Origin: Solobacterium sp.
Lineage (GTDB): Bacteria > Bacillota_I > Bacilli_A > Erysipelotrichales > Erysipelotrichaceae
Length of the DNA stretch: 64,000 nucleotides
Assembly: GCA_017512725.1 (NCBI GenBank)
Contig: JAFWEW010000035.1
Location: 62,001 to 126,000 of the forward strand
Direction of reading: 5' to 3'
Shown: positions 1 through 64,000 of the stretch, in pieces
Numbering within the stretch: the stretch's first letter is position 1
How the letters are laid out: the number at the start of each line of letters is the position of its first letter
Notes under the pieces: model-generated
Databases searched by the model: none
The model's input: only the letters and a program-made list of their open reading frames with translations
What the model was told of the DNA's origin: nothing
Translations under genes and position numbers: made by a program

Positions 1-125
1 TTCTTACCGCGAAGAACAGAGGCTACCTGAGACGCAAGACGTCCGAGTGTGCAGTCAGTCGCATCAACGACATACCATGTGCGCTTGACTTCGCTCGGCT
101 TGATCATCGTAGTTTGACGCATCAT
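1..125 (-). CDS. rplM: 50S ribosomal protein L13 (5' part only)
   Basis: The reverse strand encodes the first 41 residues of L13, beginning [19 protein letters not shown] and continuing with the conserved [12 protein letters not shown] stretch. The gene runs off the left edge of the window. L13 is an early-assembling protein of the large ribosomal subunit. A GGAGG box (135-139) lies 9 bases before the ATG at 125; the second ATG at 122 is also possible. In Bacillota rplM is normally followed by rpsI, which would lie outside the window. The upstream neighbours truA and ecfT-ecfA2-ecfA1 match the usual gene order in this phylum. Confidence 0.93.
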
Positions 126-216
126 TTCAATATTCCTCCATATGTGGTTTTACCGGGGCCACATTTGGCTGAAAAGAGCCAAGTTCAATTTTATGCAATG
201 GCCGGATGGGCGTCAA
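126..216 (-). promoter_or_regulatory. rplM promoter and two-hairpin leader (L13-leader type)
   Basis: On the minus strand TTGACG (211-216) and TAAAAT (188-193) are separated by exactly 17 bases, a strong sigma-A promoter. The predicted transcript starts near 181. It can form two perfect 6-bp hairpins, 165-170 with 177-182 and 142-147 with 159-164, just before the GGAGG box. Ribosomal protein leaders that let L13 repress its own mRNA are known in Bacillota. That this leader binds L13 is inferred from position and shape only. Confidence 0.6.
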
Positions 217-244
217 TGCTTTTTTATGCCGTTTTTCGGCATTT

Positions 245-1288
245 TTATGCCTTTATTGCAATTTTCAGCGTTTCCGGAAGTCCGCGTTTCTTCTGCGCGT
301 CCCGGATCTGTTCTGCCAGGTTCTCCAGATCTGCTTCCTTCAGTTCTTTTTCAAGCCGGAGTTCCCCTCCGGTTTCCTCCAGATAATAACTTCCGTACGG
401 TTCGTTGGTATGACGGTCCGCAATGACATATTCCTGCGGATACGTATTGTTTCTTACTGCTTCTTCCACTTCCGAGAGAACCATGCCTTCGTTCAGCGTA
501 TCTTCCGGCAGATATTCCCGGACTGCTGTTGTTTCGGTGAGTGCCAGCGTTTCATAATAGTCGATTTCCATGAGCGTCAGTCCTTCCGGATGCGCATTTC
601 TTCGGGCAATCGTCTTGGACTTCGCTTCCAGGATCCGCTGAATATCCTCCGGTTCCAGTTTTCCTCTTCCGACATCCAGCAGCTGCGCGGTCATCATCCG
701 TACCATATAACGAAGGAACCCTCTGCCCCGGTAGGAGATCGTAAGCAGATTGTTTTTCAGAATGAAATCAATGGATTCAATCGTACGCACCTGATCCGGT
801 GTCTCCTTCAGGCTGTTGGAATTAAAGGAGGTAAAGTCGTGTGTGCCGATCAGATACTGTGCCCCCTGTTTCATCCGTTCGATATCGACGGGATATGGGC
901 ACTGATACGCCTGTGTCCGGGTGAATACGTCATATTCTCCCAGGTTGATGCGATAGTCATAGCGCTTGGAGCGGACACAATAGCGGGCATGAAAAAGACG
1001 GTCTTTCTTTTCGACTTTCCGGATATGGATATCGCCGGGAAGATGGCCGTTGATTGCGCCCATCATCTTCCGTTCACTGACATCCATTTCCGTGTCAAAC
1101 TGAAAAACCTGTCCCCATGCGTTGACACCGGCATCGGTTCTGCCTGCCGCAAGAACCCTTACCGGCCGGTTCATAATATGTGAAACCGCAGCTTCAATCT
1201 GTTCCTGTACCGAAGCTCCGGTATTCTGTGTCTGCCATCCGCAGTAAGCACTGCCGTCATAGGCAACGGTGCATTTATAACGGATCAT
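245..1288 (-). CDS. truA: tRNA pseudouridine(38-40) synthase TruA with C-terminal extension
   Basis: TruA converts uridines 38-40 of the tRNA anticodon arm to pseudouridine. The catalytic Asp52 sits in the motif AGRTDAGVNAWG, and the N-terminal AYDGSAYCGWQ motif is intact. The start MIRYKCTVAYDG at 1288 overlaps the ecfT stop by 4 bases (ATGA), which fixes the start and suggests translational coupling. The protein has 347 residues, about 100 more than the typical 245. The extra C-terminal part (about 250-347) is acidic and helical-looking (YETLALTETTAV, later EKELKEADLENLAEQIRDA) and is not part of the standard fold. Confidence in the enzyme is high; the role of the tail is unknown. Confidence 0.95.
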   Translation of the reverse strand: MIRYKCTVAYDGSAYCGWQTQNTGASVQEQIEAAVSHIMNRPVRVLAAGRTDAGVNAWGQVFQFDTEMDVSERKMMGAINGHLPGDIHIRKVEKKDRLFHARYCVRSKRYDYRINLGEYDVFTRTQAYQCPYPVDIERMKQGAQYLIGTHDFTSFNSNSLKETPDQVRTIESIDFILKNNLLTISYRGRGFLRYMVRMMTAQLLDVGRGKLEPEDIQRILEAKSKTIARRNAHPEGLTLMEIDYYETLALTETTAVREYLPEDTLNEGMVLSEVEEAVRNNTYPQEYVIADRHTNEPYGSYYLEETGGELRLEKELKEADLENLAEQIRDAQKKRGLPETLKIAIKA

Positions 1289-2085
1289 GCGAAATACGCG
1301 AGATAGATCATTCCCGCAAGCAGCAGGCACGCCCCGAGCAGAAGCGCCCAGTCCGGTCCTTTCATCTTCAGAATTTTATAGCGTGTGCGCGGTTCCCCCG
1401 GCTGATAGCCTCTGGCTTCCATCGCATTGGCAAGGTCATCCGCACGCTGGAACGCACTGACAAACAGCGGAACGATCAGTGACAGGATCGCCATGATCCG
1501 TTCACTGAGCTTTCCTTCCTTCAGGTCAACACCGCGGCTCTCCTGTGCCTTGATGATCCGGTTGGTCTCATCAATGAGATCCGGAATAAAGCGGAGTGCA
1601 ATCGATATCAGCATTGCGATCTCATGAGAGGGAACTCCGATCTTCTTGAACGGACCCAGAAGATCTTCAATGCCCAGCGTCATGTCCAGCGGCTTTGTCG
1701 TCGCCGTAAGACAGGTGGTGATCATGATCATCAGAAGCAGTCTTACGATGATGTACAGCGTCTGCATAACGGCATCCGAGTAAATAGAAAGCGGGCCGAT
1801 TTTAAGCCACACCTGTCCGGTATGGATCACAAGAATGTTGATGACCAGCAGAAATACCATCATCAGCAGCATCGGCTTCATCGATTTCCAGATATAAACC
1901 GGACTCAGTTTCGAAAGAATGATTACCGTGCTGACTGCCGTAAAAATGATTCCATAGCCGATCCAGCCGGCCGGGAAAAAGATTGCGATAAGCGTTATGA
2001 TCATTGCCCCGATCTTGGCCCGGGGATCCATTCTGTGGATCGGTGAGTCCAGCGGGATATAGCGTCCAAGTGTAATGTTACCCAT
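1285..2085 (-). CDS. ecfT: ECF transporter transmembrane subunit EcfT
   Basis: EcfT is the membrane-embedded coupling subunit of energy-coupling-factor transporters. It links the two ATPases to interchangeable vitamin-binding S-components. The 266-residue protein has several hydrophobic segments in the N-terminal half and near the C-terminus. Two Arg-Gly signatures of the family are visible, one in the stretch AQESRGVDL and one in NAMEARGYQPG; in known structures these helices contact the ATPases. Its start overlaps the end of ecfA2 by 8 bases and its stop overlaps truA by 4. No S-component gene is adjacent, so this is a group II module shared by unlinked substrate binders. Confidence 0.95.
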   Translation of the reverse strand: MGNITLGRYIPLDSPIHRMDPRAKIGAMIITLIAIFFPAGWIGYGIIFTAVSTVIILSKLSPVYIWKSMKPMLLMMVFLLVINILVIHTGQVWLKIGPLSIYSDAVMQTLYIIVRLLLMIMITTCLTATTKPLDMTLGIEDLLGPFKKIGVPSHEIAMLISIALRFIPDLIDETNRIIKAQESRGVDLKEGKLSERIMAILSLIVPLFVSAFQRADDLANAMEARGYQPGEPRTRYKILKMKGPDWALLLGACLLLAGMIYLAYFA

Positions 2086-2938
2086 GATGTTTCACCTGCT
2101 TTGCGATCGCACGGGCAAATACGGGGAGTGTGCGAATATCGTCTGTGAGCGCAAATCCCTTCTCTTTCAGCATATCTTTCATCCGGATCAGTGCGGGCGG
2201 CAGGATATTCAGTGAATCACAGTAAGAAGAATCTTTGAAAAAATCCTGCACGGACGTATGGATGGTCGGTTTCCCGTTTTCCATGACGACCACCTCATCA
2301 CAGTATCCGAATACCTGTTCCATATCATGTGTAACCATGATAATCGTCGTTCCGTGGATCTTGTTCAGGTCCCGGAACAGCCGCATCATCTCCAGTGCAC
2401 CCTGCGGATCCAGACCGGCTGTCGGTTCATCCAGCACCAGAATATCCGGGTCCATTGCCAGAATTCCCGCGATTGCCACGCGGCGCTTCTGACCGCCGGA
2501 AAGCTCCAGCGGGGAACGCTGTTCATATTCTTTATCCAGACCGACCATGCGCAGTGCATTGGAGGCTTTCTCTTCCGCTTCCTTGACAGGCACACCAAAA
2601 TTCTTCGGTCCAAACGAAATATCCTTCAGTACGGTTTCCTCAAACAGCTGATACTCCGGAAACTGGAAAACCAGTCCGACTTTCTTGCGAAGCTTCTTGA
2701 GCCCCTTTGCGTCCTGTCCTGCCTTCAGCTGCCAGTCATCTACGATCACGGTTCCCGATGTCGGAAGCAGCAGGGCATTCAGATGCTGAACAAGCGTGCT
2801 CTTGCCGGAACCGGTCCGCCCGATTACCGCAGTAAAAGCACCTTCCCGGAATTCCAGATCCACATCTTCAAGGGCTACATACCGGAACGGTGTGCCTTCG
2901 CTGTAGATATGACTTACCTTTTCGAATTTAATCGGCAC
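2078..2938 (-). CDS. ecfA2: ECF transporter ATPase EcfA2
   Basis: One of the two ABC ATPases driving group II ECF vitamin uptake. The 286-residue protein shows Walker A GRTGSGKST, Q-loop VFQFPEYQLF, signature LSGGQKRR and Walker B LVLDEPTAGLDPQG, followed by the switch histidine in MVTHDMEQV. All active-site elements are complete. It begins 25 bases inside the end of ecfA1 and overlaps ecfT by 8 bases, so the three subunits are translationally coupled. Assignment as A2 rather than A1 rests on gene order and the FPEYQLFEETV sequence typical of EcfA2. Confidence 0.93.
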   Translation of the reverse strand: MPIKFEKVSHIYSEGTPFRYVALEDVDLEFREGAFTAVIGRTGSGKSTLVQHLNALLLPTSGTVIVDDWQLKAGQDAKGLKKLRKKVGLVFQFPEYQLFEETVLKDISFGPKNFGVPVKEAEEKASNALRMVGLDKEYEQRSPLELSGGQKRRVAIAGILAMDPDILVLDEPTAGLDPQGALEMMRLFRDLNKIHGTTIIMVTHDMEQVFGYCDEVVVMENGKPTIHTSVQDFFKDSSYCDSLNILPPALIRMKDMLKEKGFALTDDIRTLPVFARAIAKQVKHHG

Positions 2939-3741
2939 AGTTCTTCCACCAGTCCTTCCATTGTGATCGCAGGCGTTACGGTTAACCCTTCTTTGCGAAG
3001 CTGTTCCTGAAGCCGCAGTGCAAACGGCAGCTCCAGACGGATCTTTTTCAGTTCCTCCGGTTTCGCAAATACTTCTTCCGGGGTTCCGGTCAGCGCAACC
3101 CGCCCTTTATTCATTGCGATTACGTAATCGCTCTTTACCACTTCTTCAATATCATGCGTGATCGAAAGGATCGTCAGTCCCCGGTCTTCATGAAGTTCGC
3201 TGATCAGATTCTTGATTCGGTCCTTTCCCTGCGGATCCAGCATCGAGGTTGCCTCATCAAATATGATGATATCCGGATGCATCGCCATTACACCCGCAAT
3301 CGCAACCCGCTGTTTCTGTCCGCCGGAAAGCCGTGTCGGTTCATGGTCCAGGTATTTGGTCATATGAACCTTTTCTGCGAATTCCTCGATAATCGCATCC
3401 ATATCCTTCTGTTCCACACAGTGATTTTCCAGTCCAAAGGCAATATCGTCCCTTACGGTGGAACCAATGAACTGGTTGTCCGGATTCTGGAACACGATAC
3501 CGATCCGTCTCCGGATTTCCCGGAGATTTTCTTCATTCAGTTCAAGCCCGTCAATCAGGATCGTTCCGCTTTTCTTTTCCAGAAGACCTGCGACCAGTTT
3601 GGCAACGGTTGATTTTCCGCTGCCGTTATGACCGATGATCGTTGTATAGCTTCCCTTCTCCACGGAAAAGGTGACATCATCTGCCGCGTTCTTTTCCTGA
3701 TCATAGGAGAATGTCAGATTTTTAACTTCTACTGCTTTCAT
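2914..3741 (-). CDS. ecfA1: ECF transporter ATPase EcfA1
   Basis: First gene of the ecfA1-ecfA2-ecfT-truA operon and partner ATPase of EcfA2. The 275-residue protein has Walker A GHNGSGKST, Q-loop VFQNPDNQFIGS, signature LSGGQKQR and Walker B IIIFDEATSMLDPQG, with switch His in SITHDIEEV. The start MKAVEVKNLTFSY at 3741 was chosen because a GAGGA box lies just upstream and the ABC fold begins there; the open frame extends further but without family similarity. A promoter (3764-3791) lies 23 bases upstream. Confidence 0.94.
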   Translation of the reverse strand: MKAVEVKNLTFSYDQEKNAADDVTFSVEKGSYTTIIGHNGSGKSTVAKLVAGLLEKKSGTILIDGLELNEENLREIRRRIGIVFQNPDNQFIGSTVRDDIAFGLENHCVEQKDMDAIIEEFAEKVHMTKYLDHEPTRLSGGQKQRVAIAGVMAMHPDIIIFDEATSMLDPQGKDRIKNLISELHEDRGLTILSITHDIEEVVKSDYVIAMNKGRVALTGTPEEVFAKPEELKKIRLELPFALRLQEQLRKEGLTVTPAITMEGLVEELCRLNSKR

Positions 3742-3763
3742 TTCATTCCTCAGAATCCAGTAA

Positions 3764-3791
3764 ATTATAACAATCCTGCCGTTATTTACAA
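3764..3791 (-). promoter_or_regulatory. Promoter of the ecf-truA operon
   Basis: On the minus strand TTGTAA (3786-3791) and a perfect TATAAT (3764-3769) are spaced by 16 bases, giving a predicted start near 3757, about 16 bases before the ecfA1 ATG. In many Bacillota the ecf genes follow rplQ in the ribosomal operon; here they have their own promoter. Confidence 0.6.
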
Positions 3792-3879
3792 AGATATCCG
3801 CGTCATTCCGCATCCTGCAGGTGCTTTGTACCTCCCTGTACCGCAAAAAACCTTTGCCCTTTTATCAGCAATACATAAG

Positions 3880-3927
3880 AAAAAGCAATAACTCACCGGA
3901 CCGTAATCCCGTGCGTCATTGCCTTTT
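3880..3927 (-). terminator. Possible terminator after the GntP permease gene
   Basis: The arms 3880-3892 and 3915-3927 pair over 13 positions with two G-T wobbles, around a 22-base loop. On the minus strand the hairpin is followed by a short T-rich run. It lies 30-75 bases past the permease stop. The large loop makes it a weak candidate. Confidence 0.4.
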
Positions 3928-3955
3928 CCTGTAATACGTGCAGAGCGTATTCGGA

Positions 3956-5320
3956 TTAATACAGGAAGCCGATGCTTGCCAGTGCGACAAGCAGGGCAGC
4001 TGCGATCAGGGTGAATACCACCGTGATCATGAAGATGTATTTATAGGAGCTGCTGTGTGTTTCCTGGCATACATCAAGTGTTGCCAGGATCCCGCCGCAG
4101 TGCGGAAGCGAATCCAGTCCGCAGCTCGATACGGAAATAATCCGATGGAGCGCCCCAAGCTGCGCAGGCGTGGTCAGCTGACTCGTCCAGCTTTGAACGA
4201 GTTTCTCCGAAGAGAGCGCAATATTGATTCCCCCGGAAGCACTTCCGGTTACACCTGCAAGCAGGGTGACGGAAAGTGCCGCAGAAAGATATGGATTCAT
4301 ATTCAGGTTCGTAACCGCATTGACGAGGCTTTCATAGCCCGCCGTGGAAGAGATTACCTTTCCGAAGCCGACAACGATCGAAAAGCTGAGCAGCGGTCCG
4401 ATCCACTCTTTCGCCCCGTTCAGAACGGAATCCGCAACCGTTTTCCGGTTCCCCATCACCGTTCCAAGAATCAGAAGATAAAAAATCGCAATGATCATAG
4501 CCGTACATACCGGTGCATAGGGGTTCGCATTCTTCAGCTGGTAGCCGCCAAACGAGACTCGCTCAAAGATCATATAGAGAACGATAAGCATGATAATCGG
4601 AAGAAAGGCAAAGAACGGTTTGGGAAGATCTTCTCCGGAAAGTTCGGATACACTGCCCGGCCGCAGGGCATTCTCATCGAAGCCCTCCCCGCGCTCCCGG
4701 CTCTTTTTCACTTCATGTTTCAGATAGAAATAGCCAAGTCCGAACATGACGAGCGTTGCGATGATGCCAAGTACCGGAGCCGCCGTGGATGTCGTTCCAA
4801 GATAGGCCGTCGGAATAATATTGTTGAGCTGCGGGGTTCCGGGAAGCGCAGTCAGCGCAAACGTTGCCTGGCCAAGCTGAATGATTGCCGGAAGCAGGGT
4901 CTTGGAGATATTCGCCTTGCGACAGAGGGAGACACCAAGCGGAAATACGGTAAAAGCCACGACCATCGCAGTTACTCCGCCGTATACAAGCAGTGCGGTC
5001 GTAACCGAAATGACAAGGATCACAGACTCTTTGCCGAACAGCTTCATAAAGAATTCCGCGATCGCATTGGCGCATCCGGTATCCGACATCAGCTTTCCGT
5101 AGATCGTCGCAAAGAAGAAGATCGGAAAATAGGTTCCGAATGTTCCGCCGATCCCTCCGAACAGGGTGGTAAGTGCTGCCCAGGGATCCGTCGGATTGAA
5201 TATCATGACGACAAACGTCGCCGCAAGTGCCGCAAGGATCGCCGGGATCCGCTTATAGATCAGGATCGACAATACCGCAAGGCCCAGCACCAGGCCCGCG
5301 ATTCCCATAACATTAGACAT
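3956..5320 (-). CDS. GntP-family gluconate/hydroxy-acid permease
   Basis: A 454-residue, highly hydrophobic protein with about 12 membrane segments, similar to the GntP family of proton-coupled gluconate or hydroxy-acid importers. The conserved ALPGTPQLNNIIPT stretch (about 155-170) and the GVTGSASGGINIAL and CGLDSLPHCGGI motifs near the C-terminus support the family. It lies downstream of, and on the same strand as, a metallo-beta-lactamase-fold hydrolase, with a TetR-type regulator divergent to both. This suggests a small regulated module in which the hydrolase could open a lactone or ester related to the imported acid. The actual substrate cannot be read from the sequence. Confidence 0.85.
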   Translation of the reverse strand: MSNVMGIAGLVLGLAVLSILIYKRIPAILAALAATFVVMIFNPTDPWAALTTLFGGIGGTFGTYFPIFFFATIYGKLMSDTGCANAIAEFFMKLFGKESVILVISVTTALLVYGGVTAMVVAFTVFPLGVSLCRKANISKTLLPAIIQLGQATFALTALPGTPQLNNIIPTAYLGTTSTAAPVLGIIATLVMFGLGYFYLKHEVKKSRERGEGFDENALRPGSVSELSGEDLPKPFFAFLPIIMLIVLYMIFERVSFGGYQLKNANPYAPVCTAMIIAIFYLLILGTVMGNRKTVADSVLNGAKEWIGPLLSFSIVVGFGKVISSTAGYESLVNAVTNLNMNPYLSAALSVTLLAGVTGSASGGINIALSSEKLVQSWTSQLTTPAQLGALHRIISVSSCGLDSLPHCGGILATLDVCQETHSSSYKYIFMITVVFTLIAAALLVALASIGFLY

Positions 5321-5358
5321 AATGAAAACACCTCATTTTTTCCATGATGAAAAGCGGT

Positions 5359-5382
5359 ATGCGCCGGGCAGTTCCGGCGCAT
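5359..5382 (-). terminator. Intergenic hairpin between hydrolase and permease genes
   Basis: A perfect 9-bp GC-rich stem (5359-5367 with 5374-5382) with a 6-base loop lies between the hydrolase stop and the permease start. The tract after it on the minus strand is only TTTT, so it may attenuate transcription into the permease gene or protect the mRNA rather than terminate fully. Confidence 0.45.
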
Positions 5383-5421
5383 CGCTGTTGTTTATGACTG
5401 GCTGAAACGGATCCTTATTCC

Positions 5422-6114
5422 TTAACCGTTATGATCCGTGAGATTGAAATAAGCCTGTTCGACCTGTTCTCTTGTGAACGGTCCTCCATGGCCGGAATAT
5501 GCGGAGGCAAGCCCTGCATCCAGCAGCTTCTTTCCGCTTTCCTTCAGTGCCTCATCATCCAGACTGAGAACCGCAAACGAACAGATGCCCTCTCCGAACG
5601 GATCGAGAACGGTATCACCGACAAACGATTCCCCGCTGTCAAATACGACCGAAATCGAGTCCAGGGTATGACCCGGAGTCGGAATCACCTTTGCGCTGAA
5701 GCCGTACGGGTGCAGATCTGTTTCTTCGGAAACAGGGATATCGATTGCGACTTCCTCCGGAATATCCTGGGGAGCCGGCGCTGCGATCATGTCATAGAAT
5801 TTCTGGCCCAGTTCATTCCGCGGTACATACGGTGTAAACTTTCCGGTCTTCAGGAATGTCTCCGCCCCCGGATGTGCAAGCACCGGAGCCCCGGTCAGTG
5901 TCTTTGCGTGATGGATCCCGCCGGCATGATCGAAATGGCCATGGGTCAGCACGATGAGCGATACTTTCGAGAAATCAACACCCGACATCGCGGCCTTCAG
6001 AGTCCAGCCCGGAAAGTTCAGATAGCACCCGGTATCGATCAGCATTGTTTTGCCGTTTTCCTCCACGGCGTAGAAGTTTGAGATTGGTCCTACTGCGATT
6101 GTTTTAATTTCCAT
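5422..6114 (-). CDS. Metallo-beta-lactamase-fold hydrolase
   Basis: A 230-residue hydrolase with the zinc-binding signature LTHGHFDHAGG (HxHxDH), a later HPG, the metal-bridging region IPTPGHTLDS and a C-terminal YSGHGG. This is the complete ligand set of glyoxalase-II/lactonase-like enzymes. The ATG at 6114 follows a GGAGG box; a TTG 12 bases further out has no such support. It is the first gene of a two-gene unit with the GntP permease. The regulatory region it shares with the divergent TetR-type gene has two palindromes. Substrate unknown; a lactone or ester of a sugar acid would fit the neighbour. Confidence 0.85.
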   Translation of the reverse strand: MEIKTIAVGPISNFYAVEENGKTMLIDTGCYLNFPGWTLKAAMSGVDFSKVSLIVLTHGHFDHAGGIHHAKTLTGAPVLAHPGAETFLKTGKFTPYVPRNELGQKFYDMIAAPAPQDIPEEVAIDIPVSEETDLHPYGFSAKVIPTPGHTLDSISVVFDSGESFVGDTVLDPFGEGICSFAVLSLDDEALKESGKKLLDAGLASAYSGHGGPFTREQVEQAYFNLTDHNG

Positions 6115-6128
6115 GATTTCCTCCAATA

Positions 6129-6152
6129 TCGTAAATTATTAATTTTGTACGA
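6129..6152. promoter_or_regulatory. Imperfect palindrome, candidate TetR operator 1
   Basis: TCGTA (6129-6133) and TACGA (6148-6152) form the ends of a 24-base AT-rich imperfect palindrome just upstream of the hydrolase start. Its half-sites resemble those of the palindrome at 6186-6210, as expected for two sites of one repressor. Binding is inferred. Confidence 0.45.
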
Positions 6153-6185
6153 TTTCTTGATTTCAAGATAGCACAGTTTCTAATT

Positions 6186-6210
6186 TTCGTAAATATCTTT
6201 TGTTTACGAA
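6186..6210. promoter_or_regulatory. Perfect inverted repeat, candidate TetR operator 2
   Basis: TTCGTAAA (6186-6193) and TTTACGAA (6203-6210) are a perfect 8-bp inverted repeat with a 9-base spacer. It lies immediately upstream of the tetR promoter elements. The position suits autoregulation plus control of the divergent hydrolase-permease unit. Confidence 0.55.
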
Positions 6211-6230
6211 TTATATTTTTCGTTTCCCGG

Positions 6231-6239
6231 TGCTATAAT
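6231..6239 (+). promoter_or_regulatory. Extended -10 promoter of tetR (leaderless)
   Basis: TGCTATAAT at 6231-6239 is an extended -10 box with a perfect TATAAT. Only 6 bases separate it from the ATG at 6246, so transcription should begin at or next to the start codon. No ribosome binding site is present. Confidence 0.55.
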
Positions 6240-6245
6240 GCTCGT

Positions 6246-6896
6246 ATGTATAAAACCGGCATCGAGACAAAACAGCAGATCATTCAGTGCGCAAAGGCAC
6301 TGTTTTACGAAAATGGATATAAAAACACGAGCGTCAGTCAGATCTGTCAGGCATCTGACACAAAGCTCGGTACGTTTACTTATTATTTCCCGAAAAAGAA
6401 CGATCTTCTGAATTACCTCTATGCGGAATACATGCAGAAGTGCATCGATTTTATCGACCGCAGGCATCTGAATCTTTCTTCCCCGGAACATCATATCTAT
6501 ACCGTCATGTTTTACTACATGCGGCTGTATTCCGATGAGGCGATCGTCCGCTTCCATCAGGAAGTCCTTTCCATCGGTTCCATGAACATGTGGTTTCAGA
6601 ATCCGCGCACTCTGATTTTCGATTTTTCCGGAGCCAAGAGCGACGAAGCACTCTACAGTCTCTTCGTCAATGCGGATAACGCGGTACGGCGGGAGCTGAA
6701 CCTGAACTTTATTCAGTCCGGCAGACGCGATCCGGAAAGCATCCGTGCCCTGATGAAGGATATCTATACGATCAATGCCAAGCTGTTTGATATCGATCTC
6801 GATGAGCTCGAAGTCTGGCTGAATCATGCCTTCCGCTTTGCAAAGCGCAATCTGAAAGAACCGGTTTCCCTGCTCGAACCCGGCAGTACGGACTGA
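6246..6896 (+). CDS. TetR/AcrR-family transcriptional regulator
   Basis: A 216-residue regulator with an N-terminal helix-turn-helix: TKQQIIQCAKALFYENGY followed by TSVSQICQASDTKLGTFTYYFPKKNDLL, the typical recognition-helix pattern of the TetR family. The C-terminal two-thirds is the variable ligand-binding part and gives no hint of effector. It is divergent to the hydrolase-permease unit, with two candidate operators between. The ATG lies 6 bases after a TATAAT box, so the mRNA is probably leaderless. The HTH begins about 7 residues from this ATG, leaving no room for a later start. Confidence 0.9.
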   Translation: MYKTGIETKQQIIQCAKALFYENGYKNTSVSQICQASDTKLGTFTYYFPKKNDLLNYLYAEYMQKCIDFIDRRHLNLSSPEHHIYTVMFYYMRLYSDEAIVRFHQEVLSIGSMNMWFQNPRTLIFDFSGAKSDEALYSLFVNADNAVRRELNLNFIQSGRRDPESIRALMKDIYTINAKLFDIDLDELEVWLNHAFRFAKRNLKEPVSLLEPGSTD

Positions 6897-6914
6897 TTCG
6901 TTCTCCGATTTCTG

Positions 6915-6942
6915 AAACGCCGCCCGAAACGGCGTTTTTTTT
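6915..6942 (+). terminator. Rho-independent terminator of tetR
   Basis: ACGCCG (6917-6922) pairs with CGGCGT (6930-6935) around a 7-base loop, followed by eight T residues on the plus strand, 20 bases past the tetR stop. Confidence 0.85.
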
Positions 6943-7036
6943 CATCCCTTTCCCTGTACTTCTTTTTGATCCAGCCGTTCAATGCGTCAGACCAAAAAGA
7001 AAAAGCGGATCTCATCGACCCGCCTCTGTCTGATTC

Positions 7037-7570
7037 TTACAGTTCAATATTATAGCCTTCGTAAACACCCTTCAGGCATGCGACCTGGTTCGCAACATTA
7101 TAGATGTCGGAGAGAATGGAACCGTCTTCCGTGAACATCTTGCGGCTGATCGCAGCTTCCTGTTCATTCAGAACTTCAGCACTGTAGCCGTTGTCTTCTC
7201 CGATCTTGATAAAGTCGGATTTTGCCTGTTCATTTTCAAACTTCGCTTTGTGTGTGATCGTGATCAGACTGTCTTCCGGATACTTCTCATTGAAGACCGG
7301 ATTGCGGCTCAGCTGCTCTGCGATAAAGTCATGGCTGAGATACGGATAGAGCTGTGCAATCTCCAGTACTTCCGGAGCAGTCTCTTTCTTCGGCTCTTCC
7401 CCCGTTTCTCCTTCTGCCTCTTCCTTGGCATCCTCCAGAGAAATAAAGCGGACTTCACTTTCTTCTTCGTCGTCAGTGGTTTCTTCCTTGTCCAACAGCA
7501 GCTTAACGACTGCCGCACATGTGATCGCGGCTCCGGCAGCGACTGTAGCACCAATAATTCGTTTCAGCAT
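7037..7570 (-). CDS. Membrane-anchored acidic protein of unknown function
   Basis: A 177-residue protein that I do not recognise. It starts MLKRIIGATVAAGAAITCAAVV, a single hydrophobic N-terminal segment that could be a membrane anchor. A strongly acidic linker follows (LDKEETTDDEEESEV, later EEAEGETGEEPKKE). The C-terminal 110 residues are a compact-looking mixed domain ending in a hydrophobic YNVANQVACLKGVYEGYNIEL. A GAGGT box precedes the ATG at 7570. It is the fourth minus-strand gene in line after hom-lysC-asd, 23 bases after asd, and may be the operon's last member. Confidence 0.7.
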   Translation of the reverse strand: MLKRIIGATVAAGAAITCAAVVKLLLDKEETTDDEEESEVRFISLEDAKEEAEGETGEEPKKETAPEVLEIAQLYPYLSHDFIAEQLSRNPVFNEKYPEDSLITITHKAKFENEQAKSDFIKIGEDNGYSAEVLNEQEAAISRKMFTEDGSILSDIYNVANQVACLKGVYEGYNIEL

Positions 7571-7593
7571 ATGATGTTTTACCTCACTATCTG

Positions 7594-8577
7594 TCACGCT
7601 GATTTTAACATATATTCCAGAATCTGTACTGCATTGGTAGCCGCTCCTTTGCGGATCTGGTCCCCGCAGCACCAGAGATCAAGACCGCCGATCGCTTCAT
7701 CCTTCCGGATCCGGCCGGCAAACACGATATCCTGGTTGCTGGTATCCAGCGGCATCGGGTATCCCTCTTCCATCAGCTTCACGCCTTCTGCACTGCGGAT
7801 CGCTCCCTTTGCTTCTTCAATCGAAACATCCCGCTGGCATGCCAGGGAGACCGAAATGGAATGGGAACGGAATACCGGTACCCGGACACAGGTACAGGTC
7901 ACTTTCATATCCGGATTATGAAGAATCTTCCGGCCTTCATTTCCCATCTTGGCTTCTTCTGTCGTCACGCCGTTGCCGGTATCACTGCCGATCCAGGGAA
8001 TGCAGTTGTATGCGATCTGCGCAGGGAATACCTTCGGTTCTGCCGGTTTTCCTTCTGCCAGCGCTTTTACTTCTTCTTCCAGTTCCCGCATGCCGTTGAC
8101 ACCCGCTCCGCTGACAGCCTGATAGGTGCTGGTGACCAGCGTACGGATCGGTGACAGTCTGTGAATCGGGGCAATCGCCATCATTGTAATAATGGTGGAA
8201 CAGTTCGGGTTGGAAATAATACCGTGATGGCTCAGGGCATCGGCTCCGTTGATCTCCGGAACAACAAGCGGCACGGAAGGATCCATGCGGAAGGAACTGG
8301 AGTTGTCGATGAATACCGCTCCGGCTTTCTGAATATAGGGAGCCATCTCTTTCGCATGATCCGCTTCCACGGCGCCAAGTACAAAATCAAGTCCTTCAAA
8401 CGCTGCTTCATTCGCTTCTTTGATCATGATCGGCTGCCCGTTGAATTCCAGGGTCTTGCCGGCACTGCGGCTGCTGGCCAGTAACCGCAGTTCATCACAC
8501 GCAATGTTTCTCTCTTCGAGACATTCCATCATCTGCCGGCCGACTGCACCGGTAGCTCCAAGTATTCCTAGTTTCAT
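7594..8577 (-). CDS. asd: Aspartate-semialdehyde dehydrogenase
   Basis: Reduces aspartyl phosphate to aspartate semialdehyde, the second step of the aspartate family pathway (Lys, Thr, Met, diaminopimelate). The 327-residue protein has the NADP-binding GATGAVGRQM motif at the N-terminus, the nucleophile Cys126 in SNPNCSTI and the conserved YQAVSGAG region. Its ATG overlaps the aspartate kinase stop by 4 bases. It is downstream of hom and lysC in the same operon, so all steps from aspartate to homoserine are co-expressed here. Confidence 0.96.
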   Translation of the reverse strand: MKLGILGATGAVGRQMMECLEERNIACDELRLLASSRSAGKTLEFNGQPIMIKEANEAAFEGLDFVLGAVEADHAKEMAPYIQKAGAVFIDNSSSFRMDPSVPLVVPEINGADALSHHGIISNPNCSTIITMMAIAPIHRLSPIRTLVTSTYQAVSGAGVNGMRELEEEVKALAEGKPAEPKVFPAQIAYNCIPWIGSDTGNGVTTEEAKMGNEGRKILHNPDMKVTCTCVRVPVFRSHSISVSLACQRDVSIEEAKGAIRSAEGVKLMEEGYPMPLDTSNQDIVFAGRIRKDEAIGGLDLWCCGDQIRKGAATNAVQILEYMLKSA

Positions 8578-9911
8578 TTCGTTACCTCTTCTTCCTTGAT
8601 AAACCGGTCATAGATACACCGGATCGCATTTTCGAAATCCCGGTTATGGACACCGACGACAATGCTGAGTTCATCACTGCTCTGGTTGATGATTTTGATG
8701 TTGATCTGATGAGAGCCGAACTCTGAGAGCAGTCTGCCGGACATACCCGGCTGATCCTTCATGGCTCTTCCAACGACCGCGATCAGTGCCAGACGGTCTT
8801 CGATTCTCAGATCATCCGGCTTCAGCGTTTCCTTCAGCTTGCCGACAATATCATACAGGCAGTGTCCCACCTGTTCCGTCGCTACAATGACCGAGAAGGT
8901 ATCAACCGTAGTAGGCACCGATTCAACCGATACCTTATAGTCTTCAAATACCGACAGGATCCTGCGCAGGAAGCCGACCTCCGCACTTGCATGCATCTTG
9001 ACCAGCGTAATGACCGTGAAGTCCCGCTTTCCGGTGATGCCGGTGATGCAGTGCGGCGGGTTAATGCGGTCTGCCTCGGAGCAGTCTGCCATGATCAGTG
9101 TTCCGGGATTGTCCGGATCATTGGTGTTCCGCACATTGATCGGAATATTTCTGCTTTTTACCGGGAAGATCGCATCATCATGGAGCACATTTGCGCCCAT
9201 GTAGGACATTTCCCGCAGCTCATTGTAATTGATGCACGGAATGCCCATCGGATTTTCAATGATCCGGGGATCTGCGACCAGGAAACCGCTGACATCCGTC
9301 CAGTTCTCATAAACATCGGCCTGTACCACATTTGCGATAATGGCACCGGTAATATCACTTCCGCCCCGGCTCATGATCCGGATCACTCCGTTCGGCAGTG
9401 CACCATAGAAGCCCGGAATCACGATTCCGCGTTCCTTCATGCGCTCTTCCAGCAGCATCTGTGTGCGCTCCATGTCCACTTCTCCGTCATACCGGAAGGC
9501 AATGACATCTGCGGCATCGATGAAATCATAATCCAGATACTCGGCCAGAAGCTTTGAAGTCAGGTATTCTCCCCGGCTGACCAGATAATCCGTACTCATG
9601 CCGCGCTTCATGACACTCCGGATCGCATCGAATTCCTTCTTCAGATCCGTCTTCAGTCCCAGCTCATCTTTGATGCGCTGATATTTCGCTTCGATCTGCT
9701 GAAAGATCGGTTCATAGGATACGCCGAAGCGTACATGTGCTTCACACAGGAACAGAAGATCGGTTACTTTATGGTCTTCATTGGATTCCTTGCCGCAGGC
9801 AGAAGATACGACAAATCTTCTGGCACTGTCGGATTCAATAATCTTTTTGACTTTGCGGAACTGTTCCGCATTTGCGACACTTGAGCCGCCGAATTTCGCT
9901 ACCTTAATCAT
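8574..9911 (-). CDS. lysC: Aspartate kinase
   Basis: Phosphorylates aspartate, the committed step of the pathway. The 445-residue protein begins with the kinase motif VAKFGGSSVANAEQF and contains the conserved SRGEYLTS and SRGGSDITGA segments. The C-terminal third holds two ACT-like regulatory segments (about 300-370 and 375-445), which usually bind lysine or threonine for feedback control. Gene overlaps of 4 bases on both sides (hom and asd) show a tightly coupled operon. Which amino acid inhibits the enzyme cannot be read directly. Confidence 0.95.
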   Translation of the reverse strand: MIKVAKFGGSSVANAEQFRKVKKIIESDSARRFVVSSACGKESNEDHKVTDLLFLCEAHVRFGVSYEPIFQQIEAKYQRIKDELGLKTDLKKEFDAIRSVMKRGMSTDYLVSRGEYLTSKLLAEYLDYDFIDAADVIAFRYDGEVDMERTQMLLEERMKERGIVIPGFYGALPNGVIRIMSRGGSDITGAIIANVVQADVYENWTDVSGFLVADPRIIENPMGIPCINYNELREMSYMGANVLHDDAIFPVKSRNIPINVRNTNDPDNPGTLIMADCSEADRINPPHCITGITGKRDFTVITLVKMHASAEVGFLRRILSVFEDYKVSVESVPTTVDTFSVIVATEQVGHCLYDIVGKLKETLKPDDLRIEDRLALIAVVGRAMKDQPGMSGRLLSEFGSHQINIKIINQSSDELSIVVGVHNRDFENAIRCIYDRFIKEEEVTK

Positions 9912-11059
9912 TCGCCTGCCACCATCGCCGCAAACAGTGCAGCATCTCCGCTTTCTTTGATCATACGGTCCGCCTCCGACAGCGGCATTTCCTTTGTCAG
10001 CAGCGTATCCTCCGCCAGTTTCTGTTCCGTCACCGCATCAAACAGTTCCGGTTTTCCGGTACGGATATAGAATCTCGCACTGATATTTCCGTTATAGACC
10101 GTCCGCTTCTTCATCGCTTCCGGTACCGCATCCTGATTGACATAGATATCCAGCAGATCCTGAACAACGGCATGTGCGGTCGGCAGCGAGCCCGCTCCCT
10201 GACCGATGTACACGGCTTTGCCAAGTGTTTTGGAATCCGACTCTGCCGCATTGAAGTTTTCTCTGACATTCGCAAAGATATCATTCTTACTGAGGAAAAC
10301 CGGCATGACCCAGAGACTGATCGAATCCCCGTCGTCTTTGCCTTCCGCTATAAGCTTCAGGCTGCGGCCGTTCTCCTTCGCCCAGGCCAGATCTTTTGAA
10401 GAAACCGTTGAAATACCATAGGTAATGACCGCATCGAGATCCGGTTCTGCCCCAAATGTCTTCATGGCCGTCAGTGCAGCCTTGTATTTCGCATCATAGC
10501 CCTCGATATCATCCGTCGGATTCTTTTCCGCATATCCGAGCGACTGTGCTTCGTTCAGGCATTCCGCAAAATCCATGCCGGTTTCTTCCATCCTTGTCAG
10601 AATATAGTTGGTCGTTCCATTGAAGATCCCCCGGAAAGACTGTACCGGCTCCAGCCGCTTTACTCTTGTGAGATTGGCCATCCAGGGAATGCCGCCGCCG
10701 ACAGCCGCCTCATAACGGATCGTAACCCCGTTTTCCGCCGCCAGCGCACAGAGTTCCGGACAGAAGTGCGCAAACATCTTCTTATTGGATGTTACGACAT
10801 GTTTCCCTGCTTCCAGGGCTCTTGAGACAAACGTATGCGCAGGTTCAAGCCCGCCCATGCATTCCGCAACTATTTCAATTTCCGGATCCTGAAGGATTTC
10901 TTCCACATTCAATGTGCAGCGCGGATCGGTAAGCTCCGCCTCATCCTTGACGAGAATTCGTGACACTTCCAGCCGTCTTACCCGTTTCACGGCACAGGAA
11001 TCGGTAATGGCCGTTACGCCGCTGCCGACTACCCCATGACCCAGCAATCCGATTTTCAT
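9908..11059 (-). CDS. hom: Homoserine dehydrogenase without ACT domain
   Basis: Reduces aspartate semialdehyde to homoserine. The N-terminal nucleotide-binding motif GLLGHGVVGSGV and the conserved AAVGGGIPWM and NGTTNYILTRM stretches are present. The protein has 383 residues and ends soon after the catalytic domain, whereas the common Bacillus-type enzyme of about 430 residues carries a C-terminal ACT domain for threonine feedback. This short form may be insensitive to threonine. A separate ACT protein is encoded at the end of the divergent thrC-thrB unit. First gene of the hom-lysC-asd operon. Confidence 0.94.
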   Translation of the reverse strand: MKIGLLGHGVVGSGVTAITDSCAVKRVRRLEVSRILVKDEAELTDPRCTLNVEEILQDPEIEIVAECMGGLEPAHTFVSRALEAGKHVVTSNKKMFAHFCPELCALAAENGVTIRYEAAVGGGIPWMANLTRVKRLEPVQSFRGIFNGTTNYILTRMEETGMDFAECLNEAQSLGYAEKNPTDDIEGYDAKYKAALTAMKTFGAEPDLDAVITYGISTVSSKDLAWAKENGRSLKLIAEGKDDGDSISLWVMPVFLSKNDIFANVRENFNAAESDSKTLGKAVYIGQGAGSLPTAHAVVQDLLDIYVNQDAVPEAMKKRTVYNGNISARFYIRTGKPELFDAVTEQKLAEDTLLTKEMPLSEADRMIKESGDAALFAAMVAGE

Positions 11060-11156
11060 ACTTTACTACCCCCTGATGTTTCTGTAATGAGTACAGTTGT
11101 ATTCAAAACACGAACATAGTATCATGACAGAGACATTCACACAAGGAGAATATGCT
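11060..11156. promoter_or_regulatory. Divergent promoter region between hom and thrC operons
   Basis: Only 97 bases separate the two start codons. On the plus strand TTGTAT (11098-11103) and TATCAT (11120-11125), spaced 16, are the best promoter. The thrC start has AAGGAG at 11143-11148; hom has a GGGGG box. No T-box, lysine riboswitch or terminator-antiterminator fits in this space, so control is likely at initiation or by enzyme feedback. Confidence 0.4.
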
Positions 11157-12635
11157 ATGCAGTATAACAGTACGAGATCCAGAGCGTTTCCAATGCCGGC
11201 ACACCAGGCAGTCATCCGCGGTTTATGCCCGGACGGCGGCCTGTTCGTCATGGATGATCCGCATGTAACAATCGATCTTGCCGCGCTCAAAGGCGCTTCC
11301 TACCAGAAGATCGCCAAAACCGTCATCGGGGCATTCTTTCCCGATTATGACGATGCGGAACTGGAACACTGTGTGGCTTCTGCATATGATCAGAAGTTTG
11401 ACAGTGAAGAGATCGTTCCGCTGAAATCCTTCCAGGACGGATCGATCATGGAACTCTGGCACGGCCCGACCAGTGCCTTCAAGGACCTGGCACTGACAAT
11501 CCTGCCGCATCTTCTGACCGCGGCATACCGCAAGGACGGCCGAAACGATACCGTGGCGATCCTTACCGCTACCAGCGGCGATACCGGCAAGGCAGCCCTC
11601 AGCGGCTTTGCGGATGTGGAACATACCCATATCACCGTGTTCTATCCCGTAAACGGCGTATCGGACATTCAGAAGCGGCAGATGAATACCAGCCGCGGAA
11701 ACAATGTCAATGTCGTTGCGGTTGAAGGCAACTTCGATGACTGCCAGCGCATGGTCAAGGCAGCCTGTTCCGACCCGCAGGTTCTTTCCGCCTGCCAGGG
11801 TGTTACGATCAGTTCTGCCAATTCCATCAATATCGGCCGTCTGGTACCCCAGGTTGTCTATTATTTCAGCACCTATCTCAAACTCGTGGAATCCGACAGG
11901 ATCAAAGAAGGCGAACCAGTCACGTTTGTCGTGCCGACCGGAAACTTCGGTGATATCTTTGCCGGGTATCTCGCAAAAGCTGCCGGTCTTCCCGTTGCGC
12001 GTCTCATCGTTGCCAGCAATGACAATAATGTTCTGACAGATTTTATCCGCACCGGTACCTACAACCGCTGCCGTCCGTTCCACGAGACAATCTCTCCGAG
12101 CATGGATATTCTGGTTTCCAGCAATCTGGAACGTCTGCTGTACTTTGCGTCCGGTGAAAACTGTGCGCTTGTCAGAGATCTGATGAAGCAGCTGAATGAG
12201 ACCGGAAGCTATACCGTTTCCGGGGAACTGCTGGAGGAAATTCAGAAAGACTTCTGTGCGTACTGGGCCGATCAGGACCAGTGCCGCGAAGCAATCCGTT
12301 CTCTGTATGAAGCAGAAGGGATCCTGATCGACCCGCATACCGCCGTTGGCCTGTCCGCTTTGCGGCAGTACCGGGCAGACGGCAATACCGAATACGCAGT
12401 CGTGCTTTCCACCGCCAGCCCCTTTAAGTTCGCAAGGGACGTGCTTTCCTGTATCTCGGAAGACGTACCGGAAGATGCCTTTGCGGCAATGAAGCAGCTG
12501 AACAGACTGACCGGGCTTTCCATTCCGAAGGGACTTGCGGAGCTGGAGTCTCTGCCGGTCCGCTTTGAAACCGTGATTTCAAAAGAAGATGGAATTCCCT
12601 ATCTTGCCGATGAAATGAAGGAGCTCTCAAAATGA
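11157..12635 (+). CDS. thrC: Threonine synthase
   Basis: PLP enzyme that converts O-phosphohomoserine to threonine. The 492-residue protein starts MQYNSTRSRAFPMPAHQ at 11157, 8 bases behind an AAGGAG box; an upstream in-frame ATG at 11124 lacks one. The PLP lysine is Lys109 in the motif GPTSAFKDLAL, and the downstream LTATSGDTGKAALSGF and FVVPTGNFGDIFAGY motifs are complete. The length puts it in the long bacterial/fungal type of the enzyme. It overlaps thrB by 4 bases (ATGA). Confidence 0.96.
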   Translation: MQYNSTRSRAFPMPAHQAVIRGLCPDGGLFVMDDPHVTIDLAALKGASYQKIAKTVIGAFFPDYDDAELEHCVASAYDQKFDSEEIVPLKSFQDGSIMELWHGPTSAFKDLALTILPHLLTAAYRKDGRNDTVAILTATSGDTGKAALSGFADVEHTHITVFYPVNGVSDIQKRQMNTSRGNNVNVVAVEGNFDDCQRMVKAACSDPQVLSACQGVTISSANSINIGRLVPQVVYYFSTYLKLVESDRIKEGEPVTFVVPTGNFGDIFAGYLAKAAGLPVARLIVASNDNNVLTDFIRTGTYNRCRPFHETISPSMDILVSSNLERLLYFASGENCALVRDLMKQLNETGSYTVSGELLEEIQKDFCAYWADQDQCREAIRSLYEAEGILIDPHTAVGLSALRQYRADGNTEYAVVLSTASPFKFARDVLSCISEDVPEDAFAAMKQLNRLTGLSIPKGLAELESLPVRFETVISKEDGIPYLADEMKELSK

Positions 12636-13510
12636 TCCGCATCCGTGTACCGGCGACTTCCGCAAATCTTGGCCCGGGCTTTGACTGTCTCGGCATCGCC
12701 CTTGGCCTGTACAACACCTTTGAGGTGGAGGAATCGGAAGAGCTGGTTCTGAAAGGAGAAGATGCCCGGTTCTGCGGCGAAGACAATCTGTTTGTGAAGG
12801 CATTCCGCGCTGCCGGAGGAACAGAGAATATCCGTGTGACGTTTTCCTGTGATATTCCGGTTTCCCGCGGCCTTGGCAGCAGTGCTTCGATGTATACCGG
12901 CGGCGTGCTGGCATATCAGCTGCTCCACCACTGTCTTGACCCGAAGAAGGCGTTCCGGATCGTCAGTGATCTTGAGGGCCATCCCGACAATGCGGCCCCT
13001 TCTGTTTACGGAGGATTAACCGCCAGCATGATCGGCTCTCAGGGCTGGATCACCCATACGATTCCGGTAAACGAAACCCTGCGCTTTACCGTACTGGTTC
13101 CGGATGTTGAAATCCGTACCGAAGACGCAAAGAAACTTCTGCCGGACAGTTACCCCGGCAAAGTTGCGGCAGTCAACGGCGCAAAAGCGGTACTGACCGC
13201 AGAAGCGCTCCGTACCGGTGACATGGACCTGCTCTGGGAAGCCGCAACGGACCAGCTTCATGAGCCTTACCGCAAGACCCTGATTCCGAACTTTGACACT
13301 GTCAAGAATATTGCAGAAACAGACAACGGCGGCGTGGTCGTGATCAGCGGGAGCGGTTCGACCTGTCTTCTGATCAGCGACCGGCCTCTGAGTGACCGTG
13401 CCGCTGTGAAGATCATTACGCTTCCGGAACACTGGAACGTACAGGAACTTCCCGTCAGCGGCGGACCCGAATATCAGGAGAACGATGACCTATGGCAGGC
13501 AATTATCTGA
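12632..13510 (+). CDS. thrB: Homoserine kinase
   Basis: GHMP-family kinase that phosphorylates homoserine, the substrate step before ThrC. The 292-residue protein begins MIRIRVPATSANLGPGFDCLG, the conserved substrate-binding start, followed by the ATP-binding glycine-rich loop PVSRGLGSSASMYTGG at about 75-90 and a C-terminal GGVVVISGSGST motif. The ATG overlaps the thrC stop by 4 bases, and its own end overlaps the next ACT gene by 19 bases, so the three genes are co-translated. Confidence 0.96.
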   Translation: MIRIRVPATSANLGPGFDCLGIALGLYNTFEVEESEELVLKGEDARFCGEDNLFVKAFRAAGGTENIRVTFSCDIPVSRGLGSSASMYTGGVLAYQLLHHCLDPKKAFRIVSDLEGHPDNAAPSVYGGLTASMIGSQGWITHTIPVNETLRFTVLVPDVEIRTEDAKKLLPDSYPGKVAAVNGAKAVLTAEALRTGDMDLLWEAATDQLHEPYRKTLIPNFDTVKNIAETDNGGVVVISGSGSTCLLISDRPLSDRAAVKIITLPEHWNVQELPVSGGPEYQENDDLWQAII

Positions 13511-13929
13511 TCGTACATAAAAAGATCCTGCCGGATTATCTGGAAAAGGTCATTGAAGCGCGCGAACTGCTGGCGTCACATGAGGCCGCAACGATCACAG
13601 AAGCCGTCAAAAGCGTCGGGATCTCCCGCAACACATTTTATAAGTATAAGAATTATGTATTCCGCATGCAGGAAGGCGGTGACGACCGGAAGGCAAGTAT
13701 TTCCGTCAATCTCAAGGACCGTCCGGGAAGTCTCAGCAGTGTGATCCACTGCCTCTCCGCCGCCAATGCGAGTATTATCACGATCTCCCAGTCGGTGCCG
13801 GTTGCCGGCAAAGCAGCAGTCGTTCTGACCATCAATACGACTGCGATGACCAGTACGGTGGAAGACCTTCTTGTCACACTCAAACAGCTGCCGGATGTAT
13901 CGTCGATACACCTCAATTCTATGGACTGA
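13492..13929 (+). CDS. ACT domain protein, PheB type
   Basis: A 145-residue protein with an N-terminal helix-turn-helix-like segment (TITEAVKSVGISRNTFYKYKNYV, about 35-60) and a C-terminal ACT domain (KASISVNLKDRPGSLSSVIHCLSAANASIITISQ, about 72-142). It resembles the PheB/UPF0735 group, found near hom-thrB-thrC genes in Bacillota. ACT domains bind amino acids, so a regulatory role in the threonine pathway is likely, but the partner and ligand are not established. It starts inside thrB (19-base overlap). Confidence 0.85.
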   Translation: MAGNYLIVHKKILPDYLEKVIEARELLASHEAATITEAVKSVGISRNTFYKYKNYVFRMQEGGDDRKASISVNLKDRPGSLSSVIHCLSAANASIITISQSVPVAGKAAVVLTINTTAMTSTVEDLLVTLKQLPDVSSIHLNSMD

Positions 13930-13968
13930 CAGTTTGTGATAAGATACTCATCGTAAGGAAACTGAGTT

Positions 13969-14460
13969 ATGAATCTGAAAAGCAAACGTATTTTATCCGG
14001 AATCATGATCGGCGGTGACATCTTCATGGCACTCATCGCGTTCATGTTGATATTTGAAGAAGATCTGTTTATCATCGGCGCCCTCATGCTGGGGTTTCTG
14101 GCAATTGATATCTATCTGACGATCGACTATATCCGTTCTCTGAAACATCGTGAAAAGGTAGAGAACAGCCTGAAATCCGACAATGAGAATGCCCGGTTCA
14201 TCAACCGCAACTGGGAGGAACTGAGCCGTCAGGAACAGGAAAAGGAACGGCAGCGGGCTGTGATCCGTGAGCGCGCAAGACAGCGGAAAGCGCAGCAGGC
14301 CCAGCCGGCACCTCAGCAGGAACCGGTCATGGATTTTGCGCAGGCAGTCAATGCCGTCGCAGAAACGAAAAAGGAGGCCGCCGCTGCAGCCCAGGAAGAA
14401 GATCTTTCGGATATCCTGACCGGACCCGCATCACCCGGTTCCCAGGAGATGCACGGCTAA
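13969..14460 (+). CDS. Small membrane protein with charged coiled-coil tail
   Basis: A 163-residue protein of unknown function. Two adjacent hydrophobic segments (about 8-27 and 33-52) form a membrane hairpin. A long charged helix follows (EKVENSLKSDNENARFINRNWEE, then a Glu/Arg/Gln-rich run near 85-115), then an Ala/Gln/Pro-rich tail. The cytoplasmic tail looks like a coiled coil. An AAGGAA box precedes the ATG. It is 19 bases before the cyclophilin gene and may share its mRNA. Confidence 0.75.
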   Translation: MNLKSKRILSGIMIGGDIFMALIAFMLIFEEDLFIIGALMLGFLAIDIYLTIDYIRSLKHREKVENSLKSDNENARFINRNWEELSRQEQEKERQRAVIRERARQRKAQQAQPAPQQEPVMDFAQAVNAVAETKKEAAAAAQEEDLSDILTGPASPGSQEMHG

Positions 14461-14479
14461 ATAAGGAGAGACTGATTCT

Positions 14480-14953
14480 ATGGTTGTAATTGAAATGGAT
14501 AACGGCAGAGTCATCAAGGTCGAACTTGATGAAAGCGCAGCGCCGATTACGGTGGAAAACTTTAAGAATCTCGTTCGCAGCGGATTTTATGATGGTCTTA
14601 CGTTTCACCGCATCATTCCCGGTTTTATGATTCAGGGAGGCGATCCCAAAGGAAACGGAACCGGCGGAAGCGGAAAACACATCAAGGGTGAATTCGCAAA
14701 GAACGGCGTCAATAACCCGATCCGCCACAAACGCGGTGTCATCTCCATGGCCAGGGCCATGGACCCGGACAGTGCCAGCAGCCAGTTCTTCATCATGCAT
14801 GCGGATGCGCCGCATCTTGATGGAGACTATGCCGCTTTCGGCCATGTCGTGGAAGGCATGGATGCCGTGGATGAAATTGCGGCCGTCCGGACCGGATTCG
14901 CAGACCGGCCGGTAACCCCGGTTGTCATGAAGCGGGTTTACATCGAAGAATAA
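14480..14953 (+). CDS. ppiB: Peptidyl-prolyl cis-trans isomerase (cyclophilin type)
   Basis: Cytoplasmic cyclophilin that speeds proline isomerisation during folding. The 157-residue single domain has the active-site segments GLTFHRIIPGFMIQGGDP and SSQFFIMHADAPHLDGDYAAFGHV, covering the usual Phe, Gln and His contacts. The linker GNGTGGSGKHIKGEF is the form typical of bacterial PpiB. There is no signal peptide. AAGGAGAG lies about 10 bases before the ATG. It follows the unknown membrane gene by 19 bases. Confidence 0.95.
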   Translation: MVVIEMDNGRVIKVELDESAAPITVENFKNLVRSGFYDGLTFHRIIPGFMIQGGDPKGNGTGGSGKHIKGEFAKNGVNNPIRHKRGVISMARAMDPDSASSQFFIMHADAPHLDGDYAAFGHVVEGMDAVDEIAAVRTGFADRPVTPVVMKRVYIEE

Positions 14954-15018
14954 CAATCACAGCACTCCTATACCCATTCCTTCCGATTTTGGGTATACTG
15001 TTAGGGCGAGAGAAAAAA

Positions 15019-15345
15019 ATGAAAAAACGTGTATTCAGTATTACAAGTTTATTGATCGGGCTTCTGGAAGCACTGGTTCCATGCATGCTGGGGGCTGTAA
15101 CGCTGGGCATGCTGGCATATACCGTCATCGGACATGTCAGTCTGAACTCGGTCAGTGACTTTATTATTATGGAAAAGGAAGTCTGGTCCTATATCGTGGA
15201 ATATCTGGGAGCGTTCCTGCTGTTTATCGCAGTATTCGGGTGCGGTCTCGGTGCTTACGCAGCCATGCGCAAAGAAGGCGGCTTTGAATCGTTCGCCGGA
15301 TTCATTCTCTGCGCGGTAATGTCTGTATACTTCCTGATCAGCTGA
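15019..15345 (+). CDS. Small hydrophobic membrane protein
   Basis: A 108-residue protein with about three hydrophobic segments (roughly 5-38, 58-80 and 88-108) and few charges. No family is recognisable. The ATG at 15019 was chosen because upstream sequence is non-coding and a TATACT box lies at 14993-14998. A strong terminator follows 9 bases after the stop. It probably forms its own unit. Confidence 0.65.
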   Translation: MKKRVFSITSLLIGLLEALVPCMLGAVTLGMLAYTVIGHVSLNSVSDFIIMEKEVWSYIVEYLGAFLLFIAVFGCGLGAYAAMRKEGGFESFAGFILCAVMSVYFLIS

Positions 15346-15353
15346 GTTCATCT

Positions 15354-15377
15354 GCCCGCTTCGGCGGGCTTTTTTTA
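15354..15377 (+). terminator. Strong terminator with TTCG tetraloop
   Basis: GCCCGC (15354-15359), loop TTCG, GCGGGC (15364-15369) and seven T residues. The UUCG tetraloop is unusually stable. It ends the plus-strand unit directly against the convergent kdpE stop. Confidence 0.9.
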
Positions 15378-16073
15378 TTATTTTCGGATCATCTGATATC
15401 CGATGCCGATATGTGTGGCAATCAGCTCCTCATCTCCGCAGAGCTGCCGCAGCTTTTTCCGCAGGGAATTCATATAAACACGCAGGGATACGATATCAGA
15501 ATCGACTCCATTCCCCCAGATATGCTCAATGATGTAAGAGTGTGTCAGCACCTTTCCGACATTTTTAGCAAGCAGTGTCAGCAGTTTGTACTCCAGTCCG
15601 GTCATATGAATCTCCTGCCCGCATACGGTCACAAGATTTGACGCATAATCGATTGTCAGGGGGCCATTGATAAACACCGGATTTTCTTCCCCCTGATTGG
15701 CAATATATTTCAAACGCCGCTGTGCCGCACGGATCCTGGCCAGCAGTTCATCTACCGAAAACGGCTTTGTCAGATAATCATCCGCCCCGCTGTCGAGCGC
15801 CTTGATCTTGTCACTGTCTTCCGAACGGGCACTGATAATGATAATAATCACCGATGACCACTCACGGATCGTTTTTATCACTTCGATACCATCCATATCC
15901 GGAAGGCCGAGGTCCAGCAGGATCAGATCCGGCTTGTGGGATGCGCACAAGGAAATCGCTTCCGTTCCGGAAGCTGCAGTAATGCTGGAATAATCGTGTA
16001 TTTTCAGGGTCGTTGTGATGAGGCTGGAAACAGGCCGGTCATCTTCAACTACCAGTATCTTGAAATCGTTCAT
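15378..16073 (-). CDS. kdpE: OmpR/KdpE-type response regulator
   Basis: A 231-residue two-component regulator. The receiver domain (1-120) has the acidic pair EDD at 10-12, the phospho-acceptor Asp54 in LILLDLGLPDMDG and Lys in DDYLTKPFSVDEL. The C-terminal winged helix (about 130-231) ends RKKLRQLCGDEELIATHIGIGYQMI, as in KdpE. It starts 4 bases inside the sensor gene. It sits at the end of a ktrB-ktrA operon, so it probably answers to potassium limitation or osmotic state. No kdpFABC genes are present in the window. Confidence 0.9.
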   Translation of the reverse strand: MNDFKILVVEDDRPVSSLITTTLKIHDYSSITAASGTEAISLCASHKPDLILLDLGLPDMDGIEVIKTIREWSSVIIIIISARSEDSDKIKALDSGADDYLTKPFSVDELLARIRAAQRRLKYIANQGEENPVFINGPLTIDYASNLVTVCGQEIHMTGLEYKLLTLLAKNVGKVLTHSYIIEHIWGNGVDSDIVSLRVYMNSLRKKLRQLCGDEELIATHIGIGYQMIRK

Positions 16074-18013
16074 ACCGGAAATACATCCTTTGCCTTCAGT
16101 GTAAAGCGGAAGACAGCTCCATGAGGATCGTTGTCCACTGCATATATCTTACCACCGTGTGCCTTGAGGATCAGATCACAGAGATTCAATCCTACGCCAA
16201 GTCTGCGTGAGCTGTCGGAAACACCTTTCTTCCCGGTATAGAACAGTTCAAAAATATGCTGCTTATCCTCATCCGGTATTCCATCCCCGTTGTCACTGAC
16301 ACTGACCGTGACCGTATCCCCTTCCCGCTCAGCATCGATCGTAACAAGAGATCCCGGCGGTGTATATTTGACGGCATTGTTCAGAAGATTGATCAGTACC
16401 TGTGTAATCAGATTGGAATCCATTTCCGCAAACAGATCTTCTGATACATTCCGAATCATAATCGTATGATCCGGATGCGGCATGATATGGCGAATGCTTT
16501 CCGCAATCACGTCATAAACATTTTCCGTCGTGATATCTAGACATCCGTTGTTTTCCAGTTTTGTCATATACAGAATGTTGTTCATCTGTGCGTTCAGCCA
16601 CATGGAATCTTCCATCATGTCGTGATAGATCTTTTTCCGGTCTTCTTCACTCAGCTGTTTTTCATTCTGTTCAAGGTTCAGGGCATTGCCGTAAATGGAA
16701 GTCAGAGGCGTACGCAGGTCATGCGAAATTGACCGGAGCAGTCCTGCCCGCAGCCGTTCATTTTCCGCTTCAATCTCTGCCATCTTCCGTCTGGTTGTGA
16801 TCTGCTCATTTTCAAGTGCCATTGTGAATTCACTCAGAATGGAAATCAGGATCGAATTTTCAAATTCTGTGAACCGCTCATGCCGCATGTCGATACCGAT
16901 TACACCGAACGGATCGGTTTCGGAACCAATGCTGTAATAGCGGCACTGATAGTTTGGAAAATGAGACGTAAATGCGCCGGAATGGTGCCGGTTCTCTGCG
17001 GACCATTCAACGGCATCAATCTCTTTCTCATAGGCAGGACGGTCTACGGTGTCATTATTCAAAGAGTAGATCTTCGGGTTTTTGAATGAACCGGTTTCAT
17101 AAAACAGAATGTTTCGGTTCAGCAGTTCCACCAGCTGCATGCAGGTTATCCGGATAATGTCTTTCCGGTTATTTGCCTGTTCCAGCTGATTTGAAGTATC
17201 CAGCAGCACTTTTGCCTGATAGGCGTTTTCTGCGGACTGTCTGGCGATTCCCTTCATGCGGATCGTAATGGAACCGGTCAGGATCGCTGCCAGCACCGTT
17301 ACGAAATAGGTCATCATATAATCCGCATTGTAGACAAGCAGTGTAAAGCGGGGATCAATAAACAGATAATTGAACAGCAATATATACAGCACTGCCGCAA
17401 TAATGCCATAAATGCGGTGCGAGGTCACAAGGGATGCGACCAGCACCGCAAAGATATAAATCGTTATGATATTCGCATTACTGAACTGGGACTGATCAAA
17501 CCATGCCGAAAGCAGGGTTGCGATCGTCATGATTACGATGACCAGGATGATATCCCGGATCTTCCAGATAAAGGAATGTTCCTGAATGCGCAGAGCCGGA
17601 AACTCAGAGGCTCTTGTGTCAGGGATACTATGAATATCTACATTCGGCAGATATTCCGACAGCTGAACCGCTGCCGGTTTCCGAACCGGAAAGAAAGCAC
17701 TGGTAATACTGTAGCCGAGAAACAGATCTGTCGCATGAATCAGTCGGGCATATTCTGCAATGGTCAGCAGAATATCATTGCTCTCAAAAACATAGATCTC
17801 GAATCCCTTTTCCTTTGCCAATGCAATATTCTCCTGCAGGGCAGGCTGTTCGGACACTTCTTTCTTTGAAGATCCTACGTAGATCGCAATCGCGCTTTTC
17901 GCCTTTCCTTCCGCCATTCTGGAGGCCGCCTGGATCACCCGCTTATTGCTGGGCGATGGAGAAAGACAGAGCAATACAACACATTCATTTTCGGTATACG
18001 ACAATGTTTCCAT
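16070..18013 (-). CDS. kdpD: KdpD-like sensor histidine kinase lacking the N-terminal KdpD domain
   Basis: A 647-residue sensor. It opens directly with the universal-stress-like domain of KdpD (VVLLCLSPSPSNKRVIQAASRM, 1-125). Four close membrane helices follow (about 150-255, the DUF4118 module), then a GAF-like region, the phosphorylated His431 in SISHDLRTPLTS, and the ATPase motifs NLLNNAVKYTPPG and SDNGDGIPDEDK. Full-length KdpD has about 890 residues; the Walker-type N-terminal KdpD domain is missing. The SPS-then-AIAIY pattern resembles the motif by which KdpD universal-stress domains bind cyclic di-AMP, an inference from the family. Confidence 0.88.
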   Translation of the reverse strand: METLSYTENECVVLLCLSPSPSNKRVIQAASRMAEGKAKSAIAIYVGSSKKEVSEQPALQENIALAKEKGFEIYVFESNDILLTIAEYARLIHATDLFLGYSITSAFFPVRKPAAVQLSEYLPNVDIHSIPDTRASEFPALRIQEHSFIWKIRDIILVIVIMTIATLLSAWFDQSQFSNANIITIYIFAVLVASLVTSHRIYGIIAAVLYILLFNYLFIDPRFTLLVYNADYMMTYFVTVLAAILTGSITIRMKGIARQSAENAYQAKVLLDTSNQLEQANNRKDIIRITCMQLVELLNRNILFYETGSFKNPKIYSLNNDTVDRPAYEKEIDAVEWSAENRHHSGAFTSHFPNYQCRYYSIGSETDPFGVIGIDMRHERFTEFENSILISILSEFTMALENEQITTRRKMAEIEAENERLRAGLLRSISHDLRTPLTSIYGNALNLEQNEKQLSEEDRKKIYHDMMEDSMWLNAQMNNILYMTKLENNGCLDITTENVYDVIAESIRHIMPHPDHTIMIRNVSEDLFAEMDSNLITQVLINLLNNAVKYTPPGSLVTIDAEREGDTVTVSVSDNGDGIPDEDKQHIFELFYTGKKGVSDSSRRLGVGLNLCDLILKAHGGKIYAVDNDPHGAVFRFTLKAKDVFPV

Positions 18014-18024
18014 AACAGTTTTCG

Positions 18025-18489
18025 TCAGTTGATTTTGGTAATAATTCTGCTTCCCAGCATTTTCTGAATGACCGGAGTCATGTCATCACGGTAATAAATA
18101 TCCAGATCCCGCGCTTTATCGGACAGCATGAACAGATGCATTCCCGAATCATTCGCCACCGGCTCACACGGCTGAAAGGATGCCCGTATATGATTCATTG
18201 CAGCACTTTCCTTCGGATTTTCTTCATTCCCATCCAAAACTGCAAGATCGACTCCGGTCTGCTGCATCTCAGACAGAATTTCCGATCCATAACCAGTATA
18301 AAGAACACAGCGCTTTGGATCGAAATATTTTTTTGCCTGATGCAGGAACACTACATCATCAACAGCGATCCGGTATTTTCGGTCGGTCACGATATCAGGA
18401 TCTATGACATCAAACAATTTGTTGATGGCAAAATACCCGATGACTGCACAAAACAGCAGGCTGCCTGCAGCAATTATCATTTCCAGCAT
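18025..18489 (-). CDS. Single-pass membrane protein of unknown function in potassium operon
   Basis: A 154-residue protein beginning MLEMIIAAGSLLFCAVIGYFAI, one membrane segment, followed by a soluble domain with alternating hydrophobic strands (YRIAVDDVVFLHQAKKYF, DLAVLDGNEENPKE, MHLFMLSDKARDLDIYY). No family is recognised. Its place between ktrA and the kdpD-like sensor suggests a role in potassium sensing or coupling of transporter to kinase. It is separated by only 11 bases from kdpD and 21 bases from ktrA. Confidence 0.7.
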   Translation of the reverse strand: MLEMIIAAGSLLFCAVIGYFAINKLFDVIDPDIVTDRKYRIAVDDVVFLHQAKKYFDPKRCVLYTGYGSEILSEMQQTGVDLAVLDGNEENPKESAAMNHIRASFQPCEPVANDSGMHLFMLSDKARDLDIYYRDDMTPVIQKMLGSRIITKIN

Positions 18490-18510
18490 ACGGCTTTACC
18501 TCCCATCTTT

Positions 18511-19155
18511 CTACATACAGAACAGTTTCTGCAGTACTTCCTGTTTTCCAAGCACCAGCAGTTTCTGCCCTGCGTGGAGAATTGTATTGACATTAATATC
18601 CATGTTCATTGTTCCGTTCTGAACACCCAGAATATTGATCTGATACCGTTTGCGCACATCCAGTTCGCCAACCCGTTTTCCGTCCCACTGACTCGGTACC
18701 GCAACTTCGAAAATACTGTAGCCGTCGGATAAGTCGATATAGTTGGAAATCGTATCGGAGCCATAACGAATCGCCGTCCAGCTTCCAAGCTGACGTTCCG
18801 GGAACACCACCGCACTGGCACCGTTTTTCATCAGGAACTTTTCCTGGTTCCCGCTGGTCGCTCTGGCAATGATCTTCTGTGCACCTAATTCTTCCAATAG
18901 AGATGTCGTTTCCAGCGAACTGAGAAAATCATCTCCGATTGCCACGATACACAGATCGTAATCCGGAATGCCGAGTGTTCTCAGGAATACATCATCCGTA
19001 CTGTCGCCAATCTGCGCATCTGTCACATAAGGAAGGATCCGGTTGATCCGATCTTCGTTCTTGTCAATTGCCATAATCTGATGTCCAAGTTCATTCAGTT
19101 TGATGGCAGTATACCGGCCGAATCTGCCGGCGCCGATTATCAATACATTTTTCAT
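18511..19155 (-). CDS. ktrA: Potassium uptake regulatory protein KtrA/TrkA type
   Basis: A 214-residue peripheral subunit that gates the KtrB channel in response to nucleotides. The N-terminal Rossmann RCK domain begins VLIIGAGRFGRYTAIKLNELG and has the acidic residue in MAIDKNEDRI. A C-terminal RCK_C domain (about 135-214) contains ELDVRKRYQINILG. In homologues the C-terminal domain binds cyclic di-AMP. It follows ktrB by 15 bases. Confidence 0.93.
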   Translation of the reverse strand: MKNVLIIGAGRFGRYTAIKLNELGHQIMAIDKNEDRINRILPYVTDAQIGDSTDDVFLRTLGIPDYDLCIVAIGDDFLSSLETTSLLEELGAQKIIARATSGNQEKFLMKNGASAVVFPERQLGSWTAIRYGSDTISNYIDLSDGYSIFEVAVPSQWDGKRVGELDVRKRYQINILGVQNGTMNMDINVNTILHAGQKLLVLGKQEVLQKLFCM

Positions 19156-19170
19156 CTGAAACAGTCTCCT

Positions 19171-20529
19171 TTATCCGACAGTTATTCTTTCAGAAGGCAT
19201 TCTGGGCTGCACCCGCTTGGAATTACTCACCATGGCGAAGGCGATTGTAAGACCACCGGTCCGTCCAAGAAACATAAACCCGATCAGAATAATCTTTGAT
19301 ATTGTTTTAAGTCCCGGCGTGATACCCGTCGTCAGACCGACAGTGCCAAGCGCCGAAGCACATTCGAACATCGCATGAATGACTGGGATCCGCTCCACAC
19401 CAGACAGCAGCACCGTTCCGATCAGAAGCAGGGTCACATAAACCGTTATTACCGTAAACGCATTGTGGATGATATCCGGTTCGATTCGCCGGTGAAATGC
19501 ATTGACATTGGAGTAGTGACGAAGATTCGCATGTGTGGATGCCAGCAGTATAAACAGCGTTGTCAGCTTCATTCCTCCTGCAGTGGAACCCGGCGCACCG
19601 CCGACCATCATGAGAACGATTGTGATCAGCAGACCGCTTTCTGACATTTCGTTGTATGGCATCGTGTTGAATCCTGCAGTTCGTGGCGTCACCGCCTGAA
19701 ACAGTGACACGGTGAACCGTTCGGACAGCGGCATCCTCGCATACTCAATGAAGAAGAAATACAGAAACGGAAGCGTAATCAGAATAAGGGTCATGCAGAG
19801 AATGATTTTTGTCTGCAGACGCAGTCCCCGCTGCCGGAACTTGTTCTTCAGAAGATCCTGCCAGGTCATGAATCCAAGACCGCCGACAACGATCAGCAGA
19901 ATCAGAACCAGACTGATCCAGGTATGTCCGTAATAATGAGTGAATGAACTGAATGGTTCCTTCATACCCATCAGATCAAATCCTGCATTGCAGAAAGCAG
20001 ATATTGAGTGAAACAGTGCATATCCAAGGCCCTTCCAGATTCCGAATTCTTTTACGAAAGGAGGCAGCAGCAGAATGGTGCCAAGACCTTCGATCAGAAC
20101 CGTCCCTTTCAGGAAAAATCTTGTGAAACGGACAATTCCGCCGATCTGAGGTGCAGATATCGCATCCTGCATCGTCAGTCTCTGAAAGATTCCTATCCGC
20201 CTTCCGGTCGCAATCATCAGCAGCACTGTCATCGATACGACACCGATCCCTCCGATCTGAATCAGAATCAAAATGACGGTTCTGCCAAATATCGACCACT
20301 GCGTTGCCGTATCATATACAACCAGACCGGTCACACAGACCGCAGATGTTGAAGTAAACAGTGCGTTGATAAACGGTACCGGCTGATGATCTGCCGATGC
20401 GAACGGCAGACTCAGCAAAGCGGATCCGATCAGAATCAGACACATGAACTCAATCAGAATCGTCTGAAAGGAGTTAAAGTGTTTCCGGATAAATGGAACT
20501 GGTGTAAACGAAACAGATTTCATATTCAT
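19171..20529 (-). CDS. ktrB: Potassium uptake channel subunit KtrB/TrkH type
   Basis: A 452-residue integral membrane protein of the Trk/Ktr/HKT family with four pseudo-repeated membrane-pore-membrane units. Filter-like stretches are visible: TSTSAVCVTGLVVYDTAT (first pore), SISAFCNAGFDLMG (second), TPRTAGFNTMPY (third) and ASALGTVGLTTGITP (fourth), each with the conserved glycine. It imports K+ driven by the membrane potential and Na+ or H+. First gene of the ktrB-ktrA-orf-kdpD-kdpE operon. The 110-base upstream gap is too small and unpatterned for a ydaO-type riboswitch. Confidence 0.94.
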   Translation of the reverse strand: MNMKSVSFTPVPFIRKHFNSFQTILIEFMCLILIGSALLSLPFASADHQPVPFINALFTSTSAVCVTGLVVYDTATQWSIFGRTVILILIQIGGIGVVSMTVLLMIATGRRIGIFQRLTMQDAISAPQIGGIVRFTRFFLKGTVLIEGLGTILLLPPFVKEFGIWKGLGYALFHSISAFCNAGFDLMGMKEPFSSFTHYYGHTWISLVLILLIVVGGLGFMTWQDLLKNKFRQRGLRLQTKIILCMTLILITLPFLYFFFIEYARMPLSERFTVSLFQAVTPRTAGFNTMPYNEMSESGLLITIVLMMVGGAPGSTAGGMKLTTLFILLASTHANLRHYSNVNAFHRRIEPDIIHNAFTVITVYVTLLLIGTVLLSGVERIPVIHAMFECASALGTVGLTTGITPGLKTISKIILIGFMFLGRTGGLTIAFAMVSNSKRVQPRMPSERITVG

Positions 20530-20643
20530 CTCTTCCTAATTTCTTTATATTCTTTGCACTGTTAAATTTGGATTAACGATTCTGCGAAGAAATTAAAAAG
20601 ACATTAATGCCGTCTCTGTAACACATAACGTCCGTATATATAG

Positions 20644-21003
20644 TTATTTATTCTGATTGTACTCCCGCAGGATCCACGCCATCAGAAGATTAACGATCTT
20701 CTCCTGCTGAAGCGGTGTCAGCTCTGTCTGTTTCGGAACCCGGTACCACTTATTCAGACATCCCCGGCAGCAGCATGCACAGGCATGCTGGGCCAGAAAT
20801 ACCGGATGTCCCTTCATCGGTGTCTGTTTTCCGTCCTTTTCCGGTTCGGCAGGCGCAAGCCGTTCCCGCACAAAATCCTCACAGTGCCGGCGGATCGTAT
20901 CCATCCCTTTCTCATCAATATATTGAATATCCTTCTCTTTTAAATGAAAGGATGCACGAAACTTCGAACGGGACAGCCGCTCCAGCGCTTCATCAATCGT
21001 CAT
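20644..21003 (-). CDS. DUF4186 family protein
   Basis: A 119-residue cytoplasmic protein that matches my recollection of the DUF4186 family: LERLSRSKFRASFHLKEKDIQYI, then the invariant-looking GKQTPMKGHPVFLAQHACACCCRGCLNKWY and the C-terminal LTPLQQEKIVNLLMAWI. The HPVF-QHA and cysteine-rich CACCCRGC segments suggest metal binding or catalysis, but no activity is known to me. It stands alone, divergent from tRNA-His. Confidence 0.8.
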   Translation of the reverse strand: MTIDEALERLSRSKFRASFHLKEKDIQYIDEKGMDTIRRHCEDFVRERLAPAEPEKDGKQTPMKGHPVFLAQHACACCCRGCLNKWYRVPKQTELTPLQQEKIVNLLMAWILREYNQNK

Positions 21004-21047
21004 TGTTTTTCTCCGTTATGACTCTACCAAACTTTTTGCTCAAATGC

Positions 21048-21076
21048 TTGCGATACGATATCGTTTGATTTATAAT
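21048..21076 (+). promoter_or_regulatory. Promoter of tRNA-His
   Basis: TTGCGA (21048-21053) and a perfect TATAAT (21071-21076) are separated by 17 bases, with the tRNA beginning 14 bases downstream. Confidence 0.7.
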
Positions 21077-21090
21077 CGAGAATGCTTCAC

Positions 21091-21165
21091 GGCGGCTGTG
21101 GTGAAGTTGGTCAACACACTGGATTGTGGCTCCAGCATTCGAGGGTTCGAGTCCCTTCAGCCGCC
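21091..21165 (+). tRNA. tRNA-His (anticodon GTG)
   Basis: A complete cloverleaf can be drawn. The acceptor stem is 21092-21098 with 21158-21164. The extra G-1 at 21091 pairs with C73 at 21165, the hallmark of tRNA-His. The anticodon stem is 21119-21123 with 21131-21135, with anticodon GTG at 21126-21128. The T stem is 21141-21145 with 21153-21157 and the loop is TTCGAGT. The CCA end is not encoded. It stands singly, and the accessory region begins just downstream. Confidence 0.95.
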
Positions 21166-21179
21166 CGATTAGTCAGATA

Positions 21180-21213
21180 AGTGCGTTGTTAAAACTTAAA
21201 CAACGCACTTTTT
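21180..21213 (+). terminator. Terminator of tRNA-His
   Basis: GTGCGTTGTT (21181-21190) pairs perfectly with AACAACGCAC (21199-21208) around an 8-base loop, followed by five T residues. Confidence 0.9.
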
Positions 21214-21263
21214 CGTATTTTCGCTAACACGGTCAGCGAAATTTGGAGGGTTAGAAAGGAGAA

Positions 21264-21479
21264 ATGTGCAAATCTTATGCGGTGGTAGCAATGGAAGTGA
21301 TTCGGGAAGACTGGGAATTCAGAAAATCACGTCACAATCCAACCTTCGGCCAGGAACGAATCGCCTCAATGATAGGTATTACTCGCAGCCAGCTGGCGAA
21401 AGCTCTGAGAGAAGAGAAGAATCCCACAATTTCGTTTCTCTATGGCTGTGCAACAGCTTTAGGCCGTCCGGTCGAATAA
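21264..21479 (+). CDS. Small helix-turn-helix (XRE-like) protein
   Basis: A 71-residue protein whose centre, FGQERIASMIGITRSQLAKALREEKNPTISFLYGCATALG, reads as a Cro/C1-type helix-turn-helix. Such short XRE proteins are common on mobile or island DNA. AAGGAG is only 2 bases from this ATG and GGAGG is 13 bases away, so the start could instead be the internal ATG at 21291 (MEVIREDWEF), which lacks a clear box. A 32-codon frame (MLYTIGRRVVKKQ...) begins directly after its stop at 21480 but has no other support. Target genes unknown. Confidence 0.6.
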   Translation: MCKSYAVVAMEVIREDWEFRKSRHNPTFGQERIASMIGITRSQLAKALREEKNPTISFLYGCATALGRPVE

Positions 21480-21584
21480 ATGCTTTATACGATCGGAAGA
21501 AGAGTTGTAAAAAAGCAGCGAAAGATGCTTATTTCGAATCAGATCAATGCAAAAAACTCGGTTGAACTGGGCTTATGAAAAAAA

Positions 21585-21719
21585 GGATTGTGCAAGTCCA
21601 CCGACCAAAGTTGTACTTGTGCAATCCAGAACCGTCACTCGGTTGGAATTCGAGTGGCTACGAGCGGGAGTTTTTCGGTTTATCGAAAAATGATTTTCCG
21701 CCGATTTTCTGACGCTCGT
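21585..21719 (+). ncRNA. Structured non-coding stretch, possible small RNA
   Basis: Three consecutive stem-loops fill 135 bases with no credible protein. Stem 1 pairs GGATTG and CAAGT at 21585-21597 with 21615-21627, with the middle TG unpaired. Stem 2 is CACTCG (21636-21641) with CGAGTG (21651-21656). Stem 3 is ACGAGCG (21660-21666) with CGCTCGT (21713-21719), enclosing TTTTTCG/CGAAAAA (21671-21677 with 21684-21690). TTGTGCAA occurs in both arms of stem 1. It may be a small RNA, the guide-RNA region of a lost IS605 element, or a leader of the downstream GH25 gene. No Rfam family is recognised. Confidence 0.35.
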
Positions 21720-21738
21720 ATAACATCATTTAAAGACA

Positions 21739-21800
21739 TTTATGTATATCCAGTTTGCAGGAATCCCTCACTTCTACGTACTATGTGAGTAACTGGGGGA
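21739..21800 (+). repeat. 62-bp hairpin element, copy 1
   Basis: The 62 bases from TTTATGTATATC to TGGGGGA match the reverse complement of 26195-26256 with six mismatches. The right part can fold into a hairpin (CCCTCACTT against AACTGGGGG). It ends 12 bases before the GH25 ATG, so its GGGGGA is the only candidate ribosome binding site and lies inside the stem. The sequence GGGGGAAGTTCA after the stem resembles the subterminal hairpins of IS200/IS605 elements. Mobile-element end or regulatory leader are both open. Confidence 0.6.
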
Positions 21801-21812
21801 AGTTCAAATAAC

Positions 21813-23234
21813 ATGAAAAAGAAGAGGAAAAGAAAACTGCGAAGAAACATAAAGCTGATATGCATATTCCTGATTGTGTTTACTGCAGGAATTGCCCTTT
21901 TTGTGCTGATACCGTATATCCGGTTTACGGAAAATAATCCTTTTCTGGAACGGGGGAATGAATACCATGCGTCTGATTTTGTTGCCAAAACAAACGGTGA
22001 GGTGACTTCGGAAAACGATGTGCTGTTTACAGAAGAAACAGGAGAGTATCGTGCCCGCTTTATAGTCAGAAAATGGATCTTCAGCAGGCAATATGATCTG
22101 GTCTATCGGGTTGAGGATACGACACCTCCAAAGATTTCATTTCGGGAGAGTGTTGTATACAGAAACCCTGAAGAAGACTTTTCAACAGAGAAAATGAAGG
22201 AAAATATAACGCTCAGTGAAGCAGGGACAGTCCATGTCGAAACGGATTACAACCCTCTGTATTCCGGCTATTACACAGTTAAAGCCGTTGCTGAGGATCT
22301 GTACGGCAATGTGTCTGAAGCTTCCTTTGATGCTGTTGTAACAGATGAAGAACCACCTGTTGTTTTCAGGACCGGCAATGATACTAAGATTCTGAAAGGA
22401 AGCGACTTTGTTCTTTCCGATATTATTAGCTATGGTGACAACGCTGATCCTGCTCCTCGTCTTTCAGTAACCGGAGAAGTGGATACTTCAAAAACAGGGA
22501 GTTATCCCCTTCATGCAGTACTGACGGATTTCTTTGGCAATGTGAAGGAATGGGATCTGACAGTGGAAGTTGTTGATGAGATACCGGAAACAGTTCCGAA
22601 TTATCATTCTTATCCATTTAATGAGCTCAGGGAGGATTTTAAGGGGGAAGACAGAAAGTTTGGTATCGATGTTTCCTTCTGGCAGGGAGATATCGATTTT
22701 GAAGCAGTAAAAGAAGCAGGCTGCGAATTTGTGATCATGCGCATCGGGTATTCTCATAACGGCGAGCTGAAAACGGATGAAAAGTTTCATGAGTATTTGG
22801 GAGATGCTCAGAAAGCAGGACTTCCGGTGGGAATCTATCTCTTCGTATATGACAATGATGAAGATGAACTGATGTCTTCGCTGGATCAGATGTTTACGGA
22901 ACTGGGAGATACGCAACTGGATCTTCCGATTGCGTTTGACTGGGAAAACTTTATGAACTATCAGGATTATGAGATCAGCTTTCAGAAGCTGAATCACCTG
23001 TATGACATATTTGAAACAGAGGTACTCCGGCGAGGATACGAAAGCATGCTTTACGGCAGCAAAACATATCTGGAAACGGTCTGGACACATACCGACACAT
23101 GTTCTGTCTGGTTGGCACAGTATTACAGCAGGGCCACTTACAGCGGCTCGTATATAATCTGGCAGTGTTCTGGATCCGGCAGGATAGACGGTATCAAAGG
23201 AGATGTTGATCTGGATATTCTGTACTCCAAATAA
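21813..23234 (+). CDS. Membrane-anchored GH25 lysozyme with Ig-like repeats
   Basis: A 473-residue surface protein. A very basic N-terminus (MKKKRKRKLRRN) and one membrane helix (about 14-34) anchor it. Residues about 100-270 hold two bacterial Ig-like (DUF5011-type) units, recognisable by repeated VEDTTPPKISF, VTDEEPPVVF and KTGSYPLHAVLTDFFGN. Residues about 283-473 are a glycoside hydrolase 25 domain with GIDVSFWQGDIDFEAVK at the start, the catalytic-region FDWENF and WQCSGSGRIDGIKGDVDLD at the end. It should cleave the MurNAc-GlcNAc bond of peptidoglycan on the outer face. It lies between the 62-bp element and a convergent Cache-MscS gene. Confidence 0.92.
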   Translation: MKKKRKRKLRRNIKLICIFLIVFTAGIALFVLIPYIRFTENNPFLERGNEYHASDFVAKTNGEVTSENDVLFTEETGEYRARFIVRKWIFSRQYDLVYRVEDTTPPKISFRESVVYRNPEEDFSTEKMKENITLSEAGTVHVETDYNPLYSGYYTVKAVAEDLYGNVSEASFDAVVTDEEPPVVFRTGNDTKILKGSDFVLSDIISYGDNADPAPRLSVTGEVDTSKTGSYPLHAVLTDFFGNVKEWDLTVEVVDEIPETVPNYHSYPFNELREDFKGEDRKFGIDVSFWQGDIDFEAVKEAGCEFVIMRIGYSHNGELKTDEKFHEYLGDAQKAGLPVGIYLFVYDNDEDELMSSLDQMFTELGDTQLDLPIAFDWENFMNYQDYEISFQKLNHLYDIFETEVLRRGYESMLYGSKTYLETVWTHTDTCSVWLAQYYSRATYSGSYIIWQCSGSGRIDGIKGDVDLDILYSK

Positions 23235-23366
23235 ATTGTCATTCCTTCTGTAATGTCTTTTTGTCCTTACTGTTTTTCAGCCGCCCGCATTTTCTTTTCC
23301 TCCTGGCTTCGTAAGCAGCGTATGAGTCTGGCTGATGATGCTGTTGATTCTTTGATTTGTACATTC

Positions 23367-23419
23367 AAAAAAAACGTCTCAATTCTCATCCCTCAAGAAG
23401 ATAAAGAATTAAGACGTTT
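23367..23419 (-). terminator. Terminator between convergent GH25 and MscS-like genes
   Basis: Arms 23372-23386 and 23405-23419 pair over 15 positions with one mismatch. On the minus strand the stem is followed by eight T residues, so it ends the MscS-like gene and may act on the other strand too. Confidence 0.8.
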
Positions 23420-23456
23420 CTGTATGCAGCTAGTATTTACCGCAGGGAATTAAAGG

Positions 23457-26108
23457 CTACGAATTATCAGGAAGATCTTTTGCGGGTTTCCCCTCGCTCT
23501 GCGATGTCTGATGCGACTGATTATGGGTCATGTTGCGGATCGGGTTGATCTTACTGTTGTTGAGGAGGGTGACATTTCCTTCATCATCCGTGATTTCTGT
23601 CGTGCGAATTCCCATATCTGTGACACATCCCGTTACCCCGCCGGCAGCCACACGATCTCCGACATGAATTGAGCCTTCCAGCATCATAAAGAATCCTGCC
23701 AGCAGGTCTGATGCCATGCTCTGTGCACCCATACCAACTGCGATGGAAATGATACCGGCGGATGCGAGCATTGCGGTGGTGTTCACACCAAAGATATCCA
23801 TAAGCCAGAAGAGAAGAACAATGCATGCACTGTAGGAAATAAAACTCTTGATCATTCTGGTGATTGTCCATGTCCTGACACTGAGACGGTTTTCCAGAAG
23901 ATTCATTACGGTGCGGAACAGGAATTCAAAGAACAGTATTACAACGATGACAAACAGTGCAGCCCAAAGGGAATACAGATTAAACCCTTTTGCCCACTGT
24001 CCTCTGAGGATAAAGTTGAAGGAGCTCCACCATCCGTGTGAGGTAGCAATCAGAGTGACAAGTGTAAAAAGCGTCATGAAGAAAACATAGCCATCTGAAA
24101 AGACAATGATGGGACTTCCCGCCCTGGATGACGTTTTCAGTTCGTCCTCTTTCTCAATGATTCCCTCTGCGATCATCACGCTTGCGGTCGGATAGTACAC
24201 CAGCGCAAGAATGAGCAGTACTGTCAGGATCAAAACGATATAAAGCGGCCGGATTTCATTAATGCCATGTTCAGGAACCAGATAAATCAAGGTTTTCCCG
24301 TTTTCTGCATTCGCAGAGATGCACATTTTTTCGCCTTTATAATCAGTAAAACCTTCAAAGCTCGTGCCGGTCTTCAAAGTCAGCAGATAATCCCCTGCTT
24401 TCTGACCAATCATGGAATCGTCGGTATGGGCAATAAAGCGACCGTCCTCATCATTGATTGCGGCAGCGATGCTTCCTTTTTGTACGGAAAAACTGTTGAT
24501 CGTGCTTTCATACGTCATGCGCTTCAGCTCTGCGTTCAGTTCATCGGCGTTGTAGACAGCCAAAAGGAAGCCGTCCGCCTGTCCATCGCTGTCGGTCAGG
24601 AGAACTGCTGTCCCAATCTGAATCTCTCCTGTGTATGGGTCCTCTGCAGGTCCCACAACGGCATAAGGGTATCCCATCAGAACTGCATTGTAATCCTCAC
24701 TGAGGTTCTCGCCCACAGTAAATCCTGTATAGCTGTTGCTGGCAAAGCGTTCATTCCCGTTTTTATCAAAACACATGAGGTAATCGGCCTTTGTGATATC
24801 ACTAAGTTCTTTTAAGCCGTCACTGTTTTCATATTCCGGGCGGTCTTCCAGAAAGACTGCAAGAACCTGTGAGCGGGTCCGGTATAAATCCTCAAAGGCA
24901 TTGCGGATGATTTTCTCATGATTCCGGTGCATCTCAATATCATGCTCTACACTGAGCCGTTTGTTCATTGCGGTGAAGGTTGCGTTCGACTGATTCTCCA
25001 GCATCTGAAGCATGGATGAGAAAACAACCGTGACCACAAGAAAAATCACAATGCCAGGCCATGTGGCGCGACATACCGAAGAGCGTGAGACTTTTTTCTC
25101 CTCTCCCTCGCTCCGTTCCCGAAGGAGGCGTTTCAAGACATAAAGCTGGATCAGGAAAATGCCCCAACCGATGATTGACGAGATTGCAGCGGCTATATAC
25201 ATGCCATTTCCGGCAACCGCATCAAACGGCATTGTGATCAAAACATCTGCGTCATAGTCAGAATAGTGCACCTTTGTCGAAAGGTAACGTTTTCCGAGCA
25301 GTGAGATGATTTTTCCAGAACGCGGTGTTCCTGCATACTCAGATGTTTCGCTGTTGTCGAGGATCTTTCCGACCTCTTCATAAAGCTGTGAAGTCTGCTC
25401 AGATGTCAGCCCATCTACCGGGTATCCTGCAAGCGAATCAGTGATTCTCACATAGGCGACAACATCATTTTCGGAAAGTGCATCCGTCATCACTATCGAC
25501 CAGTCGCTGAGGCTGTTGTATAACTCCATCAGACTGTCACAGGAAAACTCAAATACCAGGCTTTCACCCGCATCCTCTGATACAGGAATCAGCACGAAGC
25601 CCTTACCATCATCCTTCGCGGTTTTCTCTCCGCTTTCTGAGAGCATGGGGTAAGCCTCGAAATACGGGGAGCGGGGCTCAAGTTTCTGAATGCAGCGATC
25701 GAAATTCTCCCTGGGACATACAGGTCCGGTAGTGGAAATCAGCTGGCCCTGCTTATTCAGAAGGGAAACACTTGCGGCGGAAACGTTATCCCGCACCATC
25801 TCCAGTTTTTCCTTATCTGAAATACTGTCTGTTTCTGCGTAAATCTTCAGTCCGAGCTCTGCACGGGTCAACATGTCATCTCCAAACGCAACGCTTCGCA
25901 TGTTCAGCTCGTTTGTACGGCTGTTGACCGTTTCCGGAATCTGATCCAGGAGATCTTCCATCAGATCCAATGCGTTATTCTGACAGAACTTAATCGTTAT
26001 AAAAAATACAATCACTGTGATAATCACGAAGATACACACAGAAAATAGGACTAGCTTTTTTCCGCTCTTTTCTTTTATTAGGGATCTGGTTTCATCAAAC
26101 GAGTTCAT
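23457..26108 (-). CDS. Extracytoplasmic sensor-MscS channel fusion
   Basis: An 883-residue membrane protein. The start MNSFDETRSLIKEK at 26108 follows a GAGGAG box; earlier in-frame starts lack one. Order: helix (about 17-40), an extracellular Cache-like domain (about 45-310), two helices, a second Cache-like domain (about 420-630, ending DGRFIAHTDDSMIGQKAGDYLL), then several helices and a C-terminal MscS pore: TTAMLASAGIISIAVGMGAQ, SDLLAGFFMMLEGSIHVGDRV and ITDDEGNVTLLNNSKI. The wide cytoplasmic cage of MscS is cut short after the beta domain. It looks like a ligand-gated relative of small-conductance mechanosensitive channels. The ligand is unknown. Confidence 0.8.
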   Translation of the reverse strand: MNSFDETRSLIKEKSGKKLVLFSVCIFVIITVIVFFITIKFCQNNALDLMEDLLDQIPETVNSRTNELNMRSVAFGDDMLTRAELGLKIYAETDSISDKEKLEMVRDNVSAASVSLLNKQGQLISTTGPVCPRENFDRCIQKLEPRSPYFEAYPMLSESGEKTAKDDGKGFVLIPVSEDAGESLVFEFSCDSLMELYNSLSDWSIVMTDALSENDVVAYVRITDSLAGYPVDGLTSEQTSQLYEEVGKILDNSETSEYAGTPRSGKIISLLGKRYLSTKVHYSDYDADVLITMPFDAVAGNGMYIAAAISSIIGWGIFLIQLYVLKRLLRERSEGEEKKVSRSSVCRATWPGIVIFLVVTVVFSSMLQMLENQSNATFTAMNKRLSVEHDIEMHRNHEKIIRNAFEDLYRTRSQVLAVFLEDRPEYENSDGLKELSDITKADYLMCFDKNGNERFASNSYTGFTVGENLSEDYNAVLMGYPYAVVGPAEDPYTGEIQIGTAVLLTDSDGQADGFLLAVYNADELNAELKRMTYESTINSFSVQKGSIAAAINDEDGRFIAHTDDSMIGQKAGDYLLTLKTGTSFEGFTDYKGEKMCISANAENGKTLIYLVPEHGINEIRPLYIVLILTVLLILALVYYPTASVMIAEGIIEKEDELKTSSRAGSPIIVFSDGYVFFMTLFTLVTLIATSHGWWSSFNFILRGQWAKGFNLYSLWAALFVIVVILFFEFLFRTVMNLLENRLSVRTWTITRMIKSFISYSACIVLLFWLMDIFGVNTTAMLASAGIISIAVGMGAQSMASDLLAGFFMMLEGSIHVGDRVAAGGVTGCVTDMGIRTTEITDDEGNVTLLNNSKINPIRNMTHNQSHQTSQSEGKPAKDLPDNS

Positions 26109-26194
26109 AATCTGTCTCCTCAAAGCTTTCTCAACACGAATCCCACAGCTGTTCATCCTGATTTTCGCTCTTGGAATTGTAGTTTGTTTGGCTC

Positions 26195-26256
26195 TCCCCC
26201 ACTTACGCACATAGTACGTTGAAATGGGGGATTCCTGCAAACTAGATATACATAAA
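26195..26256 (-). repeat. 62-bp hairpin element, copy 2 (inverted)
   Basis: Inverted copy of 21739-21800 with six mismatches. Here the hairpin is stronger: CCCCCATTT pairs with AAGTGGGGG over nine positions including one wobble. It begins next to the predicted transcription start of the Cache-MscS gene and lies about 90 bases before its ATG, so it should be transcribed into the 5' leader. With copy 1 it brackets a 4.5-kb segment holding the GH25 and Cache-MscS genes. Confidence 0.6.
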
Positions 26257-26263
26257 CGTTCAC

Positions 26264-26291
26264 ATTATCAGATCACCGTTATTCGGTTCAA
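26264..26291 (-). promoter_or_regulatory. Promoter of the Cache-MscS gene
   Basis: On the minus strand TTGAAC (26286-26291) and GATAAT (26264-26269) are spaced 16 bases, with a predicted start near 26257, at the edge of the 62-bp element. Confidence 0.5.
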
Positions 26292-26555
26292 CAAGCTCAG
26301 TGTCACATACATATATCTTTTTGCTCAACCGTCTGCAGTGCTTTGATAAGCTCTGTATTCTCTTAAAAATTATAATCTCCGGACAATTGAATTTCTGTGA
26401 CGTTTTTCCAATGTCAGAAAAAACAAGCGGATCGAGCAAGGTGTCTGATTCAATAATATTTGGTGAATAGCGATATGCGGTTTTTACTTCATGACAAACG
26501 AATTACAGATTTGGATCACAGAGTATTGGATTGCGAATTTTCGCTGTTTCTATTT
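26292..26555. other. Gene-free AT-rich spacer
   Basis: Apart from the promoter at its left edge I see no gene, hairpin with T-run, or repeat here. It is noticeably AT-rich and lies downstream of the MATE gene on the minus strand. Confidence 0.5.
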
Positions 26556-27896
26556 TTAGTTCAGCGTCCTTCCCACAGTCATATGAAAGATTGCCAGCGA
26601 CATGACTGCTGTAAGAATATCTGAAAACGGCTGTGTAAGCAGGATTCCGGAAAGACCAAACATGGAAGAAAGGATAGGAAGAAGAAGGGCAAAGATAATG
26701 CCCTGACGACAGACAGATATTGCAAATGCGCCACCTGCCTGTCCAACAGACTGGAAGATGCATGTGGAGACAAGGCAGATTGCCATGAACACCAGACTCG
26801 ATGACATGTATCGAAGCATCTCAGCGCCTTTTACTAGAACGGCATCGGAAGCGGACATGATGCGCATGATATATGGCGCCCCGAAAAACAGAAGCACTGT
26901 AAACAGAAGCGCAAGACAGATTTCAAACCAGTATTCATAGTGAATGATGTCACGCAGCCGTTTTTTATTCTGGTTTCCGTAGCTATATCCGATGATTGGC
27001 TGGCCTCCAAAGGCAAACCCCATCAGGACCATTGTTGCAATCATGAAGGCTCTTGAAGCAATTCCATAACCGGCAATGCATTCGGTGCCGTATGCGAGCA
27101 GCCGTCTGTTTGTCAGCATCACAGAAAGTGACTGTACAAGGTTTGTCACACAGGCAGGAATGCCAATCCGTAAAACTTCCATCAGATCCGAAGCGCGGAA
27201 ATGGAGGAAACGGGGATGCAGAACAACAATTTCGGTTTTTCCGGTCATTATCCAGGAAAAGTAGAGTGTCTCGATGACATATGCGAGAAAGGTTGCGAGA
27301 GCAGCACCGCCTGCACCGAGTCCCAGCCCGAAGATCATCAGAGGATCCAGAATCATGTTCGATATCGATCCAATTGCTCCGCCGATAAACGATTCTTTCA
27401 CTTTTCCTTCAGAACGAAGGATATTTACCGGTATAAAGCAGAAGACGACAAATGGTGCAGCGGCACATATCCAGCTGAGATAAGCCAAGGCGGAAGAAAA
27501 TGTCTTTTCATCCGCACCAAGAAGACGGAGTGCCGGAACACGAAGAAGTAGCAGAAGTACACCCACGGTCAAGCCGCAGATCAGCCCTGCCCATGCACTC
27601 AGCACGCTGACTTCTCTGGCATGTTCCTTTTTGCCGGCTCCCAGAAGCCGTGATACTGCAGAGCTGCCGCCGAGCCCGAAGATATCACCAAGCGCAATCA
27701 GCATGGTAAAGACGGGGGTGCAGAGGGATACACCTGCGATCAGTTCTGTTTTTCCCGTCAAAGATACAAAATAAATATCGACAAGATTATAGACCAGCGA
27801 AATGATCATCCCCGCAACAACGGGAAGAGACATTTTCAGATAGGATTCGGGGATCGGCTCTTCGGCGAGATAGTTTTTGTTTTTTGTGTCTGCCAT
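26556..27896 (-). CDS. MATE-family efflux transporter
   Basis: A 446-residue exporter with about 12 membrane helices of the multidrug-and-toxin-extrusion (DinF/NorM) type. Typical stretches are LPVVAGMIISLVYNLVDIYFVSLTG at the N-terminus and GSSAVSRLLGAGKKEHA. The start MADTKNKNYLAEEPIP at 27896 is preferred because GAGGGA lies just before it, overlapping the stop of the NRPS-like gene; upstream ATGs have no such box. Tight coupling to the NRPS-like gene suggests it exports that product, an inference from position. Confidence 0.88.
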   Translation of the reverse strand: MADTKNKNYLAEEPIPESYLKMSLPVVAGMIISLVYNLVDIYFVSLTGKTELIAGVSLCTPVFTMLIALGDIFGLGGSSAVSRLLGAGKKEHAREVSVLSAWAGLICGLTVGVLLLLLRVPALRLLGADEKTFSSALAYLSWICAAAPFVVFCFIPVNILRSEGKVKESFIGGAIGSISNMILDPLMIFGLGLGAGGAALATFLAYVIETLYFSWIMTGKTEIVVLHPRFLHFRASDLMEVLRIGIPACVTNLVQSLSVMLTNRRLLAYGTECIAGYGIASRAFMIATMVLMGFAFGGQPIIGYSYGNQNKKRLRDIIHYEYWFEICLALLFTVLLFFGAPYIMRIMSASDAVLVKGAEMLRYMSSSLVFMAICLVSTCIFQSVGQAGGAFAISVCRQGIIFALLLPILSSMFGLSGILLTQPFSDILTAVMSLAIFHMTVGRTLN

Positions 27897-27904
27897 AAAT
27901 TCCC

Positions 27905-30900
27905 TCATTCTTTTGCGAGTCTCATCATACAATCGGCAACAGATCTTCCAAACCGTTCCATGGAAGCTTCGTCATATATACACTTGTTATAGTTGATGAA
28001 CATAATCAGCTGATTCTCTTTTTTAGCAGGATAAAGCACGCATTCTGCGGCTGCCGGTGAAGTAACACGATAATCCCACATGGGAATATCATAGGATCCC
28101 GGAGTGATAGATGTATTAATCTCGATTCCGTCTTCGCAGATCATGTTTATAGTCTCCTGTTTACTGGGAGAGTTGTCATAAAGCGCGAAGGAAAGGTCAG
28201 AATAAATGATGCTGTCTATGATCTGTGCGCTGACTTCCTTCATCAGATTGAGTTCAGGACGGCTGAAGTCGATGGCGATGGGGTGTGCACTCATCGTGAT
28301 TCCGATAATATTCTCTTTCCACGGTTCATCTCTTCCGTTATAGATCCACTGTACCTGAACCTTATCCGTATTGTTATATTCCTTCATAGCCAGAAGCCCG
28401 GCAGTGGAATACAGCATACCGAGACTGATACTCTTTCCCTGCAGTGCATCCATCAAATCGGTGAATGAATAACTGAAAGGAACTTTCAGAATATGAATCT
28501 GATTATCCCGGCTCTGATGATCCACCCGCGGCATCCGTTCAAAAGAAGGCAGATTATATATTTTTTTCAGCCTCTCGAGTTCTTTCTCTGCTTCTTTCCG
28601 GTTCGCAAAGATTTCATGCTGACGGAGAAATTCGAAGTAGAGGTCTTTCTCTGGCGGTTCACCGTGCAGTACACGAATGATATTCTTTATCACCAAACTG
28701 ATGCTTGTTCCATCAATGATACTGTGATGGAAATCCATAAAGAGATAGACAGTGGTTTCCGTGACATAGATGGCGCATCGATACATCAGCGAGTTGATCA
28801 CTTTGTGGGGTTTCAGCAGATGAGGGAGGATCTCGATTTTAAAGACGTTGTCAGAAGTATTGATAATTTCAACAGGCTGAATCCGTTCCGGTGCATACCG
28901 CTGAACAAACCCTTCATCCGCAAACGTGAAAATCATTCCAAAAATGGAGAAATGATGCAGGACGGTATCAACCGCACGTTTCAGTTCCTCTGGTTCGATT
29001 TCGGAACGCGGCATAGCTTTGAGAATCGGTACATTCGTTCCGTCTCCTTTGGGAGTATAAAGCTGGTAGTCTACATAATACCGCTGATACGGCAGAAGGG
29101 GATACGATGTCGGTGAACCGGCAGAAAGCTCTGTTTTAGCCTGCAGAGCAGACTGCTCCATAAGCGCTTCTGCCAGCCTTCGCGGTGTCTTCAGCGCAAA
29201 GATATCCTTCATGGTGATGTTAAGATCGTTGAGGTTTGCTACAGCCTGCATCGCAAGCATCGATGTTCCACCAATCTCAGAGAACTCGTCATCCGGATCA
29301 ACCGAAGGAAGATCAAGCACTTCCGCAAAGACATTCTGGATTCTCTGCTCAATTGTATTTGAATCCCGGCTTTGGACCATCTCTGCCAGTCTGCGCGGTG
29401 TCTTCAGCGCAAAGATATCCTTCATGGTAATGTTAAGATCGTTGAGGTTTGCTACAGCCTGCATCGCAAGCATCGATGTTCCGCCAATCTCAGAGAACTC
29501 GTCATCCGGATCAACCGAAGGAAGATCGAGCACTTCCGCAAAGACACTCTGAATTCTCTTTTCACTGACGTTCGGCTCCGCGAATTCGCCAGTGCTGTGT
29601 TCCGCCGATGTTTTTTTGCGAAGACTTACGGCGTCGATTTTTCGCTGCTTCAGAGCCTGCAGATCTGCTTTACCGCGTGCATTTCGCGGCATCTCCTCCA
29701 AATGAATGAAGTAGTCGGGAATCATATAATCCGCCAGATACTTTTCTGCATGCTTTTTCAGTTCCTTTTGTTCAAATATGCGGCCGATGTAGTAACAGCA
29801 GAGACGTGCCGCATTCTGCACATTCACCTCAACTGTTTTTGACTCGTTAATACCGTCACATCGGCACATCACATTATCAATCTCGTCGAGTTCAACACGC
29901 TGGCCTCGGATTTTGACCATACGATCCTTTCGGCCATGAAAAACCAGATCCCCATTTAAGTCGTAGGCCATGTAGTCTCCTGTATGGTAAACCTGTTTTC
30001 CGGATTCATGGCTGAATTTTTTGCTCGTTTCTTCCGGCATATTGTGGTATTCCGTTGCCATGTAAGGGCTGATGATGCACAATTCACCGATGGTGTCGGG
30101 TTCGGTTATCGTCTGGCCGTTTTCATCTTTCAGAAACGCGGTTACTCCTTTAAATGGCTTCCCCAGCACAGCAGGGCCTCCTTGTCCGAGCGGATTGGCA
30201 AGCATAGTCGGACATTCACTTGCCCCGTAAAATTCGAAGACATCAGAATCGCCATACATATGCTGCGGCATCGCTTTTTCTCCGGATACAAAGAGATAAT
30301 CAACCGGAAGAACTCCGAATATCTGGCGCATTGTTCCGTACATTGTAGGCGGCATGAAAATTCCGGATATCCGATTGGTTTTCATGATCTCATAAAGCAG
30401 GTTGATATCTTTCCGTTCCGTTTCATTTGCGATATAAAGACTGCCGCCGTAATAAAGCGGAGGGGTCAGATCCATCAGAGAAGCGGCAAATGTGAACATT
30501 GCGATACACAACGTATTCGTCTTACTGGAAAGGGGAACTAACTGCGGCAGTAACACCGGGTATGCGTCAAGAATACGCTGTTGGTGTACGACACCTTTTG
30601 GGGTTCCGGTAGAACCGGAAGTATAGTAAATCATTCCTTCCGCATCCGGATCAGAATGATTCAGATCCAGATCAGCTGCCGGCAGTTCTGTTCCCTCAGG
30701 AAATACCTTGTCAAGAAGAATCGTCGAAACATCTCCCGGAACATGTTCTGACAGAGCTTCTGTTGTCAGACACAGGGGGCATTGTGCATCCTTCAGTATT
30801 GTGGAAATCCGTTCAGCAGGATATTCACTGGAAAGAGGAATTGCTGTGCAGCCTGCCCGCAAAACACCCAGCCACGCCGCAATATAATCCTTTGTTCTGG

Positions 30901-31084
30901 GAAGAAGGAGGGCGATTCTTCCTGTTGTTTCACCTGGTTTCAGTGCGTCGAGAATAATCTTTGCAAGATATGCAGAACGATGATTCAGTTCACCGTAACT
31001 GTAGACCCCCTCACAATCCAGTACTGCAGGAGAATCCGGATTCTGCTTGGCCTGCAGTATAAATGCATCGATAAAATGATTCAT
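27905..31084 (-). CDS. NRPS-like protein with A-T-T-C domain order
   Basis: A 1059-residue single-gene assembly protein. The adenylation domain (1-500) has YYTSGSTGTPKGVVHQ, FYGASECP, YHTGDYMAYDLNGDLVFHGR and the catalytic Lys in MPRNARGKADL. Two carrier domains follow, with phosphopantetheine serines near 536 and 607 in IGGTSMLAMQ; they are nearly identical. The C-terminal part (about 650-1059) is a condensation-type domain with HHSIIDG near 785, matching HHxxxDG. There is no thioesterase. A loaded amino or hydroxy acid would be passed to an acceptor by the C domain. It is co-transcribed with a MATE exporter. Substrate not predictable by eye. Confidence 0.88.
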   Translation of the reverse strand: MNHFIDAFILQAKQNPDSPAVLDCEGVYSYGELNHRSAYLAKIILDALKPGETTGRIALLLPRTKDYIAAWLGVLRAGCTAIPLSSEYPAERISTILKDAQCPLCLTTEALSEHVPGDVSTILLDKVFPEGTELPAADLDLNHSDPDAEGMIYYTSGSTGTPKGVVHQQRILDAYPVLLPQLVPLSSKTNTLCIAMFTFAASLMDLTPPLYYGGSLYIANETERKDINLLYEIMKTNRISGIFMPPTMYGTMRQIFGVLPVDYLFVSGEKAMPQHMYGDSDVFEFYGASECPTMLANPLGQGGPAVLGKPFKGVTAFLKDENGQTITEPDTIGELCIISPYMATEYHNMPEETSKKFSHESGKQVYHTGDYMAYDLNGDLVFHGRKDRMVKIRGQRVELDEIDNVMCRCDGINESKTVEVNVQNAARLCCYYIGRIFEQKELKKHAEKYLADYMIPDYFIHLEEMPRNARGKADLQALKQRKIDAVSLRKKTSAEHSTGEFAEPNVSEKRIQSVFAEVLDLPSVDPDDEFSEIGGTSMLAMQAVANLNDLNITMKDIFALKTPRRLAEMVQSRDSNTIEQRIQNVFAEVLDLPSVDPDDEFSEIGGTSMLAMQAVANLNDLNITMKDIFALKTPRRLAEALMEQSALQAKTELSAGSPTSYPLLPYQRYYVDYQLYTPKGDGTNVPILKAMPRSEIEPEELKRAVDTVLHHFSIFGMIFTFADEGFVQRYAPERIQPVEIINTSDNVFKIEILPHLLKPHKVINSLMYRCAIYVTETTVYLFMDFHHSIIDGTSISLVIKNIIRVLHGEPPEKDLYFEFLRQHEIFANRKEAEKELERLKKIYNLPSFERMPRVDHQSRDNQIHILKVPFSYSFTDLMDALQGKSISLGMLYSTAGLLAMKEYNNTDKVQVQWIYNGRDEPWKENIIGITMSAHPIAIDFSRPELNLMKEVSAQIIDSIIYSDLSFALYDNSPSKQETINMICEDGIEINTSITPGSYDIPMWDYRVTSPAAAECVLYPAKKENQLIMFINYNKCIYDEASMERFGRSVADCMMRLAKE
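29169..29346 (-). repeat. Carrier-domain DNA repeat, copy B (second carrier)
   Basis: 178 bases nearly identical to 29382-29559, at an offset of 213 bases (71 codons). It encodes the second carrier domain of the NRPS-like protein. The few differences are mostly silent, which points to a recent in-frame tandem duplication or continuing gene conversion. Confidence 0.9.
29382..29559 (-). repeat. Carrier-domain DNA repeat, copy A (first carrier)
   Basis: Partner of 29169-29346; encodes the first carrier domain. The 35-base stretch between the copies encodes a short linker. Confidence 0.9.
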
Positions 31085-31103
31085 AAAAAAACCTTTCTTT
31101 CAG

Positions 31104-31117
31104 AGCGAATATTCGCT
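31104..31117. promoter_or_regulatory. 14-bp perfect palindrome upstream of the NRPS-like gene
   Basis: AGCGAATATTCGCT is a perfect palindrome centred 26 bases before the NRPS-like start codon. The site suits a dimeric repressor, but no regulator is linked on either side. Confidence 0.35.
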
Positions 31118-31169
31118 TAATAAGCCAACAACGGAGCATATTAAGTTATTAGACATAGCTTTTTTCTTG

Positions 31170-31355
31170 TTAAGTGAATCTCCCCTCCCTACGCTGACGC
31201 ATAGAGGAAGGTGCCTCAGACTTTCGTCTGTATGCAGATACGGTATCTACCCCGGCAGGCAGAACGAATCTTTCCTGTCCCGTCGGTAAAATCGACTGCA
31301 CATGGGAGTTCACAGCTTTGGTGAATTCTTCAGGATAAAGAATACGTTTTGCTGC
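31170..31355 (-). pseudogene. Probable C-terminal remnant of an IS605-type tnpB with right-end hairpin
   Basis: A 61-codon open stretch without a start codon runs from a TGA at 31356 to TAA at 31170. It ends ILPTGQERFVLPAGVDTV, then SAYRRKSEAPSSMRQRREGRFT, which resembles the Ser-x-Lys-Gln-Glu type tails of IS200/IS605 TnpB proteins. Its last codons overlap a hairpin (CCTCTATGCG against CGTAGGGAGG, 31174-31211), and the sequence GGGGAGATTCAC after it resembles the end of the 62-bp elements. In intact elements the 3' end of tnpB and the right end also encode the omega RNA. Identification is by resemblance only. Confidence 0.4.
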
Positions 31356-31382
31356 TCATGGGTCATCAGTATCCCAGATTAA

Positions 31383-32000
31383 TTATTGTTCTCTTGAAAA
31401 CCGATTTTCCAACCCGGCCATGCCTGCGGAATCAAAGCATATTGTCTCCTGGGTGCAGTATGCCCCAAAGGTTGCGTCAAGCGTGTAATCCAGAGGTTTC
31501 CCTTTCGCGTAGTTCAAAGCGGAAGTATATAATTCGTCCGTCATATAGCTTCTTGTGATATGCCAGTTTCCATTGATTTTGTCCAGGTACTGCTGCAACT
31601 CGGGATTATCACATATGATTTCAACTTTGATTCCTTCTCCGCCGGTCAGATGAAAATTACGGTCCAGAAATCGTTCATACTGGTAACTGGTTATATGAAG
31701 TTTGACTTTTGTCCCATACAGATGATCCACAAGTTCGGCCGGATAAAACAATGTTGTCACATGATATAGACGCGGTTCTTTTTCAAAGACCGGTTTTGCA
31801 CGCAGCTGTTCAAACAGCTTTCTGACTTCGTCATGATCCGGAAAAATTCCTTCATATACTACCGGTGAAAGCGGAGCTCTGCTGCTGTAGGTTGGAAGAA
31901 AAGCACCAGAAGTCTGTCTGCGTTCCGGAGTAAACGAATAGTATCTGCAGATCAGAAAACAAAGAGCACTTAAAACAAAAAGAGTAATCAGAACATTCAT
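31383..32000 (-). CDS. Secreted or membrane-anchored protein of unknown function
   Basis: A 205-residue protein starting MNVLITLFVLSALCFLICRYYS, one hydrophobic segment, then a soluble domain with aromatic and charged residues (HVTTLFYPAELVDHLYGTKVKLHITSYQYE, later KVEIICDNPELQQYLDKINGNWHITRSYMT). I do not recognise it. It is upstream of the NRPS-like and MATE genes on the same strand but separated by the tnpB remnant, so a shared function is uncertain. Confidence 0.6.
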   Translation of the reverse strand: MNVLITLFVLSALCFLICRYYSFTPERRQTSGAFLPTYSSRAPLSPVVYEGIFPDHDEVRKLFEQLRAKPVFEKEPRLYHVTTLFYPAELVDHLYGTKVKLHITSYQYERFLDRNFHLTGGEGIKVEIICDNPELQQYLDKINGNWHITRSYMTDELYTSALNYAKGKPLDYTLDATFGAYCTQETICFDSAGMAGLENRFSREQ

Positions 32001-32424
32001 ATGATAGGGTTCACTTTCATGTAGTTATTATAATTGGAATTACGACATTGTTTTTTCAAATAATCGAATTCTTGGGCAGATATTCCATAGCGTTTGATAA
32101 GCTGTAATTACTGCAGGATATGCAAATCCTGATTGCACCTTTCACTTCCGAGTATACGAGAAATCCGCAGAAAGGAACTGCTAAAGATGTCCGAACAAAG
32201 ACACCCACGTTCAGGCTGTCCGTCTTTCGATTTGCGCAAGTCAAACAGCGGTTTCATAACAGCTGACGGTGTCCCTGAAGATGCGTGAAGAACACACAGG
32301 ACATGATCTTATCTTCCAATCGGATGATTGGATCCGGAATACTGATATCCAGTGCTTATGTGTCCTTGTTTTACACCATACAAAACACTTTATGGAAGCG
32401 GAAGACACGGTTGTGAACCACAGG
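32001..32424. other. Long non-coding spacer before the RiPP locus
   Basis: About 420 bases between divergent genes. Only a 6-bp hairpin (CCAATC 32316-32321 with GATTGG 32326-32331) stands out. A 62-codon minus-strand frame at 32056-32244 has no ribosome binding site or recognisable sequence. Confidence 0.5.
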
Positions 32425-32453
32425 TTGAAGCGGGATTTTTGAAATTTTATATT
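32425..32453 (+). promoter_or_regulatory. Promoter of the RiPP precursor
   Basis: TTGAAG (32425-32430) and TATATT (32448-32453) are separated by 17 bases. Transcription should start near 32460, a few bases before the GGAGGA box at 32466-32471. Confidence 0.6.
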
Positions 32454-32477
32454 ATGGATAAGAGCGGAGGAATACCT

Positions 32478-32855
32478 ATGTCAATGGATCATGCGAAACA
32501 GTTTCTCGAAAAGATGATGAATGATGAAACGCTCCATAAAAAAGTCAGTAATGAAGAACCCGAAAGAGTTGCGGCGATCGCGGCGGAACTGGGATATGAG
32601 TTTACCTCGAAAGAACTGGAACGGGCGCTGAAAGAGCTGCGAAATACAACGGGACAGACACCGGAAAAACTGAGCTCGGAGGAAATGAATCTCATAACCG
32701 GAAGTGGAATCTGGGATGGTGAAGATGCACCGGACGGACATGAAATGGGATGCTTTATTTCCTATCACCGCAGAGACTGGTCCTATGAAAACGATATCTA
32801 CTGCAAGCAGATGTACTGGTGCGTCAGAAATCACTGGGGCGGAGCTGCCTTTTGA
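32478..32855 (+). CDS. Nif11-leader RiPP precursor peptide
   Basis: A 125-residue precursor of a ribosomally made, modified peptide. The leader (1-77) starts MSMDHAKQFLEKMMNDETLHKK and includes ELGYEFTSKELERAL, the Nif11-like pattern. It ends in LSSEEMNLITGSG, the site where a double-glycine type protease would cut. The core of about 48 residues is rich in Trp, Tyr, His, Asp and Gly with three Cys (in HEMGCF, DIYCKQ and YWCVRN). GGAGGA lies 6 bases before the ATG. Its stop overlaps the TTG start of the radical SAM maturase. No peptidase-transporter is adjacent, and the mature product is unknown. Confidence 0.88.
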   Translation: MSMDHAKQFLEKMMNDETLHKKVSNEEPERVAAIAAELGYEFTSKELERALKELRNTTGQTPEKLSSEEMNLITGSGIWDGEDAPDGHEMGCFISYHRRDWSYENDIYCKQMYWCVRNHWGGAAF

Positions 32856-34294
32856 AATACATCCTTGATCAGAGATATCGCTTACGCGGCTGGCACGGAA
32901 GTCCGTATGGCATATATGACACAAAGACAGGGAAAGTGCAGTTTCTTCCTGAAGCCTTATATCATGTCCTGATGCTCTGTGATGCGTGCAGGAGATGGAT
33001 GCTGAATTTCTTTCACCGGAAGAAAAATCCTTTCTTATGAACCTGCAGGAAAAAAAGATCATTCAATCGGCCGGCCGATTGGATTTCCTGACGGAAAAGC
33101 AGAGGTATCATGCTTATCCCGCCCGGTACCGTAAAAACGCGCACTGGTCTTTGACCGGCGCATGCAACATGAGATGCCGCCACTGCTTCATGTCCGCACC
33201 TCATAAAAAACACGTCGTGCCGGAATTGAAAGAACTCCTGAACATCGCGGAACAGCTCGCGGAATGCGGCGTGTTTTCTGTGGGACTCACCGGAGGCGAA
33301 CCCCTGATGCGGGAAGATTTCGGAGAGATCGTCGAAGCGCTGAGCACCCGGGAAATCCGGATTACGGAGATCTATACCAACGGCTGGCTCGTGAACGAAG
33401 CCCTTCTGAACATGCTTGAAAGAAATGGGCAGCGCCCGTCTTTTCAGTTAAGTTATAACGGAAAGGGAATGCATGATTATCTCCGCGGAATTCCCGGAGC
33501 GGAAGAAAGAGTGACTGAAGCACTGAAGCTTATGAATCAAAGGAACTTCCGGACCTCGGTTTCGATGTGTCTTCATCGGAAAAACAAGGATACCCCGAAA
33601 GATACCGTCAGCTATCTTGCGGATCTTGGGGTATCTGCTTTCAAGTGCAGTTCAATCATGGAACTCGGCGAATGGACAAATGCCGAAACGGAAAAACTGC
33701 GCCTGAGCCGGCAGGAAGAGCTGGAAGTATATGAGCAATATATTCCCCAGTATTTTGCGGAGAATGCGCCGCTGTCTCTCGAACTCTCTGGTGCCTTTCT
33801 GTATGAGAGGGGAATGAATCGGTGGCACAGTTTCTACCATCGGGAATGCTCGAAGGACCGGGAAGCGAAGATGCCGGCTTGTTCAAGCCTGCGCATGGCG
33901 TTTTATATCGGACCGGACGGTGTTGTGGCGTCCTGCCAGGGAATGTGTGACTGTAATTTTGCGAAGAATTTTCCGAAATCTGAAGGAGAAACCGCTGCGG
34001 GAGATCCTGACGGATTCAAAGTATGTAAGCCTCAGCCATGCCACCGTCAGGGATGTGCGGAACGGCAATGAGGACTGCCGCAGATGCGAGTACAGAGATC
34101 GCTGTGCGGGAGGCTGCCGGAATGCGGCACTGATCCACGGGGACAATTACTTCGGCCCGGATCCCGATGCCTGTTGGTTTTTCAAAAACGGCTGGGAGGA
34201 GCGGATCAAAAACGCTGCACAGCCGTCGTTTGAAGCCTACCGAAACCGCTGCCCGGAAGCGTTTGTTCCCTTGAAGGAAGAGGATCCTTTCTGA
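32852..34294 (+). pseudogene. Nif11-class radical SAM/SPASM peptide maturase, broken by two frameshifts
   Basis: Three overlapping reading frames together make one maturase of about 480 residues. Part 1 (TTG at 32852 to about 32987) encodes LKYILDQRYRLRGWHG, the usual N-terminus. Part 2 (about 32988-33975) holds the Fe-S motif CNMRCRHC, VGLTGGEPLMRED, and the start of the SPASM region CQGMCDCNF. Part 3 (about 33979-34294) carries the rest of SPASM (CRRCEYRDRCAGGCRN and DPDACW). A base seems missing near 32988 and one A added at 33976-33978. The sequence is otherwise well preserved, so the breaks are recent, or sequencing errors, and the enzyme would otherwise modify the Nif11 precursor. Confidence 0.75.
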
Positions 34295-34423
34295 ATGATT
34301 TGATTTGCGGAACACCTTGCTGTATATCAATACAGCCTGAAAGATGATGAAGGACTGACATTGTTATTCTTTTATATGAGCAGGAACCGGCCGCGGTACT
34401 GTTCCCAGGGAAAAGGAAGGGAT

Positions 34424-35545
34424 ATGATCGGCATTGATATTCGATTTATGACGCGGGACATGCAGGATGGAATCATCAGCTCCGGAGTGGGGCTTTTCTG
34501 TGCGGAAGTTCTGAGCGGAATGAAGGAAGCCGACCGAAAAGGCATTGTCCTGATCGTAAATGCGGATCAGAGAAAAACTGCCGGGAAGCTGTTCGGTGAA
34601 TATAACGTGATTGAATTCAATCCTCTGAACCGGGGAAAATACCGAAAGGATCTGCGGGAGATTGATGAAAGAAGATATGACCGATTCCTGAAAATGCATC
34701 GGATTCGCTGTCTGTGGATTCCGTTTGCCAATCCGCATCATTTCTATACTGTCAGTATTCCGGTGATTTCAACCATCCATGATCTGATTACGATCCGCAA
34801 TGACCCCGACAATCTTACGTGGAAGCGGGCGTTTCAAAACATCATCGAAAAGAGCCGGAACATCATCACAGTTTCCGACTACGTGAGAAAAGACATCCTT
34901 CGCGAATTTGAAAGCACCGATCCAAATAAAATCACGGTCATCCCCTGTCCCGTTGTGGTCGGCGATGAAACGGAAGAAGTGAACGAATTGAAAGAGAGGG
35001 ACTATATTCTTGATGTGAATGCGTTTCTGAAACGAAAGAATGCGGTCACTCTGCTCAGAGCCTATGCCCTTTCCGGGCTGTCTTCCCGCTGTGATCTTGT
35101 CTTCTGCGGAGGTTATTACAGGGAAGACGTTCTTGAAGAATTAAAGGAAGCAACGGCGGAGCTAAGACTTGAAGAAAAAGTTCACATCTATCTTGCGGTT
35201 TCGATCAGAAAGAGAAACTGGCTTTTGAAAAATGCCGTCATGCTGGTGTCGCCTTCGCTCAGCGAAGGATTCGGAAGATCCCCGGTGGAGGCGGCGATAT
35301 GCAAAATCCCGGTGATCACAAGCATTTCAGATTCTCTGACGGAAGCAACACTCGGAATGGTTCATTACTACCGGGAAGCGGAGAATGCCGAACAGCTGTC
35401 GACAGTTCTGACGGAGTTATATGACAATCCGCCCGCAGAGGAAGAACTGCAGAGAATCTCTGCCGCCATGAAAGAAAGATATGACCCGGAACGGATTGCG
35501 GCTGCCTATATGAGCTTGTTTCGGCAGTATGATGCCGGGGAATGA
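34424..35545 (+). CDS. GT4-family (group 1) glycosyltransferase
   Basis: A 373-residue glycosyltransferase with GT-B fold. The C-terminal nucleotide-sugar site reads SPSLSEGFGRSPVEAAICKIPVITS, with the conserved Glu-x7-Glu spacing, and ISTIHDLITIRND near residue 120 is typical of mannosyl/rhamnosyl-type enzymes. The ATG at 34424 follows GGAAGGG. It lies 129 bases after the maturase on the same strand. A 7-bp hairpin (34319-34336, no T-run) lies between. Glycosylation of the RiPP product is possible but unproven; an envelope polysaccharide role is equally likely. Confidence 0.85.
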   Translation: MIGIDIRFMTRDMQDGIISSGVGLFCAEVLSGMKEADRKGIVLIVNADQRKTAGKLFGEYNVIEFNPLNRGKYRKDLREIDERRYDRFLKMHRIRCLWIPFANPHHFYTVSIPVISTIHDLITIRNDPDNLTWKRAFQNIIEKSRNIITVSDYVRKDILREFESTDPNKITVIPCPVVVGDETEEVNELKERDYILDVNAFLKRKNAVTLLRAYALSGLSSRCDLVFCGGYYREDVLEELKEATAELRLEEKVHIYLAVSIRKRNWLLKNAVMLVSPSLSEGFGRSPVEAAICKIPVITSISDSLTEATLGMVHYYREAENAEQLSTVLTELYDNPPAEEELQRISAAMKERYDPERIAAAYMSLFRQYDAGE

Positions 35546-35800
35546 GCGCCGGAGCTGAATCCTCGCGCCTTCCGGTCTGCAAAAGAGAAACCGTTTTAAA
35601 AAGTAAACCGAATCCAATAGTTTTCCAACTGATGTAAAACAGAAGGCTGAACATCCGATCGGAATTCAAGAATAGATCCGCTTCTGAAAAGGAGTTTCCC
35701 CTTTCGGCATCCGGATCAGAAAAATGAATATCAGCAGACGAAACAACTGCAGGCAGATGGAAGATTCCTGCGGCTGCAGCGTATTATTTCGGAGGACAAC
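35546..35800. other. Spacer without recognisable features
   Basis: A 255-base gap between the glycosyltransferase and esterase-like genes. A TCGGAGGA ribosome binding site at its right end serves the next gene; I see no terminator or repeat. Confidence 0.4.
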
Positions 35801-37087
35801 ATGAAATCACAAACCACAAAAAAACCGCATACCGGCAGATACATCCTGCTTTGCCTGCTCGCAGTGCTGCTGATCTTTGGCACCATCTTTTCCCATTTTG
35901 GGGGACTTGGACCAGGGCAAAGCGCCGACAGGGAAGCCTTTGCCGTCTATGCTAAAGAGGTCCCGGATCTTGCATTGCCGGAACATACAAGGATCGCTGC
36001 ACTCGGTGAAGCGACGCATGGAAACAGTGAATTTCAGCAGCTGAAACGCACCGTATTTCAGAATCTGGCAGGGAAATACGGCATCCGTGCCTTCTGCCTG
36101 GAAGGCGATTACGGCGGCTGTGAAATGGTGAACCGGTATATTCACGGCGGTGAAGGAAGCGCAGAAGAAGCAGCTGCTGAGATCGGCTTTGCGATCTACC
36201 GTACGGAAGAAATGGCTGATCTGATCCGCTGGATGCGCGAATACAACGCGACCGCAGCCGAGGGAGAAGACCTGATCTTCTATGGCTTTGACATGCAGCG
36301 AAGCGATAAGGATTATGCCTGCCTGAAAGAAGCCTGCGCAAAAGCCGGCATTGATACCAGCAGGCTGGATCAGCTCTGGGATGCAGAAGCGGAATCCTTT
36401 TCAGAAACAGCCACGCTGGAAGAAAAGACCGCTGCTCTTACAGAGATCAAAGAACAGTTTGATCCGTCAGATTCTTATGGCATCCATGCGGCAGATATCC
36501 TGCTGCAGAACGGTAAGATCTTCGAAGAATACAATGCAGGAAGAAATCCCGTCGGGATGCGCGATCAGTTTATGACAGATAATGTCCTGTGGATGCTGAA
36601 ACAGGAAGAAGACCGGGGACATGAGTGTATCTTTGTCAGTGCCCATAACGGACATGTGGAACAGCTTGGCTCCTATGATGCGGATAACAAAGTCATGGGC
36701 AATCTGCTGGCAGATACGATCGGAAAAGATGCTTATTATGTGATTGGCACAGACTTTCAAAAGGCCACCGTCAACCTTCCCCTGCAGAGCGGAAAGCGCA
36801 TCACCCATACGTTCTATTCCCACGATCCTCTGGCAAATGCCGCAAAGCAGTGCGGATACGAAATGTGCTGGCTGGATTTCTCAGCGGTGAGCGAGAATTC
36901 TCCGCTTTATCCTGCGGTTCATGACTATTGCTGGATGGGAAGTCTCGGGGATAGTTATAATGCCCTGTTCATGACGTTTGTGCCGATGAGCTACCGCATC
37001 TATCGGTCTCCTGCCCTCACCTATGACAGTATGATCTTTGTAAGCAACGCACACCCCACGGTGATACAGGAAGTGCCGAATCAGTAG
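35801..37087 (+). CDS. Membrane-anchored erythromycin esterase-like protein
   Basis: A 428-residue protein. Residues about 13-31 form an N-terminal membrane anchor or signal (TGRYILLCLLAVLLIFGTIF). The rest is an erythromycin-esterase (Ere) family domain: ALGEATHGNSEF with His73, the acidic FCLEGDYGG near 100, a long helical middle, and FVSAHNGHVEQLG near 285. In EreA-type enzymes the two histidine/glutamate sites hydrolyse the macrolide lactone. Most family members have other, unknown substrates, and an extracellular location here argues against cytoplasmic antibiotic inactivation. It could act on a secreted lactone or ester in this accessory region. Confidence 0.85.
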   Translation: MKSQTTKKPHTGRYILLCLLAVLLIFGTIFSHFGGLGPGQSADREAFAVYAKEVPDLALPEHTRIAALGEATHGNSEFQQLKRTVFQNLAGKYGIRAFCLEGDYGGCEMVNRYIHGGEGSAEEAAAEIGFAIYRTEEMADLIRWMREYNATAAEGEDLIFYGFDMQRSDKDYACLKEACAKAGIDTSRLDQLWDAEAESFSETATLEEKTAALTEIKEQFDPSDSYGIHAADILLQNGKIFEEYNAGRNPVGMRDQFMTDNVLWMLKQEEDRGHECIFVSAHNGHVEQLGSYDADNKVMGNLLADTIGKDAYYVIGTDFQKATVNLPLQSGKRITHTFYSHDPLANAAKQCGYEMCWLDFSAVSENSPLYPAVHDYCWMGSLGDSYNALFMTFVPMSYRIYRSPALTYDSMIFVSNAHPTVIQEVPNQ

Positions 37088-37222
37088 CACTGCACGGATA
37101 CAGCCAAATGGATTCTATGGACCGATTTCATTTGACCTGGCATGTCTGATTCATCTGACTGATGAAAATCCCACTGAAAGTGATATGATTTCCATTGCAG
37201 GAATTAAAGGGGAATTATCAAA

Positions 37223-38152
37223 ATGGTTTACAGCAACATCTTGGAAGCGATTGGAAATACACCTATGATCCGGCTGAATCATATGCCGGAAGAAGGAAGT
37301 GCGGAAGTACTTGTAAAAATGGAAGCACTGAATGTCGGGGGCTCGATTAAAACCCGTACTGCATACAATATGATCGCAGAAGCCGAAAAATCCGGACTGA
37401 TTCATCCCGATACCATAATCGTGGAACCTACCAGCGGAAATCAGGGAATCGGACTGGCACTGGTCGGTGCCGTACGCGGCTATCACACAATCATTATCAT
37501 GCCGGATTCTGTCAGTGTGGAACGGCGCAAGCTGGTCCGGCATTATGGTGCAGAAGTCATTCTGATTCATGATGACGGAGATATCGGCAAGTGTATGGAC
37601 GAATGCCTGCAGACTGCCCTGCGCATGCAGAGAGAGGATCCGAAGGTTTTTGTACCGCAGCAGTTCACCAATCTGGACAACAAATACGCACACACCAAAT
37701 ACACCGCAAAAGAGATTCTGGAACAGGTTAACGGTCCGATTGACGGATTCTGCAGCGGCATCGGTACCGGCGGCACCATTACCGGAATCGGTGAAGTTCT
37801 GAAGGAAGCCAATCCGAATATTGAGATCTGGGCAGTCGAACCGGAAAATGCGGCGATCCTTGCCGGAGGCAATATCGGAACCCATCTTCAGATGGGGATT
37901 GGAGACGGCATCATCCCGGATATCCTGAACCGGGAAATCTATAACGACATCTGCATCATTTCCGATGAAGATGCCATGGAAACCTCCCGCAGACTTGCGA
38001 AAGAAGAAGGACTGCTGTGCGGAATCTCAAGCGGCACCAATGTCGCAGCAGCACTCCGTCTTGCGAAAAAGCTGGGTCCGGGAAAAACGGTGGTCACGGT
38101 ACTTCCGGATACAGCAGAGCGTTATTTCTCCACACCGCTGTTTGATGACTGA
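37223..38152 (+). CDS. cysK: Cysteine synthase family PLP enzyme
   Basis: A 309-residue fold-type II PLP enzyme. The Schiff-base lysine is Lys43 in NVGGSIKTRTA, followed by the phosphate loop PTSGNQGIGLALVG and GIGTGGTITGIGEVL, and the C-terminal GISSGTNVAAAL. Normal CysK has NPGGSVKDR around the lysine. The V for P and T for D changes suggest a variant clade rather than loss, since all other loops are intact. It probably makes cysteine from O-acetylserine and sulfide; a cystathionine-beta-synthase-like role is also possible. AAAGGGG precedes the ATG. Ends at a strong terminator. Confidence 0.88.
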   Translation: MVYSNILEAIGNTPMIRLNHMPEEGSAEVLVKMEALNVGGSIKTRTAYNMIAEAEKSGLIHPDTIIVEPTSGNQGIGLALVGAVRGYHTIIIMPDSVSVERRKLVRHYGAEVILIHDDGDIGKCMDECLQTALRMQREDPKVFVPQQFTNLDNKYAHTKYTAKEILEQVNGPIDGFCSGIGTGGTITGIGEVLKEANPNIEIWAVEPENAAILAGGNIGTHLQMGIGDGIIPDILNREIYNDICIISDEDAMETSRRLAKEEGLLCGISSGTNVAAALRLAKKLGPGKTVVTVLPDTAERYFSTPLFDD

Positions 38153-38159
38153 ATTTTCT

Positions 38160-38186
38160 GAGGAAGAGCTTCTCTTCCTTTTTTTA
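38160..38186 (+). terminator. Terminator of the cysteine synthase gene
   Basis: AGGAAGAG (38161-38168), loop CTT, CTCTTCCT (38172-38179), then T residues. Confidence 0.85.
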
Positions 38187-38189
38187 CGG

Positions 38190-38217
38190 ACAAAAAGAAA
38201 ACCGCATCCTATGCGGT
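38190..38217 (-). terminator. Terminator of pyrR
   Basis: On the minus strand ACCGCAT (38211-38217) pairs with ATGCGGT (38201-38207) around a 3-base loop, followed by a T-rich run. It lies just after the pyrR stop and back to back with the cysteine synthase terminator. Confidence 0.75.
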
Positions 38218-38225
38218 CCCAAGAT

Positions 38226-38762
38226 TCACAGTTCGTACAGATCAGCGCCGGTCTCCCCGTCAATTGATCCGATTTTGACAGCCACCAGTTCATTTCTGGA
38301 GGTCGGAATATTCTTTCCGACATAATCCGGCCGGATCGGAAGTTCCCGGTGCCCTCGGTCTATCAGAACAGCCAGCTGAATTGCTTTCGGTCTTCCGAAG
38401 GAAAATACTGCCTCGATCGCGGCCCGTACGGTACGGCCGGTAAACAGCACATCATCAATCAGAACGACGGTGTAATCTGAAAGTGTTACCGGAATACTGC
38501 AGCCTGTGGTTTTCGGCATTTCACTGATTTCGGTCAGGTCATCCCGGTAAAGTGAGATATCCACGTGTCCGACCGGAACATCGACGCCTTCGAACTTCAG
38601 AATATTGTCGTGAATCATCTGTGCCATCGGAATCCCGCGGCGCTTGATGCCAAGAAGACAGATCCCATCTGCGCCATTATTCTTTTCAATAATCTCATGT
38701 GCGATTCGTGCCAGGGACCGCTCCAGCTGGGTCTCTGTCATTACATTTGCCTTAAATTTCAT
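38226..38762 (-). CDS. pyrR: PyrR bifunctional regulator/uracil phosphoribosyltransferase
   Basis: A 178-residue PRPP-binding protein. The PRPP loop VVLIDDVLFTGRTVRAAIEA (about 99-118) and the N-terminal GIKRRGIPMAQ are conserved, as is VDISLYRDDL. PyrR binds pyr mRNA in the presence of UMP to cause early termination and also has uracil phosphoribosyltransferase activity. No pyrimidine biosynthesis genes are next to it, so it would act in trans on pyr leaders elsewhere. It follows the PHP phosphatase gene by 34 bases on the same strand. Confidence 0.93.
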   Translation of the reverse strand: MKFKANVMTETQLERSLARIAHEIIEKNNGADGICLLGIKRRGIPMAQMIHDNILKFEGVDVPVGHVDISLYRDDLTEISEMPKTTGCSIPVTLSDYTVVLIDDVLFTGRTVRAAIEAVFSFGRPKAIQLAVLIDRGHRELPIRPDYVGKNIPTSRNELVAVKIGSIDGETGADLYEL

Positions 38763-38796
38763 AAGTCGTCTTTCCTCTGATCGTTTTGATGTGTTG

Positions 38797-39504
38797 TTAC
38801 CCGAGCAGAAATGCCCTGAGTCTTTCCATGTCCGTATTCAGGACCAGTTCTTCCGGAAAACCGATGCTTTCCAATAATTCTTCCGCAAGTTCGAACCGGC
38901 CGACCCAGCTTGGGTCATGTGCATCCGAGTTTACAATGATCGGAACCCCCGTCTTTACGCACAGATCCAACATCACCCGATAGTTTTCATAGCAGTTAAT
39001 CCGCCGGTCTTTCTTCACCAGCGAACTGTTGTTGACTTCCAGTGCAGTACAGGTTTCTTTTGCGGCCACAACCAGCCGTTCGTAGTCCAGCGGTGTATGA
39101 TCATCGTCCGGATGCGATACAAACTTCACTTTTTCGTGACGGATACAGGAAATCAGATTATCGGTATTCTTCTCTTTTCCCACATCCTGATAGCACAGTC
39201 CGTGAATCCCCGCAATTGCGTAATCCAGCTTCTGAATAAACCGTTCCGCAAGTGACAGTGTGCCGTCATTCAGCACATTGATTTCACAGCCATGCAGCAC
39301 CTCAACCCCATACAGCGTTCTCGGTACGACTTTCAGATTGCCGTAATAAAACGGATCCACCGTACCGGGAATTCCCGGCGCATGTTCGGTAATGCCGATC
39401 ATCTGCAGATTCTTTTCCGATGCGGCCATTGCCATTTCCCGTATGGTTCCGTAGGCATGACCGCTGGCAATCGTATGCATATGCATGTCTGCAATCAGTT
39501 TCAT
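38797..39504 (-). CDS. PHP-domain phosphatase (YcdX type)
   Basis: A 235-residue metal-dependent hydrolase. The PHP motifs are present: ADMHMHTIASGHA at the N-terminus, GITEHAPG, the central YAIAGIHG, VSHPDDDH, and VNSDAHDPSW near the C-terminus, giving the trinuclear metal site of the family. YcdX-like enzymes cleave small phosphate esters; the natural substrate is uncertain. On the minus strand TATAAT (39540-39545) lies 36 bases before the start, so the gene and pyrR share a promoter. Confidence 0.88.
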   Translation of the reverse strand: MKLIADMHMHTIASGHAYGTIREMAMAASEKNLQMIGITEHAPGIPGTVDPFYYGNLKVVPRTLYGVEVLHGCEINVLNDGTLSLAERFIQKLDYAIAGIHGLCYQDVGKEKNTDNLISCIRHEKVKFVSHPDDDHTPLDYERLVVAAKETCTALEVNNSSLVKKDRRINCYENYRVMLDLCVKTGVPIIVNSDAHDPSWVGRFELAEELLESIGFPEELVLNTDMERLRAFLLG

Positions 39505-39669
39505 AGTGTTCTGTACGTTCCCTTTGAAAACATGTCTCCATTATACTCAAATTATTCTTTTTTCTGTTATCCGCATTATTAACCGGATGCTGCTTCATAA
39601 TTCCATCTGGATCCGTTCTCTGGTTATGCTGATCAATATGGAATTTGCGCCATCACGCAGCAGAAAAAC

Positions 39670-39685
39670 GTGATACGCTTATCAC
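39670..39685. promoter_or_regulatory. Inverted repeat before thrH
   Basis: GTGATA (39670-39675) and TATCAC (39680-39685) form a perfect inverted repeat with a 4-base gap, 25 bases before the thrH ATG. It could be an operator overlapping the promoter. Confidence 0.3.
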
Positions 39686-39709
39686 ATCGAAAGAAACGGG
39701 GGATCGTAT

Positions 39710-40309
39710 ATGAATATTGTCTGTCTTGATATGGAAGGCGTTCTCGTACCGGAAATCTGGATTGCTTTCTCGGAAGCCAGCGGAATTCCTGAGCTTCGCC
39801 GCACCACTAGAGATGAACCGGATTACAACAAACTGATGTACTGGCGGATCGGTATCCTGAAGGAACACGGTCTTGGCCTGAAAGAAATCCAGGAGACGAT
39901 CGCAAAGATTGACCCCCTGCCCGGCGCAAAGGAATTTCTGGATACGCTTCGTTCGGAAACACAGGTACTTGTCTTAAGCGATACCTTTGATCAGTTTGCG
40001 ATGCCTCTGATGAAAAAGCTCGGCTATCCGACACTCTTCTGCAACACGCTGGAAGTCGCTGACAGCGGTGAGATCACAGGCTTCCGGATGCGGGTGGAGA
40101 AATCCAAGCTTTCAACCGTAAAGGCACTGCAGTCCATCGGATTCGATACGATTGCAAGCGGTGACAGCTACAACGATCTGGATATGATCCTCGCTTCAAA
40201 AGCAGGTTTCCTGTTCCGCTCAACCGAGCAGATCAAAAAGGATTATCCTGACCTGCCGGCATTTGAAGAATTTGATGACCTGCTTGCGGCAATCCGCAGC
40301 GCTTATTAA
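39710..40309 (+). CDS. thrH: ThrH-type HAD phosphatase/phosphotransferase
   Basis: A 199-residue HAD hydrolase close to ThrH of Pseudomonas, which removes phosphate from phosphoserine and can pass it to homoserine. Motif I is CLDMEGVLVPEIW, where the second Asp of the usual DxD is Glu, a feature of ThrH. Motif II is VLVLSDTFDQF, and motifs III-IV are Lys in RVEKSKLSTV and ASGDSYNDLDM. Since thrB is also present in the window, ThrH may mainly serve serine synthesis or an alternative threonine route. A GGGGGA box precedes the ATG. Confidence 0.9.
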   Translation: MNIVCLDMEGVLVPEIWIAFSEASGIPELRRTTRDEPDYNKLMYWRIGILKEHGLGLKEIQETIAKIDPLPGAKEFLDTLRSETQVLVLSDTFDQFAMPLMKKLGYPTLFCNTLEVADSGEITGFRMRVEKSKLSTVKALQSIGFDTIASGDSYNDLDMILASKAGFLFRSTEQIKKDYPDLPAFEEFDDLLAAIRSAY

Positions 40310-40317
40310 AAGCAAAT

Positions 40318-40345
40318 CCTGCCTGAGTATTCAGACAGGGTTTTT
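40318..40345. terminator. Terminator between thrH and the convergent hydrolase gene
   Basis: Arms 40318-40326 and 40331-40339 pair with one mismatch around a 4-base loop, followed by five T residues on the plus strand. Confidence 0.7.
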
Positions 40346-40357
40346 CATTTATTCCGA

Positions 40358-41011
40358 TCAGGTAAGCCATCCGGAGATCAGATCTGCAATTTTGCGGGAA
40401 TGTACGATATAACTTCCGTGGCCTTCTCCATCAAGTATCTGCATGGCCGCATTTGGAATCCCTTCTGCGATCTGAACCGTCTCGCTCTTCTTGACCACAT
40501 CTTTTGAGCCCGCCAGCACCAGTGTGCGGGTTTTTATTTTTGAGAGATCCTCTTTCGTAATATGCGGTTCTTCCAGCATCAGTTTCAGTTTTCCGTCCCG
40601 GATGAAAAAATACATTGCCCGGATCAGGAACCTTAATTTATCATCGACTCCTTCCGGCGTCAGGTTCGCACCGCTGGTGATCAGATCGGTGATACGGTCG
40701 GTTTTCATCGAGGCAAGGATCCCGATAATTCCTCCGTCACTGAATCCGTAGAAAACCGTATCGTTCAGATCCAGATCTTCCATAAACGCGATCATATCAT
40801 CTGCCATGTCTGCATAATGATATTCCTTTACCGGCGTGCTTTTTCCATGCCCCCTGGAATCAACCAGATAACAGGTAAACGATTTTGAAAGTACATCTGC
40901 CGCTTCGTTAAAAATGCTGTGGTCTTCTCCGTTTCCATGGAGAAGGATCAGCGGTCTTCCATGACCCCGGATCTCATAATACAGGTTTATTCCATTTACA
41001 CTTGCGATCAT
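40358..41011 (-). CDS. Alpha/beta hydrolase
   Basis: A 217-residue soluble hydrolase. It begins MIASVNGINLYYEIRGHGRPLILLHGNGEDHSIF with the oxyanion-hole HGN; the nucleophile Ser lies in VFYGFSDGGIIGI (GxSxG-like) and the catalytic His near the C-terminus in GEGHGSYIVHS, with Asp in VLAGSKDVVK. This is the pattern of small esterases and non-haem haloperoxidase-like hydrolases. Substrate unknown. Downstream of the SAF-domain gene, 24 bases apart on the same strand. Confidence 0.88.
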   Translation of the reverse strand: MIASVNGINLYYEIRGHGRPLILLHGNGEDHSIFNEAADVLSKSFTCYLVDSRGHGKSTPVKEYHYADMADDMIAFMEDLDLNDTVFYGFSDGGIIGILASMKTDRITDLITSGANLTPEGVDDKLRFLIRAMYFFIRDGKLKLMLEEPHITKEDLSKIKTRTLVLAGSKDVVKKSETVQIAEGIPNAAMQILDGEGHGSYIVHSRKIADLISGWLT

Positions 41012-41035
41012 ATCCGTTTCCTTTTAACCATCATA

Positions 41036-41776
41036 CTACGTATGTTCTTCCTGATTCATCAGCTGTTCCAGATATTCCACAACTGCATTGTCCTTTGCCA
41101 TAACCGCTTCCGAAGTACTGTCGTAAGAGCGGCCGCTGGAAAACAGACGGACTTCCCCTGCTGTTTCTGCCGCCGAAAGATACGGCAGATCCCCGCGGTT
41201 CACAGCCAGAATTGCCAGATAGGGTGTGCCGGTCGACTGTGGATCATCGAGGTCGAGCCCTTTATGATCCTTCACCGCTATGACCCGGGCATTTTCAACC
41301 AGACAGCCGGAAACAGGGCTGCCGTCACGTCTTGTCAGAGTGACATAGATATCAATTCTTTGACCGGGAACGACTGCTCCGCCAAGCCGGGCAAGATCGG
41401 TTTCCAGCGTATAGGCACTCTGACCTTCTTTCAGCTGTGCCGTCGGATTATCCGGAAGATCTTTTTCCTCTTTCAGCATCTCCTCAAAGAATACAGATCC
41501 CGCCGGGATCTTTCCCTGAATATCGGTATACTTGCCTATGATCTCGGTCTTTTCATTAAATGTATGATCCTGCAGATAGGCCTGCGGCACTTCAATCTCA
41601 AGAATATCCTCTTCTTTGATTTTCGAACGCGGCGGAATATCCTTTGCGGCAATACAGGTTTTCCGCAGATCGAGTATCTGTTCTGCCCTCAGGTTCACCG
41701 CAGCGCAGAACAGCATGACCAGAATACCGGTCAGTACCAGAATCAGAAAGCTTTTCAGGATCAGTTCTTTTTTCAT
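41036..41776 (-). CDS. SAF-domain membrane protein (CpaB/RcpC-like)
   Basis: A 246-residue protein with one N-terminal membrane helix (about 6-28). It is followed by a SAF domain (CIAAKDIPPRSKIKEEDILEIEVPQ, about 40-110) and an RcpC/CpaB-type C-terminal part (YTLETDLARLGGAVVPGQRIDIYVTLTRRDG). CpaB proteins help assemble Flp/Tad pili. No tad, flp or prepilin peptidase gene is in the window, so it is an orphan or serves genes elsewhere. Confidence 0.75.
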   Translation of the reverse strand: MKKELILKSFLILVLTGILVMLFCAAVNLRAEQILDLRKTCIAAKDIPPRSKIKEEDILEIEVPQAYLQDHTFNEKTEIIGKYTDIQGKIPAGSVFFEEMLKEEKDLPDNPTAQLKEGQSAYTLETDLARLGGAVVPGQRIDIYVTLTRRDGSPVSGCLVENARVIAVKDHKGLDLDDPQSTGTPYLAILAVNRGDLPYLSAAETAGEVRLFSSGRSYDSTSEAVMAKDNAVVEYLEQLMNQEEHT

Positions 41777-41865
41777 TACAGGAATCCTCCTGTGATACTG
41801 TTAGTATCGTTTGGCCGGATTTCCCTGAATTCCGCAGAAAAAAACACTTCCCGAAGGAAATGTTC

Positions 41866-43071
41866 TTACATGGATTCCAGAGTAGTACGAATCGCCTGAA
41901 TGAATTCCAGACTGTTTACTTTGCGCGGATTCTCAATCGTTGTGATCTGTACCAGGTCACCGGTCATGACACCCTGTTCAATGGTTTCGATTGTCGCTTT
42001 TTCCAGCTTGTCCGCAAATGCCGTCAGTTCCTGATTTCCGTCCAGTTCGCCCCGTTTCCGCAGCGCACCGCTCCAGGCGAAGATGGTCGCTACCGAATTG
42101 GTGCTGGTTTCCTCTCCATTCAGGTATTTGTAATAATGACGCTGAACCGTGCCATGGGCTGCTTCATATTCATAATATCCGTCCGGGGATACCAGTACGG
42201 ATGTCATCATCGCAAGCGAACCAAATGCCGAACTGAGCATATCGGAGAATACATCTCCGTCATAATTCTTGCATGCCCAGACGATACCGCCTTTGGATTT
42301 CATAATCCTGGCTACCGCATCATCAATCAGTGTATAGAAATACGTAATGCCTTCCTGTTCAAAGGAAGCTTTAAATTCCTCATCATAGATCCGCTGGAAG
42401 ATTTCCTTGAACATTCCGTCATAAATCTTGGAAATCGTATCCTTGGAAGAAAACCACAGGTCTTCCTTCACACTCAGCGCATACCGGAAACAGCTTCTCG
42501 CAAAGCTTTCAATTGAGGCATCCAGATTATACATGCCCTGCAGTACACCGGGGCCGTCGAATTTGAAGATCGTCTGTTCACTGACCGTGCCGTCTTCTGC
42601 TTCAAACACCAGTTTTGCGGTTCCCCTGCCGTTTACCCGGTATTCCGTATTGCGGTACACATCGCCATAGGCATGTCTTGCGATCGTAATCGGCTTCTCC
42701 CATCTGGAGACAACCGGATCGATTCCTTTTACCAGAATCGGTGTGCGGAATACCGTACCGTCCAGAATTGCCCGGATCGTACCGTTGGGGCTCTTGTACA
42801 TTTCCTTCAGGTCATACTCTTCCATCCGCGCCGCATTGGGGGTGATCGTGGCACACTTTACACCAACGCCATACTGTTTGATCGCGTTTGCCGCATCGAT
42901 CGTTACCTGATCGCCGGTTTCATCACGGTGCTTCAGACCCAGATCATAATACTCTGTATTGAGATCAATATACGGCTCCAGCAATTCCTCTTTGATCATC
43001 TTCCAGAGGATCCTGGTCATCTCATCACCGTCAATCTCCACAAGCGGGGTCGTCATCCTGATTTTTTCCAT
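41866..43071 (-). CDS. icd: NADP-dependent isocitrate dehydrogenase
   Basis: Oxidises isocitrate to 2-oxoglutarate. The 401-residue protein starts MEKIRMTTPLVEIDGDEMTR, the form typical of the homodimeric type II group shared with eukaryotes, rather than the E. coli type I. The substrate/metal segments KSPNGTIRAILDGTVFR, VWACKNYDGDVFSDM and the NADP segment EAAHGTVQRHY are intact. AAGGAAG precedes the ATG at 43071. No citrate synthase or aconitase gene is adjacent; the enzyme probably supplies 2-oxoglutarate for glutamate. Confidence 0.94.
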   Translation of the reverse strand: MEKIRMTTPLVEIDGDEMTRILWKMIKEELLEPYIDLNTEYYDLGLKHRDETGDQVTIDAANAIKQYGVGVKCATITPNAARMEEYDLKEMYKSPNGTIRAILDGTVFRTPILVKGIDPVVSRWEKPITIARHAYGDVYRNTEYRVNGRGTAKLVFEAEDGTVSEQTIFKFDGPGVLQGMYNLDASIESFARSCFRYALSVKEDLWFSSKDTISKIYDGMFKEIFQRIYDEEFKASFEQEGITYFYTLIDDAVARIMKSKGGIVWACKNYDGDVFSDMLSSAFGSLAMMTSVLVSPDGYYEYEAAHGTVQRHYYKYLNGEETSTNSVATIFAWSGALRKRGELDGNQELTAFADKLEKATIETIEQGVMTGDLVQITTIENPRKVNSLEFIQAIRTTLESM

Positions 43072-43136
43072 ATCATTTTCTTCCTTACCGTTTTGTACTT
43101 TACCATGACTTGCGCACCGCCGCAAATGGGCTGCGT

Positions 43137-43172
43137 AAAAAAAACAGAGACCTCTGTTTCCAGGATCTCTGT
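43137..43172 (-). terminator. Terminator of the rnf operon
   Basis: On the minus strand AACAGAGA at the 5' side pairs with TCTCTGTT at the 3' side, followed by eight T residues (43133-43144 region). It lies directly after the rnfB stop, which shows that the short rnfB is not simply the 5' part of a longer gene. Confidence 0.85.
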
Positions 43173-43181
43173 TCAAATGAT

Positions 43182-43460
43182 TTATGCCTGTTTCGGGTGA
43201 TCGGCAAGATACTGTTTGATCGCTTCTTTTGCGTCCGCCTTGGACGGTTTGCATTTTGCAATATCGCCCGATCCTTCTGCAAGTGCTGCAGCCATGCCGG
43301 AGCATCCCGGATATCCGCAGCCGCCGCAGTTATATCCCGGCAGCAGTGCAAGCAGTTCTTCTTCCCGGTGATCCGGCTCAACATGGAATGCGATCGACGC
43401 AAATCCAAGTACCAGTCCGACAGCCGCCCCAAGTACCAGCATCATAAGTATTGCGTTCAT
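43182..43460 (-). CDS. rnfB: Truncated RnfB: membrane anchor and one Fe-S domain only
   Basis: A 92-residue protein matching only the N-terminal part of RnfB. It has a membrane helix (about 3-24) and a 4Fe-4S domain with Cys45, Cys48, Cys53 and Cys70 in NCGGCGYPGCSGMA and AKCKPS. Full RnfB has roughly 190-330 residues with a ferredoxin-like domain of two or more further clusters. A terminator follows the stop, so the ferredoxin domain is absent, not split off downstream. RnfB normally takes electrons from ferredoxin; another protein would have to supply the missing clusters. It overlaps the upstream 60-residue gene by 4 bases. Confidence 0.85.
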   Translation of the reverse strand: MNAILMMLVLGAAVGLVLGFASIAFHVEPDHREEELLALLPGYNCGGCGYPGCSGMAAALAEGSGDIAKCKPSKADAKEAIKQYLADHPKQA

Positions 43461-43639
43461 AATGTCGATTGTTCCTCCTCTTTTTTACGAAGTGCGCAGT
43501 CTGTGATTCCGCACCCGGTGCAGTCCGGCTTCAGGTTTTCACACCCTTCCGGAACAGGTGTTTTCTTATTTGCGGTATACAGCCAGGCATTCAGCCCAAG
43601 CAGTGCACCCGCAATCACAATCGCAAACAGAACCTGCAT
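43457..43639 (-). CDS. 60-residue Cys-rich single-pass membrane protein in the rnf operon
   Basis: MQVLFAIVIAGALLGLNAWLY forms one membrane helix. The rest has five Cys in EGCENLKPDCTGCGITDCAL, spacing able to hold a small Fe-S cluster or metal. I know no named family. It is placed between rnfA and the shortened rnfB, overlapping both neighbours (1 base with rnfA, 4 bases with rnfB). It may partner RnfB or replace part of its missing domain; this is inference from position and cysteines. Confidence 0.75.
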   Translation of the reverse strand: MQVLFAIVIAGALLGLNAWLYTANKKTPVPEGCENLKPDCTGCGITDCALRKKEEEQSTL

Positions 43640-44211
43640 TATACAAGACCTGAGAATGCAGAGAACGCGATTGCCATGATCGCCGCAACAACAAATGCGA
43701 TCGGATTGCCCTTCCAGGCATCCGGTACATCTGCTGCCGCAAGACGTTCACGGATCGTTGCGAAGATTACCAGTACAAGCATGAAACCTGCCGGTACCGC
43801 AATGGAGTTAACAAGTGTCTCGACAAAGGTGTAACCCTGTGTGATGTTATCGAGCGCAACATAGAGAACGGCACAGTTGGTGGTAATCAGCGGGAGGTAG
43901 ATACCCAGCGACTTGTACAGTGACGGAGATGTTTTCTTGATAAACATCTGTACAAACTGTACAAACGCCGCGATCAGCAGGATAAAGCAGATCAGCTTCA
44001 TGTACTCCAGTCCCAGGGGAACCAGTGCATAGTAGTACAGGGCCCAGGAAAGAACAGAAGCTCCGAAGATGACGAAGATAACTGCCAGACCCATGCCGAC
44101 GGCAGAGCTGAGCTTGTTGGAAACACCCAGGAACGGGCACATTCCAATAAACTTGGAAAGAATAACATTGTTGATCAGAAGTGCCGACAGAAATAATGTG
44201 AGAAGATTCAT
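43639..44211 (-). CDS. rnfA: Rnf complex subunit RnfA
   Basis: A 190-residue integral membrane subunit with six hydrophobic segments. The start MNLLTLFLSALLINNVILSKFIGMCPFLGVS contains the conserved Cys that shares an intramembrane Fe-S cluster with RnfE, and TTNCAVLYVALD holds the second cysteine. It passes electrons through the membrane part of ferredoxin:NAD+ oxidoreductase, coupled to Na+ or H+ export. It is 3 bases after rnfE. Confidence 0.93.
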   Translation of the reverse strand: MNLLTLFLSALLINNVILSKFIGMCPFLGVSNKLSSAVGMGLAVIFVIFGASVLSWALYYYALVPLGLEYMKLICFILLIAAFVQFVQMFIKKTSPSLYKSLGIYLPLITTNCAVLYVALDNITQGYTFVETLVNSIAVPAGFMLVLVIFATIRERLAAADVPDAWKGNPIAFVVAAIMAIAFSAFSGLV

Positions 44212-44214
44212 ACC

Positions 44215-44940
44215 TTACGCGGCCTCCTTTGCCTTTACAGAAGCGGCTGTTGCCTGCGCAGCTGCCTTGGCAGCTTCCGCTTTTGCCTTTTCGGCTTCAG
44301 CAGCCTTCTTTTCATCGCTGTTCTTGATCGCCGCAACACCTGCCGCAAGCAGCGCGAAGGTCAGGAATGCGCCGGTCTGTGTCGTGAATACCGGGATTTC
44401 AAATCCTTCCGGAATCAGACGGAGTGAGAAGATTGTCGCATTGGTTGCCGGATTGGAAAGCTCCAGCAGTCCGGTTCCGAGAACCTGACGAATGAGACTC
44501 ATCGCCAGAAGGGAGAACGTATAGGACAGTCCCATCATGATGCCGTCTCTTGCCGAATCGGAAACCGAATTCGTGCAGGCATACGCCTCTGCCCGGCCGA
44601 GAATGATGCAGTTGACAACGATCAGGTCGATGAATGTTCCGAGTGTGCTGTAGAGTTCCGGTGTGAAGGCCTGCATCAGCATGCCGACAACCGTAACCAG
44701 TGTCGCGATAACAACGATGTAGACCGGAATGTGGATCTCATCCGGTGTGAGCGGTGCAATCAGGGAGATTACGATATTGGAAATCGTCAGAACCACGATT
44801 ACCGCAACGCCCATACCGATCGCATTGTTCAGTGTTGTGGTAATTGCCAGGGTGGAGCAGATGCCGAGATACAGTCCGAATACCGGATTGTTATAGATCA
44901 TCTCGGACCAGAAACCACGTTTCTTTTTGGATTCACTCAT
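44215..44940 (-). CDS. rnfE: Rnf complex subunit RnfE with Ala/Lys-rich tail
   Basis: A 241-residue membrane subunit homologous to RnfA. The N-terminal NNPVFGLYLGICSTLAIT carries the cluster cysteine, and VVNCIILGRAEAYA the second. After the last helix a cytoplasmic tail of about 35 residues is almost wholly Ala, Lys and Glu (KKAAEAEKAKAEAAKAAAQ), a predicted single helix not found in standard RnfE of about 200 residues. Together with RnfA it forms the transmembrane electron path. Confidence 0.92.
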   Translation of the reverse strand: MSESKKKRGFWSEMIYNNPVFGLYLGICSTLAITTTLNNAIGMGVAVIVVLTISNIVISLIAPLTPDEIHIPVYIVVIATLVTVVGMLMQAFTPELYSTLGTFIDLIVVNCIILGRAEAYACTNSVSDSARDGIMMGLSYTFSLLAMSLIRQVLGTGLLELSNPATNATIFSLRLIPEGFEIPVFTTQTGAFLTFALLAAGVAAIKNSDEKKAAEAEKAKAEAAKAAAQATAASVKAKEAA

Positions 44941-44952
44941 AACTGCCTCCTC

Positions 44953-45459
44953 TTATCTGGCGTTGAAGAGCGTCTTCGCAGCGTCGAAGCCCTTCTGAAT
45001 CGCAGTTGATGTCAATGTCGCGCCGGACAGCAGCGGTGCTGTGTCGGAGCTCGTCAGAGCGTTGATCTGAGAAACATATTCGTCCTCAAAGCAGCGCTTA
45101 CCGAAACCGGCTGTCTCGTTTTCCTCAAGAACCTGGAAACCGCCGACCGAACCGTCTTCGTTGAATGCAAGCAGGTAGGTAAATCCATCGGCATTGTAGC
45201 CTACACCCTTTACTTTGTAGATCATGCCTTTTCCTTCTGCGCTGTAGGCACCGAGAATCATTCCGGTATCGTCGCTGTAATCCACAGCCGTGAATGACGC
45301 ACCCGGATAGATCTTCTCAAGATTTACTTTCTCATTGGCAATTGCCGCATCCGCAATAATCGGAGCAGTAATTGCGTTGACTCCGGCAAGCAATGCTCCG
45401 CAGATTGCACAGAGCACGCCAAGGAGAACAACTTTGTAGAGGATACTGTCTTTCTTCAT
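44953..45459 (-). CDS. rnfG: Rnf complex subunit RnfG (FMN-carrying)
   Basis: A 168-residue subunit with an N-terminal membrane helix (about 8-28) and an extracellular FMN-binding domain. The flavin attachment motif is LLSGATLTST, with Thr148 as the expected site of covalent FMN attachment by ApbE. The start MKKDSILYKV at 45459 follows AGGAGAA. The gene overlaps none, following rnfD by 1 base. Confidence 0.93.
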   Translation of the reverse strand: MKKDSILYKVVLLGVLCAICGALLAGVNAITAPIIADAAIANEKVNLEKIYPGASFTAVDYSDDTGMILGAYSAEGKGMIYKVKGVGYNADGFTYLLAFNEDGSVGGFQVLEENETAGFGKRCFEDEYVSQINALTSSDTAPLLSGATLTSTAIQKGFDAAKTLFNAR

Positions 45460-45460
45460 A

Positions 45461-46981
45461 TCATTCTCCTTCTGCGGCTGCCTTAAGTGCCGCCTGAGCC
45501 ATCGAGGCAAATGATCTTGTTGTGAATGTCGCACCGGTCACCAGATTGACTTCATCCTCGAGACCCTTGCCTTCAAACTGGGCAAGTGCTTCATCGGTTG
45601 TGGCCGCATCACCGACCCCGACGGTATCGCCGAATGTAATGACATGCATACCGGTTACCTTGCCTTCCGCCTTGTTTACCGTGACCATCGCTTCGTTCAT
45701 CTGATAGTCGCCGTCGGCGTTGGTCACAAGACCAAAGCCTTTGGCCTTGCAGGCATAACGGATGACGTCGCCCTCTTCCCCGTCGATTTCGCAGGAAGCC
45801 TTGTTGGCGTTGAAGTTATAGGACATCGGCAGTGCATCTCCGAAGGATGTAGCTGCCGCAGGAGCTCCGCCGGTTTCCGCAGGTGTTTCACTTTCTGAAG
45901 CAGCCGCTTCCTTTTCGGCACTGGATTTGACCGATGTGCCGACCAGAAGCGTCAGTGCGATGAAGCATGCAGAACCGATCAGAACATTCCGTTTGAACTT
46001 GTCGGCATCCTTGATCTGGTTGCCGTCGAACAGCTTGTCAATTGCCGGCGTCAGCATGTTCATAAGCAGGATCGCAAACAGAACACCATCGGACAGGTTG
46101 GATTTGTCACGGATGATCAGTGTCAGGGATGCGCATCCGATTGCCCAGAGTATTCTGCCCGGAAGCGATACCGGTGTCGTAACCGGATCGGTTGCCATGA
46201 ATACGCCGCCGAAGATTACGCCGCCGGCCAGTACGGAGAACAATGCATACTCGATCCCGGCACCATGCATGAGGCCGATGATCAGTGCTTCCACAAATAC
46301 GGTTCCGATATAGAAGACCGGTGTCTGCCAGTCAATGTCACGGTTCCAGATCAGATATGCGCCGCACAGCAGGATCAAAAGCGCACAGGGGCTGCCGATC
46401 GTACTGGCGTACTGACCCAGGAACATCTTTCCAAGACCGCCAAAACTGGAGATAAAGGAACTGAATTCTCCGCTTGTGATCATCCAGCCAAAGGATTTGG
46501 CTGCCGTGGTCGGGGTTGCGCCCGTTACGAAGTCCGCGCTGTAGCTGCCGGCAAAGTTGCCCATGATGATTGCGGCACCGAACGCAGCCGGGTTGAAGAT
46601 GTTCTGTCCGAATCCGCCGAATACGAGTTTTCCGAAGAAGACTGCGATGACGGTCGCAACAACGATCGCATAGTATGCGGTGCTGATGCGGGAGATCAGA
46701 ACAATGATTACTGCAGTGATGATCGAGAAAGAAGACTTCACTTCCTTAATGACGTCTTTTTTCAGAATCTTGAAGTAGATCGCATCCGTCGCCAGGGCAG
46801 AAACACATGCCGCAAGCGTCATCAGAACGACCCGAAGTCCATATTGTGCGCCGTATGCAGCACAGTAGTAGATTACCGCGTAGAGATCCACCGCCAGCAG
46901 ACACAGCAGCAGATCCTTCATAATGGATACGGTGCTCTGTTCGTTGCGATAGTTCGGCGAGGGATTAAATGTCAGTTTCAT
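45461..46981 (-). CDS. rnfD: RnfD fused to an extra C-terminal FMN-binding domain
   Basis: A 506-residue protein. Residues 1-345 are a normal RnfD with about ten membrane helices and the covalent-flavin motif FVTGATPTT (expected FMN on Thr156). After a Ser/Ala/Glu-rich linker (about 350-380) comes a second, RnfG-like FMN-binding domain (about 385-506) ending NLVTGATFTTRSF, with expected FMN on Thr485. Standard RnfD stops near 320-350 residues. The fusion implies a third covalent flavin in the complex and changes the electron path on the outer face. The apbE gene is divergent to the operon. Confidence 0.9.
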   Translation of the reverse strand: MKLTFNPSPNYRNEQSTVSIMKDLLLCLLAVDLYAVIYYCAAYGAQYGLRVVLMTLAACVSALATDAIYFKILKKDVIKEVKSSFSIITAVIIVLISRISTAYYAIVVATVIAVFFGKLVFGGFGQNIFNPAAFGAAIIMGNFAGSYSADFVTGATPTTAAKSFGWMITSGEFSSFISSFGGLGKMFLGQYASTIGSPCALLILLCGAYLIWNRDIDWQTPVFYIGTVFVEALIIGLMHGAGIEYALFSVLAGGVIFGGVFMATDPVTTPVSLPGRILWAIGCASLTLIIRDKSNLSDGVLFAILLMNMLTPAIDKLFDGNQIKDADKFKRNVLIGSACFIALTLLVGTSVKSSAEKEAAASESETPAETGGAPAAATSFGDALPMSYNFNANKASCEIDGEEGDVIRYACKAKGFGLVTNADGDYQMNEAMVTVNKAEGKVTGMHVITFGDTVGVGDAATTDEALAQFEGKGLEDEVNLVTGATFTTRSFASMAQAALKAAAEGE

Positions 46982-46999
46982 ATGTTTTCTTCCCCTCCC

Positions 47000-48286
47000 T
47001 TATTTCACCAGCGTCATATAACGCTTCGCTCTGCGGATTCCTTCTGTGACATCCAGCTTGGACGGACAGATGTAAGTACACAGACCGCATTCGATGCAGT
47101 CCATGATGCTGAGTTTCTTCAATGCGTCGATGTCTTTTGCCTTTTCTGCCATGTTGATGCGAACCGGCATCAGACCGGACGGACAGGTTTCCGTACATTT
47201 GCCGCAGCGCAGGCACTTGACGGAAAATTCCTCCCGGTGCTGCAGAACGGTCAGTCCGTTGTTGGCAATACCGATCACGAACTGGTCATTCGGGATTGTA
47301 CGTCCCATCATCGGTCCGCCGGCAATGAGCAGGCAGTCTTCACCGACATATCCGCCGCAGGCTTTGACAACTTCTGCGGCAGGTGTACCAATCGGCACAA
47401 CAACATTCTGCGGATTCTGTACACCGTCTCCGGATACCGTCAGATACTTCTCTGTGATCGGCATGCCGTTCTTCAGGGCATTGCCGAGTGCGATACAGGT
47501 ACTGACGTTGTTCAGGATACAGCCGGCTTCCGCAGGCAGACGGTCATACCGCTTGCCGGTAAGCATGTAGATCAGGGTGCGTTCCCATCCTGCCGGATAG
47601 ATATCCTCTACTTCTGCTACTTCAATCGGCGTTCCGTCGAACTGCTTATGCAGAACTTCGATCAGGTCTTTCTTGTCTTCCTTGACCGCGATCTTTCCCT
47701 TCGGTGCTCCGGAGAGCTTCAGAAGCGCCAAAGCGCCGTCCCGCATCAGTTCCGGATTTGCCATGGAATTGGCATAGTCTGCCGTCAGATACGGTTCACA
47801 CTCCACCGCATTGATGATAAAGAGGTCAATTCCATCGGGTTTTGTGTACTTATTGAACGTAGGGAATCCTGCACCGCCGAGTCCGGCCATGCCTGCGTTT
47901 TTTACAAACTCAAGCAGTTCCTCCCGGGGTGCTGTTTCATAATCCAGCTTTTTAAATGCCCGTACCGCACTGTATTTATGATCATTGCGGATGTGCAGGT
48001 GGTCACCCGGTTTCAGCATTGTGGTCATGCGTTTTTCAATGCCTACCACACTTCCTGATACCGGCGAGAAAATCGGCACAAACCAGAATCCATCTGAAGG
48101 TTCGCCGATTTTTTGTCCGACTTTGACTTCATCTCCCTCTTTTACCGTTGGAGTGCAGGCTGCACGCCCGTTCACCAGCGGAATATAGAGGTCGTCTGGT
48201 TCAGGCAGTTTAAGAACGGCTTTGTGAGCAGTCAGTTCTTTTTGCCCGTCGAGATGAAAGCGCATCGGTCCGGTTAAAATTGACAT
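47000..48286 (-). CDS. rnfC: Rnf complex subunit RnfC
   Basis: The NADH-reacting cytoplasmic subunit, 428 residues. The N-terminal barrel-sandwich part (AACTPTVKEGDEVKVGQKIGEPSD) is followed by the NADH/FMN-binding region (MAGLGGAGFPTFNKY and VINAVECEPYLTADY). Two 4Fe-4S motifs are near the C-terminus: CLRCGKCTETCP (from about 358) and CIECGLCTYICP (from about 397). It is the first gene of the rnfCDGEA-orf-rnfB operon. Confidence 0.95.
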   Translation of the reverse strand: MSILTGPMRFHLDGQKELTAHKAVLKLPEPDDLYIPLVNGRAACTPTVKEGDEVKVGQKIGEPSDGFWFVPIFSPVSGSVVGIEKRMTTMLKPGDHLHIRNDHKYSAVRAFKKLDYETAPREELLEFVKNAGMAGLGGAGFPTFNKYTKPDGIDLFIINAVECEPYLTADYANSMANPELMRDGALALLKLSGAPKGKIAVKEDKKDLIEVLHKQFDGTPIEVAEVEDIYPAGWERTLIYMLTGKRYDRLPAEAGCILNNVSTCIALGNALKNGMPITEKYLTVSGDGVQNPQNVVVPIGTPAAEVVKACGGYVGEDCLLIAGGPMMGRTIPNDQFVIGIANNGLTVLQHREEFSVKCLRCGKCTETCPSGLMPVRINMAEKAKDIDALKKLSIMDCIECGLCTYICPSKLDVTEGIRRAKRYMTLVK

Positions 48287-48320
48287 AATGTTCTTTCCCT
48301 TTCTTTATTAAAACAAAGCA

Positions 48321-48329
48321 ATTATAACA
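48321..48329 (-). promoter_or_regulatory. Extended -10 promoter of the rnf operon
   Basis: TGTTATAAT on the minus strand, 34 bases before the rnfC start. No good -35 box is seen, as is usual for extended -10 promoters. Confidence 0.5.
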
Positions 48330-48374
48330 TTAATAGGAATGTATACGGTTTCATTCTTTATAAATAATAGGGCA

Positions 48375-48383
48375 TGGTAAAAT
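48375..48383 (+). promoter_or_regulatory. Extended -10 promoter of apbE (leaderless)
   Basis: TGGTAAAAT at 48375-48383; the apbE ATG is only 6 bases downstream, so the mRNA should begin at or beside the start codon. Confidence 0.45.
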
Positions 48384-48389
48384 GCTGTT

Positions 48390-49517
48390 ATGCTTTATCG
48401 TAAAACGATTCTTGCGGCAGCTCTTGCCCTCAGCGTACTGTGCGGGTGCGCAGAAACCGAAAAGCCGGACGAAAAATCCTGGCAGACCATGCAGAATGTC
48501 ACCCTGGATTCCGGTTTTGATACGGTGATCACACTGATTGAACAGACGGATGATCCGGAAGCCTTTGACGCTCACTTCAAGGCTCTCTGTGAGCGGTTCA
48601 GCTACTATAACAGCCTCTTTGACATCTATAACAGCTATGAAGGCATGAACAACCTCAGGACGGTCAATGACCAGGCAGGGATTGCCCCGGTCAAAGTGGA
48701 TCCCGAACTGATTGAACTTTTGAAAAAGGGGCAGGAATTCTATGAACTGTCCGATGGGGCGTTTGATATTACAATGGGTTCTCTGCTCAATGTCTGGCAT
48801 GAATACCGGACCGAGGGGATTGCCCTTAACGAACAGGGAAAACGGGCGCCGCTGCCTTCGGAAGAGGAACTGAAACAGGCGGCACAGCACTGCGGTTTTG
48901 ACGCAGTCGTGATTGATGAAGAAGCCGGAACGGTTTTCATTACCGATCCGGATGTCCGGATTGATGTCGGCGGCATCGCCAAGGGGTTTGCGACGGAAAA
49001 GACCGCAAAGATGCTGGAAGAGACCGGATCGGATCATACCGCAGTCAATGCCGGCGGAAACAACCGGACGATCGGTTCAAAACGGGATGGAACCCCGTGG
49101 AATGTCGGAATCCAGAACCCGGATGGAGAAGGTGCACTGTTCGTGGTCCGGATCGAAGGAACCAGCAGTTTTGTGACAAGCGGCGATTACGAACGCTTCT
49201 ATGTCGGAGAAGACGGGAAACGCTATCAGCACATCATCGATCCCGCAACGCTGTATCCGGCATCCCGCTACCGTTCCGTGACAGTCATAACCCCGGACAG
49301 CGGGGATGCGGACTGTCTCAGCACTGCGCTTACCGTTCTTTCCATCGAAGACGGTCAGAAGCTTCTCGATGCCTACCGGACCCAGTCCGGGGCATCTGCC
49401 GAAGCGATCTGGATCCTGCCGGAAAGCGAAACAGTCTCGGATTCCCATGTTCACCGGATGCCCGGATACAACATCGTCTATACGGAGAACCTGGAAAACT
49501 GTCTGGTATGGAGCTGA
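48390..49517 (+). CDS. apbE: FAD:protein FMN transferase ApbE (lipoprotein)
   Basis: Transfers FMN from FAD onto Thr of secreted or membrane flavoproteins. The 375-residue protein has a lipoprotein signal: MLYRKTILAAALALSVLCGC with the lipobox ending at Cys20, so it works outside the membrane. Conserved ApbE segments are FDITMGSLLNVW, VRIDVGGIAKGFAT, TSSFVTSGDYERFY and HIIDPATLYPA, with the Mg-binding Asp/Thr region near DCLSTALTVLS. Divergent from rnfC by 103 bases. RnfG Thr148, RnfD Thr156 and the extra RnfD Thr485 are its obvious targets. Confidence 0.94.
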   Translation: MLYRKTILAAALALSVLCGCAETEKPDEKSWQTMQNVTLDSGFDTVITLIEQTDDPEAFDAHFKALCERFSYYNSLFDIYNSYEGMNNLRTVNDQAGIAPVKVDPELIELLKKGQEFYELSDGAFDITMGSLLNVWHEYRTEGIALNEQGKRAPLPSEEELKQAAQHCGFDAVVIDEEAGTVFITDPDVRIDVGGIAKGFATEKTAKMLEETGSDHTAVNAGGNNRTIGSKRDGTPWNVGIQNPDGEGALFVVRIEGTSSFVTSGDYERFYVGEDGKRYQHIIDPATLYPASRYRSVTVITPDSGDADCLSTALTVLSIEDGQKLLDAYRTQSGASAEAIWILPESETVSDSHVHRMPGYNIVYTENLENCLVWS

Positions 49518-49519
49518 GC

Positions 49520-49525
49520 TATAAT
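49520..49525 (+). promoter_or_regulatory. -10 box of the potassium channel gene (leaderless)
   Basis: A perfect TATAAT just after the apbE stop and 6 bases before the channel ATG. It has no clear -35 or extended -10. Confidence 0.4.
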
Positions 49526-49531
49526 TGACCT

Positions 49532-50518
49532 ATGATACCCATCAGTAAAGAATTCAAACAGCGTGTTTACCAGACAATTGAAATCGGAAACAAAAACGAT
49601 CTGATCAGCCGGATGTTTGATATTTTTCTGACGGTCGTAATCATTTTGAACATTCTTGTGACGTTCCTTCAGACCTTTGAATCTCTGAGTGCTTTCAAAA
49701 ACCTGTTCAATGCGGTTGAAGAAGTAACACTTGCGGTATTTCTGGTTGAATACCTGCTGCGCCTCTGGACTTCCGACATCCGTTATCCGGACAAGACCCG
49801 TCTTGGAGCGATGATTGCCTTTATCACATCCTTTGACGGCATTATTGAACTGCTTACGATCCTGCCGTTCTTCTTCCTGTCCGGCTTCGTTGCCCTCCGG
49901 ATGTTAAGAATTGTCCGGATCTTCCATTTATTCCGCATCAATAAAACCGTTGACAGCTTTCACGTCATTTCCAATGTCATCTATGAAAAACGGACCCAGC
50001 TTGCGAGTTCCTTCTTCATCATTTTTGTTCTGATGATCTCCAGTTCCCTCTGCATGTATTCCGCGGAGCACGCTGCCCAGCCCGAAGCGTTCCGCAATGC
50101 TCTGTCCGGCATCTGGTGGAGCATGTCTGCCGTTCTGACGGTCGGCTATGGAGACATCTATCCCATTACGACAGTCGGCAAGATCATCGGCATTATCATT
50201 TCCTTCCTGGGCGTGTGTGTTGTTGCGATTCCGACCGGTATTATTTCCGCCGGTTTTGTGGAACAGGCACATCGTGCGGAAATTGATCCTTCCGCCATGG
50301 AGTCGCATCTCAATACCGTTACGATCGATATCGATTCACTCTGGATCAATAAGACGGTAAGGGAAGTCGAACAGCTGACCGGTCTTAAGCTTCTGGTCAT
50401 CAAGCGCGGGGATGCCATCATGAATCCTTCCCCTTCCGTTACGGTTCAGATGAAAGATCAGATCCTGACGCTGGAAGAGACAGATTTCATTCCGAATGAA
50501 GAAGAAAATACCGGCTGA
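49532..50518 (+). CDS. Voltage-gated-type potassium channel with C-terminal RCK-like domain
   Basis: A 328-residue ion channel. Six membrane helices include an S4-like charged helix ALRMLRIVRIFHLFRINK and the pore SGIWWSMSAVLTVGYGDIYP with the K+ filter TVGYGD. The last 70 residues (TIDIDSLWINKTVREVEQLTGLKLLVI, then VQMKDQILTL) resemble the TrkA-C/RCK_C fold, which binds small ligands in other K+ systems. It starts 14 bases after apbE but has its own TATAAT box. Confidence 0.9.
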   Translation: MIPISKEFKQRVYQTIEIGNKNDLISRMFDIFLTVVIILNILVTFLQTFESLSAFKNLFNAVEEVTLAVFLVEYLLRLWTSDIRYPDKTRLGAMIAFITSFDGIIELLTILPFFFLSGFVALRMLRIVRIFHLFRINKTVDSFHVISNVIYEKRTQLASSFFIIFVLMISSSLCMYSAEHAAQPEAFRNALSGIWWSMSAVLTVGYGDIYPITTVGKIIGIIISFLGVCVVAIPTGIISAGFVEQAHRAEIDPSAMESHLNTVTIDIDSLWINKTVREVEQLTGLKLLVIKRGDAIMNPSPSVTVQMKDQILTLEETDFIPNEEENTG

Positions 50519-50540
50519 GTGAACCGGTATTCTTTTTTTA
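50509..50540 (+). terminator. Terminator of the potassium channel gene
   Basis: ATACCGG pairs with CCGGTAT around a 9-base loop that includes the stop codon region, followed by a run of T residues, overlapping the end of the convergent reductase gene. Confidence 0.75.
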
Positions 50541-51653
50541 CTCAAACATTTCCGTTGCCTGCTTCAGGTGATCCGTTATCGGAAGATGCTGCGGGCAGGC
50601 ATTTTCACACTGGCGGCATTCAATGCAGTCAGAGGCTTTCCCTCCTTCAGCAGTCGCTTTCTGATACGCTTCTTTCGCCTCAGCATACTGCCCGTTTCCA
50701 AGCTGCAGGTTCATGGCGCTGAAGATGTCCGGGATTGCAATCTGTTTCGGACAGCCCTCCGTGCAGTAATGACAGGAGGTGCACTGTACCGTCGAAGATC
50801 TTCCGAGGATCCGCTGTGCTTCCTGAATGATTTTCCGTTCTTCTTCATTGAGCGGTTTGAAATCCTTCATATAGGAGATGTTATCTTCCATCTGAGCGAC
50901 GTTGGACATGCCGGAAAGCACCGTTATGATACCATCCAGAGAAGCCACGAACCGGATTGCCCAGGATGCGCAGGAAAGATCGGGATGACAGTTTTTGAAC
51001 AGTGTCTGGATCTCTTTCGGCGGGTTGGCCAGTGTGCCTCCCTTTACCGGCTCCATGACAACGATCGGCTTTCCGTGTTTGCGTGCCATTTCATAATTCC
51101 CGCGGGAAGTGACCGAAGGATTTTCCCAGTCCGCATAGTTGATCTGAAGCTGAACAAAATCCACTTCCGGATGTTCGGTCAGAATCTGATCCAGCAGTTC
51201 AGGATCATCATGGAAGGAAAACCCGAAGTGCCGGATCGTTCCCGCTTCCTTCTGTTCCTTAACAAAATCCCAGAGATGAAATTTGTCATATTTGCGGTAA
51301 TTGTTTTCCTTCAGGGAATGCAGCAGATAATAATCAAAGTATCCGGCTCCGGTACGCTCCAGACTGGTATAGAACTGATTCTTGGCGGCCTTTTCCGTCG
51401 GGGCCATCAGAAATGCGTTGACCTTCGTCGCCAGTGTATAGGAATCCCGCGGGTACCGGTCCACAAGCGCCTTGCGGATTGCCTTTTCGGAACCCGGATA
51501 AATATACGCGGTATCAAAATAGGTAAAGCCGGCATTCAGAAACAGATCCACCATTGCCTTGACCTGTTCCACATCGGTAACCAGTCCCTTTCTGGGAAGA
51601 CGCATCAGACCAAAGCCAAGCTTCGGTGTTTCTTTTCCGAGATAATCTGACAT
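50538..51653 (-). CDS. Aldo/keto reductase with C-terminal ferredoxin domain
   Basis: A 371-residue protein. Residues 1-270 form an aldo/keto reductase barrel (FGLMRLPRK start, TYFDTAYIYPGSEKAI with the catalytic Asp and Tyr, and LLHSLKENN). The C-terminal 100 residues hold two 4Fe-4S motifs, CTSCHYCTEGCPKQI and CIECRQCENACPQHLP. Such fusions are common in anaerobes and may link carbonyl reduction to ferredoxin. The start at 51653 follows AAGGAG; upstream residues in frame are not family-like. Substrate unknown. Confidence 0.9.
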   Translation of the reverse strand: MSDYLGKETPKLGFGLMRLPRKGLVTDVEQVKAMVDLFLNAGFTYFDTAYIYPGSEKAIRKALVDRYPRDSYTLATKVNAFLMAPTEKAAKNQFYTSLERTGAGYFDYYLLHSLKENNYRKYDKFHLWDFVKEQKEAGTIRHFGFSFHDDPELLDQILTEHPEVDFVQLQINYADWENPSVTSRGNYEMARKHGKPIVVMEPVKGGTLANPPKEIQTLFKNCHPDLSCASWAIRFVASLDGIITVLSGMSNVAQMEDNISYMKDFKPLNEEERKIIQEAQRILGRSSTVQCTSCHYCTEGCPKQIAIPDIFSAMNLQLGNGQYAEAKEAYQKATAEGGKASDCIECRQCENACPQHLPITDHLKQATEMFE

Positions 51654-51729
51654 ATTCAGCACTCCTTTTTCTACCATCACTTTAGCGCACGAAAAACCTG
51701 CCGTCACCGACAGTTTCCGGAAAACGCAA

Positions 51730-51751
51730 AATCCCGGCCGCAGCCGGGATT
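51730..51751 (-). terminator. Terminator of the DegV gene
   Basis: AATCCCGG pairs with CCGGGATT around a 6-base loop, followed on the minus strand by TTTT and a second T-rich stretch. It lies 7 bases past the degV stop. Confidence 0.65.
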
Positions 51752-51757
51752 CCGATA

Positions 51758-52597
51758 TTACTTATGGGCACCTTCGAAACCGATGATCATTCCGCCCCGT
51801 TCCGCATAATAGGAACATAAGCCGGTCATCGGTTCAATACCGATATCAGCGCCGGAATACTTTTCCAGAATGGCATTCTTCAGGTTTTCTGCCGCTTCCG
51901 GATTCAGGCAGTGAGAGATCCATACTTTTCCGCCGGTATAACCCTGTGCAAGCATCTCCTCAACAATTTTGGAAATATTCTTCTTTGCGCCCCGCACATT
52001 ATAGACCGGACGAATTGTTCCTTCCGGTGTCGGTTTGCCGATAAAGCGGATATTCAGGAAGTTCGCAATCTTTGCGACTGCCATCGGTACCCGCCCGTTT
52101 TTTGCCAGATTCTGTACAGATTCCAGAGAAAACAGAAGACGGGTGTGCTGATGATATTCATCGATCTTCTCATTGATTTCTTCAAAGGGAAGACCCTGTT
52201 CCATCAGATCTCTCAGCTTCTCGATCAGCAGATGCATTTCTCCGCCGGTGGAAAGAGAGTCAATGACTCGGATCTTGGCGTCCGGATGTTCTTCCCGGAA
52301 CATTTCAGCACCCTGTTCGGCCGCATTGTAGCTGCCGGAAAGACCGCTGGTAATCGTAATGGCGAATACATTGTCCGCCCCTTCATAGGCAGCACGGTAT
52401 TCTTCCGCATTCGGGCAGGAAGTACTGGTCTTCGAAGCAGCTTCAACCGCTTCCACCATCTTTTCCACATCCAGACCGATTTCATCTACAAATTCTTTTC
52501 CGTCCGCAAGGATCTTGAGCGGTACGGTCTTGTATTCAATACTGCCGGGCAGTGTCTGCAGATTGGATGTTGAATCGGACACGATTTTATACTTCAT
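51758..52597 (-). CDS. DegV family fatty-acid-binding protein
   Basis: A 279-residue two-domain protein of the DegV (FakB-like) family. It starts MKYKIVSDSTSNLQ at 52597, and KTSTSCPNAEEYRAAY and FAITITSGLSGSYNAAEQ carry the conserved serine-rich fatty-acid carboxylate site. In characterised relatives FakB presents fatty acids to the kinase FakA. No fakA gene is adjacent. GGGAG precedes the start. Confidence 0.9.
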   Translation of the reverse strand: MKYKIVSDSTSNLQTLPGSIEYKTVPLKILADGKEFVDEIGLDVEKMVEAVEAASKTSTSCPNAEEYRAAYEGADNVFAITITSGLSGSYNAAEQGAEMFREEHPDAKIRVIDSLSTGGEMHLLIEKLRDLMEQGLPFEEINEKIDEYHQHTRLLFSLESVQNLAKNGRVPMAVAKIANFLNIRFIGKPTPEGTIRPVYNVRGAKKNISKIVEEMLAQGYTGGKVWISHCLNPEAAENLKNAILEKYSGADIGIEPMTGLCSYYAERGGMIIGFEGAHK

Positions 52598-52689
52598 ATA
52601 GTTCTGATCTCCCTTACAGTTCGATGTTACGAGCATGTCACTAACCTGTCAAGAGTTATTCAATAACCGTTAGCAGGAGCTGTGTTTTC

Positions 52690-53187
52690 TTATGCCCAGA
52701 CGTTCTGTTCGTTTGGTTCCCGGATTCCGGCCAGCAGCGTCTGTTCCCAGAGGAACCACTCCCCGGTTGACGGCTTGTTCCGCAGCGTGATGGTTCTGGC
52801 ACTGTCCGCTCCCGCAGATTTCAGATCCATGATGTGATAGCCTTCATCCGCAATCGGCGCATGACTGTCGTTCATGGTTACGGTATAGGGAACCGACGGT
52901 GTGTAGTTGTTTTCAACAGTACTGCCGCCGAAATAGGAACGGGGAATGTAGTTCTTCCCGTCCATGAAGCGGTCCCTCAGAAACTGTTTGTCCATTTCCG
53001 AAAGCGGACGCGGACCGCGGAGATAATCCAGCATCCGGATCGCTTCCTCTTTGTTGTTTGGGTAAACATTCAGTGCTGCGAGGGTCAGCGCTGCCGTATC
53101 CTGCGGATTCTGCAGTTTTGCCTCCGGAAGAGCTTTCATCTCTTCCAGCGTTTCCGGCAGCTTTTCAAATGTTACGGTGTAAGTCAT
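52690..53187 (-). CDS. Conserved protein of unknown function (DUF6935-like)
   Basis: A 165-residue soluble protein. The sequence AALNVYPNNKEEAIRMLDYLRGPRPLSEMDKQFL and a C-terminal TITLRNKPSTGEWFLWEQTLLAGIR resemble small proteins filed under DUF6935, from memory. No catalytic motif is visible. It is the last gene after the MFS and repair-peptidase genes on the minus strand, 30 bases downstream of the latter. Confidence 0.7.
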   Translation of the reverse strand: MTYTVTFEKLPETLEEMKALPEAKLQNPQDTAALTLAALNVYPNNKEEAIRMLDYLRGPRPLSEMDKQFLRDRFMDGKNYIPRSYFGGSTVENNYTPSVPYTVTMNDSHAPIADEGYHIMDLKSAGADSARTITLRNKPSTGEWFLWEQTLLAGIREPNEQNVWA

Positions 53188-53217
53188 GATTTCCTCCTGT
53201 TTCTGTTTTGGTTCCAG

Positions 53218-53838
53218 TTATCGTTCTGCAGGCTGTGCCTGCAGCTGCTTTACTGCATATTCTTTCAGCCGGTCCGCATCCGCGGAAGGATCAAGCCATT
53301 CCCGGATCCTGTTCTGCGGAAGGATCAGCGGCATCCTATCATGCAGGAAACGGACATCCTCTGAAGGCTCCCGGGTCAGGATCACATAATGCGGGATATT
53401 GTCTTCCATCCGGTATAATCCGCAGAGCCAGGTAATCTCTTCCTGCTTTGTTTTTACCGCGTACTTCTGCCCGGAAGTTCGCTTAGAAGCGCCTGCCTCA
53501 TGGAGCCACTCAAAATAGCAGGACGAAGGAATCACACACCGGTGCGACCGCCAGGATTCCGCAAACATCGGTTTTTCTTTCGCCGTCTCACTTCGCGCAT
53601 TGATGATCAGCGAACTGCCTGACCCGGACTGGAACCCCCATATCATCGGGAACGCCGTCACTTCCCCTTTCCGGCTTCGGGCCAGCACTGCAGAAAGATC
53701 TCCCGGACGGATTTCTCCTGCCGTCTTCAGCGGCCGCTTCAGATGGTTCTGAATCGGACCGGTCAGAGCGGACTGTTCTGCCTGATCTTTCAGGACCCGC
53801 AGGGTTCCGTCCAGCCAGATTACATAACGGCAGCACAT
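53218..53838 (-). CDS. SOS response-associated peptidase (YedK/HMCES type)
   Basis: A 206-residue SRAP protein that covalently traps abasic sites in single-stranded DNA through Cys2 after removal of Met1. The N-terminus is MCCRYV (MCGRY in most homologues). Conserved INARSETA, RCVIPSSCYFEW and LHDRMPLIL give the Asn, Glu and His of the active site. It starts 2 bases before the MFS stop region on the same strand. Confidence 0.93.
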   Translation of the reverse strand: MCCRYVIWLDGTLRVLKDQAEQSALTGPIQNHLKRPLKTAGEIRPGDLSAVLARSRKGEVTAFPMIWGFQSGSGSSLIINARSETAKEKPMFAESWRSHRCVIPSSCYFEWLHEAGASKRTSGQKYAVKTKQEEITWLCGLYRMEDNIPHYVILTREPSEDVRFLHDRMPLILPQNRIREWLDPSADADRLKEYAVKQLQAQPAER

Positions 53839-53840
53839 GT

Positions 53841-55316
53841 TCAGCCTGCTGTTCTGCGTGCTTCCAGTTCTCCGCAGATGCGTTCATATTCCGCTTCATC
53901 CAGCTTATATTTGCGGCTGTAGATGAAGTACGACATTAACATCAGTACTGCCGACAGCAGAACCATGACCCATAACAGACCGGAAGTCTGCGAAGCCTTT
54001 ACGGTTGAAAGCACCTGATCGATTGCGGTCAGCTTTTCTGCTTCGCTGATCGCTCCGCTGGTAGCGGAACTTTCAAGCGAAGAAATCTGGTTTGTATAAT
54101 GCGTCACGCCAAAGATCATATAGGTGATCGTTGTAATCATGACGACCACCGCAGAGCTCATCTTGGTCAGAAACGGACGCAGGGAACCGATGATTGCCTC
54201 ATCTCTGGTGCCGTTAAGATACTCGTTGTATTCAACGGTGTTGAGAATCGCGATCATCATGATCAGGTAATAGCCATACTGGCCAAAGCTGGCAATCATG
54301 AATCCGATCGTCAGTACCCAGAAGCCAGTCATTGAGCCTTCCAACAATAATGATCCAAGCATCATCACATATCCGGTCATCGCCACGACTGCCAGAATGT
54401 CCATCAGCTTTTTCCTTCCCAGTTTCTTACTGATGGTCGGATAAAAAATCATCAGGAACGCCGTCGCGGACATGCCGACCAGCGTAAACGTCGAATAGAG
54501 ACCGCCGCGGTACCCATACGTAAAGTAAATATAGGTCGATCCAAGGCCTCCGGCGATGATACAGCTGCCGGTCTCATGGATCAGGAAGCATAATCCGATC
54601 CACCGCAGCTGATCGTTTCCGGTAAACGTCGACAGAATCTTTTTCAGAGACAGCGGGACCGGCTCGGTATTCATGTCATCCCGGTTTTCCCGGACTCCGA
54701 AGATGGTGAAGATCTGTGTGAAGAGTGCTGCCGCACAGACGATGACCGATACGATCCCGTATCCGCTCTTCGCATTTCCGCCCAGAGCCATCGCACCGGT
54801 CGTCAGCAGCGGAATTGCCACACTCGCCAGTGCATTTCCGATACCTGCGCAAAGCGTCGCTCTTGACGTGAACATGTCACGGGCAGTACTGTCGCGGGAA
54901 AGTGCAGGGATCATGCCCCAGTACGAGATGTCATTCATCGTATAGGTAATACTGTAGGCAAAATAGGAAATGCCGAAGGCGATAATGAATGGCCATCCGG
55001 TCAGCGAGGTGTTGAACAGAAACACAATGACAAAGGTTGTAGTCAGTGCGCCTGCGGTCAGCCACGGCTTGAACTTGCCCCATTTGGTTCGGGTGCGTTC
55101 AATGATATTGCCCATGATCGGATCATTCAGTGCGTCAAAGATTCTGGCCGCCACCATGATCGCCGTGATCGCCCCCAGCTGGGCGTGCGTCAGCTCCCGC
55201 GTGAACATGGTATAGGTAAGCAGAAAGTTTGCGATCAGCACATACACCATGTCCCGTCCGATCGTTCCGACCGGGAAGCACCACAGATTTCGTTTTGTAA
55301 TTTTCTCTTCGTTCAT
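53841..55316 (-). CDS. GPH-family sugar/cation symporter
   Basis: A 491-residue membrane transporter with 12 helices of the glycoside-pentoside-hexuronide family. Typical segments are FDALNDPIMGNIIERTRTKWGKFKPWL near residues 60-85 and YTMNDISYWGMIPALSRD near 120-140. It carries sugars or glycosides with Na+ or H+. No glycosidase gene is adjacent. Ends with a charged cytoplasmic tail (YKLDEAEYERICGELEARR). Confidence 0.9.
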   Translation of the reverse strand: MNEEKITKRNLWCFPVGTIGRDMVYVLIANFLLTYTMFTRELTHAQLGAITAIMVAARIFDALNDPIMGNIIERTRTKWGKFKPWLTAGALTTTFVIVFLFNTSLTGWPFIIAFGISYFAYSITYTMNDISYWGMIPALSRDSTARDMFTSRATLCAGIGNALASVAIPLLTTGAMALGGNAKSGYGIVSVIVCAAALFTQIFTIFGVRENRDDMNTEPVPLSLKKILSTFTGNDQLRWIGLCFLIHETGSCIIAGGLGSTYIYFTYGYRGGLYSTFTLVGMSATAFLMIFYPTISKKLGRKKLMDILAVVAMTGYVMMLGSLLLEGSMTGFWVLTIGFMIASFGQYGYYLIMMIAILNTVEYNEYLNGTRDEAIIGSLRPFLTKMSSAVVVMITTITYMIFGVTHYTNQISSLESSATSGAISEAEKLTAIDQVLSTVKASQTSGLLWVMVLLSAVLMLMSYFIYSRKYKLDEAEYERICGELEARRTAG

Positions 55317-55374
55317 ACAGTTCCCCTTTTATATACCCGAAAAAAACGGGCAAATCATTTCCTGCGGATGTATA

Positions 55375-56187
55375 TTAATGGATCACCAGTTCCATTCCGA
55401 CTCCGACTTCTTCCACCGGAAGTTCTTTCATCATGTGATGTTTTGCCTTTAACGACACACAGTGGCACGGATACAGCTTCCCGGAAGTATGGTCTTTCAG
55501 GAACCGGACCGTCTGTTCCAGCTGCTCGTTTTCTTCCATCAGATGGAAACCTCCGATCACGCCGGTGGTTACTTCTGTTTTCGCCAGTTCACATGCATAA
55601 AGGATCATATTGCAGATGCCGCTGTGGGAACAGCCGGTAATGAGAAACAATCCCTGTTCTCCTTCATAGACCATGGCTGAGTCATCCTGCAGATCATCTT
55701 TGATCCAGCTGCCGTCCGATTCATATTCTCCCAGCGGGTTCTTCGCTTCGAACGATGTCACTCTCGGAATCCCGCCCAGAAACAGCAGCCGCTCACTGAT
55801 TCGGACCGGTTTTGATCCATCAATGAGCTGCAGACCGTGCCTTTCGCATTCCGCTCTGGTAAACGGCGCACCGATCAGTTCTCCAAGATAGCGCTTCTTC
55901 ACAAATGCCAGAGGGTGCGCAATCAGTTTCACACCGGTAAGATCATATTTATCCCAGAGATACGACAGACCGCGGGTATGATCGTTGTGGCCATGTGACA
56001 GTACGATCGCCGTCAGATTTGAAAGATCAATTCCCATCTTCTCCGCATTGAAGATCACGGAATCGGAATAGCCGGTGTCAAACAGGATCCGTTCATCCCC
56101 CTCCTCGATATAGAAGGAAAGTGCCGGCTCACCAAGAAAATACCGGTCGATATAGGTATAATTGTCACTCAGTACGGTCAGTTTCAT
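55375..56187 (-). CDS. Metallo-beta-lactamase-fold hydrolase
   Basis: A 270-residue enzyme with LFDTGYSDSV, the zinc motif LSHGHNDHTRGL, TGCSHSGICNMI and a final YPCHCVSLKAKHHM. This pattern matches the large group with dihydropterin-like MBL proteins; the exact reaction is unknown. Its start overlaps the stop of the SGNH esterase by 4 bases, so the two are co-translated. A short hairpin with a T-filled loop lies 3' of it near 55340. Confidence 0.85.
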   Translation of the reverse strand: MKLTVLSDNYTYIDRYFLGEPALSFYIEEGDERILFDTGYSDSVIFNAEKMGIDLSNLTAIVLSHGHNDHTRGLSYLWDKYDLTGVKLIAHPLAFVKKRYLGELIGAPFTRAECERHGLQLIDGSKPVRISERLLFLGGIPRVTSFEAKNPLGEYESDGSWIKDDLQDDSAMVYEGEQGLFLITGCSHSGICNMILYACELAKTEVTTGVIGGFHLMEENEQLEQTVRFLKDHTSGKLYPCHCVSLKAKHHMMKELPVEEVGVGMELVIH

Positions 56188-56768
56188 TTGTCCACTCCAG
56201 TAACCGCATCCAGAATCTCCGCCAGCTTTGCGGCAAATCGTGCATGCCCGGCCGGCGAAAAATGCACGCCGTCAGACAGCACTTCAATCTCCCAGGCGGA
56301 CGCATCCGCAAACGCTGTCTGTTCCTGTTCTGCGATTCCGCGATATACTTCCGCAAGATGCCCGGATTCCAGGATTGCCTTTGGATCGCTGACCCAGGTG
56401 CCGGGTTTCAGTACCGGTGGAGCAATCAGCAGAATCCGTTCAGAAGGCATATATTCGCTCAGTCCCCGGATCAGGTTCTGCATGCGTGCTCCGATCGCTT
56501 CTGCCCCATCCATCCGCAGCAGATCATTTGAGCCGAGCATTACCGTCACCGCATCCTTTGGAAGATTCGTTTCGGCAAGATCCAGTACCCAGTCCAGAGA
56601 AGCCCCTTCCGGTACACACATTCCATTCTGCCCGAAATTCTCCGCTTCATAGCCGTTCTGTTTCAAACGACCGGTCCAGCGTATATCCGACGGGTACTGG
56701 TCCCCGAACCAGGACCTTGAATCATATCCCCAGGTATTTGAATCTCCAAAACACAATATCCGTTTCAT
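56184..56768 (-). CDS. SGNH/GDSL hydrolase
   Basis: A 194-residue esterase. Block I is RILCFGDSNTWGYDS with the nucleophile Ser, block III is VTVMLGSNDLLRM, and block V is SDGVHFSPAGHARFA with catalytic Asp and His. Homologues deacetylate polysaccharides or hydrolyse small esters. It has no signal peptide. It is translationally coupled to the following MBL hydrolase. Confidence 0.92.
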   Translation of the reverse strand: MKRILCFGDSNTWGYDSRSWFGDQYPSDIRWTGRLKQNGYEAENFGQNGMCVPEGASLDWVLDLAETNLPKDAVTVMLGSNDLLRMDGAEAIGARMQNLIRGLSEYMPSERILLIAPPVLKPGTWVSDPKAILESGHLAEVYRGIAEQEQTAFADASAWEIEVLSDGVHFSPAGHARFAAKLAEILDAVTGVDK

Positions 56769-56924
56769 GAAACGCTTCTCCGCTTATGGTTTGTTTTCTG
56801 TTCTTTCGGTTTCCTTAATTGTAATACGGAAACTGTCAGAACCACGCAAATGACAGGTTTCTTTCCATTCCGCTTCTGTATTTCTCATGTAATAATGAGA
56901 AAAAGAAAGCAGGTAATGATCATT

Positions 56925-57437
56925 ATGAAGAAAATTCTCACGCTGGTTGACGAAAGCTTTGAAGACCTCGAACTCTGGTACCCGATCTACCGTCTGCGGG
57001 AAGAAGGTTTTCAGGTCGATCTGGCCGCCAAAAAAGCCGGTCTGTATCACGGTAAATACGGTGTTCCCTGCCAGGTTGATCTGACGTTTGATGAAATCAA
57101 CGCAGACGATTATGACGGACTGCTCGTCCCGGGCGGCTGGGCTCCGGACAAACTGCGCAGATATCCGGAAGTACTGGAGATTGTACGGAACATCAACAGC
57201 CGGAACAAGGTAATCGGGGAAATCTGCCATGCCGGATGGGTCCTGATCTCTGCCGGTATTCTGAACGGCAAAAATGTCACAAGTACGGTCGGCATCCGCG
57301 ATGACATGACCAATGCCGGTGCAACATGGCATGATGTTAATTCCATTGTTGACGGCAATATCGTTTCCGCCCAGGTTCCGCCAAGCCTGCCGGACTACAT
57401 GAAGGATTACATCCGTGTTCTGAACAATCAAAAATAA
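56925..57437 (+). CDS. DJ-1/PfpI family protein
   Basis: A 170-residue protein of the DJ-1/PfpI family. The reactive cysteine is Cys101 in IGEICHAGWVLISAG, preceded by LVPGGWAPDKLR, with Glu13 in DESFEDLE. Members have protease, deglycase or chaperone-like roles; the closest group is the PfpI-type. The start MKKILTLVDE at 56925 was chosen; an ATG at 56916 is less well spaced from the AGG box. Ends at a terminator that overlaps the end of the convergent gene. Confidence 0.9.
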   Translation: MKKILTLVDESFEDLELWYPIYRLREEGFQVDLAAKKAGLYHGKYGVPCQVDLTFDEINADDYDGLLVPGGWAPDKLRRYPEVLEIVRNINSRNKVIGEICHAGWVLISAGILNGKNVTSTVGIRDDMTNAGATWHDVNSIVDGNIVSAQVPPSLPDYMKDYIRVLNNQK

Positions 57438-57461
57438 GCCTTTTTACAGGCTTATCAGAAG

Positions 57462-57493
57462 ACTCTGATTCATTCTGTGATCAGAGTTTTTTT
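57462..57493 (+). terminator. Terminator of the DJ-1/PfpI gene
   Basis: ACTCTGAT (57462-57469) pairs with ATCAGAGT (57480-57487) around a 10-base loop, then seven T residues. The 3' arm lies in the last codons of the convergent YgjV-GNAT gene. Confidence 0.8.
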
Positions 57494-58092
57494 ATGTAGT
57501 CGCCGGATTCATTCTGCTCAAATCCGACCTTTTCCACATACTCAATATGCGCAGCTTCCTTACCCTTGTAAACCAGCTCTTTGATTCCCATCTCTTTCAG
57601 CTGTGAATACAGATACTGTCCGACGGAACAGTCGCGATAAGTCGGTGTCGAATAGTCGAGGAACAATTCCACCGTCGTTTCATCAAGATGTTTTCCCATC
57701 GTTATGCCAACCGTCTCACTGTCCAGGCAGATCATGTAAGCCACATCTGCTTCATTACGGCGCTCTTTGAATTCCGGAAAATAGGTATTAATGTCCGATT
57801 CATAATAGGAAAGCAGAAACTCCAGATACCGGTCATTCGTATTGACCTCGACCATATGATAGTTGTTTGTGGTATTTTTCAGCCGCAGCAGCTGATAAAT
57901 ATTGATGCCGACCAGAAACAGATTCATTAGTGCGGTCGGATAGGAGCGAATGATCAGTGCATAGATCATGAAGATGATACTGCCGATCGTATTGATTACC
58001 CGCAGGCGTACGACCGATGTCATCAGCATCGATATCACGACCAGAGCAGAGCCAAGATAACCGAACAGTTCGATCATAAGCTTTGTGTCCAT
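57481..58092 (-). CDS. YgjV-like membrane domain fused to a GNAT-like domain
   Basis: A 203-residue fusion. Residues 1-75 form three close membrane helices of the YgjV type (FGYLGSALVVISMLMTSVVRLRVINTIGSIIFMIYAL). Residues 80-203 resemble an N-acetyltransferase domain: VAYMICLDSETVGITMG, ELFLDYSTPTYRDCSVGQYLY and HIEYVEKVGFEQNESGDYIK. The usual acetyl-CoA P-loop (Q/RxxGxG/A) is not clear, so catalysis is uncertain. Substrate and role unknown. Confidence 0.75.
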   Translation of the reverse strand: MDTKLMIELFGYLGSALVVISMLMTSVVRLRVINTIGSIIFMIYALIIRSYPTALMNLFLVGINIYQLLRLKNTTNNYHMVEVNTNDRYLEFLLSYYESDINTYFPEFKERRNEADVAYMICLDSETVGITMGKHLDETTVELFLDYSTPTYRDCSVGQYLYSQLKEMGIKELVYKGKEAAHIEYVEKVGFEQNESGDYIKKL

Positions 58093-58142
58093 AAATGAAA
58101 AACCTCCAAATATTTCTCTTCTATCATTCTAAACTACCGACC

Positions 58143-58170
58143 AAAAAAGAAACGCATTTCTGCGTTTCTT
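58143..58170 (-). terminator. Terminator of glnS
   Basis: AAGAAACGCA (58147-58156) pairs perfectly with TGCGTTTCTT (58161-58170), with six T residues following on the minus strand. Confidence 0.85.
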
Positions 58171-58174
58171 CCAT

Positions 58175-59911
58175 TTATTTTTTGAAGCCGTCCCTCAGAA
58201 GAACACTGCGGTTGAAGACCAGATGGTCTGCAGAGCTGTCTTTGTTGTCGAGACAGAAGAAGCCGACCCGCATGAACTGGAACGTCGGCGCATTGGTGCC
58301 GGTGCGGTTCTCACGCTGATCAAACTCTTTTGCGACATCGACCATGGAACGCTCCACCTTACAGCCATTCAGAACGATCAGGCTTTCCGGATTCATTGCC
58401 TCAAGGAAATCTTTTCCCGGTGCATCCGGATTCGGATCGTTGAAGAGGTTCTCATACAGACGAACCTCGGCATCCACGCATGTCTCCGCATCCACCCAGT
58501 GGATGGTAGCACCCTTGACCTTTCGGCCGTCTGCAGGGTTGCCGCCGCGTGACTGCGGATCATACTCACAGAGCACTTCGACCACTTTGCCGTTTTCATC
58601 CTTTACACATCCGGTACAGGTTACGAGATACGTTCCTTTCAGGCGTACTTCATTACCCGGATACATCCGCTTATACTTCGGAATCGGTTCTTCGAGGAAG
58701 TCGTCTTCTTCAATCCAGAGGTTTCGGCTGAAGGTGATCGTATGTGTTCCCTGTTCGGGATCCAGAGGATTGTTCTCAACTTCAAATGTTTCAGACTGTC
58801 CTTCCGGATAGTTTGTGACGGTCAGCTTAACCGGATGAAGTACCGCCATGGTACGCTCTGCGGTTGTGTTGAGGTCATCACGCAGGCAGCGTTCCAGCTC
58901 GGCAAACTCGATCGTATTTGCACTCTTGGCAACACCGATCGAATCACAGAAGTTCCGGATCGATTTTGCGGTATAGCCTCTGCGGCGAAGACCACACAGT
59001 GTCGGCATCCGCGGATCATCCCAGCCGGATACATAATTTTCTTCAACCAGCTGGCGGAGCTTGCGCTTTGACATGACGGTATGATCGATTCCGAGGCGGG
59101 CAAACTCAATCTGACGCGGCCTGTAGTACGGAATGGAAACATTCGAAACCACCCAGTTATACAGCGGCCGGTGATCTTCAAACTCCAGGGAGCACAGGGA
59201 ATGCGTAATGCCCTCCAGTGCGTCCTGAATCGGATGCGCAAAGTCATACATCGGATAGATGCACCATTTGGTGCCCTGGCGGTGATGATTGATATGGCGG
59301 ATGCGGTAAATCACCGGATCACGCATATTGAAGTTTCCGCTTGCGAGATCGATTTTCGCACGCAGCGTCATCTTCCCTTCCTCGATTTCGCCGTTTTTCA
59401 TTTTCTCAAAGAGCGCGAGGTTTTCTTCAATCGGACGGTCACGGTAAGGGGAACGGGCAGGTGTCTGTGCATCACCGCGGTATTCCTTAAACTGCTCGGG
59501 GGTCAGCTCGCATACATATGCCAGACCCTTTCGGATCAGTTCTACCGCATATTCATAGTCCTTCTCAAAATAGTCCGAACCATAGTAGAAACGGTCACCC
59601 CAGTCAAATCCGAGCCAGTGGATATCCTGTTTGATCGCATCCACATATTCGGTATCTTCCTTTGCCGGATTCGTATCATCCATTCGCAGATTGCAGAGAC
59701 CGTTAAACTTTTCAGCCATTCCAAAATCGATACAGATGGCCTTGCAGTGACCGATATGAAGATATCCGTTGGGTTCCGGCGGGAATCTTGTATGTACGGT
59801 CTTCCCTTCAAACTGTCCGCCCGGGGCAATATCTTCCTCAATAAAGTTATAAATAAAGTTCCGATTCAGATTCACTTCTTCGGTTTCTTTTTCCATTGAT
59901 TTTTCTTCCAT
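58175..59911 (-). CDS. glnS: Glutaminyl-tRNA synthetase
   Basis: Charges tRNA-Gln directly. The 578-residue class I synthetase has [18 protein letters not shown] (HIGH motif, about residue 45) and [13 protein letters not shown] (KMSKS motif), with [19 protein letters not shown] of the GlnRS catalytic core. The C-terminal anticodon-binding barrels are complete to RNTDGVFFDN-like ends. The ATG at 59911 follows AGGGGA. Most Bacillota rely on GatCAB transamidation instead; a bacterial GlnRS here is a minority trait, often explained by transfer. Confidence 0.95.
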
Positions 59912-60040
59912 ATACTTCCCCTTCAACCTGTTTCCATATCGCTGTTATCCCAGCTCAATCTTCCCTATTGTATTTGAACGGATGCACTTACGCAACCGCT
60001 CCCCTCCATGCGTCCGCCCTGTTTTTCGGGGATCCCGTTA

Positions 60041-61351
60041 TTACAGCTTTGTGATTTTCAGCATTCCCGGTACGGACATCTCACATGGAATGCCTGTACG
60101 GGCAAACGATGCCCAGATCCTGCGCATCGGCCGTCCTTTCGCTTTGATTTCTTCCGCGCTGAGCCCCATTGCCGGATCTCTGCCAGCCACGGCACTGCCT
60201 CCAAAGAGCGGCAGAAGATCGATCGTATGGCCGGCTCCGACGTATGCCTTGTTTTCTCTCCAGAAAAATGTATACAGCCAGACTTCTCCGCCTGAAAGCG
60301 CGTAATCTCTCGCAAACCGTTCCGTCGGTTTGATAAAGATCGAATCGCTCAGTTTCTTCATGATTTTCTCAATCGGTTTTTCGGTCAACGGGTGATGGTC
60401 AAGCACCGTGATCGGGCGGATCCTGCCGCCGTACACCGATACCTCCCGCTCTGCGCTGCCAATGAGCATCGGATGATCTGCCGCGATTTCTTCAAGACGC
60501 TGTTCGATTTCTTCCCTTTTCGGAAGCGGTGCAATGCCGAAATGCGGCGCAAAGACCATGTATTTCGGGTTTCCCTTTTCTTTTACATGCGCTAGTACCG
60601 AGGCTTCTGCTGCACGGATCGCTACAGGGTCCGCATCATCCGGGAGTGTCCGCAGTTCCTCGAGGATCCGCTGTTCCATCGCTTCCCGGTGATCCATCGT
60701 ACCGATCGGATCACTCTGCAGGATTGCCTTATGATACAGCTCCTCTGTTCCTTCGGACAGAAGGATGCACCGGACAAGATCCGCTCCTGCAGACTGACCG
60801 AAGATCGTGATGTTTTCAGGATCCCCGCCAAATGCCCGGATATTATTCCGGATCCATCTTAACCCTTCGATCGCATCATTCAGGCCATGATTGGAGAAAC
60901 CGCCATCTCTGGTTCTGCCAAACCCGAGAATCCCGAGCCGATAGTTGACCCCGACAAGGATCACATTCTGTTCCGCGGCCAGAAGTTCATAGTCATAGAT
61001 CTTACTGTCGCATCCGCCGTTCCGGTACCCGCCGCCGTGGTACCAAACCATGACCGGCATGCAGGTATCTTCCGTCTTTGGGATGGTGATGGAAAGATAC
61101 TGACAGCTTTCTTCCTGAGGTAAGGATTCGTACTCGATTCCGGTCAGATAGTTTTCCAGTCCGGAATTCCGCTGCACACAGAACGGAGAAGGAGCGATGC
61201 ATTCATGAACGCCTTCTTCATAGCAATACGGCACCGGTGCTTCAAACCGTTCCGAAACCGCATAGCGGATCCCGCGCAGGTGAAAACACGTCTCGGTTTC
61301 ATAGCCGGAAAAGGAACCAGCTTCACATTTCCATATCGGTTTGTTTTCCAT
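60041..61351 (-). CDS. Carboxylesterase type B
   Basis: A 436-residue alpha/beta hydrolase of the cholinesterase/carboxylesterase family. The oxyanion hole is MVWYHGGGYRNGG (105-112), and the nucleophile is Ser187 in ITIFGQSAGADL. ERFARDYALSG and LYTFFWRENKAYVGAGHTIDLLPLF near the C-terminus hold the catalytic His. It is somewhat short for the family (usually 490-540). It starts directly at the stop of the upstream sensor kinase gene, so the two are probably co-transcribed. Confidence 0.9.
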   Translation of the reverse strand: MENKPIWKCEAGSFSGYETETCFHLRGIRYAVSERFEAPVPYCYEEGVHECIAPSPFCVQRNSGLENYLTGIEYESLPQEESCQYLSITIPKTEDTCMPVMVWYHGGGYRNGGCDSKIYDYELLAAEQNVILVGVNYRLGILGFGRTRDGGFSNHGLNDAIEGLRWIRNNIRAFGGDPENITIFGQSAGADLVRCILLSEGTEELYHKAILQSDPIGTMDHREAMEQRILEELRTLPDDADPVAIRAAEASVLAHVKEKGNPKYMVFAPHFGIAPLPKREEIEQRLEEIAADHPMLIGSAEREVSVYGGRIRPITVLDHHPLTEKPIEKIMKKLSDSIFIKPTERFARDYALSGGEVWLYTFFWRENKAYVGAGHTIDLLPLFGGSAVAGRDPAMGLSAEEIKAKGRPMRRIWASFARTGIPCEMSVPGMLKITKL

Positions 61352-62653
61352 TCAGTCCTTTCGTATCTCCCGTTTTTCCGTATCGGATTCTCTGTTCGGA
61401 TCTTCTGCGGATGTTTTCCGGATCCGTACCGTCACAGCAGTCCCCTTTTCGGGTTCACTGTCAATCGTTACGGTGCCGCCGGCATTCTGGATCCGGGAAC
61501 GCACACTGACAAGACCAATATGCGTCCGATCTTCATCTACGATTTTGATTGTCTTCGGATCAAATCCATTTCCGTCATCACTGACACGGATCACATACGC
61601 GTCGTCTTCCTCATGCGTATGGATCGTAACCGTACCGCCTCCGGGTTTATGGCCGATGCCATGCTTGATCGCATTTTCCACCAGAAGCTGAATCGATAAT
61701 GCAGGAACATTAAAGTCCGTACAGTTGATATCCATTTTCACATTCAGGTCTTCACTGTAGCGCAGGCATTCAAGATACAGGTAATGCCGGATGTGTTCCA
61801 GTTCTTTCTTAAACGGGATCATTTCATCTTCGGTCAGGGAATCAATATTGCCGCGCAGGTAATCCGAGAATTCGGAGATTGCCTTCTGTGCTTCCTTCGG
61901 GTCTTTTTCACAGAGGTAATAAATCGTATTCAGGGAGTTATAAATAAAATGCGGCTTGATCTGAGTGAGCATCATTCTTGTTTTATTCACTTCATTTTCT
62001 CGCTGTTCCTCCTGGAGCCGGATCGACTGTTCCATATTGATCGCGGAGTGGAGCAGCAGCAGTGACACGGTCATCCCGACATGCTGGAGGCCGACAATTC
62101 CGGTAATGTTGCGCAGGATCATTCCAATCATGGGAATGATCAGATAAACGAGATAGAGCGTCGTATTTCTTCTGCCCAGTTCCTTCCGGTGTAAAAGAAT
62201 CAGAAGAATGATAAGTGTGGTAACGACCCAGCCGGGAATCTGTCCGGCCCAGAACAGTACCGGATCTTTGACGTCGAGAATATCTGTTGCCGGCAGGATC
62301 CATATGACCATCGAAACCAGAACAAAGATATGAATACAGACCCGGATGATCTGATCCCGTTTTGTGACATGCATGATGTTGTTCATCACCGTTTCCGTAA
62401 ACAGCAGTTCCACCATGTAAAACGAGATCGCAAGAAAAACGATATTCAGATTGGTCAGGAATGTACTGAACGAAACCAGATCCGTATAATACAGCGCACT
62501 GGTGATCAGGCTCAGGATATTAAACAGGATCATCAATGAAAAAATATCCTGGTTCCGTTTATTCCCATAACGGATCCGCAGATTGGAGAACAGCATAATG
62601 AGTGCCACCAATACCGCCAGAAAACTGATTGCGATAATACCTGTATTGCTCAT
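61352..62653 (-). CDS. LytS/YesM-type sensor histidine kinase
   Basis: A 433-residue kinase. Seven hydrophobic helices fill residues 1-215. The His_kinase (PF06580-type) segment contains the phospho-acceptor in TQIKPHFIYNSLNTI, and the ATPase part has SIQLLVENAIKHGIG and RVSDDGNGFDP, GTAVTVRI. No response regulator is within the window next to it; instead it leads straight into a carboxylesterase gene. Signal unknown. Confidence 0.9.
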   Translation of the reverse strand: MSNTGIIAISFLAVLVALIMLFSNLRIRYGNKRNQDIFSLMILFNILSLITSALYYTDLVSFSTFLTNLNIVFLAISFYMVELLFTETVMNNIMHVTKRDQIIRVCIHIFVLVSMVIWILPATDILDVKDPVLFWAGQIPGWVVTTLIILLILLHRKELGRRNTTLYLVYLIIPMIGMILRNITGIVGLQHVGMTVSLLLLHSAINMEQSIRLQEEQRENEVNKTRMMLTQIKPHFIYNSLNTIYYLCEKDPKEAQKAISEFSDYLRGNIDSLTEDEMIPFKKELEHIRHYLYLECLRYSEDLNVKMDINCTDFNVPALSIQLLVENAIKHGIGHKPGGGTVTIHTHEEDDAYVIRVSDDGNGFDPKTIKIVDEDRTHIGLVSVRSRIQNAGGTVTIDSEPEKGTAVTVRIRKTSAEDPNRESDTEKREIRKD

Positions 62654-62772
62654 ACTCTATAAAATACACCTTAATGATCCGGCTTCCCTCAAAACATCCG
62701 GTATGCCGGCAGAACATGCTGTGATGATATCCCGGAGAAACGTTTCTACACAGATCCGTTTCTGAAAGCTGT

Positions 62773-63321
62773 TCATTCTGCGTTCTGTTTTTCCCATTCT
62801 TCCTTCTCGATGCAGAAGACATAACCGTCTCTTGTCTCATGCATGAGCGGCACATCGACGCCTTCCGACTTCCACCGGAAACGCATGCCGCACTTTTCGA
62901 TTACCCGGCGTGATTTGAGGTTCCCTTCATAATGTCCGCACCAGACCCGGGTCATCCCGCAGTCTTCAAATGCGTGCCGAAGCAGTTCCTTAGCCGCTTC
63001 CGGCATGATTCCCTGACCCCAGTAGGGCTTCCCGAGCCAGTAGCCGAGTTCACACTCATCCGCCGATGAAACCATATCCGAATCTCCCAGCAGTTTCAGC
63101 TGGATTGTGCCAACCGGTTTTCCATCCGGTTTCAGCCGGATCGCATACAGTTCCTCTTTCGTATTGAAAAGCCGGATAATCTGCAGGCTTTCTTCCGCCG
63201 ACTGATGCGCAGGCCAGCCGGCTATCGGTCCGATTGCAGGATCCTTTGCATACTGAAACATCTCTTCTGCCTCCGATTCTTTCCAGGGGCTGAGAATCAG
63301 CCGTTTCGTTTCAAGTTCCAT
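62773..63321 (-). CDS. GNAT-family N-acetyltransferase (RimJ-like)
   Basis: A 182-residue acetyltransferase. METER-like start MELETKRLILSPWKESEAEEM is typical of RimJ/RimL relatives. The acetyl-CoA site is in CELGYWLGKPYWGQGIMPEAAKELLRHAF, and the C-terminal NLKSRRVIEKCGMRF is the motif B/C region. The start at 63321 is fixed by AAGGAG; the frame continues upstream without family similarity. Target molecule unknown. Confidence 0.9.
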   Translation of the reverse strand: MELETKRLILSPWKESEAEEMFQYAKDPAIGPIAGWPAHQSAEESLQIIRLFNTKEELYAIRLKPDGKPVGTIQLKLLGDSDMVSSADECELGYWLGKPYWGQGIMPEAAKELLRHAFEDCGMTRVWCGHYEGNLKSRRVIEKCGMRFRWKSEGVDVPLMHETRDGYVFCIEKEEWEKQNAE

Positions 63322-63369
63322 ATCAGCGCTCCTTTTTCTTTCATGGTACTCCATCGGTATATTGGACGC

Positions 63370-63405
63370 AAAAAATGGCATTCCGTTTTGAAATGCCATT
63401 CTGGT
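63370..63405 (-). terminator. Terminator after the flavoprotein gene
   Basis: ATGGCATT (63375-63382) pairs with AATGCCAT (63392-63399); on the minus strand the stem is followed by six T residues. It lies 25 bases past the flavoprotein stop. Confidence 0.8.
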
Positions 63406-63424
63406 ATAACTTATATCCTTAAGA

Positions 63425-64000
63425 TTACTTCGAAGCGTTTTCGCCCGCGATCCGGCCGAATACCACGAAATCCGCAACTGCATTTCCGCCGAGACGGTTG
63501 CCGCCGTGTACGCCGCCGGTAACTTCACCTGCCGCAAACAGGCCAGGGATAACGTTGCCTTTCGTGTCGATGACTTCCGCTTCCGTATTGATTTTGACGC
63601 CGCCCATCGTATGATGGATGCCCGGAGAGATCTTAACTGCATAATACGGAGGATTGGAGAGATCGGTCAGAAGCGCATCATAGCCTTCTCTTCCAAACTC
63701 TTCGTCGTTTTCCGCATCACACGCTGCTTTCCACTTATCCAGTGTCTCCTGCAGGGTTGCTTCGTCGACTTCCATCAGCTTTGCAAGATCCGCAACGGTA
63801 TCACACTGGATCATGTAACCCTTGTTTACATACTTGTCGATAACGGTGGATTCGGTCTTCATTGCCTGATCGGCGACCAGCCATGCATAGCTGTCCGGCT
63901 GTTCGTTGATATGAGCCGAAACGACGTCACGTGTCAGAATTTCATTGCAGAAACGCTTGCCTTCCTTGTTGATCAGAATCGCACCGTCTCCGCGCAGAGA
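63425..64000 (-). CDS. Fumarate reductase/flavocytochrome c-type flavoprotein (C-terminal part)
   Basis: The frame is open to the right edge of the window and encodes the last 191 residues. Conserved segments are LRGDGAILINKEGKRFCNE, ISPGIHHTMGGVKINTEAEV with the active-site His, and the FAD-binding end GLFAAGEVTGGVHGGNRLGGNAVADFVVFGRIAG. This is the flavoprotein fold of soluble fumarate/urocanate/methacrylate reductases. The N-terminus, which might carry an FMN-binding domain, is outside the window. Confidence 0.92.
   Translation of the reverse strand, partial: SLRGDGAILINKEGKRFCNEILTRDVVSAHINEQPDSYAWLVADQAMKTESTVIDKYVNKGYMIQCDTVADLAKLMEVDEATLQETLDKWKAACDAENDEEFGREGYDALLTDLSNPPYYAVKISPGIHHTMGGVKINTEAEVIDTKGNVIPGLFAAGEVTGGVHGGNRLGGNAVADFVVFGRIAGENASK

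Follow-up and report, generated by a model that had tools for sequence, protein, structure and literature searches.

A probably decayed Nif11-leader RiPP locus of an unnamed radical-SAM/SPASM subfamily in Solobacterium

RiPP systems of the NHLP/Nif11 kind, with radical-SAM proteins and peptidase-ABC export, are known in anaerobes (PMC2887384, PMC4289311), and the cores of the NHLP/Nif11 cluster of Eggerthella lenta are 50-59 aa long (PMC4289311). The locus considered here lies in a 64-kb stretch of a Solobacterium sp. genome (the window), and its intact relatives resemble these systems in having a Nif11 leader of about 70 residues, a Gly-Gly site, radical-SAM proteins and an NHLM-type transporter. 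They differ in a maturase subfamily without an NCBIfam equivalog and in a core signature of their own (DGHE..C), while the window copy differs further in its broken maturase and in having no linked transporter. On the best reading, the subfamily is an unnamed member of this already known kind of system, and we interpret the window locus, with a probability of about 0.72, as a Nif11-leader RiPP locus that has decayed and that belongs to this unnamed radical-SAM/SPASM subfamily.

PapA has six C-X3-D motifs and is not known to have a Nif11 leader. The PapB/freyrasin ranthipeptides, in which C-X3-D is the crosslinking motif of PapB (PMC9413430), share a radical-SAM/SPASM maturase with the locus and C-X3-D with two sibling core types (B and C, below), whereas the window's core type has C-X3-aromatic and the window core itself C-X3-Tyr, not C-X3-Asp; the PapB model scores 58.6 and 61.9 bits on family members against 340. 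Prochlorosins (PMC10783134) likewise have a Nif11-family leader and one enzyme beside many variable precursors, as in the relatives (up to 13), but their enzyme is the lanthipeptide synthetase ProcM rather than a radical-SAM enzyme, and the window holds a single precursor. With SkfB, SuiB and CteB, the modeled intact ortholog appears to share the overall fold, for SuiB and SkfB also across the N-terminal domain, although identity is about 17-19% and the substrates are unrelated.

Precursor gene and predicted core

The 5' part of the locus comprises the following features:

32425..32453, + strand: promoter-like site TTGAAG-17-TATATT (9/12 consensus positions; as frequent as chance predicts in the region)
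32466..32470, + strand: ribosome-binding site GGAGG, 7 nt 5' of the ATG (read directly)
32478..32855, + strand: Nif11-leader precursor, 125 aa (TIGR03798, PF07862; aligned with 18 relatives)
32706..32852, + strand: predicted core, 49 aa, GIWDGEDAPDGHEMGCFISYHRRDWSYENDIYCKQMYWCVRNHWGGAAF (core-type alignment, 49 peptides)

The precursor ORF runs in an intact frame from an ATG to a TGA at 32853-32855, and its leader scores above both curated cut-offs (TIGR03798, 56.7 bits, cut-off 32.3; PF07862, 50.3 bits, cut-off 23.8), which confirms the Nif11-like precursor of the preliminary description. Also confirmed are its three Cys (Cys92, Cys109 and Cys115) in a core rich in Cys, Trp and Tyr, and, as far as NCBIfam and Pfam go, the earlier remark that the core matches no recognized product, no model of either having matched the window core. 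By comparison with Gly-Gly relatives, we infer cleavage after Gly75-Ser76, which makes the core 49 residues long rather than the 48 counted earlier. The window precursor reads GS at this site, versus GG in the other 48 of the 49 aligned peptides of its core type; save for this Gly-Ser in place of Gly-Gly it is close to consensus, a point that we count against decay. Its Cys contexts are C-FIS-Y and C-KQM-Y, without the C-X3-D/E motif, and structure prediction yields a helical leader followed by a low-confidence core that has no fold. A lanthipeptide precursor was considered and rejected, TIGR03893 giving a weak match of 18.2 bits (cut-off 32.95) that is confined to the cleavage region. The promoter-like site is present, but calling it "clear" was an overstatement, because such sites are no commoner in the region than in shuffled sequence (4 observed versus a mean of 4.6).

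A maturase in three reading frames

Directly after the precursor, three ORFs hold consecutive parts of one maturase (recognition domain, radical-SAM core and SPASM domain) in different frames:

32852..33040, + strand: maturase fragment 1, N-terminal recognition (RRE-like) domain (42-64% identity to the N-termini of intact relatives)
32986..34071, + strand: maturase fragment 2, radical-SAM core with CX3CX2C (PF04055, 76 bits)
33920..34294, + strand: maturase fragment 3, C-terminal SPASM half (TIGR04085, 35.2 bits, cut-off 27)

Intact relatives begin at the position aligned with the TTG at 32852, a codon that overlaps the stop of the precursor, so the start and overlap given earlier stand, and what falls is the single radical-SAM/SPASM gene. 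Fragment 1 has 62 codons, of which about 45 are homologous (to near 32990) before it runs out of frame. Fragment 2, whose CX3CX2C motif reads CNMRCRHC, is 60% identical to the maturases of loci L076 and L041 and loses the homologous frame at about 33975; fragment 3 (57-73% identity to relatives) resumes the homology from about 33971, back in the original frame. With breaks near 32990 and 33975, radical-SAM and SPASM domains do not share a frame in the window as they do in intact relatives, and the window can make no enzyme joining the recognition, radical-SAM and SPASM domains, because these lie in different frames. The kind of locus was thus correctly recognized as a Nif11-leader RiPP locus with a radical-SAM/SPASM maturase; it is not the intact, "textbook" two-gene unit that had been described, because the maturase carries two frameshifts. 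Nor is the maturase of the TIGR04064 type, which had been named as a model to check: the SPASM fragment scores 24.4 bits against a cut-off of 518.7, and in none of nine intact relatives does TIGR04064 rank within the best 25 families.

The frameshifts are read from the single assembly of the species, with gene integrity judged on the window and the search results, and we clearly favor decay over assembly error, the break in the maturase being probably a real mutation. Substitutions at near-invariant maturase positions, which indel errors would not produce, number 5 of 87 in the window and 0 or 1 in its four closest relatives, although some deeper intact family members change 6-8 such positions, as many as the window does. 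They weigh, together with the atypical cleavage site, against the unlikely alternative that errors of assembly or sequencing created both frameshifts and that the organism has an intact maturase, leaving a working two-gene unit served by an NHLM transporter elsewhere in the genome. That the two shifts cancel, that all three parts are still 42-73% identical to intact relatives and that the precursor is intact speak for such errors; yet a non-exhaustive look through the 64-kb window revealed no second gene that is clearly split, and stops are infrequent across 59 ABC matches of the window genome. In the maturase tree, the end branch of the window (0.7) is the longest in its five-row clade. Contig C21 of this genome carries a second DGH locus of the window's core type (L071:8528-9526), which we also count for decay; it is a remnant in which a maturase without about its first 227 residues stands beside a shortened precursor (…APDGHDVGCDVAWYRPQF…). 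On the decay reading the window peptide, if expressed, is probably made but not matured, because the maturase is broken by two frameshifts.

The transporter on which the error reading draws is on contig C45, unlinked to the window locus, where a TIGR03796 peptidase/ABC exporter (ABC1; 923.3 bits, cut-off 853.3) forms a module with a sigma factor, a short HlyD-like gene and an ABC2 just under its cut-off (693.7 versus 709.4 bits). Two further loci were seen in this genome. Contig C12 encodes a second NHLM-like ABC1 (L166:9020-11203; 598.9 bits, under the cut-off), whose peptidase motif reads GGENGAAAL, as opposed to LECGAACL in the C45 copy, and whose catalytic Cys therefore appears to be missing. 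On contig C43 there is a third, distant Nif11/radical-SAM locus (L070:2312-4674) with a 463-aa maturase that is intact (26% identical) as well as a Fic-like gene and a small ORF resembling a leader.

Intact relatives, core types and predicted chemistry

A same-genus MAG and numerous MAGs from ruminant guts carry intact orthologs of about 480 aa and about 60% identity; the ortholog of the same-genus MAG (L041/L074; uncultured Erysipelotrichaceae bacterium RUG087) is a single ORF, 60% identical over the radical-SAM core. Locus L076 has an intact pair, with the precursor at 2842-3240 and the maturase at 3727-5133. Within the genus, the maturase family occurs in 11/70 genomes (up to 7 matches per genome), and a class-wide search at 1e-50 matched 4/395 genomes, the window's own included. 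A contig search gave 325 relatives, the best 80 of which were analyzed as loci and derive mostly from ruminant-gut Clostridia MAGs, with some from Coriobacteriia and others. Nif11-like precursors are present at 67 of these 80 loci, with up to 13 per locus, and the RiPP reading therefore stands against the proviso, made earlier, that orthologous loci might lack a leader gene next to the maturase. Exporter-type genes are likewise found at these loci (NHLM ABC1 at 29, ABC2 at 30, HlyD at 26 and a sigma factor at 13), all of these gene counts being lower bounds because many of the contigs are short. None of nine intact members has an NCBIfam equivalog (every score listed lies far below its cut-off, the best being about 115 bits against 400), and the literature searched, which did not include the main survey (Haft and Basu 2011), describes neither the window core nor any Nif11 radical-SAM system of the rumen. 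Carriage by plasmids or phages was considered and rejected, with one 30% match to an Agathobacter plasmid and none in phages. Loci L128 and L130, adjoining a distant relative of the maturase, contain arrays in which as many as 13 very short ORFs have a GG site (MSEEIKKEAQDVELNPEEL…VSGG) followed by a variable tail.

We distinguish three core types, and none of the cores tested matched an NCBIfam or Pfam model. The window's type A (49 distinct peptides) has the consensus W..[ED][ED]..DGHE..C...[YW]H...[YW]......[WY]C, in which the DG.[DE]..C letters are circular because the peptides were chosen by that pattern. Its noncircular features are a Trp near the core start (42/49), an aromatic residue four positions after the first Cys (42/49) with His next (33/49), and a second Cys (49/49) preceded by Trp or Tyr (44/49). 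Loci of the same maturase clade also carry types B (T[YF].D.ENCW.ND.CD) and C (CAATVE.GS.C..ND.C), sometimes next to one and the same maturase (L083, L088 and L089); at L089 a single maturase has both type A and type B beside it. A C-X3-[Asp or aromatic]-X-C motif is present in 23/53 type A peptides (shuffled mean 2.8, maximum 9) and in 16/24 of type C (shuffled mean 2.2, maximum 7), as well as in 26/26 of type B, a count that is partly circular because this type was picked by part of the motif. The C-terminus of one type C Nif11-leader precursor (L088:155-652) resembles a zinc ribbon (CPNCG…CPKCG), and similar CxxC pairs are seen at the ends of several sibling precursors.

The gene content of the intact relatives is observed directly, and each step of the following mechanism is modeled on known families. 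The Nif11 leader would dock on an RRE-like domain at the N-terminus of the maturase, whose radical-SAM core, together with the SPASM clusters, would then crosslink Cys and other core residues, and an NHLM-type C39-peptidase/ABC exporter would cut after Gly-Gly and export the product. By analogy with the C-X3-D motifs of the sibling cores, the crosslinks may be Cys thioethers, at somewhat less than even odds. It is a more tentative suggestion that the products of the subfamily form a class of crosslinked peptides not yet described. One enzyme would act on sibling C-X3-[Asp or aromatic]-X-C cores, joining Cys to Asp as thioethers in some of them and making a Cys-aromatic or another novel crosslink in the DGHE type, as an enzyme with a many-precursor library in ruminant-gut bacteria.

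An AlphaFold2 model of the intact ortholog (pLDDT 91.8, pTM 0.90) matches SkfB (Z 25.8, 346 residues, rmsd 4.5, model residues 8-427), anSME (Z 25.6, 345 residues, rmsd 3.8), SuiB (Z 24.6, 389 residues, rmsd 4.7) and CteB (Z 24.1, 324 residues, rmsd 3.9). The SuiB match spans model residues 2-442 and therefore takes in the N-terminal domain. The N-terminal 75 residues of the ortholog are likely a peptide-recognition domain (RRE), a likelihood rather than a proof because few structural matches (SuiB and SkfB) cover this domain.

A less probable alternative, for which we see little room, is that the small genes encode secreted proteins that bind metal or contain disulfides and carry a Nif11 leader, the radical-SAM enzyme acting on them in some other way or on another substrate. 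The conserved Cys and His of the core and the zinc-ribbon-like ends of some sibling precursors (L088) are in keeping with this, but it fits poorly with the linkage of precursor and maturase at 67/80 loci, with a single maturase beside up to 12-13 precursors, with a leader that is a RiPP leader, and with a window core predicted at low confidence and without a fold.

Downstream genes and significance

The next gene on the same strand is, as described earlier, a GT4 gene:

34424 (or 34361)..35545, + strand: GT4-type glycosyltransferase (PF00534, 68.7 bits)

We found no homolog of it at any of the related loci, and in the genus it has no close homolog, only 33-34% matches in 2/70 genomes; judged from the sequence comparisons, it is an incidental neighbor outside the RiPP unit, and the glycosylated peptide raised as a possibility earlier is not supported. 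That an intact two-gene unit makes a peptide which this enzyme also glycosylates is very improbable, since the maturase is broken and the glycosyltransferase is absent from related loci and without a close homolog in the genus, even if the domain is real and the gene follows on the same strand after a short gap.

Two other genes of the window deserve mention. An NRPS gene (27905-31084, - strand) contains a near-perfect tandem duplication at 29169-29559 (213-bp unit, 1.8 copies, 96% matches) that gives two almost identical carrier domains, either real or an assembly effect. The protein encoded at 35801-37087 belongs to the erythromycin-esterase family (PF05139, 148 bits), has a hydrophobic segment at its N-terminus and scores far below the EreB and EreD cut-offs.

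The window copy is probably dead, but through it we reach a radical-SAM RiPP subfamily of ruminant-gut bacteria that is sizeable and unnamed. The interest lies in the family and not in this copy. It also calls for caution, as precursor-based mining will report loci that have already lost their enzyme. For the family itself, the core signatures offer direct predictions for mass spectrometry.
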